This document shows, in pieces, positions 1 to 64,000 of a stretch of DNA of 64,000 nt (position 1 is its first letter; the number at the start of each line of letters is the position of its first letter). The notes under the pieces are model-generated. The model did not search any database, had not been told where the DNA came from, and saw nothing but the letters and a program-made list of their open reading frames with translations. The translations under genes were made by a program, and so were the position numbers. This DNA is from Sphaerolaimus hirsutus (taxonomy: Eukaryota; Nematoda; Chromadorea; Monhysterida; Sphaerolaimidae): positions 18,349,206 to 18,413,205 of the forward strand of contig OZ038459.1 of assembly GCA_964036195.1 (NCBI GenBank), given 5' to 3'.

Positions 1-310
1 AAGCCCTGTATCGACCTGGGGCCAGTCCCGCATGTTGACAAGTACTTTACTCTTCACTTTTGACTTGACTCTTGACCTTGTTCGCGACTTTTAATTCGAC
101 TCTTGATTTTGTCACTAGCGAAACCAGCAGGGGCCAGTTCCGCAAGTGTACAGTCTTAAAACATAAGAGTTGAGTAAAATGGCGAGTTAAGAGTATGGCC
201 ATGGCGCCATGGCGCGTAAGGCGCCGGTTCCTTTCGTTGCCTAGTGGTGCCTTTACATCACTATTGATGGGCGGCATCCGGTTGTAAATATCCAAATAGG
301 TAGACACATA

Positions 311-969
311 TAGGGTTGGGACGATATGACTTTTAGATATCGATATTCGATATTCGATATTATTTTCTGAAACTCGATATTCAATATCGATATGATATGA
401 ACCTTCGATATTCGATATCGATATTTCTATATTTTCGATATTTCGATATTTTACTTTTGTTACTTGTTATTTTTACTTGAGTGTCATATTGTATATTTAT
501 TTGGTCTCAAACATAGTTAATCACCTCCTTACTGAAGAGTAGATTATACAAATTTACATAAAATGAACATAAAATCTCCCCACCCCCTAAAATTTGACCG
601 ATCTAGTAGGGAAAATGTAGCATGGTGTCAGTGCCATGGCACACACTCTGACATGGACATTTGTGAGTGCATTTGCACAACATTCGAGGTGTTTGCAAGT
701 GCTGAAATGGACATACCTGTTAAGTGACGACAAAGTACGCGCTTGGGCAAAAATTTTTTGAAAATTACCAACAAAATTGCTTTCTAACAGTGCCATTCCT
801 GGCACATTTTAAGTCAGGCCAGGGAGAAGAGAATATCGAAAAATATCGAAAAAATGGTCGATATTCGATATTTTTTCAAAATTTTCGGTATCGATATTCG
901 ATATTCGAGATGAAAAAATGTTCGATATCCGATATTCGATATTCAATACGATATATCGTCCCAACCCTA
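311..969. mobile_element. hAT-like MITE with CGATAT arms
   Basis: TAGGGTTGGGACGATAT at the left, ATATCGTCCCAACCCTA at the right, and an exact 8-bp target duplication GACACATA (303-310, 970-977). The arms consist of degenerate TCGATATTCGATATCG words. Confidence 0.88.
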
Positions 970-1112
970 GACACATAGACTGAATGGAGGAAGAAAATTC
1001 ACGTTGGTTCTTCAGTTTGTCTTAGTGGTGCCAGTTTGTCTTCTCAGTCTTCATTTGCATAAAATATTTGAAATGATAAATTAAACATAACACCGAAGAG
1101 TGACAATTATGC

Positions 1113-4100
1113 TCAATCTCTGGAATAGAATTCCTCGATTTCTGAATCACTGTGTGGCATGTGGGATGTTTCAGGTAGAAATGAGTAAGTGAATATGGAT
1201 AGCACCAGGACACACAGCCCATAGATCAAATAGGCACCTGTAAAATAGAAAGTATTATGTTGAATCCCACCACAAGCGGGGGTTGGTCAAAGTACTTACG
1301 TTTTTCAAAGTGAAGTTGTAAGTAAATCAAAAATAAATGTCAACTTTAAAAAAAATTATTATTATTTATTTTTTAAACATAGGTAAATACATCTCAACAT
1401 AAATATGTTGACACAAGGTGTGATTGAACATTGGATTGACCTGGAAGTCTAGCTGATATGTATACTTACAATTGGAGGTAATAAGTAACTACTTGTGAAA
1501 GTTCTGCCCTAATTTCACCCACCGCCAGTTCCTAAGATGTCTGTAAATGTCAGGAAGGTTACTGAAACCATGATATTGACTGCCCAATTTATGCTGGTGC
1601 CCATTGCATTGCTGGATTGTCTCCATTTGGATGGGTACATTTCTGCATTTATTGTCCAAGGCAAACATCCAAGCCTGTAAATGTTGTTCAATGTGTCAAT
1701 TAATTGGATATTCTGTAAATAGTGAGAAAGTGCACTCACCCAACTGCAAAGAATGCCATGTAGATGATCAATCCCACCATCACTGGCCACATGTGTTGCA
1801 GGGGTGATGATGTTTCCTCAGCACCTCCCAACTGTACTTCTCCACTATTTTGTGCATGACTGGTGCTGGCATATCCATGGTAGTAGAATGCACAGGCCAA
1901 CAAACAACAGCTGGCGGTGGTGCCTATGGTATATCTGGTGAATTTACCATTTCAGATATGAGTTTCACTGACAATGCCTCACCTAGCATACTAATCATCA
2001 GCTGGACCCTTCTCCTCATCTTACCAACCAAGACCATCCCCACACAAGTGAATATTGCATTTACTGCTATAACAGGAGTTGCCAGCCACAGTGCAGTGTG
2101 GTTGTTCTCCACACCTGCCAGTTTGATTATAACTGCATTGTAGAACCTGCATTGCATTCTTTAGCAGAACATGTTTCCAGGTGATAGGATGATAAACAAA
2201 ACAGACATTATTGTGTTGATGCCAGAAGTTTGTTGTGCAATGTGTAGTGAACAGCCGATCAGCACTGCAAATCGTCCATTTGGCTGAGGTATTAAATTTA
2301 TATTTATTATGATTAATAAATACAAGCATCATAGATTATTGAGCCAGTAGAAAACAAACCATTGAGAGTACTTCACAAATTGTAGAATGCACATGTTCTT
2401 TCTCCTGCAATTTGCCAGTAGTATCATTAGTTAATTCCTTGGCATTCAGTGGTTCAAGTGGCAGCACATTATTTTCAACAGCAACCACCTCACTTGGAAT
2501 ATGTTCCAAATTTGCCAAGTGCTCACATTTCCACACCAGCTGCTGCACCATGAGAGCCAGCAGTGCAGCGAGAACACTGTCCATTAAGTAAGTCACCCTG
2601 GAAAAATGGGACAGGGTTTTTCCAAAAACTTTCAAAACTTTGTTTCGACCCACCTCCACCCACCGCCCAAGTAACTTGCTGCAGCTGCCATTATTGCTGC
2701 AAGAATTTGACCCAGTGTAATGCCAACTGGAAAGGCACTGACCAGGCTGCCCCTTTCTGTGCTGTGGAGCTTGCTGTCTCTGTGTTTGCTGAACTCCGAG
2801 TTCTCAGTTGATGGGTTATGGTGTATAATGTTGAAGCAGTGGGCCACAGTGGCTGGGATGGTTGCGCAGAGTGAACCTGTGAAACAGTGCATTTGATAAA
2901 GGTCAGAGTTTTCCCATGTGCAGCTGACTGAAAAAGTGTTTAAATTTTGTTTCAACTTTCTGTTTAAGTTTTAGAGGTTTTCCAATAATGGATTTCGAAT
3001 TTCGTTTTTTTTGGATTTAAAAAAAAAATTACTTGGAAGTTGGAACAATTTTAAACTGAAGTGTTTAATGTGGTATGTTTAAAGTGGCACATGTTAAAAA
3101 CACTGTTTCAAGCTTCACTTTCAAGCTTCAGTGAACTAGCATTTTCACTAAAGTACTGATGTGATACGTTTAGACGAATTTTACTTTCATTCACCCATTG
3201 GTCTATCTAACTTGTGGAAAGGCAATCAAAAAATATTACTGCACACACTTTCTATGCTCATATCAGTCTCATTTTGTGTAGAATCTGGAGGCTGAACTCA
3301 GCCCAAATATGTCACATATTAACCACAGAATCAGTCACTGTGACAAATGCTGATGACAGCCAGAAATTGCTGGTGTATGTACAGGGGTGGGCATTTTCAG
3401 TCGCCGCTGGAAAAAGGCGATAGCTTGAGCTACAGTTGAGCTATCACAATGAAATTTTAACACACTAGAGTAGACTCCATAGGACACCAATTCTGTAGTT
3501 TGCAACAGTGTTGCTCGCTTGCAACGTTGCCAGTTTGCAATGTTTACCCTAAATACAGGGTTATTTTGGTATTTATATTTACACCCATAAAAAATGGTTA
3601 AAGCCAACAAAAAGTGGACGCTGCAGCCAAACATGTGTATGCTTTTGAATGCACAAAAGTAATATATCATATACCATGCCATTTTCTGATTGAGCTATCA
3701 AAAGATGTATATCAAGGGAAATGTATACAAATCCTAATAATATAGGCTATCAACACAGCAAACTGCATCACAAGAAACAATTTCACCAAACTTTTGCATG
3801 GCAGTGTGAGCTGTGTCAAAGTGCTGCAAACATTAAAGATACAAAAAGCTGTATCTTTAATGTTTGCAGCATTTACAAATTGTAAATCTCAACCAAAATT
3901 GTCAAAAATTGGTTCATTTGAAAGCTCTAGTCATGGCGCACATCAACAAATTTTTTTTCATTGCCCCATTTGTATTTACATTTTGAATTTATTAATGTTT
4001 GAACATTTCAAACAGCTACAGTCCCAAAGTGGGCGGAGCCTGTGAAAAAATTTCCCGAAATTAATAAATGGCATCATATGCTCTTTCATATGAGCAATTA

Positions 4101-7017
4101 AGCGTGAAGATTGGTTGTGTTACAGGGAAGTCATTGCAGTTTGCAGATTATCGGGAGAACAAGAACAAGAACAACAACAACAACACAACCTAAAAAAGAA
4201 AATCTGTAATAACTTCCTCTGAACTCAACCGATTCATCTGAAAATTTGCATGAGAGTTCTACTCGACACGGGCTTTTTAATGGTATAATCGGTTTTGTGA
4301 TAGCTTATTGCATTCAGAAGTTATTCAGCGTTCAATTTTGCGATTTCCACATTTTGCCGCGTCTGACCATATTATGGGTGGGTCGCTTGCACCCTCCCTC
4401 GCCAGCGAGGGATGGCGCTGGCGCGCCCACCCGATTTACGTATTTCGAAAATACTATTACGTTTTGTTACATATTCCTGACCGAAATACCGGGGTACTGG
4501 GAAAAACGTAAAAATTATGATCGATGACACGTTCACACATTCAAAAGCTCAAATTCAAAGCACGTTCAGGTGATATTTTCCGCAGCTTTGAATATCATAG
4601 TGCCGGGACACTTGGAAGTGTGAAATGCCATGATATCAAATTTTATGATTTTAATCAGAATGTGCAGTGGGATCAGGACTGTATAATGTCTCTATAATCT
4701 GCACACTTTCCATGGGTATTTCACTTCACACAGAAATCTACTGTGTTCCATCTGAATAATGAACATTTAATTCACCTAATATTTTTTCATCATGTGTCAT
4801 TGGTTTATATGTACATGACTTCTCATCATGATTGTTCATCAAATTGTGATAACATTCTGAGCAATTTTTCAGCCTGAACATCGTCCACTTGCAACAACTA
4901 TGAAATTTTATGAAATGGGTGGGGCGAGTGCAAGCTCTGGTGCCAATCCCAGACCCTGTAAAATGCCCTGTAAAATATAATGGCATGCATTGTGTCAAAT
5001 CAAAAGTAATGTAGAATGCCCTACAAAATGGCAAACATTTGCCATTTTCCAGGGCTTTTCCCATCACTTTTGACACTTTGCTTTGCCTATGTTGTTGATT
5101 TTGGTGCGCATGTAGTGCTAAAAACATGAAGATATTGCATAGAAATCAGTGTTTGACCAATCTAAAGGTATTTTCCAAAGTACAATAGGTAAATACTAGG
5201 CATAATTTTTTTTTTACATTTACGTTTTTTTAACTTATTCCTTGGTATTTAAAAAAAATACGTATTAGTATTTATACTTTTTATCTGGAAAAGGTATTTA
5301 CGTTTACATTTACGTTTTCCAAAAATACCAGTATTTTAACAACACTGGTTTGCTTCCCAAAAGGCCACATTGTGGGTGAGTTGCGGAACACCCAGTTTTT
5401 AGTGTAATTTTGTGACTTGGCGTCACCCATAGGATAAGTCGAGGGTGGCATTTTAGCGGGGGGTCGCCGGTCTTTGGTGTCGTCCCATTATGTCGTACAT
5501 TGGCCGATGTTGATACCCTTTGAGTATGGTGGGGTTTGGGGTCGGGGCTACGACCAAATTCTTTTTTTCTTCAAAAAGTCCCCCAGTCCCGAGATAAGGG
5601 AGGTCAAGTCACAAAATTACACTATAAAGTCTGATGTCATAACTCACCGAGAATGTGGCCATTTGGGTTGCAAACTTCAGAATAGGTGTCCTATGGAGTC
5701 TACTCTATAGTGTTAAAATTTCAACGTGATAGCTCAATCGTAGTTTAAGCCATCGCGTTTTTCCAGCGGCAACTAAAAATGCCCACCCCTGTATATAGTC
5801 TAAGAATCCACAATGAAATATGTCACTGGAATTCTCCAAGTGAATAAGCTATGTAAACTATAAATTTGCAAGAAAATACAAAATTCCATATCGGTGTGCA
5901 CTACTCACCAACTCCAATGCCAGCTATGAACCGTCCAATAATCAACACAATAACATTTTGCGCGCATGCTACCACCAGCCATAGCAAAATCTGGCAGTGG
6001 CATTTTGGGGGGTTTCATTGGTCAGTGGATCAGTTCCCATTTTGTTGTGCATTGGCCAATTTTGTTGCCATTTCAACATGCTGAGGATTGGGGTCAGGGC
6101 TACAATGAAATCTTTTTCTGTTTGCAGGATTTATCTTCCAGTTTTGAGTTAAAGGGGTCTATACCGATGCATTTTTATGATGGCTGTGTGTATCAGCTTA
6201 TGTCTATATCTTGTGCCACCGAAAAAAAACCCAAATTTATAAACCCCCAAACTCAGAAATGTGGGATTATTCAGGAATCCGAAAAATGGCGTCATAGCCC
6301 AACCCAAAACAGCAAAATACGATCAGCAGAATGGAAATTCCCGAACCACAACCGAACCCCTCCCACAAAACACCAGCCCAGATTACGCTATGGCACCAGC
6401 GCACCACAGGACAGCGCCAGGGCAGGTGCTGCAGCGGTTAACGACAGGTAAAATTGCTGCCGCCTCTTGGAAACGCTATTGCGTGTGTATTTGCTTGGAG
6501 TGATCAATGATTCCTTCGTTAATTCGGCTTCTGATTGGCCTGGTGTAGGTTTCCTGGTGAATCTCCGTGTGGTGTAGTTGTGCAGCGCCATGGAAATAAT
6601 AGCTCCGCATAGGGCACCAAACACGCCGCTGGCCACAATCACCTGGGGGAGGGGGGGGGTAAAGAACATCTTCTGTAGTTTCCTCGAAACATCCCCAGGG
6701 GTTTATTATTTCAGAGTGCTGATTTTGAGGGGGGAGGGTAATTTGAGGAAATACGGTAGTCGTAACTCGTATGTATTCTATGACCAAAAGCCAAAGAACT
6801 CAAACACTTAAATACATAAAAAAATCTGTGTACAAAAATATCTTACCTGTTGAATGCTGTGATCCGGTGCATAGGTTTGGCCCCATGCCAACATGGCGCC
6901 AGCTACCAAATTCATATCATTGCCAACTGCAAATCCGCCCACTGTTGAAGCGCACAGACACATCACAGATAGCGAATGAATGTGCCTTTCGGTTTTTAGG
7001 GGGTCAGCTTTTGCCAT
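1113..7017 (-). CDS. SLC2A13: SLC2A13-like proton/myo-inositol (sugar) transporter, 10 exons
   Basis: Twelve-helix major facilitator of the plasma membrane; the family carries hexoses or myo-inositol. Exons (minus strand, all phases agree): 7017-6847, 6642-6405, 5968-5909, 2876-2654, 2597-2372, 2283-2207, 2146-1948, 1831-1740, 1674-1523, 1237-1113, giving 520 aa. Diagnostic stretches are GRFAGIG-like 'IIGRFIAGIGV' (helix 4), 'GCSLHIAQQTSGINTI' (helix 7, QQxSGINT), 'AGVENNHTALWLATP' (as in HMIT), 'GLGCLPWTINAEMYP' (PxPWxxNxExYP) and C-terminal 'FLPETS'. The start is the first Met before helix 1. Oddities: the PESPR motif after helix 6 is not recognisable, there is a charged insertion between helices 2 and 3, and HMIT's large cysteine-rich loop before helix 10 is nearly absent. 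Intron 3 is 3.0 kb and filled by a palindromic element; intron 6 is only 60 bp. It could be another GLUT-class member; membership of the sugar-transporter family is very secure. Confidence 0.88.
3382..5791. mobile_element. Palindromic element filling SLC2A13-like intron 3
   Basis: The ends CAGGGGTGGGCATTTTCAGT and AGTTGCCGCTGGAAAAACGC...AAATGCCCACCCCTG are inverted, and the arms (GATAGCTCAAT, TAACACTATAGAGTAGACTCC) pair over about 180 bp. The target duplication is not exact. Inside are a family-A fragment (about 4935-5100), a TACGTTTT-rich repeat (about 5165-5345) and a small perfect hairpin at 3829-3873. Confidence 0.7.
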
Positions 7018-7650
7018 TTTTTCCGCAAAAATGGTGAGAAAATTTGATTTCGGTCTGCAAACAAATTGATGACTAGTCAAGTTGCATTCATTTTGGTCTG
7101 TGATATTTTGTTATTCCAGCGCGTTCATTAAGTTTGTTCTACTGCGGCTTATGCGCATAGCGTGCAGTTCAAAAGTAGCCGATAATACAAGTCTACCTAG
7201 TCTGCATCATTTCACATCACATGCATTTCGCATCAACCAATAAGTGCCCCAGTTTGCATGAGTAACTGCTACACTTCACATTGTTTTTACAGGAAGTTTC
7301 TGCCTCCCTTTGCAGAATCAACTGCATCATTTCAGATCGACTTTGCCCTATTATGCAGTAAATACTTTCACATGAAGAAATGCATTATCTCACATCAAAA
7401 TGTTCTTCACTTTGCATGACAGCCGGACATATTGCAACATATTGACCTACTTTGTGTCATTGTTTTACTCTCAAGTCAGCTTTGTTTGTTTTGCATGGTA
7501 CAGCTGGGAGACTAGTGCTTATGCGTCTCAGTGGTGCGTGGTGCCAATCCCAGACCCTGTAAAATGTCATGCAAAGTGTCAAAAGTCATGTAAAATGCCC
7601 TTACAAAATGGCATCCGAGTTGGGCCATGGTGCTTTTTACTGGAGTGTCA

Positions 7651-7965
7651 TGTGCACTTTTTTTGGTGTCATTTGCGTTTGGCGCCCTTTTCTCTGGTGC
7701 CATCTGGCATCCAGCACTCTTATTTCGTATGCGCTCTTATTTTGGCGCCATGGCACCCTTGGGTCGTGGCGCCAACTTGGTGTCCAGCACCATTGTTTTA
7801 GATGGCGGCTTTAATGGCGCGATCTAGAACAATGGTGCCGGACACCAAGTTGGCGCCACGCCCCAAGGGTGCCATGGCGCCATTCGAAATAATGGTGCTG
7901 GGTGCCAGATGGCGCCAGAGAAAAGGGCGCCAAACGCAAATGACACCAAAAAAAGTGCTGAAGTG
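7651..7965. repeat. Long inverted repeat rich in GGCGCCATGG
   Basis: CACTTTTTTTGGTGTCATTTGCGTTTGGCGCCCTTTTCTCTGG on the left is repeated as its complement on the right, centred near 7808. The GGCGCC/CCATGG words recur in many elements of this window (44690-44760, 45515-45590, 19530-19590, 51710-51780, 59290-59350). A family-A fragment (7542-7610) abuts the left arm. Confidence 0.7.
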
Positions 7966-10525
7966 CTGCTGAAGAAAGTTGATGCGAGCGAAGTGAGGCA
8001 CATTTTCAGGCAAAGTAGGGCACAAATGTGTTGTTGCGAATTGAGTCAGTTATTGTTGCTAAATGTAGGACTGGATGCCTCTGCGAAGTAGCTTAGGTAG
8101 ATGCGAAATGGTGTGTACTCCCATTGGGAGTAGTCTCGCACCCTGTAAAGTGTAAAATGAAGTGTAAAATGTCAATTAAAATAAGAAAACAAATTTAACA
8201 TCGCTTTTTCATTTCAAATAACATTTTCACTTAATTTTACCTTCATTTGACACATTTGTATGACCTTTGACATGAATTTTTACTGTTCCCAGGGTGCAGG
8301 ACTGTTCCCATAAACAACTGGGCTAAAATACAGATATTCAGGACGGGTTGTATGATATACTTGAAAACGAAGCTTCTGCTCGCTGTTCGGTGACGATTAA
8401 TTTAGAGACAGGCCAATTAGCGGAATTATCATCAAAACCTGTGGATAAAATAATTAGATGATATTTTTTAACATTTTTGGTGTGCAAAAGGGGTGTTTTA
8501 CCGTTGATTTCGTTCTTCGAACGAGCTAAAAGTCTATCTAGAAACCAGGGCTGGCAAAATCTCAGAAAATAAAAAAATAAAATGGCAAATTCAAGAATAA
8601 AATAAAATAAAATAAAATGGAAAATTTCAAAATAAAAATAAAAATTGTATAAAAATTAGAATTTTTGTAATTTTTTTGTAAAATTGTATAAAAATTCATA
8701 TTTTTGTAAAAATTGTATAAAAATTCATATTTTTTGTAAAATTTTGATCTTGTTGTTTGGGGTTCTACCTGTCTAGTCACGGAGCTGGGGCAGTCCCAAG
8801 CCCTGTAAGGTGTCAAATGTCATATGAAATGTCATGCAAAGTGTCAATTGTCATGACAAATATAATTTAAAGTGTCAATTGTCATGACAAATATAATTTA
8901 AAGTGTCAATTGTCAAGCAAATTATATCCAAATCTTATGTTTTGTATCCAAATGTTGTTGTTGTTTTTGTATCCAAATTGTTTGTGAACATTTGGATACA
9001 AAAACATAAAATTATGAAATATAAAATACCAAAACGTAAGATTTGGATATAATTTGCTTGACAATTGACTGTTTACTTTACGTTTGTCATGACAATTGAC
9101 ACTATGCTTAACCTTTGATACATGAATTGACTCTTAACTTTACATTTGTCATGACAATTGTCACCTTGCATGACATTTTACAATGCACCCAGCACACTCC
9201 AGTAGTCCTTCTGGCTGGCTTTGCATGCAAGATTCTGATATTTTGTAAAATTAATGTAATTTTTTTGTAAAATTTTGATCTTGTTGTTTGGGGTTCTACC
9301 TGTCTAGTCACGGAGCTGGGGCAGTCCCAAGCCCTGTAAGGTGTCAAATGTCATATGAAATGTCATGCAAAGTGTCAATTGTCATGACAAATATAATTTA
9401 AAGTGTCAATTGTCATGACAAATATAAAATGTAAAGTGTCAATTGTCAAGCAAATTATATCCAAATCTTATGTTTTGTATCCAAATGTTGTTGTTGTTTT
9501 TGTATCCAAATTGTTTGTGAACATTTGGATACAAAAACATAAAATTATGAAATATAAAAAACCAAAACATAAGATTTGGATATAATTTGCTTGACAATTG
9601 ACTGTTTACTTTACGTTTGTCATGACAATTGACACTATGCTTGACCTTTGATACATGAATTGACTCTTAACTGTACATTTGTCATGACAATTGTCACCTT
9701 GCATGACATTTTACAATGCACCCAGCACACTCCAGTAGTCCTTCTGGCTGGCCTTGCATGCAAGATTCTGATATTTTGTAAAATTAATGTAAAATTTTTG
9801 TAAAATGGTGTCATTTTATCTTATTAATGACTTTTTGGAAAAAAATAAAATAAAACAAGAATAAAATTAAAATAAAATACATTTTTATACAATTATTATA
9901 CAATTTGTATACAAATAATTTTTATAAAGCCTACCCTGCTAGAAACTATTATTTACATAATGCATCTGCAATAAGTAGACATCCAATCAAAAAACGGCTT
10001 CTGTGCTAAATAAAATAGAATAAGCACTTGAAAAGATGCAAAATTAACAGCTCATTCTCTATTAGTTAAGTATAGGGAGGGATGGAAAAGCGCTAGAAGA
10101 AATGGCACCAAGCCCCAATGGCGCCATTCGAAAATATGGCACCTCTGGCTCTGGGTGAGGACCCATAGCGCCATGCGGCTGTTCAAACAAGGGCGCCAGA
10201 GAAAATTGACACCGTTTATCACACTTGGCGCCAATCCCAGACTCTGTAAAAAGCTCTGTAAAATTTCAAATGTCATGCAAAGTGTCAAAAGTCATGGACA
10301 GGGTAGGCTTTATAAAAATCATTTGTATTCAAATTGTATAATAATTGTAAAAAAATGTATTTTATTTTTATTTTATTCTTGTCTCATTTTATTTTATTTT
10401 ATTCCAAAAAGTCATTAATAAAATAAAATGACACCATTTTACAAAAATTTTACAAAAATTTTACATTAATTTTACAAAATATCAGAATCTTGCATGCAAG
10501 GCCAGCCAGAAGGACTACTGGAGTG

Positions 10526-11546
10526 TAGGGTTGGGGAATCGAACTGACCCAAACCGAACCGAACTGAGAACCGAGCACTATTTTGGAACCGAGAACCGGA
10601 ACCGAGCTTGAGAACCGAACTGGAACCGAGAACCGGCACTTATACCCGGAACCGAAGTAAATACCCGACAGAACCGAAATTTTCTAGGAATCTTAAAGTT
10701 TTTAAACAGCGTTTTTTCAACACCTACATCTAAGCCTTTAAACAGCAGCTGAACATCTTGGTGCGTGTTCAGAATTGCAAAATTCATCTGTTTGCAAAAT
10801 GATTGCGCGGGAGCGTGTAATTTCACGTATACTCCAGCGACATTACCTGAATAAAAGAACAAACATAAAAAAATTTCATCATATTTATCAAATTGCTTTG
10901 ATAAATATGATGAATTTTTTTTATGTATGTTCGTTTATTCAGATGGGATATGGTAGATTTCATTGTAAGGTGTAATGTCGCTGCAGTATACACATTATCA
11001 CTGGTAGTAGTTTTCATTGGTTTTGTAACAGTTTTAACCGTAGTTGGCAAAAGTTTTTTAGCAAAAGCAAAAGGCTCACTCGCGTACTACATAAATACAT
11101 TTATGTTTCCTCCAGAAAAAAATACCAGTACTCATTTACTCGTGTACTTTTTGAAAGTACGCGAGTACAGAAAACGTATATGTTTGCTTTTACACTTTTT
11201 TAAATACCAGTATTATTATAACAACTCTGATTTCTGCATTCTACCATGAAATAATAAGCTGTGATATGCTCATGTAGTATGAAATCTCCAACCAATGTAC
11301 TTACCCATGTAAACTTGGGTATATTGTTTTTCTGTTGTTCAGCCGATTATTACCTGATACCCGGTTGTTTTATTACCCGGAACCGAAATTTTGATCATTT
11401 TAGAACCGAACCGGAACCGAGTTTAAGAACCGAACCGAGAACCGGAACCAAAAATTTTCAGGAACCGAGAACCGATACCCGAACCGAAATCTTTTGGAAC
11501 AGAGAACTGAGAACCGGAACTGAAAATTTTGAAATTCCCAACCCTA
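10526..11546. mobile_element. hAT-like MITE with GAACCG arms
   Basis: TAGGGTTGGGGAATCGAAC at the left and GAAATTCCCAACCCTA at the right; exact 8-bp duplication CTGGAGTG (10518-10525, 11547-11554). The arms are degenerate (A)ACCGGAACCGAG repeats. The centre carries a second palindrome with TCATCATATTTATCAAA. Confidence 0.87.
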
Positions 11547-12023
11547 CTGGAGTGTGCTGGGTGCATTGTAAATTGTCATGCAAGGTGACAATTGTCATGA
11601 CAAATGTAAAGTTAAGTGAATTCATGTATCAAAGGTCAAGCATAGTGTCAATTGTCCTGACAAATGTAAAGTAAACAGTCAATTGACATGTAAAATGTCA
11701 ATTAAAGTGTCAATTGTCATGACAAATGTCATGCAAAGTGTAAATTGTCAAGCAAATTATATGCAAATCTTACGTTTTGGTATTTTATATTTCATAATTT
11801 TTTGTTTTTGTATCCAAATGTTCACAAACGATTTGGATACAAAAACAACAACAACATTTGGATACAAAACATAAGATTTGGATAAAATTGCTTGACAATT
11901 GACACTTCAAATTATATTTGTCATGACAATTGATACTTTAAATTATATTTGTCATGACAATTGACACTTTGCATGACATTTCATATGACATTTGACACCT
12001 TACAGGGCTTGGGACTACCCCAG

Positions 12024-12650
12024 GGGCCAGATTTAATACTCCCTACAGATTTGTAGGGTAGGGCGTATGCCCAATAGATTTTTTAAAGTTCAGCCGCATC
12101 GACGCACATGCACCGAGAGCAAGGCGGTTTGTAAAATACATGAAACTATCCCTTAAGGTCGCCGAAATTGCAATATAACGTATATCGCTTCAATTTTGGC
12201 CGGGAAATCACAATTTCGTCATTTCTTGGCCGTCTGCCAATTTGTTTTTTATTTTATTTTGTCGGGCAGGTTACTCGCATAAGTCGCGCTTTTGTACGCT
12301 CGTGCATGCATTTCTTTCTTGTCGCTGCCCTCATGGTTTCGGTTGTAGGCAGTGAACGCTAAAAAAGTGACCACCTGACTACACAAAAGCGCGATTTATG
12401 CGAGTAACCCGCCCGACAAAAAAAAACAACGAATTGGCCAACGGCCAAGAAATGACGAAATCATGATTTCCGTGCCAAATTCGAAGTGATATACGTCATA
12501 TTGCAATATCGGCAACCTTAAGGGATGGTTTCGTATATTTTACAAACCGCCTTGCTCTCGGTGCATGTGCGTCGATGCGGCTAAACTTTAAAAAATCTGT
12601 CGGGCGTGCGCCCTACCCTACAAATCTGTAGGGAGTATTAAATCTGGCCC
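12024..12650. mobile_element. Family-C palindromic element, copy 1
   Basis: The ends GGGCCAGATTTAATACTCCC and GGGAGTATTAAATCTGGCCC are perfect inverted repeats, flanked by CAG on both sides (12021-12023, 12651-12653). The arms contain TCGACGCACATGCACCGAGAGCAAG and its complement. 627 bp; no open frame of note. Confidence 0.85.
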
Positions 12651-13258
12651 CAGCTCTGTGACTAGACAGGTAGAACCCCAAACAACAAGATAAAATTTTT
12701 ACAAAAAATATGAATTTTTATACAATTTTTACAAAAATACAAATTTTTATACAATTTTACAAAAAAAATTACAAAAATTTGAATTTTTATACAATTTTTA
12801 TTTTTATTTTGAAATTTTCCATTTTATTTTATTTTATTTTATTCTTGAAATTGCCATTTTATTTTTGTTTTATTATTATTATTTTCTGAGATTTTGCCAA
12901 CCCTGGTCATGGAAAATGCCCTGCAAAATGACAACCGAGTTGCCATTTTGCAGGGCATTTTCCACGACTTTTGACACTTTGCATGACATTTGACATTTGA
13001 CAGGGCTTTTTACAGGCTTTTTACAATGGCGGAATTGAATTTATCGCTTTTTTCTAAGTGCTGCACTGCAAGCGATAATGCTCCATGGCGCGAGCCCTCC
13101 GGCACCGTTAATGGCGCCATTCCGTTATTAGTCAGGCAAAGTAATCCAGGAACAGTAGATTGGATATTGGATTTCAAGCTACGTTTTGTTCGCACTTTAT
13201 TCAATTCTGGGATTAGCATTAGATTTGTGCCACTAGATGCTGTCAGATACGTAACGAT

Positions 13259-14026
13259 TAGGGTTCAAACGGGACCAGTTTTTCGGACTGGGACCGGGAC
13301 CAGAAATTTTTCTTATCGGGACCGGGACCGGGACTTGGTGGTCGGGACCGGGACCGGGACTGGCATTTTTCAATTGTCGGGACCGGGACCGGGACTGGGG
13401 CATCCGGACCGGGACCAGGATTTGCCGAACCAGGTACCAGGACCACAGCCCCCTTTTTGAGCCCTATCGGGACCGATAACTATTTGAATGCATATTTTCA
13501 GAAGTTTCATACGATTTTCACACTTCATTCAATCAAAATTGTCATCAAAAATATAATAAAGGTCACAAAATTCAATTGAGTCACAAAAAAGGACATAATG
13601 CACGAAAATTATGACAGTGAGTATTGATACATAAGCTGGTGCAGTGCTTTCTGAAGGAAAATAAATTTTTCAGCCTTCTCTGATGTCAAACATGAATGAG
13701 AATTTTTGGAACTCACCAAAAAAACGTCAAAAATTCGTCGACGGAATGAGAATGCGCCGACTGGCGCAAATTTTTTCGAATTTTACAAGTATTTAAAAGG
13801 CAAAATTTGGATCCAGTCCGGTCAATTTTTCTTATCGGTCAAAAATTCCGGGACCGGGACCGGGACCGGGACTGGGTAGTCGGGACCGGGACCGGGACCG
13901 GGACTGGCCTTTTTCAATTGTCGGGACCGGGACCGGGACTGGGGTGTCGGGACCGGGACCGGGACCGCCCCAGTCCCGACTTTTTGCCGAACCATGTACC
14001 GGGACCGCGGTCCCGTTTGAACCCTA
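13259..14026. mobile_element. hAT-like MITE with GGGACC arms
   Basis: TAGGGTTCAAACGGGACC and GGTCCCGTTTGAACCCTA ends; exact duplication GTAACGAT on both sides. The arms are runs of GGGACCGGGACC. Chance open frames of Arg-Asp repeats across it are not genes. Confidence 0.87.
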
Positions 14027-14582
14027 GTAACGATGGAAAACACAAATTTTCAAAACTTCGGAAACGTTTTCGGAAAAAAATTCACCGCTAAAAACACTTA
14101 AAAATCTATTTTTTGCAATATTTATGGTTGAAAATGCATAAAAAAAGGCAGAAACGCAATTTGAAACATCAATTTTAAACGGATATATTTGCAGCGACAG
14201 AATAAAAAATGTGTCGATGTGTCTGCGATAACAGTTTGAAAGGTTGCACTGGCAGAACGTGGGAATCAAGCAAATCTTCCTAAAAACAACATAAAAAGCT
14301 ACAAAGACCAGTGTGATGCATTGTACGCGTTGTTTGGCTCTGAAATCGATCGCAGAATAGCGGGGTTGTACGCTCTACCTATATAATGGGTTGTTAGGCT
14401 TATGCATTGCTGTGTAGCTGTTATTTTACTGCATTCATAATTCCCAGCAAATGTTTGCCTGATCATCAAGGCATTCAAACTTTTTAATTTGGCACATGTC
14501 CAACTGACCCTCGCCGCTTTTATTGATTCCATGTCGATTCGGTGACCTCGACACCGTCGGAATCGACCCAAACAAAATCAAG

Positions 14583-17500
14583 ATGGATCCAAAACTGTCC
14601 AGAAAGCCGCAGCGCGCCAATTATCGCGAGAAATCTCGGCTGGCCATTCCGCTCGGGTCGATTTCGTCGGGAAATCGACTTTTGCGCAGCGGGTCGACCG
14701 TGGGAAATTTGTCGCAAAATTCGACCGCCAGCAGTTCGGAGCGAGATAATCACGGTAAACCTGTTTTAAGGGTTTAGTGTGTGTTTTTTTTAGAATCTTT
14801 TATTGCCATGTTTTTGTTTTTGTTCCGCTGTGTACGCCTAAATTTTCTGTTCTTGGCACTGTGCCATCTCCGAGTGGCGCTTTATGCTGTGCGCAATTTG
14901 TACGGACCTCGGCAGATTTATTGCTGTGTATCGGATGTGGCTCACCTTTTATAGTGTTATTTGACTAAATTTCACTAAAGTGATTGGATACAATAAAAGC
15001 ATACTATACAGAGAATGTTACCATATTTTGGTGAATAAAGCTATCGTGTGATCAATTCCGCAAATGGCTGAAAAAATTAGAAGTGAGAAGTGAAATGGCA
15101 AGTAAAATGAGACGTGAGAATTACTCCGCTTTAAACCTTTTACACCATCTAAAACGGTTTTTAACTTCTCCACTTGCGGAATTGGCACCAGTTTATATCT
15201 AATTCCCCCCCCCCCCCACCAAACATGCACAGTGTGCTCCCAGTGCAACAAAGTGTTCTCTACAAATTCCGAATGGCGCACGCACTTTTTCAACGAGCAC
15301 GTAGTCTACTACAGGTGCCACTCCCAGATCCTGTAATAGTCCGTGTAAAATGTAAAATGTCATGCAAAGTTTCAAAAGCCATGTAAAATGCCCTGTAAAA
15401 TGGCGCACTCGTTTTCAATTTTACAGGGCATTTTACATTACTTTTCAACCTTTACATGGACATTTTACATTTTGCAAAGCAATGTACAGAGTCTGGGAGT
15501 GCCTTAGATGTGATGTTCAAGGTTGCAGCTACCAGGGGTCTTCGAAAATAGCACTGCGGAATCACGTGAACACACGTCACACCATAGTGGATATAAAATC
15601 TTCTGGGGCTGCAAACGAGAGGGGGAGTAGAGGCGCCAAGCGCCAGAATGAGACGCCAGCGGCCACGCAAGTTATAGTGAGGAAACGGGAAACTGACTTT
15701 GACTCAACGAGTACTGTGAGTCGGGGGTTCAGTGGGGGGGGGTTTGGGGTTACCCCCAAATGTTCCAGCTATCTATCAACGGGGCAAATTTTTTGGCTTC
15801 TATCCATCTGCTCCCCCCCCACAAAATCGACCAGATGGCTATCGATCTGAAGCGATTTTTGAGAAATTTTCGCACAAAATCTCTAATTTTCATACTTTTT
15901 AAATAGTCTCTCACCTTCAAAATAAATCATGATTTTTCAAACTTCAAAATGATTATGATTTATGTTAATTATTGCCTATTTTGGACTATTTTTGGCAATA
16001 TATGTGCTTATATGCCTATTTCTAGTCATTTTTCACCTAATTTTAGTGGGTTTTCTCTTCTACACCTTGAAAAAGCATATATGTCGATATAATATCTTAT
16101 CTATCACTCACAGAATGGACGCACGGTCACACCTTCTAGCTCAAAAAATTCAGACTGCCAACCTCAAACTAGATCTAAAAGAAAATCTCTTGATTCTGTT
16201 GTGTCCCGATTGAGGGCGGCCACCAAATTGCCAAAGATGGATGATACACATGTTTTGCCAAATGGCACCTGAGTTATAAAAAGTTGGTAACTTTATATTG
16301 AAAGTGCATTTTTGTTTTTTAAATTTCTGTGATTGTAGCTATGATTACGTGCAATGTCTTTTGTTGATGTATTTCATTTCTATGCAGTTTCATGGATTTG
16401 TTGCATTGTTTATGGTATATTTATATTTTTATTCAGAGGTGTTTTTCATTTACTGATAATTACATACCTGAAAGGCTGTGATAAATACAGATAACTCAAT
16501 AAATTCCTCATGTACCACGCTATTGATTTTTCAACAGAGCGCAACACAGGATCAAAGTTACTTTCGTGCACACACACGCAGTGCATTATCTTGTCGGGTG
16601 CCATTCCCAGGCACTGTAAAATGTCAAATTCATGCAAATTGCCAAAAGTCATGTAAAAGTTATGCAAAACGTTAAGTGTCTCGTAAAAAATTCAGAGAAA
16701 TTCATGACACTTTGCATTACATTTTCCAAGGTATTGGAGCTAGGGTTCAAACGATATGACTTTTCGATATCGATATTCGATATTTTTTTCTGAAACTCGA
16801 TATTCGATATGGAACCTCGATTTCGATCTTCGATATTGAAAAATGGTCGATATTTCGATATTTTCGATATTCGATATTGCGATATGCTTTTGGTATAGCA
16901 AGGCATATTTCAAGTGGCATATTGTATTTTCATGTGGTTGCACACATGTTTAATCATCTCTTTACTGAAATGTGAATGGTACAAGTGATTTTAACAAGCT
17001 TTACATCACTCAATGGTAGAAAATAGAAGAAAAACATGATGAATCAAAGTGTATCAGACAAAAAACAATTGGTAGATATTACAGTTCATCCTTATAACCT
17101 AATTGCTTAAGGGCATGTTGCAAAAAAAGTATATCAGCGTTTTCTGGCTTCAAATTTAGCACTCCAACAACAATGACATTATAAATACTGTACTCATCAA
17201 TACAATACTATAAGCACATCAGATCAACCATAAACATCTCAAAATGAATATGAAAAGTAAATTTGGGGAAACAATACAGGTTCGATTTATCGAAAAAATG
17301 GTCGATATTTGATATCGATATTCGATATTTTTTCAAAATTTTCGATATCGATATTCGATATTTTTTCAAAATTTTCGATATCGATATTTGATATTAAAAA
17401 ATGGTCGATATCCGATATTCGATACGATATACCGTTTGAACCCTAATTGGAGCAGGGGTCTCCAAGATTTTGGCATTCGCGGGGGCTGGATAGATAGCAA

Positions 17501-20500
17501 ATCGCTCCTCCGGAGGGATAGCTAGCTGAAAAAATTTTATGGGGGGTAGGGTTGGGACGATATGACTTTTCGATATCGATATTCGATATTCGATATTTTT
17601 TTCTGAAAGTCGATATTCAATATCGATATTCGATATGAAAATATGCTCAATATTCGATATCGATATTTCGATATTTTCGATATTTTAGTACAGCGGTCAT
17701 TATTAAGCAAAAAATTATTAAGGTCATTATTAAGGTGAAAAATTATTAAGCAAACACTTCAGGTCATACTTGTGACTAGGGGTGGCTGGCTTTTTACATT
17801 TTAAAAAGGTTGGCATTTTAAAATAAACAGCCAAATTTTTGAGCCATGCTGCCATGCAAAGGTTTGGTGAAATGGTTTCCATGTGATGCAGTTTGCTGTG
17901 TTAAAGTCATATATTTTGTAAGGATGTGTATACATTACTCTTGATATCTTACTTTTGATAGCTCAATGTGAAAATAACATGGCATTTATATATGATATAT
18001 TACTTTGTGCATTCATAAGCATACGTGTTTGGCTGCAGCATCCAGTTTTTGTTGGTTTCTTTCAACCATTTTTTATGGGATCACAAATACCTCAAAAAGA
18101 ATACCAGAATATCGAAAAATATCGAAAAAATGGTCGATATTCGATATTTTTTCAAAATTTTCGATATCGATATTTGATATGAAAAAATGGTCGATATCCG
18201 ATAATCGATACGATATATCGTCCCAACCCTAATGGGGGGGGGGCTTGCGGGGGCAAAATATATAGGCTTTTTCAGTGCATAGAAGGCCGAAAGGGGAAAA
18301 ATCGCTAATAATCGGTTAAAAGTGGTCAAAAGTAGGTTTAAAATGGCTAAAAACAGGCATATAGCCATGCATTAGCCGGAGAGCACAATTTTGAAGGTGA
18401 AAAACTATAAAAAGGTGCGAAAATTGGCGATTTTTAGCGAAAATTGGGGCAAAATTTCTCGAAAACCACTCCAGATAGATAGATAGCTGAGCGATTTGGG
18501 GGGGGGGGTCTTTGGGGGTAGTAGCCAAAAAATTTGCCTCGGGATAGATAGATAGCTGAGCGGCGTCCGGGATAGATAGATAGCTGGCGGATTTGGGGGG
18601 GGGCAGCCCCCCCCCCAGCCCCCCCCCTAGGAAACCCCTGTATTGGAGTGGCCCCAGAAGCCTCTCACCATAGGCGTCAATTTCAATGAGAACGGTAGCT
18701 GCACCCACGTGACGAAATTATGCGCTTGCGCGTATTGGCGCTGTTTACTAACCGATAAACTGAAAATTTGATAAACTCATTTTCAGCTTCTGAGCGCATT
18801 TGATTTTTCCGGAATGAGCTGAATAACTACAGTTGACGGAGATTGAAAATAATACTTCCGGTAAACTCAGAAGCGCTCAGAGCTGAAAAATGAGTTTACC
18901 AAATTCTTAGTTTACCGTTAGGAAGCTAGTGTCTGCAGCACCAAGTTTTCAATATTCGATATTTTTGGACAGAAAACAAACTCAAACCTTCCCCACCAAG
19001 CCGTTCCAAAAATGTCGCACCCGCACGGGCGTCAAATCATCGCCATCACTTCATCAGCTTCAGCTGCCCCAAGCACGCAGTGCAGCCGGTGTCCGGAGAC
19101 TTTTGGAACGAAAGAGGAATGGCGTAGGCACTTTGTTATGGTGCATGTTCATGGGCGGAGCAGTTTGCAGTGTGCCAGTTGCCAGTTTGAGACTGGTTTG
19201 TGTAGGGGGGGGGGGGATTTTTAGTTTCTGGGGTCGTGGTGTTTGATGACTGGGCCTAATTTCAATTTGATCGTCACGTTTTCTGTGCAACCATTCTGCT
19301 AACGCCGAGTTTCATTGACTGGCAGTTGCTCATGGGCATTTTACGATCAGGGTTTCAAACATTTCAAACTTTGTGCCACCGTATACAGTAATATTTACAC
19401 CGAAACAGGGACGTATCCAGGATTTTTGAGCGGGGGGGGCTGCTTGTTTACGGGGGCCGGCGAACGGGGGGGGGGCTCAGCCCCCCCCTAAAATTTTCCC
19501 CGTATATAGGGACGGAATATCGTTTTGGCGCTAGCGCCATACAAAAGCGCCACGCCATGGCGCTATTGGCGTTGGCACCAGCGCCAGGAACCGCTTTATA
19601 TGTATGTAAATATGCAAACATATACAGCGAAATTCGGAAAAATGTATTCATTTCCAAGGATTTTGGTTTAAAGGGGCCGATCCGCTGAAAATACACTGCA
19701 CGGGGAAGAAATTGCGCGCTTGCGCGCAAAATTTTTAAGAAACATCGAAAACTAAATCGGAAAAGTTGCATTTTCCGGTACTTTTTAGGTCTCACCCCGG
19801 GAAGGGGGGGGGGCTGCAGCCCCCCCCGCCCCCCCCCCCTGGATACGTCCTTGCACCGAAATAGTGGAAAATACCACATCCTCACAAAACTGCATATAAC
19901 TGATCCTTAAATCCCCACCGGCAACTTACCTATCAACCCCATCACCGTAGACCCCCAAACCTCTCCCCCACCCAGACCACCGCGAGAAGCTCAAGCTGCA
20001 CATGGAGCTGTCGCACGGCACGCCGAACAAGGAGCACCAGGCGTCCTTGTACAGGCTTCGCGCCGCCCACACCGACCCCAAGGCGACCCTGGGCGATGAT
20101 AGGAAGAGGGTCTTGGCTGCAGCTATGCAGGTTGGATACTGGGGACAGTCGCAGACAGTGTAAAGTGTAAAGTAAAGTGTCAAATGTCATGACAATTTTA
20201 GAGTAATGTGTCAATTGTCATGCGAAGTTCAGTAACACAGCGTTTACACTGTGATGACTGTGACGACAAAAATGTGATTTTTCAGCTGTTTTTGTACGAT
20301 ACATATGAAATATGTTTCATGTGTGAAGCCTCAATTGATCATGACTTGATCAGACCAACTGCCTAAAACAAACATACAATTATATACATTGCGTGTTCAT
20401 GCACACTAGATCACACTTTTTTCGTGTTGTCAGAGGTGTTCGCTGATTTGTTGTCGCCAGCCCCTTAACGAGACCGCCGACAACGCCCCTTGAACAAATA

Positions 20501-22292
20501 CAGCGACAGCCTCCGACAACAAAAAAGTGTGATCTAGTGTGCATGAACACGCAATGTATATCATTTGGTATTTGTCTTAGGCAGTGGGGCTGATCAAGTC
20601 ATGGTCGATTGAGGCTCCACACATGTAAAATATTTCAATTACATCCAACAAAAATGCCTGAAAAATTGCATTTTTTGGCGTCACAGTTGTCACAGTGTAA
20701 AAGGCGCCTCATCAAATCTTTTCTTTGTTGTTTCGATTTGCATTTTACATGACATTTGACGCTTTACTTTACACATTACAGGGTCTGGAACTGCCCCCTG
20801 GTTGGGTCGCTCTTGAAAAGAACATTTGCTAGCTATGGTCTAATTTAATGAGAACGTGAGGCGCCCGACACCCGACGTGCGCTGAACGAATCGGTCTGGC
20901 CAATTTCATGCGCTTACTCGCTTACTTGTAGGCTCCAATAGGGATCCCGATCCCGAATCCCGAAAAATTTCGGGAATTTGTGGTCCCGAAACCTCAATCA
21001 CGATTCCGAAAGGTTAATCCCGATCTCGATCCCAAAATCCCAGAAAACCAATCCCGTTTGAACTTCGGGCGCCACACTCTCTATTTGAATTTTCTCTATC
21101 TGGCGAGACAACGATCAAGAATAACGTCCATAGGTCTCAAGACATCTATTTCTTCCCCTCGCATCCGCAGCATTTATCCGGAGTGTGCGCCACGTGCAAA
21201 TTGAAGGGCTACCCCGCTGTCAGCGTGAAGCCGGTCGTCTCTCAAGTGAACAAGGATGCTTTAGCACAGCTGGGCGGGGTTTGTTTGGACTTTAGGCGTC
21301 TGGATTTTTTCGGGTTGATTTTTGGTAATTGTGCGGGTCTAACGAGCATATGTCGTTCAAAGTTCAATGCTGCGGCGTGAAATACAAAATTGAGGCTCCA
21401 ATGTGCCCGCGCACACTAGTTTTCACACGAAATTTCGAAAACTCACAAATCAGCTAGATCGCATTTGAGTTTTGTACAATGAGGTGGCCGTAAACTACAG
21501 TTGACGGAGATTAAAAATGACTCATTGTGGAAAACTGAAACACGTTCAATTTCGAAATTTCGTGTAAAAACTAGTGTGCGTAGGGCCATTATTCCTGTGG
21601 ACATCCATCTCGATTGTTACGCCGAATCGATCAAACCCGGGGCAGTTCCAAGCCCTGTAGTGTGTAAATTCAAGTGTCAAATGTCATGTAAAATGTTATG
21701 CAAAGTGTCAACTGTCATGAAAAATCTAACGGAAAAATCTAGTATCTAAGGCATTGTCAACACGTTGTTCCGCTGTTGTCTCGATGTGTCATAATGTTGT
21801 TTCAATGCTGGGTTTGTGCGCATCACAATAAAAGCATGCATTAACATGCTGTGGAACAATGTTGTCCCAACGCTGAAAATTTTGTCAGAACGTTGTTTTC
21901 AAGTTGGTGGAAATGTTGTCCCGACGTTGGCACTACATGTCATAACGTTGCTGAATCGCTGTGATTTCACATGACATTCGCCATTTTACAGAGCTTGGGA
22001 CTGCCACCAGGGTCCATTCTCTCTTTATAAACAAAACCATCCCAAAATCAACCCACAGTCCGACTCCGCCCCTCCACTCAACAACATCACTGAAACGGCA
22101 CAAACCGCCTCGCCATACTACATCAAAAAGTTCGTCTGCGTCCACTGCGGACACACTTATCTGGGCGGCGCTGCGATGGCGATAATTAGTGCGGATGTGA
22201 ATCGAAAAAGCGACATTGTAGTGCAGCAAAGGGCGGGCGAAAGTTTTGTGAATAGTGTGCCCGTTGTAGGGTCTTCTGGTCGGTTTGATTGA
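14583..22292 (+). CDS. C2H2 zinc-finger protein, about 8 exons
   Basis: Probable nucleic-acid-binding nuclear protein. Exons 14583-14754, 15233-15314, 15508-15715, 19081-19195, 19976-20130, 21171-21278, an uncertain exon ending near 21644, and 22011-22292 (TGA). The start ATG has a good context (aagATGG). Four fingers are visible: C-x2-C-x12-H-x4-H (residues 59-80), C-x4-C-x12-H-x4-H (86-109), C-x2-C-x12-H-x4-H (155-176) and C-x2-C-x12-H-x4-H (185-206, split by intron 4 yet restored exactly by splicing). Two further CxxC pairs (CATC, CVHC) lie near the C-terminus without obvious histidines. Fingers 1-2 and 3-4 look like a duplicated pair (both firsts contain EWR-x-HF). The intron 15315-15507 is exactly one family-A element. 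The penultimate exon is unsure: acceptors near 21500 or 21583 both fall in or beside a repeat. I do not recognise an orthologue. Confidence 0.82.
15315..15507 (+). mobile_element. Family-A introner forming an entire intron (zinc-finger gene)
   Basis: The 193-bp intron begins GTGCCACTCCCAGATCCTGT and ends ACAGAGTCTGGGAGTGCCTTAG; the two ends are inverted repeats and the middle is a long imperfect hairpin. The host exons read ...TACTACAG before it and ATGTGATGTT after it, and removal joins two zinc fingers in frame (phase 2). The flanking triplets are CAG and TAG, consistent with a CAG duplication with one change. Confidence 0.87.
16741..17445. mobile_element. hAT-like MITE with CGATAT arms
   Basis: TAGGGTTCAAACGATATGAC and ATATACCGTTTGAACCCTA ends; exact duplication ATTGGAGC on both sides. 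It lies in zinc-finger intron 3. Confidence 0.85.
17453..18640. mobile_element. hAT-like element CAGGGGTCTCC, with another hAT-like MITE inside
   Basis: The outer ends CAGGGGTCTCCAAGATTTTG and CCTAGGAAACCCCTG have flanks AATTGGAG / TATTGGAG. A second element, TAGGGTTGGGACGATAT (17547-18231), is inserted in it with the exact duplication ATGGGGGG. The outer element carries the GATAGATAGCTGA and poly-G/C words seen in five other copies in this window. Confidence 0.85.
19406..19853. mobile_element. hAT-like element CAGGGACGTATCC
   Basis: CAGGGACGTATCCAGGATTTT and CCTGGATACGTCCTTG ends; exact duplication CACCGAAA. It includes poly-G/poly-C blocks and the GGCGCCATGGCG-type core. It lies in zinc-finger intron 4. 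Confidence 0.87.
20141..20797. mobile_element. Family-A element with a nested palindrome, zinc-finger intron 5
   Basis: Outer ends GGGGACAGTCGCAGACAGTG and GGGTCTGGAACTGCCCC match family A imperfectly. Inside, about 20240-20700, is another inverted repeat with GTTTACACTGTGATGACTGTGACGAC at one side and GTCACAGTTGTCACAGTGTAAA at the other, plus a central pair reading ACACTAGATCACACTTTTTTCG and its complement. The exon 5 donor (20131) is 10 bases upstream. Confidence 0.65.
21639..22010 (+). mobile_element. Family-A element at the last intron of the zinc-finger gene
   Basis: A copy in the opposite orientation: GGGGCAGTTCCAAGCCCTGT at the left, GCTTGGGACTGCCAC then CAG at the right. The last exon starts right after that CAG (22011). 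The donor is probably the GT inside GGGGCA|GTTCC, which would put the donor 6 bases inside the element. The left flank is CCC, so the target duplication is not preserved. A second palindromic repeat with AACGTTGT motifs lies inside. Confidence 0.6.
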
Positions 22293-22713
22293 ATCTTAAA
22301 TTTTTTTTGGATTGTTTTAGTTTTATTCTGTGTCGATTCGGGAAAAATTTTTATGAACATTGGTTGGGGTCAATTTGGGTATACTCCGGTTACGTTACAC
22401 CTTGCACGCGTGGTTCCCGCTGGATGTGTGCCAACGATGGTTAACGCGTGCGAGTTTCATAAAAAGATAATAAAATTGATTGTTGTTATAATGTCATTCA
22501 TTAACATATTCACATCGATGAATTTTTTTAATCTTTTTACGGAAATCGCATGATTTAATAATCATTGGCACGCTTCCAACACGAGACATAAATCAGTGCA
22601 AGGGCAGAGTATCATGTACGCCGAGTATACCAACTAGTCAGCGATGAAAATAGAAATTTCGGAAATAATTGTTTCTCGAATTTAGTCGTCACTTTTGACT
22701 TTTGAATTTTATT

Positions 22714-23187
22714 ACAGTCATCCCCGGGTTATCGGGTGACGTAAAATTTTTGAAATCTCACCCTATAATGCGGGGAACCCTATAACCGGGGGATGTACTA
22801 TAGAAGTGTTGTGGTGCTGGCGCAAGGCGTTACCAGCATTTATGAACATCAGTAATAATGAACATGAGTCTTTTTAATGCAATAATTGTGCAACGTTCAA
22901 AATGTGCATTTATGATGTTCATATGTAAATTTATACTCTGCGGACAGCACACTTTTATTCCCAATGTTATTCCCCTTTTATATTATACTTGAATACCCGA
23001 TAACTGAAGGAATTTTATATATGAAAATGCTAAAAAAATTCCCAAATCCCACCCGATAACCCGGGAATACGGGGAAACCTTCAATCCGGGGAACTTTCTT
23101 CACACGTGTCCCCGGTTTTCAAAATTCCACCCATTAACCCGGGGAACCCTATAACCGGGGGAACCGTTAACCCGGGGACGACTGTAC
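22714..23187. mobile_element. Pogo/Tigger-like MITE (TA target)
   Basis: TACAGTCATCCCCGGGTTATCG at the left, CCCGGGGACGACTGTA at the right, and repeated inner words CCCGATAACC / CCTATAACCGGGG. The ends CAGTC...GACTG with flanking TA fit Tc1/mariner-pogo non-autonomous copies. Confidence 0.7.
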
Positions 23188-23559
23188 CTGCTTTGGCGAA
23201 CACACCCTAAATAATAACATACTTTATAATGAAATAATTTTAAAAACCCTAATTTCACAACAGTGAAATGCGCACAACAAAAAACACAGGCACGGACGCT
23301 CTCAAGAGGAAAATTCCAGCCCACGAAGCCGATGGAAGGGTCATCGGCAGACTGATCAAAGTTCACACAAACCGACCCGTTCACGGAGAGAAAGTGGCCA
23401 GGGGGTATTCGTGAATTTGGAATCTTATTGTGAATTACTGGGTGATTCCGCGCATGGTGCCATTCCGCAACTCTCACTCGATCAAGCGACACGTGTTGTC
23501 TGTAGCATAAATTGACTTTACTTCCCAGTTGACTTCACTTACTTAACTCGAGCCTGTGC

Positions 23560-24030
23560 CGGTACCCATCTAAACCCGCTACTCATCTAGACCCGGCACT
23601 CATCTAGATATACCCACTACGCTTCTATGCCCGCGACTCGTCGATATCCTGCACCCCCAGCTGCAGATGTCATGCAATCTGCACTGCATGACTGCACGCC
23701 GCTGAGTGGCGCACACACATAAAATATGTTTGCTGACAGTGGCCGGTTGGCACTTAACACAACTATGTATGTAATTACAATGAATGCACTGCACATACGA
23801 GTGCACAGTTGTCAGTTCAGTAATCACAAATGCGATTGCACACGTTGTAGTAGCCCGCCAGCCCCTGTTGCAAGCATCTAATGTGTTCGCACCACTCAAC
23901 GGTGGGCAGTTGCGCAGTGCACATTGCACGACGTCTGCGGCTGCGGGATGGAGGTGTATGGATGAGTGGCGGGTCTAGATGAATAGCGGGTAGATCTAGA
24001 TGAGTACCAGGTCTAGCCGTGTAGTGCGTT
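23560..24030. repeat. Repeat built of (T)CATCTAGACCCGC/CTAC words
   Basis: CCCATCTAAACCCGCTACTCATCTAGACCCG at the left is answered by CGGGTCTAGATGAATAGCGGGTAGATCTAGATGAG at the right. Shorter relatives sit at about 25190-25270 and 50350-50450 (TGACTAGCGGGTT). No gene between 22293 and 24843; 24034-24843 is AT-rich with nothing else recognisable. Confidence 0.6.
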
Positions 24031-24843
24031 TTTAGATGAGTAGCGAGCATACATCCTTACCTTTTGTCCATTTGCGGAATTGACACCACGGGGAGTGACA
24101 AGAAATTGTTCAATGTGATAATAAACGTGTAAGTAGAAGATTGAGTTGTAAACGATAGGTGACAAAACTTTTGTTTTCCAATTTACCTGTATTCCTACAA
24201 CTTCGATCCATCATCATATTTTTGTTACTTGACAATGTGGGGAGTTGGCGGTTGGCACCCACGCTTTTGAACGATAGTATTTTTCCAAATTTATGTTTGT
24301 CCCTTTACAGTTGAAGTTAAGTGAATGAAGGATGAAAGGAGCAATCACTGTTTCTACATTTCGATTATATTTACAATCGACTTTGATGTTCTCAGTCTCA
24401 AAACGTACTTGATGTAAATAAATACGTTAATTGGGTAATAGATTTACGTGCTTACAACGGTCCACTACTAGATACATAAATAAATATTGCATCACCAACG
24501 TTTAGTTGATAAATATGTGACTTTGTTCAAATCATGTTCCCTTTTCTTTATTCGATGAATATGATATTTTCACATAATGTGATGTGGAGTACTTACATGA
24601 AATCAAATATTTTTTAGTTGTCATCGTTTTTATTGCAGTGCGGAAACGAAAAAGTTGTAATTATTTTTACAATTATTTAGAATAAATGGAAGAGTCGAAA
24701 AAAGAAAGAAAAATTCAGTAAAGTACATTTGCCACGTATTTAATAAATAAGTAGACTATTTAAGTGAGTACGAAAAAAGTAAATCGAATACCAACATAAA
24801 CATATCCATCTTCATCCAGATAAACCTCGTGAAGTAACCTTCA

Positions 24844-25823
24844 TCACTTCTTCATATTGTGTCCGCACTTAGTGCAGCGCTGGTACTGGGGGTCGCCGCA
24901 GCCGAGCGCGTTGCACAGACAGCACACGAACGACAGCGCAGTGCACTTCTCCACTTGCTCCACCACTGGACCTTCCTGTGAGGTGCGGGGTGGCGTGTTT
25001 GGTTCTAACGGGTCATTTTTTATCGCGGTTTTTTTTAAGTGCCCAACACAAGCAGCATTGTGTAAATATACCTTTGTGTTTGCCCACTACTCTGGGTATT
25101 CAGGGCCCGCTAATCCCTTGCCCGCCATTCATCAAAGCTTCACATTAACAGGCGTAGATTACAACTGTGTAGGAATACATAGCTGGTGCGGCTAGATGAC
25201 TAGCGGGTATGGACTAGTAGGGTAGAAATATTTACATGGCTCGTGGGTCTAGATGACTAGTGGGTTTAGATTACAACTAGGCATATGCTTTTCAGCCTTC
25301 TACACCTTGATAATCCCTATCGAACCCCCGCAAGCCCAGCCCCAAAATTTTTCAGCTATGTATTTATCCATCCGGAGGAGCAAGTTGCTAAATATCTATT
25401 CAACCAAACCATGGGAGGGCCGAAATCTTGGAGACCCCAAATGTGGCGGTCTGCTTGAATCGTTGCTTGTCACTTGACGGGGAACTTGAATCTAGACACT
25501 TGACAGGGTCCGGTTGTGTGACTATTGAGGCGTCAGCGCCACTACTACCAGACAAGCTGTCTCGTAAACAATGTTCGTCCAATAACTGCATATCCCACTT
25601 CAACCCACAAGCACATTTTTCAGTCAACCAAAACGTACCCCACTAAAATACCCAATACTCAACGATACCCGATACTCACCCCGCACCTCTCGCACATGCG
25701 GTCCACGATGTGCACATCCGGGGGTGCCGCGTCCGGGTTCGGCTGCTCGCTGGACGCGTTCCATTTTAACTCGACTTCTGAGGTGCCGCAGCCGCCGGCC
25801 GCCGCCGCCGCGCTGACAGCCAT
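24844..25823 (-). CDS. Small cysteine-rich zinc-binding-type protein, 2 exons, 91 aa
   Basis: Exon 1 is 25823-25680 (ATG GCT GTC..., donor GGG|gtgagt) and exon 2 is 24975-24844 (acceptor ctcacag, stop TGA); the intron is phase 0. The N-terminus is Ala-rich and low-complexity. The C-terminal half carries MCERCG, then CTALSFVCCLCNALGCG, then CTKCGH, i.e. paired CxxC knuckles typical of zinc-ribbon or treble-clef folds, ending in NMKK. Codons are GC-rich compared with the surrounding AT-rich DNA, which supports real coding sequence. I do not recognise the family and cannot give a function. The 704-bp intron holds a short palindromic repeat (about 25190-25270). Confidence 0.72.
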
Positions 25824-28800
25824 TTTTTAGGTTGGGGGGGGGGGGTAATTGAAAATTAAAATTCAGTCAAATGTGACCATGTTGGATGTGTAGTGTGAAG
25901 TGAAGCTGTGAATTGATGTGGGATATGGGTTTGGTCATTTTTCGGTTAGTTAATACAATCGATGTTGTATTGATTGCTTTTACAAGTGAGGCGGTCGTTT
26001 TCAATGGTGAATTATTCACACTCTTTACATGCGCGGTGCACATTGGCTGTGAGCCAACATTGTAAAGTTCATAACGAAAAATTTGCTGCCTTTCAAACGT
26101 TTGACACAACGGATTTTTTGTTGCTTCGCGATAGCTACGCTGGCACACTTCAAACGTGAGACAAATCAGTGCGCGTGTAAACAGTGCGGTCCGCGTCCGC
26201 AGTGTTATTACATAACTAGTAGACAATCTGATCAAAATGCTACTATGGCAGTCTCGTAAGCTTGTTATTATACTATTCGAAAATTTAACAATGTCAACTA
26301 ATTATTCCAAATTTATTTTCCAAATCTGTTATTTATTTTTTAGATTTGCAAATGCAGATTTGCAAGTTTTGCACCTGCAGATTTGCAGGTTATCGTCTTG
26401 CGTGTAAATAATTTCCACATGAACAAGTAACAAAAAAGTGTTGTCATGGAAATCCATCACTCCACGAAATTTGTCCTCGAGATCAATTATGCAATTTTTA
26501 CCATGAACTACCTATTTATAGATTTCTAATCATACTTTGCTGGCACATGCCTAATATCATGCACAATAGCTGCCAATTGGAAATCTCCCATGGTGCTCTT
26601 GCATATGCAAATTGATCCAACGATTAAAGGATCATGGATTTACAGGGGTGAGGGTGAGGCGTCAGTGTTAAGAGATGAATGAAGTTACCTACCTAGATAT
26701 TTCAAGTCAAATAACAAGTAGGGGTTGATTTTTGCACAGTGGAAATTTTGAGGGGGTAGTTCGAGCGGGGGTGGGGGATTTTTTCGCCAGAATTTTTTGA
26801 ACTCCCAGTACTGATTCCTTGTTTGTAACGTATGCAGAAAAATGCAACAAAAGCGACCTGTATAAGCGTCGGGACTTGTATAATTACGTATATGTAGATT
26901 GTAAAAAAGTTCTGTCTTAACGTAACTCAGTCATTCTTTCTAAAGTGAGAGCCCACACACTAGTTGACTTCTCAAATTCGTGTCAACTGGATGTCAACTA
27001 CGTTACACAATAACTAAAAAATTGCAAAGCACCACACTTAACAGAAACTATGCAAATTAAGTGTCACGATAAAAAAATTAACCCTGCTCTATCACATGGA
27101 AAAGTTAAAAGCACATATTTAGGTAAGCAAAATTTGGTTGACATGAACTTTGATGTCAACTAGTGTGGGCCCTAACTCACAAAAAACGGCGCGTGATATT
27201 TAAAGTAAATCTGTAAGTTGTAAGTCAAGTGACAAGTATACACTTAAATTGTAAAGGAAAATACTTACTGATCACATGTCCGCTAGCGGAATCCTAGCTA
27301 TCCGCTAGCGCTGCGCGACGGAAAAAACCCAGACTAAGACGACAAAAACTTGAGATTATTCAGCAGATAAATGGTCGGGAACACACGATATCCTGTCACC
27401 GTATGAATTGAGTGCAATCACTTTCGAAAAAGCACCTCGGTAATTTTTAATGTAGGTAAAAGTACGCGTAAAGTGACGTAAGCCACTTTACGCTTACCGG
27501 CGAACGCCTTTCGGCGCTACTATTTTTGACAACAAAGTCCACCTAAATAGTAAACATGAATAATCACACGTGATTAAAATTTTATAGACAAATGCAACGT
27601 AATTATTTACATACGAATGGGTAGGCAAATTTGTTACTGTTCACTCAGAAATAAACATCGATGTCTCACAAGGTATAGCGATGGAAAAGCATTAGACATG
27701 AAAGTTAGATTGCGTCATGGCGTTTCACATCAGAGTTGTTAAAAGTACCGAACTTTTTCAAAGTATGCGTAAATGTGAAGTTTTTACTCACCCCTGAGTA
27801 CAGAAAACGTAAAGTAAAAGTTTTTTACTCACCCCTGAGTACAGAAAAATAAAGTCAAAGTTTTTTTTAACTTTTACCCATTAGTAAATGTGTATTAAGT
27901 ACCTTTTTTCCAGAAAACAAAAGTTAGTACTTTGAGAATTTTTGCCCAAATTTTCACTCAAAACCACTAATTTCCATAGTATGCCTATTTTGCCTATTTT
28001 CAGTTATTTTTGTCTATATATGTGCATATATCCTATTTTACTATCTTATATTTTGGCTATTTTTTCTCTATATTTTGAGCCTTTTTTCACGCTTTTTCCT
28101 TCTATGCCTTGAAAAAACCTACCTATCTGACATGTTTTCTGTACTTGAGTACTTTCAAAAAGTATACATAAAAGTGAGTACAGGTACATTTTCAGAGGGA
28201 AACATAAACATTTTTACTCATTGCTCGAGTATACGTATTTTTCGACTAAACGTAAATACGTTTTACGTAAATATGTAAAAAGTATGCTTCACGTTTATTA
28301 AGGTGTGGTCCGCGCGCAAACATGGTAACAGCGTGGTAACATCAAACTGCGAAATGTATGATATGTGTTATCTTTTCAGCGCCATGTGATTTTGGCAATA
28401 GTGTCAGAGCTGCAGTGTCTTATTTTTATGGTCAACTAAGTATACCTATAACAAAAGCAATTAATATGATATAAAGTAAATATAATGTTTTTATTCTTTT
28501 ATAACCTTATTCATTTGGCGGAATCTCGCCCGGAATAAAGCCTGACGCAACTGAGTATTTGTTGACTGGCCGGGAACTTTAGGTGTTCCCTTCGTTTTCT
28601 GATCCCCTGGGGTTAATTCCGCAAGTGGAGAAGTGAAAAAAACATTTTAGAAGAGCGAAGCAAAAAGTTAAAAGCTAGTAAATTGAGAAGTGGAAGGTTA
28701 AAAGCGTAGTGAACTTTAAACTTTAACTATTCCTTTTGCTTTTAAATTCGCATTTAACCTCTCACGTCCAAATTTTCGTAGTGTTTAAACTTTTTACTTC

Positions 28801-31800
28801 TCACACCTAAAATTGTTTTCTTCACTGTTCCACTTGCGGAATCGGGTCCTATTTAAGTTTAGCACATTGCGCTGATGACGTCTGTGCAGAAGATAACTGA
28901 GCACAATTACTTCGTTGCATTGACGCGCCAGACCTATTCCAGCTTGATAAATACAAATGCAAGTACCGTATTTATTCTAATAGAACGGCATACCTCCAAT
29001 AGGATGGCAATGTTTTAGCACTTTTTTGTACTCAGGACTAGGGATGGCCCGAGGGGTTTTCAAAGGGTTTTTTAAAATAAAAACGTGTTTTTTATTTAAA
29101 AAACCCAACCATCGAAACCGTTGAAAAACAACCTTGGCCAAAAATGTTAGTACTAAGCAGTCGTTTTCATTGGTTTTGAGGCATTTTCAGTGTAAAAGCT
29201 TCAATTTGTTTGTGCTATTGTGTCATAATACGCCATGATATGCTAGTGTAGTATTGATATACAGCCAATGTGCCCCACATACTTGTACAGTGTGAAACAC
29301 CACTGCCATTGTGTTAGCCCACTCTTATAACCTTAATTAAGCACTTATCCATGCCCAACTTCACTTGAAATCATTAACATTTAACAGACGGTGATATACA
29401 TAATAAGTCAACATAAAACAGATATTTTTGACAGAAATCACCACTTAAAATGCTCTCCCATGACTCCACAGCCATTCTACGGCTATATATAACACCACAA
29501 AGTACTGACACCTGTCTGATTTACCTGTATATGTTGACTTATGACCATATTTTTATTTTAAAATAAAACTCTGTTTTTGAAAAAAACCTCCTTGAGATTT
29601 AAAAACAACAACCTGTCGTTGAAAAAACCTTTTTCAGCCATCCCTACTCAGGGCAATAATAGACCTGCAACCACCAATAGAACGGTAAAAAGATTGACGA
29701 AAAATAGAACGGCGCTCTTCTATTAGAAGAAATACGGTAGGTAGGTAATACGGCGAAAAAACCTTGAATATAAATCGGAGTACCTACCTACATCGCATTG
29801 CAAATGATTTAGATCAAATTTCCAATGCACATAAAAAAGAACCAGGTTTTGCGGGTAAATACCGTATTTCCTCGAAATACCCCCCCCCCCCCCCTCAAAA
29901 TGGGCACTATGAATTTGTGGTCCGGGAATTGCATAAACGACGTTCAAAACACTTACGCTTACGTTAGAACATCGTTTATACCATCTACATCCTTATATAA
30001 GGCTGTAAAAACTTATAAATGGTAGTTATTGTTGCATTTTTCACGTTTTTCTCTCAAAATTTTCACTCTGAAAAAATGAACCCCCGGGGGGTAATTCGAG
30101 GAAATACGGTAAGCATTTGTAATAGGTATCTTTCTTTTTTCTTCTTAACCACTGCCTTCACGCCCTGGCGCCGGCGCCAGAAATCCTGGCGCATTTTCCA
30201 TCTAAATATAATTAGTCGGATGCGAACTGAACGGGCTAGGTTCATTAGCGCTCCAACCCGCCTAATCTTCTGCTGTCGATTCTGTGCAGCGAATAGGGCC
30301 CTAATTGGATGGACGCATCACCAGGGGCTGCGCGAACGCCACGCTGTACGGGGTGACCCAAATCATGCACTGATTTTTTTCTAGTCACAGGTCATAAATA
30401 ATATATAGTACATACCGTACGTCCTCGAATAAGACGCCCTCGAATAAGCCCCCCCCCCCCCTGTTGCCGAGTTGAGGAAATATAACTCCCCCTTGAATGA
30501 CTCCCCCGTCTTGAATAGCTCAAACCTCAAAAACTTTGGGTTTTATTGTGGATATACGGTATATATATTACCTATTATATTTAGGTATGTAAATAGTAAG
30601 TACATTAAGTGGCGACAAGTAAGCAATAACCAAAGCGCGTGAAATGTTCCAGATTGAACCTGCACAATTATGTCAGTAAATACACATTATCGCTGAAGCA
30701 TGGTTTTGCAGGTATTTATGTGCAAGCGCTTTTGCCATAATTTTCGCGTCACTCAAATTTCCTGACTTATCAGTGAGTTCACACCCCCCCTCAAAAAAAA
30801 AACATTTTGAAAAATTCCCAGGGCGAAATTCAATACACACGGCAAATTTGTAGGCCAGTGCGCTACACCCGATATGTTTTCATCGGTCTGCTAGGTCGAC
30901 AAATGCACCGAGGTGGAGGCATAGCTGGAATTGTGTGTGGCCTTTTTTGGTGGGGGGGGGGGGGGTCCACCAGACTTTCGTGTCATCCCATTCTGTTGCA
31001 CTATATTATTATATATTATTTAGCACCGATATTTATTTACATGTCTGTCAAGTTGTCAATCTGACTGAACGATGAAAATATAATATATCTGACGTAACGC
31101 ACATATCTAAACTGGTTTGCAGCAAGACATAATGCACTACGAACGCGGTGCAAGGGAGGACACAAAATTTGTGGATTATGCTCCAACATTTATACTAAAA
31201 AAGTGGCTAATTTACATCATATCATGCATGTTTGCACTGGATTAGATAAGGTAAGAGCACAAATGAGAGAGACATCGTGCTCAGTTTCTTGTGAATGGGA
31301 GAACAATCCTCTAGTAAAAATGTATGTCATAATCATAGAAAATCGATAGACAAATTACTGGTGTTTGGGACGAGTCATCTTCATGACAGATAGGCAGTTA
31401 AATAATCATAACTCGTTTTCACGATGAAGTGCGTGATAGAGGAAGGGCGTAACTCAGAAATGAGTAGGGCCCTGGATCCTCACACCATATAATAATAATA
31501 ATAACGCACTGCCCTGCAAATTTGTCGGGCGTATTATTTGGTCACTGGTTTCCATCATCGACCTAGGTAGTTATTTCCTTCAACAGGTGAAAGGCAAAGT
31601 TGTTAAAAGGTACGTACGTTTACTTGAAAAATACGCGTACGCGGTAAATACGTTTACATATACTTTTAAAAAAATACCGTACGCACTCGTACATACATTT
31701 TCAAAGCATACGCGTACGGAAAATGTATTTCAGAATTCTAGTGATTTACCGCATTTGGATGAATTAGTGTTGTATTTTTGTTGCCGCTATTCTTGCTATT

Positions 31801-32583
31801 TTTATCTCCTAGAACAAAAGAGACCCTGAAAACTATGTCATCTATGATTTTCTTAAACAAAAACATACGTTGTGCTGTACACGTATGAAAAGTGTCCACT
31901 TGACACCCACTTGAAAAAGTATTGACGCTTCACAAAAGGTGTAGTGTCAGGAATGACGAAAAATAGTCGTTTCTACACTCGCAAAAAAGTACTGAAATTT
32001 ACGCGTACGTACGGGTAAAAAATTATTTTACGTTTTCGATACTTTGTGGTGAGTAAAAAAATACTTTACGTTTACATATACTTTTGAAAAAGTTCAGTAA
32101 TTCTAACAACTCTGGTGAAAGGGACCTCTTGCATGACACAACAAAATATGTCAACGTTTTAGCAATCCCGATATGAGTGACCTGAAAATTCTGGAACACA
32201 AATTTTTTACGAATGCCTTTTATCGATAAAACCGACCACACTGTATTCCATTAGCACCCGCCTCCCTATGGCTTAAATTGCGATCACATCACAGCTGAAT
32301 GCTTCCCTGCACCGTGGCGAACTTATTCACATGGTGTGTTCCAAAAGTGACGCCCCTCAGAAAATATTTTATAAGCTCAAAATTTTGGAAACTGAAATTA
32401 CTATACACTTGAATAGGGACAATGGCACGATATTTCTGCCAATTTCGAGTATTTCCGAGTGGTTATGACCGTCGATCGAATGCAAAGTTCTTGCAATCGC
32501 ACCGCAGAAGTAGCTACGATTCGAAAAGTTAATGGGGATCGGCGTTATTTCTGTAACGCACCGAGTAAGAGAGTGAGTGAGTT
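25824..32583. other. Gene-free stretch filled with small repeats
   Basis: No credible exon is seen. Contents: a TAGTTGACA palindrome (about 26948-27175), TTTTTACTCACC/ACGTAAAGT repeats (27735-28300, 31590-32115), a TTCCGCAAGTGGAGAAG palindrome (28608-28850), an ACCGTATTTATTCTAATAGAACGGC element (28970-29745) holding a TAGGGATGGCCC hAT-like insert (29039-29646, duplication CTCAGGAC/CTCAGGGC), and ACCGTATTTCCTCGAAATACC elements (29862-30115, 30410-30570). Poly-C and poly-G tracts lie at 29880 and 30950. Confidence 0.6.
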
Positions 32584-35500
32584 TCAATTAGAGGACAGTT
32601 TCTTTGTACACAAATACACTTGTAAAGAGAACGTGTCCTGGAGCATTCCATAAATAGATTTGTCGCACCATCGTAGATGATTAAATTTGTGATGTTCTTC
32701 TGTGCCATTTTTCGACGAGTAGAATTTAGCACACGCTGCCGTTCTTTCAGCCAGCGAATTCCTGGCGGCAGGTGTGATCGCCCAATTAAAAATTCGAATA
32801 ATTTTGCACGATGTCATGCACTGCTCCTCATTTAGCGAGTCGAAACTGCCGCACATGGCTCTGACACTCTTTGCGTGTGTAGCAATAATAAAACTAGAAT
32901 TTCTCGGGTGAAAGTGACACGGTCCATCATCATTACCACAGCGAAGCATGGAAATATTGCATGCATTTTTATACACAGCTGGGAGCCAGTACAGATTCAG
33001 TGGCTCAGTGTGCAATTTGTGCAAAGCAATGGTTAAATTGCCACTGCAGTCGGATGATGCAGTCAACTGGGGGCAGTCCCAGACCCTGTAAAATGTCAAA
33101 TGTCATGCAAAGTGTCAAAAGTCGTCAAACTGAAGTCGCCATTTTTCACGGCATTTTCCAGGACTTTTGACACTTTGCATGACATTTGACATTTTACAGG
33201 GAATTTACAGGGTCTGGGACTGGCACCTGGTCAATCTGATGTAGTAAAGGCCAGTGCACTCCAAGTGAATATTCATGGATGGATTCAGTACCATTTCTTC
33301 TAGCTATTGTAGATTCTGATTTGTAAAGATTGCTTCCAAAATAAACTATGGCCACAAAGTTCCATACAAGCCACTGCACTAACAGCCTGCAAAATTCATT
33401 CTGTTTATGAATAGAATATTATGTTTGTTTTGATATACATTCATTTCAATTTCAAATTACATGGAAAACCTAAACCATTGATAAACAAACTTTGTGCTAA
33501 AATTCAGAAAGATATCAACTAGTGTGTTGATAGCTAGACCCCACAAATGACAAAAAATATACATTACCTGTTAGTGATGTTGCAGTTCATAGAGGATACT
33601 CTGATTATCAGTGCCATGATGAGTGGTGCCAAAATTGGCATCACAGCTTCAGCAGGCTTATTTGGATAAGTAGACAGGAGGAAAACTGGAACAGATGTAG
33701 TTGCAAGTGTGAGCCAGTACCTGTGCATCAAGTCACCTACCTTGTTCCAAGTGTTTAAAAAAAATTGAACGTGAGAACCTGGTGTCAACCCTTTTCCACT
33801 TGCTGGGGCCACTCAGTGTAGTTTCCAACAGAATGTAAATTAGTGCTGGTCCAGCAAGCCCATAACACATTGTTAAATTATGAGTCCAGTGGGTAAGAAT
33901 GCTGTGTGCTGCAAAAAGTTGTATTTACAGGTGATTTTATGATTTCTACATATTTACTCAGCAATTACAGTTTACTACACCTTTGATGCTGTCATCTAGC
34001 ACCAGTAATTGATTCAATGCATTCACTGGTGCCACAATCAGTTTTTCAACCAATTGCCCAAATGTAATGTTCCCAACTGATGCAGCTATGTGCAGATCAA
34101 CTAGAGCATCAGTGTGGCCATAGTACCATGTGTCAAACATGCTCAGACAGCAGCCAGTTGCCACAAAACTGGTTGAAATACCTGTAGTGATCTTATGTGA
34201 GCTAAAAATACAATGAATATTTGCTGGAGGATATAAGTAACAAGTAACTTACCTAAGATCTTCAATGGAATTGCTCTGAGATTAGTTGGATCACATAGCC
34301 AATGAGCAAGTGGTGCAAAAGCATACAAAATGAAGGAGGGGCAATGCCATGTGACCATTGCAAATGTGAAGCCCAATGACCAACCACCTGCCAATTTTTC
34401 CATCTTGTAACACATTTCAAGTTGTAAAACAACAATCTATCACCAAAACACACCATGCGTTAGTCCCACTTCCACACTATTACCACAAGCACATCTGCTA
34501 GTACCGGTAGTCCCAACTCCACTGTGACAGGCTTTACTTCCGGCAGCGCACTGCACCCGATGCCGCGACCACACGCTCATGTTCACCACGCACGCGTGCG
34601 TGAACGCAGCCAAGCCCAGTGATAGAACGCAAGTGCTGCCTGGCAACGAGCCAAATGTGAATGGAATGAACGAGGCGCAGTGTGCGCACAGAAGCAGATT
34701 CGGCTTGACGTGCCACGATTTGGCTACGCGGAACCTGTCGATATGAAATTGAGTTATAACTGGAAAGATTGAACGAATGAAGTTTGTGGACGATGCGGAA
34801 AGGGCCACTCGTAAAATGTGATTGGCAACTTCTGAACTTGACAAAATCACAAGCACCACGCGGAACTAATTATGGAATATTATTTTTATGGAAATATTTA
34901 CTTAGACTGCATTTTGGCAGAACTGGTTCTTGTCCATTCACGCACCAGACACTGGAATTTCGAGTTGTGTGTTTGAGTGTTTTTTGAAAGCGAGACAAAA
35001 TGGGTAAATAAACAATCTACGGAACGGAAACTTTATAAGGAAAAAGCTAGGCTGACATGTGAGTGAACTGCTGAAAGGACCAGGCTTCAAACTTTTTCGG
35101 TGAGCATGTTTAACATCTAAAAATTAGAATCTTTTGAACATTATGAACAGTAGCTCCACTCCCGCATCCAAAAAACGTTTGACTGAAAATTTAACTGAAT
35201 AACTGAAAATTTCAGTTCACGCCGCACCATACCTATCACAAATTCAAACGAACCAAAAATAATCAATAGCAAAGCTGGACAGTAAACTCGGCAGTCGCCT
35301 CAAGCGAAGCAGTGTCGACAAGCTCAGCGCACTGAAAAACGATATCCCATTGTCAAACACATCTGACAAATGCCGTATTTCCCATAGTTGTTAAAATACC
35401 GGTATTTTTGGAAAGTGTAAGTGTAAATACACTTTCCAAATTTTGAGTATGGATACCAAAAGTGTAAGGTATTTTAAAAAGACCTAGTAAAGTGTAAAAA

Positions 35501-36875
35501 AAGTGTAAGTGTAAAAATTTTTTTTTAGAAAAAGCTCTCACTGTTGAGCATCAGAAAACACCACCGTTTTCATCTTTAGATCACTTTATTTGTCATTTTC
35601 ATGCATTATTTCACATTTTACTGCCTTTTATGAAATATTTCAGACTGTAACAAATACTGTAGTGGTATGAAGTTGATAACTCAAGAGACTGTAACTCAAA
35701 AGCAAAAAACAGGGCCATCTGAAAGATAAAAAATACACTTTCTGTACCCGGGTATTCTGTTCAGGAAAGTGTAAAGAAAGTGTATAGGTATTTTATGAAA
35801 GTGTAAGTGTAAGTGTAAATATAAATACCCATTTACCCGGGTATTTCGGGTAAGTGTAAATACACTTTCGCAACTCTGGTATTTCCTCGAAATACCCCCC
35901 GGGGGGTGATTGTTTCAGAGTGAGAATTTTGAGGGGGGGCTTATTATTTCGCCAGAAATTTTTTGAACACCCAGTACTAAAATGTTGTTTGTAACGTACG
36001 CTGACCTCGAAAAATGCAACAAAAAGCGCCACGTATTTATAAGAGTCTATAGACTTTTATAAGTATGTAAATGGTGTAAAACAGGTTCTGACGTAACACA
36101 GTCATTGTTTTAACGTCTGTTCTGCATCGTCCAGCCAGATCACAAACAGTAGCTTTTTCATGTACGTTTTGATTTCAGTCAAATCGGGGGGGGGGGAGGG
36201 TATTTCGAGGGTGGCTAATAAATTCAGTGTCCATTTGGGAGGGGGTATTTCGAGACATGGTGGCAGTCCCAAGCCCTGTAAAGTAAAGTGTCAAATGTAA
36301 AGTCAAGTGTCAATCAAAACAAAAAAGAAAAGATTTTATTATTGAACTTTGCATGACAATTGACACTTTACTTTACTTTTGTCATGACAATTGACACTTT
36401 ACTTTGCACTTGACTCTACATTTGACACTTTACTTTACACTTTACAGGGCTTGGGACTGCCCCATGGAGTATTTCGAGGAAATACGGTATAAACATTTGT
36501 GCAAATATTGACCAACCCAGATGCACCGAATGCTATCCTATAGGCCATCATAGAAACCTGGACAATTGTCGCAGTCAAATAAGGTAAAAAAGCACTGCTA
36601 CTTCTGCTAGTCACACTGGATTTGTCCAAATTGTTAAGCGGGTTGGAACTGTTGAAAACTTTCTGTCGTAAAATGATGTCATAAGTCTCCGTTAGCTGGT
36701 GAATAGACCCATTTGAATGAATGAAGGGTTCATTATCGGCTGGTAGAAAATACAGCACAGCGATAATCCGAACCAAAATGAGACAGCGCCATAGCGCGGC
36801 CAGCCAAGGGACCACGACATATTCACCGTGAAGGGACTTTTTGATAGAAACGAGTAGTGCTATTATGGCACCCAT
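32584..36875 (-). CDS. PIGZ: GT22-family mannosyltransferase, PIGZ/SMP3-like, 8 exons
   Basis: Family role: multi-pass ER enzyme using dolichol-phosphate-mannose, adding the fourth mannose to GPI anchors. Exons: 36875-36495, 34865-34484 (3' end tentative), 34387-34253, 34181-33981, 33908-33779, 33720-33568, 33386-33227, 33066-32584; 674 aa. The call rests on ordered similarity: 'RSSSAFLPYL' (as CRSxxFPLL), 'WSLGFTFAMVTWHCPSF' (as GxxxxxGFFNRPTF), 'FVATGCCLSMFDTWYYG' (as FVATDSWYF), 'LIVAPVNALN' (as LVLTPVNFL), 'AHSILTHWTHNLTMCYG', then a cysteine-containing lumenal C-terminus. Intron 7 (33067-33226) is exactly one family-A element, and both sides stay in frame (IDQ|LTA). Odd: the acidic HPDE-type motif near the N-terminus and the H(Q/K)E-x-RF motif are not conserved (IHQLTE; YPNKPAEAV), so activity is doubtful. 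The start was chosen at the first Met with aaaATGG context. Confidence 0.75.
33067..33226 (-). mobile_element. Family-A introner forming an entire intron (PIGZ-like gene)
   Basis: On the minus strand the intron runs from GTGCCAGTCCCAGACC to GGTCTGGGACTGCCCCCAG, 160 bp. The element proper (33070-33226) is flanked by CAG on both sides; the downstream CAG gives the acceptor. Splicing joins ATT GAC CAG to TTG ACT GCA, phase 0. The arms carry GTCAAATGTCATGCAAAGTGTC and its complement, folding into one long hairpin. Confidence 0.9.
36261..36463. mobile_element. Family-A element within PIGZ-like intron 1
   Basis: TGGCAGTCCCAAGCCCTGTAAAG at the left and the complementary CTTTACAGGGCTTGGGACTGCCCCA at the right, with GTCAATTGTCATGACAAA-type arms. 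It sits inside another repeat that carries the TATTTCGAGGAAATACGGTA end (to about 36490), so it is a nested insertion. Confidence 0.75.
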
Positions 36876-38115
36876 TTTTGGGAGGATGCGGGCACCTGGA
36901 GATAATTAGTTTAGTCTGACATTTCTCTGACAGCCAGATTGCGTGAATATTTTTGTCAAATTATACGTAGCCAGATTAAAATCGCATCATTGGACAGCTC
37001 ATCTCATCAGTATTATACCTCTTTTCTTTCTCTCACTATTGCTTTTGTTTCTCTGCCCGACAAAAACGCCGGTCGGGCTAATTCTATTTCAGCGTGACCA
37101 AACTACCGCTGCGCAATTAAAAGGACCATAATTAAAAATGTAAATGAAATATTTATTTTCAGATACTGAACTCGGTCAAGTTCTCCCAGGCTAGCTAAAC
37201 ATTTCTGTGCTTAGCAGTTTCAGACATAAGAGTATCGATCGCCCAGCGAAATGTATTCAGGCGTTCCAAGTAAACAGTGCGCTGTGCGCAGAGCAGAGCA
37301 ACGCATGCGAATTGAAATACTACGTAGAAATGAAAAGGGATAATAGGTATGCATGCTTAAAGAGCGGTTTGGTGTTTTTGCATGGAACTGACGCGATTAC
37401 TGGGGAGCACTTTAGACGGAATGACCTCTTTTTATGTTGGGTACTACAGCTAGTATTTTAGTAAATATGTTGGGTACAGCAACGACAAAATCCAATGTAT
37501 TTTCATTTTCTGACATGTACTTTTCGCTCATTCACATTACATTTACTTGTAAAAAGTGTGCCTAATATTTACAAGTAAAAGACAAGTAACACATGGCAAC
37601 AAAAAAGTACAGTTTGTCAACTCTACACGTGCAAGACAATAGTTATTTACGAATTAATTCTAGGTGTCACTAGACTAAACAATATCTATTTATCACCTGC
37701 GATGGGCAATGTTATTATGGTAAACCTAACAGTCTTAAATATATATGATTATCAGTTGATGAACAGAGTAGCGACACCGTCGAAGCACAAAATGTACGCA
37801 TGACTAGTATAAATAGAAAGTAACACTTAAATACAAAGGGTGTCTAGACAAAACCACTGCCTTAGAAGACATTTACAAATGCGATGAAATCCCTGGATTA
37901 GAACTGACTGAAAGGTCGAGTGTGTCGAGATTAGAACAGCCACAAATCAGAGTCGATATATACGAAGGGAATTAATTCCCACTAGGGCGTCAAAAAAATT
38001 TTATACAGAAAATGGAAAAGTAAAAACTTGTCCTTCAGAAAACGGAAAGTTGACACCCTAATTCTCACCAACTTGTACGAATTTAATCTTCCAGTCATTT
38101 CAACAAATTCCCAAT

Positions 38116-41100
38116 TCACTCGACATAACAATCGACCACGGCGTCTGCAAATTCAGCGGTGGTCGCGTAGCCGCCGATATCGATAGTTTTTGCCAGACCT
38201 TTGGCCAGTACCTGTGTTTTGAATTGGATGGGGTAAAAAGGTTCCAGGGGGCAGTCCCAAGCCCTGTAAAGCGTAAAAGTGTTAAATGTAAAGTCAAATG
38301 CAACGTAAAGTGACAATCAAAACAAAAAAAGATTTTATTACTGAACTTCGCATGACAATTGATAGTTTACTTTGCATTTGACTTTACATTTGACACTACT
38401 TTACACTTAACAGAGCTTGTGACTGCCACCAGGGGGCTGTTTAAGGGGGGGGGGGGTGCAAAGTAAAATGGAAAATGATAAATGCGAAGAAATTTGACAA
38501 AAGGCCAGTCCTCTTGTCAAATTTCTTCGCACTTATCATTTGCCATAAAAGTGAAGTAAATGGTTGAGAGACAAATGGCAAATGACAAGAAAATGTCATA
38601 TAACAAAAATCAAAGAAGAAAAATTAATTTAGATCCAGAAAGCATCATTTCCAATGCCAACTGAAAGGTCAACGACATCAGTCCATCCAACCTTTTCCAC
38701 AGCTGCAGTCAACCTGTCGCCATGATCAAACAGATTCACATGGCGCAGCATATTGCCAGCCGCCAGCAACATGGCAGTGGGGTTTGCAATGTTCCGCCCA
38801 ATTGCGTGCTGGTACGAGTGACGCGCACCCTGAAATATGAGCAGGACTTTGTAGGGCGGAAAAATGTCATGTCTTGGTGCTGACGCCAGCGTTTTTGGCG
38901 CTGAAAAGCACCAGGGCAGTTTTGGCGCTTTGGTCCTAACTCAATTTTTATCGTTTCTGTTAAGTACTTAGGTACGCTTTCAAAACAACTATTGTGTTAT
39001 GTAGTTGACATTTAGTTGACACAAATTGGGGATGTCAACTAGGTAGTTTGTGTGTTATAGGTAGTAGGCCCATATATTATTTCTCACTATCGCTGACCTG
39101 TTCGAAAACGACGCAATCCCTGCCGTAACTCTCGCCTGCAACGATGCCGGCGCCCCCGACCAGACCGGCCGCCAAATTGTCTATTATGTTACCTGAAAAT
39201 AGACAATACGTTTACATTAAAATTGTATGTTGGGTATGTAAGATAGACTACCGTATGTAAGATAGACTACCGTATTTCCTCGAAATACCCCCAGGGGCCA
39301 GATTTAATTCTCCCTGCAGATTTGTAGGGTAGGGCGTACGCCCGATAGATTTTTTAAAGTTCAGCCGCTTCGACGCACATGCACCGAGAGCAAAGCGGTT
39401 TGTAAAATGTACGAAACCATCCCATAAGGTCGCCGATGTTGCAATATGACGTATATCACTTCGATTTTGGCACGGAAATCATGATTTCTTGAAATCATGA
39501 ATCGTCATTTCTTGGCCGTCAGCCAATTCGTTTCTTATTTTATTTTGTCGGGCGGGTTACTCGCATAAGTCGCGCTTTTGTGTAGTCAGGTGGTCACTTT
39601 TTTAGTGTTCACTGTCTGCAACCGAAACCATGAGGGCAGTGACAAGAAAGAAATGCATGCACTAGCGTACAAAAGCGCGACTTATGCCAGTAACCCGCCC
39701 GACAAAATAAAATAAAAAGCGAATTGGCAGACGGCCAAGAAATGACGAAATAGTGATTTCCGGGCCAAAATCGAAGCGATATACGTCATATTGCAATATC
39801 GGTGACCTTAAGGGATGGTTTCGTATATTTTATTAACCGCCTTGCTCTCGGTGCATGTGCGTCGATGCGGCTGAACTTTAAAAAATCTATCGGGCATACG
39901 CCCTACCCAACAAATCTGTAGGGAGAATTAAATCTGGCCCCAGGTCTGAGCGACCTTGTGAAAAAATAACCCCTCCCCTCGAAATACCCCCTTCCCCTCA
40001 AAATTTACACTGAAAAATAAACCCCCTGGTGGCGTATGTATTTCGAGGAAACGAGGATGTACGGTGTATTTATTTCAAAAACAGAAACTCAAAAATTATT
40101 TAAACCCCCATTACATTCAGACAAGAATATAGTGTCACAGAAGACGCATGCTGGCACAAAGCCAACTCACCGTACAAATTAGGCATGACCATAACATCGA
40201 ACTGTTGCGGTCGTGCGACCAACTGCATGCAGCAATTGTCGATGATCATATTATCAAATTCCACGTGCGGATACAGCTCAGATATTTCTTCGCACGTGTG
40301 CAAGAAAAGTCCATCCCCCAGTTTCATTATGTTTGCTTTGTGTACTGCGGTAACTTTTTTTCTGCCGTGCCTGAAATGATTGTGGTTTGATTAAACTGAC
40401 AATTTTTTACTGGCACTCTGCGTTGATCGACCTATTTTACCTATTTTATCGACCTAGTAGGAAACCTATTTTCTTGAATAAGTTCAGTGGAAAAACTTCT
40501 TATCAAAATTTAGTGACCAGGAGCTTATTTGAGGGGGGTTATATATTTATATTTAAATTAAACTTACACTGTAAATATTTATGTAATGACCGTGATTTGT
40601 GATAGTGCAGCTTCACCATTTTGTCAATTTTTGTCATGTGTTCAATTTTAAGATTCTATGTGCAAGGCATAAATATTTACAAATAAATATCACAAAAGTC
40701 AGGGAGTTACAACTACATACTCTTTTCACTCACAAAGACAGGATCTATTGTTGATTTTACCATGAACTAGCACTGCAGTAAGATATCGATAAAAGTAAAC
40801 ATCAAAACCAACTTGGTGGCATAATCAAATGCAAATTTGGCAATTCTCTGAATCTTGGGCCTGGTACTAATTTTCAGCGATTCCACAATGCCCGAAACTG
40901 ATTCATGTTCTAATGCAGAGTACTCGCCCTCAGTTTGTTCCCTGATTATGACCATGTCAAGTCCGGAATGTCGAGATTCCACACCGGGAAGATTCTGCAG
41001 ATAAAAGGTGTTTTGAAAGGATGCAAAAATTTATAAGGCCACTACAAATGCAACCTTAATTCGGACGACATTAGCAAAGAGATCTAGCGCGCGACGCAAT

Positions 41101-42336
41101 TTGATGCCCAGTGATTGTAGCTCGCCTAAGTGCTGCCTGAAAAAGTGAAATTGAGTTTATGGATGGCACTTGATTTTGTATAACTGATAAAAAAAATAAA
41201 AAATCAGAATTTTCGGTAGACATGCACTAGGTATTTTTTGCACAGTAGTATGCAATTTCACTTTCAGATTGACTGACGTGAGGGTGGTTTTCATTGTCTT
41301 TTTGGTGACAAACCTTCCATTTCCACATTTTACAAAGTAAAAATATGCCCTGATATGTTAGTGTATCATACAAAATACATCAAATGTGACAATAACGTAC
41401 ACATATTTTTGCTTTATACCCCCATCCTGGATGATTTTGAAAAATCTTATTTTAATTTGAATAAATCAATTTTTTAATAGATTTTTTGATCTCAAGGTGT
41501 TTGAAAAAAACTTAATTCAGTTCTGGTTGAAAAAAACAAATTGTCTCCAACAAACTATTACACTCACAGATAAGCGGGCTGAATAACCCCCTGCAGAGCG
41601 ACGCCATTGTTTCTGTAAATCGACGCGACCACTTCATCCAGCGGTTCAGACCAGGAACTGTGCACCTCACTGCGAGTGGAACAAATGTTTTTTTCTTTTT
41701 ATAATTTATAAAAAAACTGTTCATCACTGTAGAATCTACAGAGGAGCTGAGAAGACAGTGATGTAAAGAATAGCTGTCATACATTCTGGGGGCTATCCCG
41801 AGCCATGTTAAGTGTAAAGTCAAGTGTCAAATGTCATGTAAAATGTCAAGCAAAGTGAAACGCAACCATTTTATTACAGAACTTTTCACACTTTACATGA
41901 CAATTGACAAATATGTATCATATTTTACATGAAATTTGACGCTTGACTTTACATTTTTCGTGTAGCCTGATTAGTCACAAATATAGTTATGAATTTAAGT
42001 GCTGATCAATTCAAGGACATTCTCATCGACACCCAACCTGACCGATCGAGATCCCCAAAATTATCAGCCCACTTCAATTTCATACCAGTTTGCAATAAAA
42101 CACGCACACCTCAAGAATTTCTCCTCAAAATCGACCGGTATTCCAGTCTGAGAGAAAACGTGCTGCACGGCGCTAATCAATTCGGGGCTGACGCCATCCC
42201 CAGGAATAGATGTGACTTGTACTCGTTTTTCTCCCTCTGTTTTGTGCAATTTTCGCGCAGCGGATGCAATGCATCGTGACTGGTGGCTAACTGGTCTTGT
42301 TAGGCGCTGCGCCAAGGTACAGGATCGGTGCAACAT
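38116..42336 (-). CDS. IDH3B: Isocitrate dehydrogenase [NAD] subunit beta, mitochondrial, 8 exons
   Basis: Subunit of the mitochondrial NAD-dependent isocitrate dehydrogenase of the citric-acid cycle (isocitrate to 2-oxoglutarate, CO2 and NADH). Exons 42336-42110, 41669-41568, 41136-41055, 40994-40813, 40370-40171, 39192-39098, 38829-38692, 38211-38116; 373 aa, phases all consistent. The first about 35 residues are basic and Ser-rich without acidic residues, as in a mitochondrial presequence. Then follow '[11 protein letters not shown]', '[10 protein letters not shown]', '[19 protein letters not shown]' (REQ points to beta rather than gamma), '[11 protein letters not shown]', '[18 protein letters not shown]', '[11 protein letters not shown]', 'VMPNLYG', '[16 protein letters not shown]', '[11 protein letters not shown]' and '[11 protein letters not shown]'. 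Donor 4 is ACCAA|gttggt and donor 7 is AAAAG|gttgga, both forced by conserved protein sequence. Intron 5 contains the family-C element and intron 7 a family-A element. It lies head-to-head with MPI. Confidence 0.96.
38248..38429. mobile_element. Family-A element within IDH3B intron 7
   Basis: GGGGCAGTCCCAAGCCCTGT at the left and ACTGCCAC at the right, with CAG on both sides (38245-38247, 38430-38432). It lies 36 bases upstream of the exon 8 acceptor on the minus strand, so it does not define the splice site. A second palindromic repeat with AAATTTCTTCGCA arms follows at about 38455-38590. Confidence 0.8.
39295..39940. mobile_element. Family-C palindromic element, copy 2
   Basis: Same ends and arms as the copy at 12024, 646 bp, again flanked by CAG on both sides (39292-39294, 39941-39943). 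It lies in IDH3B intron 5, inside another repeat bounded by ACCGTATTTCCTCGAAATAC at 39268 and the complementary GTATTTCGAGGAAACG at about 40035. Confidence 0.85.
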
Positions 42337-43084
42337 TTTCGGGACAGTGCCAAGAATTTTATGTTATTTTTTTCACGTGGATGTCCATGTGAAAACCATT
42401 TAACCGTGATAAATGAGATATGGTAGGGCACAAAACCTATTTATGTGTGATTTTTATACTGATGATTGCATTAATATGGTATATTGTGCATTGAAATTGC
42501 GTTTGAGATTGGCCTTCGATGACAACAAAATTTACGAATGTATCCTTTTGTTGCGGAGATACCTGTAAACTTGGCAACGGGCCATTATTTTCGAAATCGC
42601 TATAAATAAAAGCAAAGTAGGCTTAAAATAGTTAACATTAAGTTAAAAAACATTTATATAGACGAAAATAGCAATTATCAACGTGAAATTTGGCAAAATA
42701 GAGCACTTCTAAGCGATTTTGAGCAAAAATTGAGAATAATCGCTCAAAGTAAAACACGCTACCGTTAACTTGGAGGTGGGTCAAGTTCACATACTTGGAT
42801 TTGTCGCATGGCGTGGCGAGTTTAATCTGCTCAATCGCCTTCCTATGATTACGTGCCAAATTGTACCAATTCGAATCGGCTGGCAAATACCAATCAACCT
42901 GCACATAACACCCATTGTTTGGGCCAATCTTCCGCCTATACAAACAACATTTTGATATTTGCAAACACCGTTTTCGACAAAAAAAAAGAAAAAAAGTCTT
43001 TTGAATTCCTTCCAAACAAACCCCACACCCAAAGGTCAACTCCCCCCCCCTCCAGCCCTCCCCACTCAATCCACCAACTCAACA
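42337..43084. promoter_or_regulatory. Shared divergent promoter region of IDH3B and MPI
   Basis: The start codons of IDH3B (minus) and MPI (plus) face away from each other across 748 bp. No other gene fits between them, so both promoters must lie here or in the first exons. I see no clear TATA box at a credible distance on either side. The MPI side ends in a C-rich tract just before the ATG. An inferred regulatory region, not a demonstrated one. Confidence 0.5.
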
Positions 43085-46000
43085 ATGCTGCGTCTGCGCG
43101 GCTCGGTGCAGCACTACGCGTGGGGCAAGCCGGCCGCGTCCAGTTTGGTCGCCCAGTTGCTGTGCGCCGGCGACAGTTCCGTCGGCATCAATGATCAGAC
43201 GCAGCCTTATGCGGAGGTGGGGTTGGGGACTTTTTTTTTTGGGGGGGGGGGGGGTTCGTGAGTTTGTGGTTGTTGGGAAATTAGTGTTAGGGTTGGAGAG
43301 TAGATGGCGTCATTTTTGTAGCGGATGTGTATAGGGTTCAAACGGGATCCCGATCCCGGATCCCGTGAAATTCCGGGATTTAGCAGTCCCGATCCTGAAA
43401 CTTTTCAAATCCCGATCCCGAGAAACTCCAAAGTCCGGGATCCCGATCCCGGAAAAATTAGTGGTAATTATCAGACGCGAAAAAACGACGTTTTTGCATG
43501 CAAAAATGTGAACGCAAACCCCCAGCGTTCATTTTATGCCACGTTTCTGGCATCCAACAGTGTTTTCAGACCAAGTTTTTCATTATTCAGATGGTTATGA
43601 TAGATTTCTATGCAAAACACGCGGTCCGCATTTATAAAAACTATACAGTAAAGCGTTTATAAAAACTATACGTCTCAAATTGTATATAATTTCAGTTGTG
43701 GCTTGGCACGCATCCAAAAGGCGAATCAATTATTTGGGACAGCGACGAAAAGCTGAGCGATTGGATAAAGAAAAACAATGCTGCAGTTGGTGATGAAAAG
43801 CTACTGAAATGGTGTTTGGACAATGATGGACAAGTACCTTTCCTGTTCAAAGTTCTCAGTGTTAACAAAGCACTCTCCATACAATCGCATCCGTCTAAGG
43901 TCACTACTTAACTTAACTGTTTTTCTCTTCAAATTTATTTTTTCAAAAATAAAAGTTGAAAAACGCAGAAACAAGCTGAGGAGCTGCACGCTCGCGACCC
44001 AGTCAATTATCCGGATGGGAATCACAAGCCTGAGATGGCCATTGCGCTGACGCCATTTGAAATGTTGTGCGGTTTCAGACCGGCCACTGAAGTGCTTCAG
44101 AATTTGAAAGGTGAATGTGCTTTTGTGACGGGCTGTGCCGTATCGGACCAGATTTTTGGAAGCTTTGAAGTCAAGGACGTATCCAGGGGGGGGGGGGGGG
44201 GCGGGGGGGGGGGGCTGCAGCCCCCCCCCGCTCCCGGGGTGAGACCTAAAAAATGCTGGGAAAAGCAACTTTTCCTATTCATTTTTCATGGTAGGTGCAA
44301 AAAATTTCGCGCGCTGGGGCGCGACCTCCCCTCCAACACATAATTGTCAGCGGATCGGTCCCTGGTGACACAAATCCATGAAATTGTGTGCCCTCCGCTG
44401 TGTATGAACGTGTATTTCATACATATACAGCGCACGGCCGTATCCAGGGGGGGGCGGGGGGGCTGCAGCCCCCCCCCTCCCGGTGCGAGACCAGAAAGTG
44501 ACCTTAAAATGTGACTTTTTCAACGTCAGCGTAAAAAATTTTGCGCGCAAGCGCGCATTCTTCGCCAGACAAGGTTTATTATCATCAGATTTGCTCCATG
44601 TGACCGCAAATCGTGATAAATACACTCAATATTGTGCTTTTTGCTGTTTTGTATGTATATTTACATACATATACAGCGTTTCATGGCGCTGGCGCCAACG
44701 CCAATGGCGCCATGGCGTGGCGCCTACTAATGACGCCAGCGCCATGGCGCCATTCCGCCACTAGTTAGCTAAAATTTTAGGGGGGGGGCTGAGCCCCCCC
44801 CCCTCGCCGCTCAAAAATCCTGGATACGTCCCTGATACAGCGGTTTCTGGCGCTGGCGCCATGGCGTGGCGCCTATGAATGGCGCCAACGCCATGGCGCC
44901 ATTCCGTCACTATGTAGGCGAAATTTCAAGGGGGGGGGGGCTGAGCCCCCCCCCCCCCCCCCGTTCGCCGGGCTCCGTAAACAGGCAGCCCCCCCCCCCC
45001 GCTCGAAAATCCTGGATACGTCCCTGTTTGAAGTAGCTTTTTTTTGTTGCAGTTGTATTTTTGAGTCGTACGCAGTCGTTTTTGACCCAACTATTTTTTT
45101 ATATTTTTTTATTATTAAATTTATTTGTCTTATTAAAATTAATTATTAATTTATATACCAAACCTATTAAATAAAATAAGTTGCTTATAATACTTCATAA
45201 CCTTCAATATCAAAAATACCGTTCTATACGTTGTGCGATTTTAGTCTCACTCAAGGACGTATCCAGGGGGGGGGGGGCGGGGGGGGCTGCAGCCCCCCCC
45301 CTTCCCGGGGTGAGACCAAAAAAGTCCCGGAAAATGCGATTATGGGGTGGAATTTGGAAGGTACCCATAAAATTTTTTGCGCGCAAGCGCGCAATCTTCC
45401 ATTACACATAAGGTATTTTCAGCGGATCGACCTCTGCACATGCATATAGCTAAAAATGCCATCCAGGTGTGCCTGCCGCTGAGTATATATCTATATATAC
45501 ATACACATACAGCGACCCTTGGCGCCAGCGCCAACGCCAATGGCGCCATGACGTGGCGCCTACGAATGGCGCCAGCGCCATGGCGCCATTCCGTCACTCT
45601 GTAGGCAAAATTTTAGGGGGGGGGGGCTGAGCCCCCCCCGTTCGCGAGGCTCCGTAAACAAACACCCCCCCCCGCTCAAAATTCCTGGATACGTCCCTGG
45701 TCTCACTTATAATATATTTATCTCACCAAAAATCCTAAAACCCCCACCCAGACACCCCTGAATTATTTGAACTAGTCGGCGGCGAGGCATTCACCCAGCT
45801 GCAAACTGGCGTCGATCAACTCGAACAACCCGACGCCGATCCCGCACAGGTCGACGCCGCCGTGCGCCAGGGATTGAAAGCTTGCTTCACTGCTCTGATG
45901 AGCCAGCCCGAGGTTTTGGTGCAGAGAAATGTGGCCAGTTTGGTTGAGAGAGTGGCTCTGGCGCGTTAGTTGAATTGCGCGCTGTTCCGCTTGTTACTGA

Positions 46001-49000
46001 ATACTTTGTGCAGGGGTCTCCAAGATTTTGGCCCTCGCGGGGGCTGGATCAGCCATCTATCGCTCCTCCCGAGGGATAGATGGCTGAAAAAATTTTCTGG
46101 GGGGAGGCTCGCGGAGGCAAAATATATAGGCTTTTTCAGTGCATAGAAGGCCGAAAGGGGAAACAAATCGCTAGCAATCGGTTAAAAGTGGCTAAAAGTA
46201 GGTTTAAAATAGCTAAAAACAGACATAACCGCGCATATAGCAGGAAGAGCACGAATTTGAAGGTTAAAAACTATAAAAAGGTGCGAAAATAGGTGATTTT
46301 TAGCAATAATTGGGGCAAAATTTCTCAAAAACCACTCCAGATAGATAGATAGCTGAGCGATTTGGGGGGTCTTTTGGGGGTAGTAGCCAAAAATTTTGCC
46401 TCGGGATAGATAGCTGGCGGATTTGGGGGGGGCAGCCTAGGGTTGGAAAAAAACGTTTTTTTTATCACTCGATGTTGTTGTTTTTTAACTAGGGTGTCAA
46501 CAAAAACTTTTTGGCGGAAAACGGAAACGGAAAAATTTTTGCACTTGCCGGAAAACGGAAACGGAAACGGAAAAAAATTTGCACCTGCCGGAAAACGGAA
46601 AAATGAAAGGCCGGAAACCGGAAACGGAAACGGAAAAATTTGCTGAAATTATACCGGAAACGGAAAAAATTTGCTGAAATTTTGCCGGAAACGGAAAAAA
46701 AATTGCACAAATTTATCAAGAAATCAAAAAAATTGCAGAAATCTTGCTAGAAATAGAAACAATTCACATAATTGAGAACCTGCATGCATGTTTACCAGTT
46801 TGGCTGAAACAGAAAACAGAGAATTGAGCCAGAAAATGAAAAAAAGTTGGAAAAACAGCAGTTGAGCCGGAAAACGGAAAAAAGGCGGAAAAACTGAAAT
46901 TTTAGCCGGAAAACGGAAAATGAGCCGGAAAAACGGAAACGGAAAAAAAATTTAGCAGCCGGAAAACGGAAACGGAAAAAAATTTTCCTGTGGAAAGCGG
47001 AAACGGAAAACGGAAAACGGAAAGTTGACACCCTATTTTTAACGTTTTTTGTTAATAAAAAACGTTTTTTTTTAAAAGCTCCCAGATATGACCTAGTGTA
47101 AACATATATGGGTATATCAGACAGTGGCAATACTCTGTGATGTTAAATATGACCATATAATGGCTGTGGAGTCATGGGATAGCATTATAAGTGGTGATTT
47201 GTGTCAAAAATATCCATTTTTTGTCGACATGTTCGTATATCGCCTTACAGTCGATTGTTCGGTGACTTCAGGTGAAGTTTGGAACGGAATAGTGATCAAA
47301 CAAGGTTATAAAAGGAGGTGGTTACTTTGGGAGTGAAGTTACACACTGGAGGTACATGGAGCACATTACCTCAATATTATATAATACAGCAACATATGAC
47401 TGCTTATTCACCTATGGTAGCACATGGTAGCAGCAGAAATCGATGCTTTGATACTAAAAATGCCACAAAACCAATGAAAGCAACCACCAATGTCAATTTG
47501 TGTGTGAAATTGCGCGCTTGCGCGCAAAAATTTTGCAAAATACCTAGTGCTTAGTACTAAAAATTTTGGCCGATGTTTTTTTATAAAAAAACATTTCGGA
47601 CATCATGTTTTAAAAAACAACAACGTTTTTTTAATAAAAAACGTTTTTAAAAAAACATCGGCCAACCCTAGGGCAGCCCCCCCCCCAGCCCCCCCCCCCC
47701 CTAGGAGACCCCTGACTTTGTGTTTTTATGCTACGTGAATTTTAACTACTGTATTTCTTCTAATAGAACTACATACGTCCAATAGAAAGATACCTCCAAT
47801 AGGACGTCGTGTTTTAGCGCACTTTTGCCCGCACGAATACAATAGGACAGGGGTCTCGTAGGGGGGGGGGGGGGCTGCCCCCCTCCCCAAATCGGCCAGC
47901 TATCTATCTATCCCGGAGGCCGCTCAGCTATCTATCTATCCCGATGCAAAATTTTTGGCTACTACCCCCAAAGACCCCCCTCCCCCCAAATCGCTCAGCT
48001 ATCTATCTGTATGGAGTGGTTTTTGAGAAATTTTGCCCCAATTTTCGCTCAAAATCACCAATTTTTTTTTAGTTTTTCACCTTCAAAATCGTGCATTCCG
48101 GCTTTATGCATAGTTATATACCTTTTGTTAGCCATTTTAAACCTACTTTTGGCTACTTTTAACTGATTATTAGCGATTTTTTTCCCCTTTCTGCAGTCTT
48201 AACCTTGAAAAAGCCCATAGATTGTGCCCCCGCCATCCCCCCCACCCCCAACACCCGCCCCAGCCCCCCCCCCAGAAAAGTTTTCAGCTATCTATCCCTC
48301 CGGAGGAGCGATTTGTTATCTATCCAGCCCCCGCGAGGGCCAAAATCTTGGAGACCCCTGCAATAGGACGGCAACTTCCAGTAGAACGGCACCTCCAATA
48401 GAACGGCAGGTAGAAATTACGTTATAAGTGTGCCAAAACACAAATATGAAAAATGGATGGCGAGAACGTTCAAATCTTTCAAACAGATGTTAAACTTTCT
48501 CGTTGTTGCTCTATTAGAAACAATACGGTACATAAATATTTGTTTCGCATCAATACCATTTTTTGACGTGGAATCACAGTGAAGTCGCGCAAGGACGCCG
48601 ACCAGTACGGCAACTACATCCTGTCGGAGCTGCTCATCAGACTGAATTTTCACTTCCCCGGCGATGTGGGAGTTCTAGCGCCATTTTTCCTGAATCATTT
48701 TGTTTTACAACCTGGCGAGGCGGCTTTCTTCAAGTCGAATGAGCCACATGCGTATTTGTATGGAGGTTGGTTTTTCAACTGTGAAGCATGACCGTCTAAA
48801 TTGAATTAAATATGTCAAATTCTGAATGTAAAATTAAAATCAGATTTTTCAAAATAGCCTGTTTTTATGTGATGTTTCATGCTGTGGAAGTGTGTAGAAG
48901 CACATTCGCTGATTTTATATTGTCACATTTAAAATACACACACTGTCAATTTGTGAGTGAAAACGCAACAAAAATGGCAAAACACCCAGTGGATTGCTAC

Positions 49001-50573
49001 AGGAAATTTTGTCTTTTTATTCAAAAAATTTTTTGATTGATCCAGCCTGTGATTTCAGTTAAAAAATAGTTTCATCCATAAATATGACCACTACGCAAAA
49101 ATCTTTAAAATTCAAAACTGTTTGAAAAAAGCGTGCTCTCAACATGACAGGTGACAAGTTTGGATATATCAAGCGCATAAGTTCCGTAAACACTCAGATT
49201 GTATCGAATGCATGGCCTGTTCGGACAACACAATCCGAGCTGGCTTGACGCCAAAATTCAAAGATGTGCCAACTTTGTGCGAATCTCTCACCTACAGAAG
49301 TGAATCTGCCGAGAAAAACAAATTTCTTCCCGTGGAGAAAAGTGGTCCTGATTGTCAAGCTGGTGGGGATGGGAAAGGCCAGGTTTTGGTATATGACCCA
49401 CCGGTGTCCGAATTTGTAGTGCACGCGTTGAAGGTGTGTTTTGCGGAAACCGATTTCTTATGTAATTGAGTTGATCTTAAGAACTTGGGACTTTGGGCAT
49501 ATCCTACGATTCCCGACTCCCGACGTCCAGACTCTGTCATATGTCATAAGAAGTGTCAAAATTCATGTAAAATGCCCTGGAAACTGGCGAATGACTGGCA
49601 TCAAATAAAAGCAAATTTGACATTTTACATGTGTTTTATATGAATTTTCACATTTTACAGGGAATTATATATTTATTTTCACACTTTGCATTACATTTGA
49701 CATTTTACAGAGTCTAGGAGTGACACCAGCTGTCTATAAGTTTTATTAGAGGTTTCATCAAGACATACAAAGTTTTGGCCGGGAATAAATGGGAATCTGC
49801 TACAACGGAAAATGCATGGAAAATTTGATCTAAAAGATTTCACCCTCATTCGAGACCTCTTTTCAATTTGAAATTCGAAAATACAGGCTCTGCCATCGCA
49901 AACGGTCACAATATCGCCTCTGCCCACCGTCAGTATCCTGATAGTTTGCGAAGGATTAGCTCAGATTTTGATTGATAAGAAATCTGGACCGGTGCCAAAA
50001 TCACCGAAATTAGACGGCGATGAAATTAAAAAAGGCCATTTCTTTGTGGTGCCCGCGAACTTTTCGGCCGTGTTGCAGTGCCCTGTAGGAGATTTGCCGT
50101 TTTTGGCTTATCGGTTGGTTTGGAACCTTTCAGTGTTTGTGATATTGACTGAAAAGAAGCTGATCAGCTAAAATCGCCGATCAAGCTGCTGATGTCGGGC
50201 AGTCGCTCTAATGAAATTCACTTTAAAACTTTTTTTACGATAACAATCAATATGTTAAATTGGACACGCTTCCCTGTATCTAATAATCAATTCAGACGGG
50301 GCAGTTTGTCGGGTTCAAACTTCCTACCCGATCAATGCACCCATGTTCATTTGAGCCTGTGTCGGTAGTCATCTGAACCCGCTAGTCATTATCATGAGTT
50401 ACGGGTTTAGATGACTAGCGGGTTCAGATGACTACTAGGCCTGCGCCGTTCATTTCACCAAGGTGTAGGGGTTTTTGGTCAATTTGAAAGCCATCCAATA
50501 ACTATGTACTTAAATATTATTTTTTACACTACTCAGGGCGTTCACTTCCGCATCCGATGTGGCTAATTTATGA
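43085..50573 (+). CDS. MPI: Mannose-6-phosphate isomerase (phosphomannose isomerase), 8 exons
   Basis: Cytosolic zinc enzyme interconverting fructose-6-phosphate and mannose-6-phosphate, which supplies mannose for N-glycans and GPI anchors. Exons 43085-43216, 43696-43899, 43969-44110, 45752-45964, 48580-48765, 49198-49433, 49887-50113, 50537-50573; 458 aa, every junction in phase. Type I motifs are present: 'QHYAWGK', 'LWLGTHPKG', '[19 protein letters not shown]' (zinc-binding QSHP), '[19 protein letters not shown]', '[20 protein letters not shown]' (zinc ligand region EPHAY), '[20 protein letters not shown]', 'FFVVPAN', and a C-terminal FRA/YRA end. Exons are GC-rich near the start. Introns 3 and 4 (1.6 and 2.6 kb) are almost wholly transposons with perfect 8-bp target duplications. 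Donors after exons 5 and 7 are GTTGGT. The length is slightly above the usual 420-440 aa because of a longer loop in exon 6. Confidence 0.97.
44172..45026. mobile_element. hAT-like element CAAGGACGTATCC with a nested relative, MPI intron 3
   Basis: The outer copy is flanked by exact TTTGAAGT on both sides. A relative (44433-44834, CACGGCCGTATCC...GGATACGTCCCTG) is inserted inside it with exact ATACAGCG duplications. Another complete copy follows at 45252-45699. Confidence 0.88.
45252..45699. mobile_element. hAT-like element CAAGGACGTATCC, MPI intron 3
   Basis: CAAGGACGTATCCAGGGGGG and CCTGGATACGTCCCTG ends; exact 8-bp duplication GTCTCACT. The core is GGCGCCATGACGTGGCGCC-like. It ends about 50 bases before MPI exon 4. 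Confidence 0.88.
46011..47714. mobile_element. Three-deep nest of hAT-like elements, MPI intron 4
   Basis: The outer CAGGGGTCTCCAAG...GGAGACCCCTG has exact flanks ACTTTGTG. Inside, TAGGGTTGG...CCAACCCTA (46438-47670) has exact flanks GGGCAGCC. Inside that, TAGGGTGTCAAC...GTTGACACCCTA (46490-47035) has exact flanks TTTTTAAC, with GGAAAACGGAAACGG arms. The order of insertion is therefore readable. Confidence 0.9.
47848..48360. mobile_element. hAT-like element CAGGGGTCTC inside an ACCGTATTT-type repeat, MPI intron 4
   Basis: Exact 8-bp flanks CAATAGGA. The host repeat starts with TACTGTATTTCTTCTAATAGAAC at 47749 and ends with TCTATTAGAAACAATACGGTA at about 48531, close to MPI exon 5 at 48580. 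Confidence 0.85.
49511..49726. mobile_element. Degraded family-A element in MPI intron 6
   Basis: The right end ACAGAGTCTAGGAGTGACAC followed by CAG is clear; the left end (CAGACTCTGTCATATGTC) is eroded. The arms contain the family's TGTCAAA/TTTTACATG words. It lies within the intron between exons 6 and 7, about 160 bases before the next exon. Confidence 0.6.
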
Positions 50574-53500
50574 CCGTCGCTCGTCCCAGGACTTTTGGAA
50601 CGCTAGGAAATGAATTATATGTATGTGACATCATTCCGGCATAAATCTGCTGTGAGTCTGGGGTGTAATTTTGAAATATATTTCGTTTTCATGTTTGAAG
50701 CTTTCGAAGTGCTTTTCTAATTGTGTGTATTTATGTCTGTATGTTATGTACCGCAAATCCTCGAATAAGACCCCCCTCGAATAGCTCCCCCCTTGAATAA
50801 CTCCCACATGTTGCCGAGATCTGGAAAAAATAACCGCCCCCCTCGAATAACTCCCCACTCTTGAAAACCTTCCCCCTAGGGAGATAAATGATACAATACA
50901 AAAGAATATTATCCTACAGCAGCGACAGCAGATACATGATGTGTATACAGTGTATACACATCTTTTTGTTGTTGTTGGACAGTTTTCAGATTGCACCAGA
51001 CATATACCTGAATCACATGAGTTTACAGACTGCACCCATGCAATGAATTAAGTCCAAGTTTTCTGAGGAAACATAACTCCTCCCCTCGAATAACTCCCCT
51101 TGAACCCCCCCCCCCATCCAAAACGTCTATGGAAAAAAATAACTCCCCTGGGGTCTTATTCGAGGATTTAGGGTAGGTAGTTTTCCATCCACGCGCAATT
51201 GTCTAGCTAGCTTTGTGTTTGCGTTATTCGAATCGGTTTATAAGATTTCTGTACATGTCTGTAGTAGACGAACAAAAGTGCATGTTTGCATTTACGCGCG
51301 GATGTTGATCTGTTGATTGGATAAGCGGATTTGATTTCTGGCCTTGTTTTGTGCTTTTGTCTGGATTTGTGTGAAGCTTTTTGACGGGTCATGTTTTGCC
51401 AACATTAACCTGTCAATGTGTTGAAAATTTTACATAAGCGACCGTTCACTAAGTTATGTTTCTCTATTGAGGGGACCATCCGCGCACCCGATTACGTGAA
51501 GTTGGAACGATATTTTGTATTTAAAAAATACTTAGGTATACTCCGGCCAGCTCAGATCAGATACTTGATTTTATTAATAATCACATCATGGCAGGGACGT
51601 ATCCAGGATTTTTGAGCGGGGGGGGGGGCTGCTTGTTTACGGGGGCCGGCGAACGGGGGGGGCTCAGCCCCCCCCCTAAAATTTTTCCCTATATAAGGGC
51701 GGAAAAGCGTTTTGGCGCTAGCGCCATACAAAGGCGCCGCGCCATGGCGTTATTGGCGTTGGCGCCAGTGCCAGGAACCGCTTTATATGTACAGGAAATT
51801 GCATACATATGCAGCGAAATTTGCAAAAATGTGTTCATTTCCAAGGATTTTGGTTTAAAGGGGCCGATCCACTGAAAATACACTGCATGGGGAAGAAATT
51901 GCGCGCTTGCGCGCAAAAATTTTAAGAAACATCGAAAAAAATATAGGAAAAGTTGCATTTTCCGGTACTTTTTAGGTCTCACCCCGGGAAGGTGAGGTCT
52001 TTTTAGGTCTCACCCCCCCCCCCCCGCCCCCCCCGCCCCCCCCCCTGGATACGTCCTTGCATCATGGTGAAGTGTTTCGTTCAGAAAAATCTACAGCGTG
52101 CATTTCGCGGAACCGAATCTGCATATTTATCGTCCCAACCTTACATGGTTACAGAAATCGCTGTTTGTATGTATTGCAAGGTCAGACAATGTATATTTGG
52201 ATTGTGGCAGGGGTCTGGTAGATTTGGACCCCCGGGGGTATAGATAATGGATTGTTCCTCTGGAAGGATACATAGCTGAAATTGTTTCTTGGTTGAGGGG
52301 GGGGGGGGTTCGCGGGGGTCCGATATATACATTTGTTTTCGAGGAGTAGAAGTAAGAAGAGGGAGAAACAAATAGGTGGGAAAATTCAAAAATAGGTGAA
52401 AAGTGGAAAAACCAGGTTAATTTTTCATTTAAGGTTTAAATAGCTAAAGATAAGTAAATGTTAAGGCAAAATATGCAAATAGGCAATTAGGCACGCCACT
52501 AGTGCTTTTGCAGGGCAAATAGTAAGAAAAAAATGGCGCTAAAATTTCTCAAAATGACTCCGGATAGATAGCTGGTCGATTTGGTATGGGGTTCAAGGGA
52601 TTGATAGACAGCTGTAGTGCTTGGGAACTCCTCCGACCTCCCTACTACATAGATCCCTGGGCAGTGGACACTGGTCACTTGTATTTTTGTACGCATATTT
52701 TGATAGTCAATGTGGTTTCACATTTATTCATATTTGGCTACAATGCGCATAATGGAATATACCGGCCAGACCGCATGCTTTGCACACAATTTTACCATAT
52801 TTTTACTAAAACAATCTTCTTTCACAACCTGTGCTCTTTATCCAGTGGTGAAAGCAATGCATTCTTATAAAAAACGCATAAACTTTTGTTCATTATTCAC
52901 TTCAATTTCAAATATAAGATTTCATTCACTGCAAGTTACAGCCAACGAATTAAATATTTTTGTAATGGCGGCCCACACTCTAGTTGACACATGTGTGTCA
53001 ACTGGTCTGTCAACTCCAGATGTCAGCTCACGTGTCGCAGAGCGATCTCCAAATGCACATGCGGCGATGTTGAAAAAGAAATATCGCGACAAGTGCATTG
53101 TAAGATTTCTCTGCGACACATGGAGCCGAAATCTGAGTTGACACAGACCAGTTGCCACAAATGTGTCAACTAGTGTGTAGGCCGCCAATATGAAGTGTTC
53201 GCCTTTGCTGTTAATGGTTTTTACATCCATAAATATTTATGTCAATACAATACAATGTGTAAAATGCGGGGAAATATTAAACTATTTTTGGGAGAAAACT
53301 GACTTTGATAGATCATAGACGCGAGTTGTATATTTTTTACACGATTGAAACTGAACACCTTGTATCAGAGGCGGTAAAAAATCTGTATTTAGTGATATCA
53401 TCGGGTGCACCTATGGTCTTACATGGTTTTCTGTTCGTGGAAAATCATTGTCGTTCATGAAGAAAAACCTCTATTCTAACCTTCAAAAAGCGATTAGTCG

Positions 53501-54718
53501 AAATTCTTGTTACCAAATACATCCTTAGGCCGCGTTTACACGGATTTTTTGTGACGACTCAACATCACTAAAAAGTTCAATAAGTTGAGTAAAAAGGTTC
53601 CAAATTCATGAGAAAAAGTGGTCAATTGTACATTCTACCTAGGCGAATATACATGTCGAATTGCTGAATCGTGCTTGTAGCTTAGACTTATAGATGTTTG
53701 AAAAAACTTTGCCAGTGTCGGACAGTCTCCCGACAGCCAGCGACAACAGCAAAATTGTTTCAAACGTATATAGATCTAAGCTACAAGCACGATTCTGCTA
53801 TTTGACATGCATATTTACCTCGGTAGAATATACAGTTAACCACTTTTTCCCATGAATATGGAACCTTTTTACTCAACTTATTGAACTTTTTAGTGGTGTT
53901 GAGTCGTCACAAAAAATCCGTGTAAACGCGGTCTTATGATTACAAATAGCAAGCAATTCACAAAAAGACGCAATTGTTTGATATGAAGATGGAAAAAATT
54001 ATGTTAAAATGGTGTTTCAAAAAGAACATGACAAAATTTGTAAGAAGGAAATAAATACTTTAAAAGTAACTAATATTACATAAATAATACTGCGATCATA
54101 ATGACCATGCGCACACTAGTTGACAAATGCAATTTGCTAAAAAAGCGGTTCAGTTTGTTGGAATTAGGAGTCTGTCAACTACTGTTGACGGTGATCAAAA
54201 ATGATCCATTGTGTTCAACTGAAATGTGTTCAAAACAGATTTTTCAGTTTTGGAAATTTCAGTTGTCAACAAAATCGTGTGCGTAGGCACAATATTTGAT
54301 TCTCAATTTGTGTTTAGACCAGGGGTCCTAGGCGGGGGGGCTGCCCCCCAAAAAAAATCCGCCAGCTATCTATCTATCCCGAGGCAATTTTTTTGGCTAC
54401 TACCCCCTGAGCCCCCCCCCCCAAATCGCTCAGCTACCCACCTATCTAGATAGATTTTTAAAAACTTTTGCCCCGATTTTCGCTCAAAATCGTTGATTTT
54501 CATACAATTTTTTTTTCTTTCTCACCTTCAAAAACGCGGCTTTCACCTATACACATGGTTATATTTCTATTTTTAGCTATTTTAGCCTATTTAGGCTACT
54601 TTTAACCTTTTTAGCAATTTTTTTCCAGCCCCCATGAGGGCCAACATCTTGGAGACCCCTGGTTTAGACCAGCCAATACATCGACATGTAAATAAATACA
54701 TCAACAGTCAGCACAAAA
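50574..54718. other. Gene-free stretch between the MPI and ZP-N gene 3' ends
   Basis: No exon is recognised. Contents: an ACCGCAAATCCTCGAATAAGAC repeat (50750-51180), a CAGGGACGTATCC hAT-like element (51592-52059, exact flanks CATCATGG), a CAGGGGTCTGGTAG element (about 52208-52659), a TAGTTGACACATGTGTGTCAACTGG palindrome (52972-53186), a GGCCGCGTTTACACGG palindrome (53528-53936), a TAGTTGACA palindrome (54106-54291) and a CAGGGGTCCTAGG hAT-like element (54320-54661, exact flanks GTTTAGAC). Confidence 0.65.
53528..53936. mobile_element. Palindromic element with GGCCGCGTTTACACGG ends
   Basis: The left end GGCCGCGTTTACACGGATTTTTTGTGACGACTCAAC pairs base for base with GTTGAGTCGTCACAAAAAATCCGTGTAAACGCGG at the right. 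The middle contains a second mirrored pair around GACTTAGATCTAAGC-like words. A possible relative lies nested at 20240-20700. Confidence 0.7.
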
Positions 54719-57700
54719 TCATTGATCGTTGTGCTGCCAGTGCTCGTAGGTCGTGCTGGCAAAGCTCGCCGTGCTTTCTAGCATGGCGGCGTACCTGTGC
54801 ATGTCAGAAGTGGCTGCGTGTTGGTCATGTAAATGTGCTGGCGAAGGAGGCAACGACATGGCTTTTTTGGCGCTGGCGCCATTGGCCCGAACACAGTAGT
54901 TGACATGAAAAATCAGTGTGATACAGCATAGTTAATTTTTTATTGTGACAGTAAATTTTAATTGTTTCTGTTAAGTGTGATGCTTACATAAAAATTATGT
55001 TATTGAGTTGACAGTCAGTTGACACGTATTTTTGTGTCAACTAGTGTGTGTGGGCCAATTGTCCCAAGACTCTAGCATCTACACACCTAAAGCGCGCGGC
55101 GCCCCATGACACTATCTATAGCACCACAATAAAATATTGTCACCTGGCCGTGTGCGTGGCCTGCGCCGCGTCACCCCTAGCCCCGAGTTTGTCTCTGACG
55201 GCCTGGGGCAGCGGCCTGGCGCTCACGTCGCCCACGTACACTTGCACGGGGTTTTGGGGTCGGTGTGGCTTTGTTTGCGCTGGGGGACTCGTCGAGTGGT
55301 GCCGTCTGAGGGGGTGGTGCGATGGTTTGATAGATTTTTAGTGTGTACGAGTTTTGCACCCCCAGGTGTCCCCAGGATTTTGACCCTTTCAATATATGTA
55401 TAGGCTTTTTCAAGGTGTAGATGGAAGAAAAGGGGTAATCGCAAAAGTAGTTGTAAAAATTCATCCACATATTTTGCTAAAAATAGCTGAAAATGTGAAA
55501 AAAGCACATGATCTAGTTATTTTGAATGTGAAAATGGGCAAAAAGGTATGAAAATTATTGATTTTGAGCAAAAATCTGGCAAAATTCCTCAAAAATCGTT
55601 CCAGATAGAAAAAGCTAGATAGCTGACCGATAGGGGGGGGGGGGGGGTAGGGTTCAAACGGGATTGACTTTTCGGGATCGGGATTCACTTTTTGAGATTT
55701 CGGGATCGGGATTGGGGTTTCGGGATCGGGATTGGTATTTTGAGATTTCGGGATCGGGATCGGGATTGGCCGGGATTGGGGTCACGGGATCGGGATAGAG
55801 ATTTTCGTCACTGTTCTGGCATTCACAGTTGTTCATAAAGGTCTCAAAACACTGTTGGATGCCAGAAAAGTGACATAAAATGGACGCTGGGGGTTTGCGT
55901 TCACATATTTGCATGCAAAAATGTCATTTTTTCACTTTTTATAAATTTCACTATTTTTTCCGGGATCAGGATCCCGGACTTGGGAGATTCTCGGGATCGG
56001 GATCGGGATTTGAAAGTTTTCGGGATCGGGATTGGTATTTTTGGATTTCGGGATCGGGATCGGGATTGGGGTTTCGGGATCGGGATCGGGACTGCTAAAT
56101 CCCGGAATTTCACGGGATCCGGGATCGGGATCCCGTTTGAACCCTAGGGGGGGGGGGGTTACTGGCACAGTAGCCAAAAAATGTGCCTCGTTATAGATAA
56201 CTGAGCTATATATATATATATATATATAGTTGGTATATCTGGTATAAATAGGGGGTAACCCCCTCCAAGCCCTGTGATCCCTACCACTTTAAAACGCAAT
56301 CCCGCCAAACCCAACCCACCTAGCCACGCTATGAACGCCCTCCTGCATCTCAGTAGTATCCCTATCATGATCAGCTATATTCTCGCCCGCCCCCGCCGCC
56401 ACGAATTGCAACTGTTCCTTCGTACGCGTGAAGGAATTGTGCGTGAAGTGTCGAGTTGAGGGGCTGGTTATTTGCTGGGTTGTTTGGGGTTGGGGGTTTT
56501 GGTTTGGGTTTGGTGTTTGGGGTGGGTGGGTGCTGGCGCCGGCTGTGGGTGAGCAGGCTGTCTGCACCTCGTCTGGGTTCGCTTTCCTGGGAGGGGGGTG
56601 CCAGTTTCTAGGTGTGTCAATTTGGGCCTGTGTGTATTTGTGATGGTGATGGTGGCACTAGAATGTGGGCTTATACACCTAGTTTTTGCGATTTTCTCCT
56701 TTTTATTCTTTCTACACAACGGAAACGCCTATATATCGAACACCCACAACACCCCCAACCCCCCCCCCCAATTTTTTCAGTTATCTATCCGGAGGTATTA
56801 TTTGCTATAACCCAACCCCCTGGTGGTTAAAATGTAGGATACCCCTTAATTTTTTTCGAGCTAAGTTTCTTTCGCTTCAGCACGTACTCCATGCAGCCCA
56901 CACTACCAACCTGGGTGCATTAGCAGCCTGCGGCGCGTGCGCTCTCTTAACGTAGCGCCTTTTTCCGTCGCCGTAACCACTGCCCCCGATACCGTAATCC
57001 TCCACAATAGGGCCCCTTTCATCCGTGTATGATTTCGTGTGCTGATGAATGTCTATTGTGTGCTCCATCGTGGTCGCACCGTTTTGGCACGCTTCCAACA
57101 CGTTGTCCAGGCGCTTCATGTAGTTCAGTTGGGTCAGTGTGTGGATTAGGGTTGTCCATTTGTCCCTGTATTTTGAGTAGATGGTATATTTTCTGATTTT
57201 GCTATAATTGCCATTAGGGTGCAAACGGGATCGACTTTTCTGGATTGGGATTAGGGGTTTTTCGGGGTTGGGACTAGGATCTCTGAATAAGAATAAGGAT
57301 TTCGGAAGTTCCGGTATTCAGGGTTTTTCTCTAATTTTTCAAAAAGGGTGGGAGGTAATTAAACACTTGGATTCTAAAGAACTGGTATAAAATGCAAACT
57401 GGATGTTCACATTCCTCTTGCAAAAAAAGTAATTTGGCAAATTCGGCATATTTTTCCGGGATAGAGATTGGGATCAGGATTGGTATTTTGAAAATGTTCG
57501 GAATCGCGATTTCAAATTAAAAATTTTGGGAACAGAATTGCGGGAATTATTGGAATTCGGGATCAGGATCCTGTTTCAAGCCTAGCTAGTTCACATGGGT
57601 CAGCTGACCTATTCATGATCTTGGAGTACTGCGCCCGTCTTGACAATGTCTCATAATCGTGCATGCCGGCCGAGCGCCACAGCCAGTTGGCGAATAGTTC

Positions 57701-60700
57701 GTCAGTTTCGATCAAATTGATGAATCGTTCTGATGTAGATTGTTGATGCTTAACTAAATAACGATCTACTGGGGGCAGTACCAAGCGTTGTAAAGTTAAG
57801 TAAAATCAAGTGTCAAATGACATGTAAAATGTCAATTAAAACAAAAAAGTAAAGATCTTATCACTGAACTTAGCATTGCAATTGACACTTTGCATGGCAA
57901 TTGCAAACTTATGTGCCACTTGTTATGACATTTGACACTTGACTTAAAAACACTTTACAGGGCTTGAAGCTGGCACCTGGTTTCCCCTAACATTACAATC
58001 AATTAATCAAGTGGCTCACCTATCTCCTGCTTATTCGGTCTGTGTCCATTTTGCCCATTGTGATTATTGGCATTGTTCCAAAACTGTTTGCGCACAGCGC
58101 TTATGCACTCGTTCAACCAGCGACTGCGCTGCTCCATTTGCTCGTTCGAGTCCAGTTTTTCTATTGTGTAAATTTTTGTGCATACATATTTTAGTTTCAT
58201 TTTGTCAAATACAGAAAGGTGTCAGTAAAATGCCAATGGACCAGGGGTAGAATAGATTTTGACTCTCCGGGGGGTTGGATAAATAGCGAGTGACTTCTCC
58301 GGAGGGATAGATAGCGGAAAACAATTTTTTTGGGGGGGGGGGGGGGGTCGTGGGGGTTCAATATATAGCCATTTTCGAAGTATAGAAAGAAGAAAAGGGA
58401 GAAAAATAGCTCAAAAGAGGCAATACCCCCTCCCAACACCCCTTTCCTACCCCTGCATTGCACACAAGTACTTTTGGTGTCATTCAAATGGCGCCAAAAT
58501 GTCGTGCTCCAAATCACCAACCTTCCAATGTAGAACTAGACCCTGCCGCTTGTAAAGTTTCACCCCTGTTCGAAGCAACAGCGTGCAGCGTTTGACCGTG
58601 TTCGAATTGCAAATGGCCACTTAATCCAGCCGAATTTAATTGCGTTATAGATCGGTCTGCCTCCTCTAAGCCGCCGCCGCCCATAATTTGTACTGGCGTC
58701 GCTCGAAATTTGCCTAATTGGTTGGCGTCGGGTTTTGATGCGTGGTTCCGATTTTTTCCGCTGCGGTCGACTGGGGTGTAGAGGTCGTTTGTTGTCTGTA
58801 AAATTGGGGTTTAGTTTGTGGTGATGTTAAAGCCATGAGGTTAGGGCTCGGACTCGACTCGAGACTCGAGATTTTTGCCTGACTCGAGACGCGATTTTCA
58901 CTGACTCGCCCGACTCGACTCGCCGGCTCGACCGGAAAATTTTTGGGTTTGTGACTCGAACTCGAGTTTGATAAAAATCGAGTTTCGAGCCCTGCATAAG
59001 GTGTTTATGGTTCAGGGCAATTTATGTCGACGGCATGGATAGTACCCAGGGCCGTATCCAGGGGAGGGGGCGGGGGGGCTGCAGCCCCCCCCCCCCTCCC
59101 GGGGCGAGACCAGAAAGTGACCGGAAAATTCGACTTTTTCAACGTCAGCGTAAAAATTTTTGCGCGCAAGCGCGCATTCTTCACCAGACAAGGTATTATC
59201 ATCCGATTTTCTCCATGTGGCCACAAATCGTTGTCAATACACTCAATGTTGTGTTTTTGATGTTTTGTATGTACATATACATATACAGCGTTCCATGGCG
59301 CTGACGCCAATGCCAATGGCGCCATGGCGTGGCGCCTACTAATGGCGCCATTCCGGCACTATGTAGCTAAAATTTTAGGGGGGGGTGGCTGAGCCCCCCC
59401 CCCTCGCCGGCCTCCGTAAACAAGCAGCCCCCCGCTCAAAAATCTTGGATACGTCCCTTATAGTACCGTCGGTCTTATTGAAATTGTTTTCCCTGGGACT
59501 AATGGTGCCAACTTCACTGACCTTGAGTAAACATGTTGGGATAAGTCCCAGGATTTTGTGCCTTTCGTTTTCTAATATTCATCGAACAAAAACATTCACT
59601 CATCGAGACACTTAACAAAAATGTCCAAAAAGTTCACATTTCCAGCTTCCATTTCTCAATTCCCATTACTGCATCACTCTTTCAAAACTCAAAAAACAAT
59701 AACCTAAATATTTACCTGGTCATTCTGTTTCCTAGTCAACAACTCCGCCTTCCATTCGGAATACGACCTGGGTGCATTCCCATTTTCCTGATTCCCCCCA
59801 CCGCTTTTGTTCCTACTCCTGGGCGCGGGCGTGGGCGAGTGTCCGGGAACTTTTTGACCGTTTGAATCGTGCGCAACGGCTACAGTTAACGGTCGATCGA
59901 AGTTCGGCGACGTTTGACGATTTTGATTGTCGAGCACTGTTTCGTAGGCGTCGTACATTGGAGCCGGGGGCATGCGTTGTTGCCCTTTGGATGTGAGACC
60001 GGTTTCTGGGGGGGGGGAGGGGGGGGGGTTGGTTTAGAAGTTTAAGTATGTTTTTGTGTGATGGTTAGATCAATTGACGGTCCACACACATCTGTGTCAA
60101 CTGGTTTGTGTCAACTCATATTTCGATGTCGCGTATCGCAGAGCGATCTCCAAATGCACATGCGGCAATGTTAAAAAAAATAGAACGGCATGTGCATTGG
60201 AAAATCGCTGTGCGACACGAGAAGTCAAAATCTGAGTTGACACAGACCGGTTGACACACGTGTGCCAACTAGTGTGCGGGCCGCCAATGACGCTTGAAAA
60301 TCTTACCGTCTCCCCCAGAAGATGTGGGCGATGTGTTTCCCGCTTCGCTCGTTGACATTGCCGCGAATGCTGCATGTTGAAGGAATTATGTAAAATACAT
60401 TTCGCGGACAATGTTTTTGTCATTGTTCTATTTTCATAAGAGGCTAATCTGTTTTAAACAGGCTGAGTTTACCAGAATGGATCATTTTTGAATCATCTCC
60501 GTCGACAGTAGTTAAAAGTCTCCCAGTTCTGGTAAACTCAATTGCATTCAAAACTGATTTATCAGTTTCAAAAGTTTGATCCAGATGTTCCAACTTGTAA
60601 AAAGTTACAAGTGATCCGGTGTTGGTATCGTCAATGTTAAACTACCCCATACACTACACCTTTAATAACTTGAAAACCCGAACAAGGAAAATTCTATTGT

Positions 60701-63700
60701 AAACAATAAAAATTATATAATTGTCCTTGCTCACCGTCCTTAGTCGAATTACTACTGATCATATAATCGTGGGAGAGCAGGGGGTCGTTGTTGGGCCTGC
60801 CCGTCCACCACAGGTTGCCGATGCCCAACTTGCCCATCTCCGCCCCGCCCACGTTGCCCATGGGCGATAACGACGACCCTGCTCCTGGCAGTTTTGGATA
60901 CATGTTTTATGTATTAATATGAAGGTTTATATTTATATAATATTGTATAAATTCATATATATATTATGTATATCAACTTATACTAATACAGGTATAATAG
61001 ATTGCACATCTAGACAAATTAAATGTAGGGTATTTACATTTTTAGTACGAGTACTAAATAAATATTCTGCGGACAAACAACAAATAAAACAATTTATGCA
61101 TCGATTTTTAACGGTCGCTGCAAATACTTCCACAGCCAACAGAAAAACCACCAATTTTATAAAAAGTCAATCTGAAGCTATTATATTATCATCAAGTTTC
61201 CCATCCCCTTCCCCCAGCTAACCTTTATTAGTCGCATTCACTCGATTCCGACTTTCAAATGTAACTTTCCTTCTTTTAATCAATGCGAACAGACAGCCGC
61301 ACACCATGCACAAAAGTGCCATCAGTAACATTGGCAGGACCAGGTAATAGACATATGCGTAGTCTAGGCTGGCCCCTGAAATTGGGGGGGGGGTGGTGCT
61401 TGTTTTGTTTTGTTGTTGATCAGGGTTTGTTGGTTTTATTTTTAGAAGGGGGTTCGATCGATATTTAGACCTCTTTTTTTGCTTAGTAGAGGAAATTTAG
61501 TGTGATGTGTGGTTGTTGTTGACAATGGGCCCACACACACTAGTTGACATTGCAAATGAGTGTCAACTGAATGTCAACTAAATAACACTATTTTTAAAGC
61601 ATCACATTGAACACAAACGATAAAAATTAAGTGTGACAATATAAAATTAACTACCGCTCTATCACATACTAAAGTTGATATCGAATCAAATAATTAGTGA
61701 ACCACAATTTAAACTGGATGTCAACCAATGTGTCTGGGTCCAATAAATTAAAACTATTTCCGGGACATCTTGATATTAAAGTAACAAATCATGGCAATAC
61801 CTGCAGCAACAAAAGAGCGTTGCAGTTATTCACACTTGACACTTACCAGTAGATTTCTCCCTGAGAGTAGTGGCCGCCCTGCCATTCAAATTGTCTATCT
61901 CTGGCGATGTGCCAATAGTGTCGCCATTGTCAAAATTTCGCTGTTTGAGCCCGCCATTAACGAGCGAATTTCTATCAATTTGATCAATATTGGCGCCGCT
62001 GCCAGCGTGAAAAACTGGGGCTAATGTTGGGTAGGTTGGCTCGAACGCTCCGGGTAATTCGATTGGGACAACCTGCATACTTTATGGCATTATTTGGAGT
62101 TTTCAAATCTGGACGGATGCCAAAAATGGCGGCCCACACAGTTGACACAGTGTCAACTGGCCTGTGGCAACTCAGATTTCGGCTTCACGTGTCGCATATC
62201 GATCTCCAAATGCATATCTACACACACTAGTTTTCACCGTGACTTCGTGGGAAAATGAATTTTTCAAATGCAGATTAATCAACACGGTTGAATGATTTTA
62301 TTTATTTGTAATGTGAATTTAAATTTATGAAAGTTTAAATTTGAAAATTTGAAAACTGAAACATTATAGCACACACTAGTAGTAGGCTGAATGTCGCCAT
62401 GTCGCCATTTCAGTTTTCACCAAAGTCACGGTGAAAACTAGTGTGTAGAGCCAATATTGAAAAACAACATTGGAAGATCACTGTGCGTCACGTGAAGCCG
62501 AAATCTGAGTTGACACAGACCAGTTGACACACGTGCGTCAACTAGTTTGCGGGCCGCAAAAATTTGGTTTGAAACTTGCCGGTTCCGGTCCGACCGCCGG
62601 TGGGGCGTAATAACATCTCACGGTGATCAGTTCATCCCCCCTCAGTATAATCAGTGGATTTTGACCAATCCGGATGACGTTTTCGAAGGTGCCATGGTCG
62701 ACCATTTTGGTGCCACAGGGATCGTTTATCAGTGGAATTTCCAGTATAAAATCGGTTTCACCCCTGCCCTGGGGGCAGTCCCAGACCCTGTAAAATGCCG
62801 TGTAAAATGTCAAATGTCATGCAAAGTGTCAAAAGTCATGTAAAATGCCCTGCAAAATGGCAAAAGTTGCCATTTTGCAGGGCATTTTACATGACTTTTG
62901 ACACTTTGCATGACATTTGACTTTTTACATGGCATTTTACATGGTCTGGGACTGGCACCTGGTGGCGGCATGCGGCGTTGCTATTGGTTCCGATGACGAT
63001 CCAGTCGTAGAACTCTCGGACAAGAGTTCGGTTGAATTTTAGGGAGACTATCATAAAGCGCGCAGAGCATTCGGGTAGGGCTGCAAGTTGGATTTAAGGT
63101 TGTTCTGTTCCGAGGTGAAAAGTAATGAACTTTTTCAAAGTAAATAAAAAAGTATTTTTTACCCTCTGCTGAGTACAGAAAACGTAAAGTAAAGGTTTTT
63201 TGCTTTTACGCTGCGTAAAAGGTGAGTAACTTTAAGTAACCTCTCCTGACAATGTATAAGCGAGTACCTATTTTAACAGAAATCATAAAAGCGAGCATTT
63301 TTATTACAGAAAACGTAAAAGTGAGTATTTTTCTCACAGAAAATGTGAAAGTGAGTATTTTTCAATTTTTACGCTGTAAGACATCAACGATGGATTTTTA
63401 TCTTGATAAGTAATGCTTATGAATATGATATGCTGTGCTGTTATCAAGATTTCTCTATTTTTAGTTAAGGGCTACGCCTGTAATTATCGCTAACTTTCTA
63501 AAAGTTGGCTTTAAGATGAGTACCAGTATTTCTTGGAGGAAACGTAAACCCAAAAGTACTGAAGAAAACCCCAATTCCCCAACCTGTAACTTTGGCCGAC
63601 TCAGTGGCCACATTTCTGTTGGTTTGCGGAATTCCCACTTGTGTTCTGATGCCCGCCTGCAGCTGTCCCAATACTTCCTGTAAATACATGGGACAAATTA

Positions 63701-63840
63701 CATTTGTTCAAAACCGTCAATTTGGAAGTTCAAAGTTTTTTTTTGAAAATTGGAAACTTTTAAGTGTCATTTTCACTCACATGATTAAGCAGGGCTGCGT
63801 AGGCTATTATACTGGATACCAATATTTGTTGAATCATCAT
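54719..63840 (-). CDS. Single-pass membrane protein with a lone ZP-N module and a long cytoplasmic tail, 16 exons
   Basis: Exons 63840-63781, 63677-63584, 63080-62959, 62768-62595 (3' end tentative), 62072-61847, 61375-61223, 60878-60735 (or from 60884), 60369-60307, 60005-59716, 58795-58522, 58160-58020, 57768-57609, 57165-56911, 56463-56320, 55305-55144, 54794-54719; about 845 aa. Residues 1-18 form a signal peptide. Residues 54-150 match a ZP-N module: four cysteines at 56, 89, 110 and 144 with 'RFMIVSLKFN', 'NDPCGTKMV', 'TFENVIRIGQNPLIILRGDE' and 'VRCYY'. A Ser/Pro-type stalk follows, then a hydrophobic helix near 231-254 ended by KRRK. The remaining about 590 residues are cytoplasmic, polar, without a recognised domain, but conserved-looking (for example 'RSYSEWKAELL', 'FINLIETDELFANWLWRSAG'). 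No ZP-C module is visible. ZP proteins usually form extracellular matrix. Intron 3 is exactly one family-A element and intron 11 takes its acceptor from another. Confidence 0.82.
55643..56149. mobile_element. hAT-like MITE with GGGATCGGGATT arms
   Basis: TAGGGTTCAAACGGGATTGAC and GATCCCGTTTGAACCCTA ends, set inside a poly-G tract, which hides the target duplication. A related eroded copy is at 57216-57590 and a partial one at 43332-43460. It lies in ZP-N gene intron 14. Confidence 0.75.
56211..56228. repeat. (TA)n microsatellite
   Basis: About nine TA units in the same intron, directly after a GATAGATAACTGAGC word of the CAGGGGTCTCC-type repeats. Confidence 0.8.
57772..57976 (-). mobile_element. 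Family-A element supplying the acceptor of intron 11 of the ZP-N gene
   Basis: A 205-bp family-A copy flanked by CAG on both sides (57769-57771 and 57977-57979). The donor of this intron (gtgagc at 58019) lies 43 bases outside the element. The acceptor is the CAG after ...CTGCCCC. Removing the element leaves a 46-base intron that would already have ended in the same CAG, so it appears to have landed in the old acceptor and regenerated it. Confidence 0.8.
59047..59459. mobile_element. hAT-like element CAGGGCCGTATCC, ZP-N gene intron 9
   Basis: CAGGGCCGTATCCAGGGG and TTGGATACGTCCCTT ends; exact 8-bp duplication ATAGTACC on both sides. The element body is nearly the same as that at 44433-44834. 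Confidence 0.87.
60077..60288. mobile_element. TAGTTGACA-type palindromic MITE (family B), ZP-N gene intron 8
   Basis: GGTCCACACACATCTGTGTCAACTGG at the left and CCGGTTGACACACGTGTGCCAACTAGTGTGCGGGCC at the right. Other members are 26948-27175, 52972-53186, 54106-54291, 54889-55053, 61530-61742 and 62118-62556; the last holds a related ACTAGTTTTCACCGTGA element (about 62219-62450). Confidence 0.7.
62769..62958 (-). mobile_element. Family-A introner forming an entire intron (ZP-N gene)
   Basis: On the minus strand: exon ...CGC CAC CAG, then GTGCCAGTCCCAGACCATGT ... GGTCTGGGACTGCCCCCAG, then GGC AGG GGT. The 190-bp intron equals the element (62772-62958) plus one CAG of the duplication. Phase 0 on both sides, and the join falls inside the ZP-N module between its second and third cysteines. 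The element is an almost perfect hairpin centred near 62866. Confidence 0.92.
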
Positions 63841-64000
63841 GTTATGCCGTCGGTTGCGTGACGGGAAAATTCCATGCACTCGCAGCTACGAAGTCTAGTT
63901 TTAGATGTTCGTGGATAAATAGTACGTTAAAATCTGTAAGGTACATTTCAAAAACAAAGATCTTCAATTCAATACAAATCGAGTACATGAGAGAAATATC

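Follow-up and report, generated by a model that had tools for sequence, protein, structure and literature searches.

A foldback transposon family with C(A/T)G target duplications as a probable source of introns in the nematode Sphaerolaimus hirsutus

Introduction

Introners are described in a broad survey as multicopy introns that are similar up to their splice boundaries, carry terminal inverted repeats (TIRs) and a short target site duplication (TSD), derive part of a splice site from the TSD and leave mRNA length unchanged (PMC9860276). The survey recognizes only two animal groups among the hosts, of which its text names the copepods (PMC9860276). Thus, an animal introner is not in itself new. 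Introner elements of the dinoflagellate Amoebophrya are repeated introns whose inverted repeats draw the exon ends together, with direct repeats of 3-5 nt at the borders and many non-GT-AG boundaries (PMC7789003). The nonconventional and intermediate introns of euglenids also have a stable hairpin that joins the intron ends, non-canonical borders and a proposed MITE origin (PMC4770533). Among animals, many introns fall outside the GT-AG rule in the tunicate Fritillaria borealis, where introner transposons with weak splice sites are described as a possible source of non-canonical introns (PMC13326754), and in the copepod Eurytemora affinis (PMC5714493).

Here we describe a family of probable introns identified in a 64,000-nucleotide stretch of the S. 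hirsutus genome (contig OZ038459.1, positions 18,349,206 to 18,413,205; hereafter, the window). The family shares with the surveyed introners all of the features listed above. Unlike them, as far as the text of the survey goes, it has a near-perfect foldback over the whole element, a CWG target and many non-AG 3' ends. It also shares the repeated introns, inverted repeats, short border repeats and frequent non-GT-AG boundaries of the Amoebophrya elements, whose borders are described as variable throughout (PMC7789003), whereas our introns have a GT donor and belong to one sequence family, its copies having been found by similarity. The euglenid introns are described as lacking complementarity to U1 (PMC4770533), in contrast to the CAG/GTGCC donors (the slash marks the exon end) kept here. 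Further, the odd end of the E. affinis introns is the donor, GA or GG (PMC5714493), while in the nematode it is the acceptor, which follows the transposon target. What is new is the C(A/T)G duplication of a foldback element, which gives many copies a 3' end in CTG or another non-AG triplet and would thereby set the acceptor. A search of one literature collection on introners and intron gain, by titles and abstract openings, did not find the family described.

Results and Discussion

The initial annotation had read positions 62769-62958 of the window, on the minus strand, as an intron of a ZP-N gene that is exactly a palindromic transposon. Both the sequence claim and the coordinates hold on re-reading, and the features of the locus are as follows (window coordinates).

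62769..62958, minus strand: inferred intron of 190 bases, the element plus one copy of the target duplication, with GT...CAG boundaries and an in-frame ZP-N junction
62772..62958, minus strand: palindromic MITE-like element (introner), GTGCCAG...CTGCCCC, 187 bases, a near-perfect palindrome with 89% of bases paired
62959..62961, minus strand: target duplication copy 1, CAG, the end of the upstream exon, which completes the donor CAG/GTGCC
62769..62771, minus strand: target duplication copy 2, CAG, which provides the AG acceptor
62788..62795, minus strand: internal acceptor-like TTTTACAG, within the stem, its last base 19 nt short of the intron end
62959..63080, minus strand: upstream ZP-N exon, its start after CTTGCAG placed by eye
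62580..62768, minus strand: downstream ZP-N exon, the next intron starting with GCAAGT, placed by eye

The intron reads GTGCCAGTCCCAGACC...GGTCTGGGACTGCCCCCAG, 5' to 3'. As had been proposed, it starts at the first base of the element (62958) and ends with the CAG duplication (62769-62771). Because CAG is both the 5' flank and the intron end, the segment that moves is 62772-62958, flanked by a CAG duplication of 3 bp. The in-frame excision that the annotation predicted also stands: removal joins CGC CAC CAG to GGC AGG GGT (R H Q and G R G in the protein), whereas retention of 62769-62958 shifts the frame and places stops in it. The joined exons match the Pfam ZP-N domain (E 2.8e-6, 28 bits, cut-off 24.7) over residues 6-96, so that the junction, at residues 42 and 43, lies inside the match. 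Scanning 54001-63999 against Pfam in its three minus frames, with stops as X, gave no match, probably because the exons are short, and a protein search with the ZP protein returned no relative and no match. The computed fold of the transcribed strand of the intron (-146.6 kcal/mol, 89% of bases paired) leaves unpaired only the first four bases (GTGC) and the last seven (CCCCCAG). The following intron of the ZP gene has, by eye, an apparent GC start (CCG/GCAAGT; 62574-62579, minus strand). Members of another repeat family lie at 53074-53189, 60173-60288 and 62446-62561 of the window, 73-80% identical to the first and one of them near the ZP-N exons.

The family is present at no fewer than 80 places, and probably at far more. 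Searching the 348.5-Mb genome with the ZP-N element as DNA query, we scored 40 places among 2680 first-look candidates, and a further 40 among 1656 candidates with the following copy as query.

33067..33229, minus strand: second intact copy, with the CAG duplication on both sides; excision joins the flanks into a minus-strand ORF of 224 aa that spans the junction

The joined 224-aa ORF had no Pfam match. We tabulated 69 insertions after leaving out six loci that were the same places on the opposite strand (L008, L019, L024-L027) and 11 copies whose flanks, inspected by eye, marked them as segmental (L005, L011, L021, L043, L050, L051, L054, L055, L065, L066, L068). The family has the ends GGGGCAGTCCCA and a CWG target duplication, and its introns are alike up to both splice boundaries (69 insertions, with ends aligned for 40 places). 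With so many copies having identical ends, those of the ZP-N element are not there by chance. The introns open with GT in 64 of the 69 insertions and with GC in two. Segmental or haplotypic copies of one insertion include L043 (C108, a 51-kb contig) and L045 (C2), L017 and L021, and the group of L005, L010 and L011; such copies are useful for dating or allele checks.

The annotation had described the family as targeting CAG. The CAG duplication was confirmed at the ZP-N copy, but for the family as a whole the target is wider, C(A/T)G. On the 5' side the triplet is CAG in 41 insertions, CTG in 20 and CAT in four; the 3' triplet is most commonly CAG (40/69), then CTG (16) and CAT (3), with 10 others, some of them mis-set or ambiguous. 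Thus, CAG or CTG forms the 5' triplet in 61/69 insertions and the 3' triplet in 56/69, and CAT and mismatched pairs are also present. The scored 3' triplet does not end in AG in 28/69, a count that includes L062 and L071, set off by one base; five diverged rows (L032, L069, L077, L082 and L084) are ambiguous. The middle base differs between the two duplication copies in L013, L014 and L079 (CTG at 5', CAG at 3') and in L020 (CAG, CTG), as well as in L038 (CAG, CGG) and L037 (CTG, CCG). If a 3' CTG mutated to CAG, the acceptor would be restored; the reverse cases show that such repair does not explain everything. An AG lies 15-22 nt before the 3' end in 63/69 insertions and in 25 of the 28 non-AG ones, and across the family the stem contains TTTTACAG, or a near match to it, that terminates about 19 nt short of the intron's 3' end. 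Splicing at this internal site would add 19 nt and thereby shift the frame.

We scanned with Pfam the junction-spanning ORFs on the GTGCC strand for 42 of 80 rows, or 41 insertions. Fifteen of the 41 gave matches on coding-sense junction ORFs, 11 of them above the curated cut-off; the fraction is not a rate, as ten of the scanned ORFs were chosen by eye as coding-looking. The reading frames of L036 and L037 were also chosen by eye. The matched insertions, by locus number, are:

L001: ZP-N
L004: 7tm_1 (below cut-off)
L006: nicotinic receptor ligand-binding domain
L018: nicotinic receptor membrane domain (below cut-off)
L009: Laminin_N
L012: CG-1 of CAMTA
L017/L021: Peptidase_M14
L073: Peptidase_M14
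L033: Glyco_transf_92
L035: Vinculin (below cut-off)
L038: zf-C2H2
L039: Myosin_head
L045: LRR
L064: MFS (below cut-off)
L085: Guanylate_cyc

The other 26 scanned insertions had no accepted match; that of L022 to Toxin_28 (12 residues, E 0.0078 and 0.012, below cut-off) was taken as chance and dropped. A Pfam or PDB match spans the junction in 12 of the 15, though in L021, L035 and L073 only with inserts of 17-26 residues, and thus without fixing its exact position. The matches of L004 and L018 stop short of crossing the junction and that of L045 begins at it. These elements thus occupy coding exons and their removal keeps the frame, the alignments being ungapped in the laminin, receptor and monocarboxylate transporter (MCT) genes. 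In particular, the nicotinic receptor copy aligns ungapped once the element is removed, and the myosin copy aligns with one 2-residue gap, five residues off the junction. A PDB search with the CAMTA junction returned no match, and one with the potassium-channel-like L016 gave only a marginal match (E 0.006). A protein search with the laminin exon had a best match of 70% identity; neither this search nor that with the ZP protein, both meant to recover transcript-like proteins, yielded a sequence from the species itself.

Orientation and stop codons bear on how the elements are removed. In all 15 Pfam-supported insertions GTGCC is on the coding strand (p 3e-5), while no antisense ORF (0/53; 35 + 18, longest ORF only) matched Pfam at E 0.01. 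Under a codon table trained on the 15, 40 of the 54 held-out insertions had a positive score, and 31 of these 40 came out as sense (p 3e-4); over all 54 the figure was only 34. The longest open frames left and right of the element agree in 33/69 insertions in sense (p 0.009) and in 26/69 in antisense (p 0.26), a test too weak to carry the case. We also considered in-frame retention of the element as a protein insert and rejected it, because in 15/15 the coding frame would run into between one and five stops within the retained element. Removal from somatic DNA rather than from RNA, as for MITEs in some ciliates, would suit CAG and CTG copies alike if exact excision left one target copy, and precise excision is described as possible for PIF/Harbinger MITEs (PMC4561436). 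Excision from DNA should, however, be indifferent to the coding strand, and the uniform coding-sense orientation makes it very unlikely. Removal from RNA is the reading that we follow below.

MITEs are common within introns in general. The elements could have landed in older introns and reached the splice sites by chance only. We regard this as extremely improbable, because in many unrelated genes the exon junction falls at the element ends and the target duplication, and because paralogues of the receptor gene have no intron at the site. With the spliced L006 receptor fragment as query, its own gene was recovered as two pieces, split at the element. In contrast, other receptor genes aligned in one piece across the junction, among them a paralogue at C15:23412243-23412410 over residues 31-86 with no stop and another at C14:5926424-5926660 over residues 10-84 (37% identity). 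Reading both of these loci confirmed that the exon is continuous. Thus, the intron is an addition in the L006 receptor gene, and the site is empty elsewhere in one gene family, the nicotinic receptors.

Several copies without an AG end are in conserved genes. L009 interrupts a laminin beta gene and has CTG on both sides; without the element and one CTG it aligns with laminin beta-1 over 88 residues with no gap. L064 (5' ATG, 3' CTG) aligns ungapped with monocarboxylate transporter 1 (MCT1), and the matches of L012 (CTG on both sides) and L038 (5' CAG, 3' CGG) span the CG-1 domain of CAMTA and a zinc finger, respectively. Such copies reflect either non-AG splicing or damaged alleles. Under the second of these readings only the CAG copies are introns, and the CTG, CGG, CCG and CAT copies are recent, unspliced, damaging insertions, heterozygous or in dying genes. 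The AG rule is on its side, as is the prevalence of CAG among the 3' triplets, and human TG acceptors are described only as alternatives to an AG within 28 nt, never as the sole acceptor (PMC2374985). The non-AG copies are, however, likewise coding-sense: 5/5 of those with Pfam support (L009, L012, L018, L038 and L064, with L018 and L064 below the cut-off and the L018 match off the junction) and eight of nine held-out copies with a codon score above 5, or 13/14 together (p 9e-4). The cut of 5 was our choice; at scores above 0 the count is 10/13, with L022 (AAG) and L071 (mis-set) left out. This bias is expected if removal from RNA is strand-specific and unexpected for unspliced damage or DNA excision. 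Moreover, in the highly conserved laminin beta exon the reading frame stays open to the left and right of the element. We therefore consider it possible, if rather doubtful, that only CAG copies are introns.

We think instead that most TG-ending introns, those at CTG targets, are still removed, which is the least certain step in our account. We suggest that the upstream AG in TTTTACAG may help to define the intron, with the target triplet serving the second step. The wider proposal, which we put forward tentatively and as a serious possibility, is that hairpin introns are excised in this animal with a terminal dinucleotide that depends on the middle base of the target: AG for CAG, TG for CTG, and sometimes CG, GG or AT. 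The hairpin would hold the two splice sites next to each other and so allow acceptors other than AG to be used constitutively; the first step may be licensed by the TTTTACAG buried 19 nt upstream, much as in human TG-AG tandems. The 187-nt hairpin has no free branch point or pyrimidine tract, and this counts against the splicing model.

The CWG duplication and one terminus starting with GGG suggest kinship with the NuwaI group of PHIS, in the PIF/Harbinger superfamily, which is described as having these two features, in animals only, with TIRs of 12-61 bp that usually start with GGG (PMC4482050). The nematode family resembles NuwaI in its 3-bp CWG duplication, in one element terminus that starts with GGGG and in its animal host. 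It differs in the other terminus, which starts with GTG, and in its far longer inverted repeats: the element ends are GGGGCAG and GTGCCAG, and the inverted repeat is the whole element. The GTG terminus makes the donor and may be an adaptation to splicing. The genome has 163 matches to PF13359, a PIF/Harbinger-type transposase domain; reading three of these loci (L089-L091, 3.6 kb each) disclosed no introner-like termini. With more than 100 similar places, L089-L091 make up a family of PIF/Harbinger-type transposases whose scores lie close together and in which the domain is broken by about 190 bp with stops, probably an intron of its own. Separately, a 3.2-kb stretch of the window (8785-12023) has 139-nt inverted arms (97% complementary) and introner-like ends GGGGCAGTCCCAAGCCCTGTAA; no transposase ORF was recognized in it by eye.

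Together, these results suggest how an insertion could become an intron. A PIF/Harbinger-superfamily (NuwaI-like) transposase may have moved the element. When GTGCC lies on the coding strand, the CAG at the exon end would combine with the first bases of the element into the donor CAG/GTGCC, and the second CAG copy would serve as the acceptor. Hairpin folding may then bring the two splice sites within about 11 unpaired nt and hide the upstream TTTTACAG. The host, presumably through the spliceosome, would splice the insertion out exactly, leaving the protein unchanged. At a CTG target, the same intron would end in TG. That one insertion can create a complete intron without changing the protein, as first proposed for the ZP-N gene, gains support from the other copies through their ends at exon junctions, coding-strand orientation, stops on retention and uninterrupted receptor paralogues, from which splicing is inferred. 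We conclude that this introner is very probably a non-autonomous, 187-bp DNA transposon with a C(A/T)G duplication, which draws donor and acceptor from its ends and target and is spliced exactly. We are likewise highly confident that the finding is real and that the evidence from DNA supports the mechanism well.

Conclusions

The origin of introns is a long-standing question, and here one transposon family offers many insertions of rankable age in a single animal genome, each with its donor, acceptor and target directly readable. As the target permits both CAG and CTG, AG and TG acceptors can be compared in introns that otherwise differ little, so that the AG rule and the contribution of RNA folding become directly testable. 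If the non-AG copies are indeed spliced, nature would in effect have performed a mutational scan of the 3' splice site in this family.
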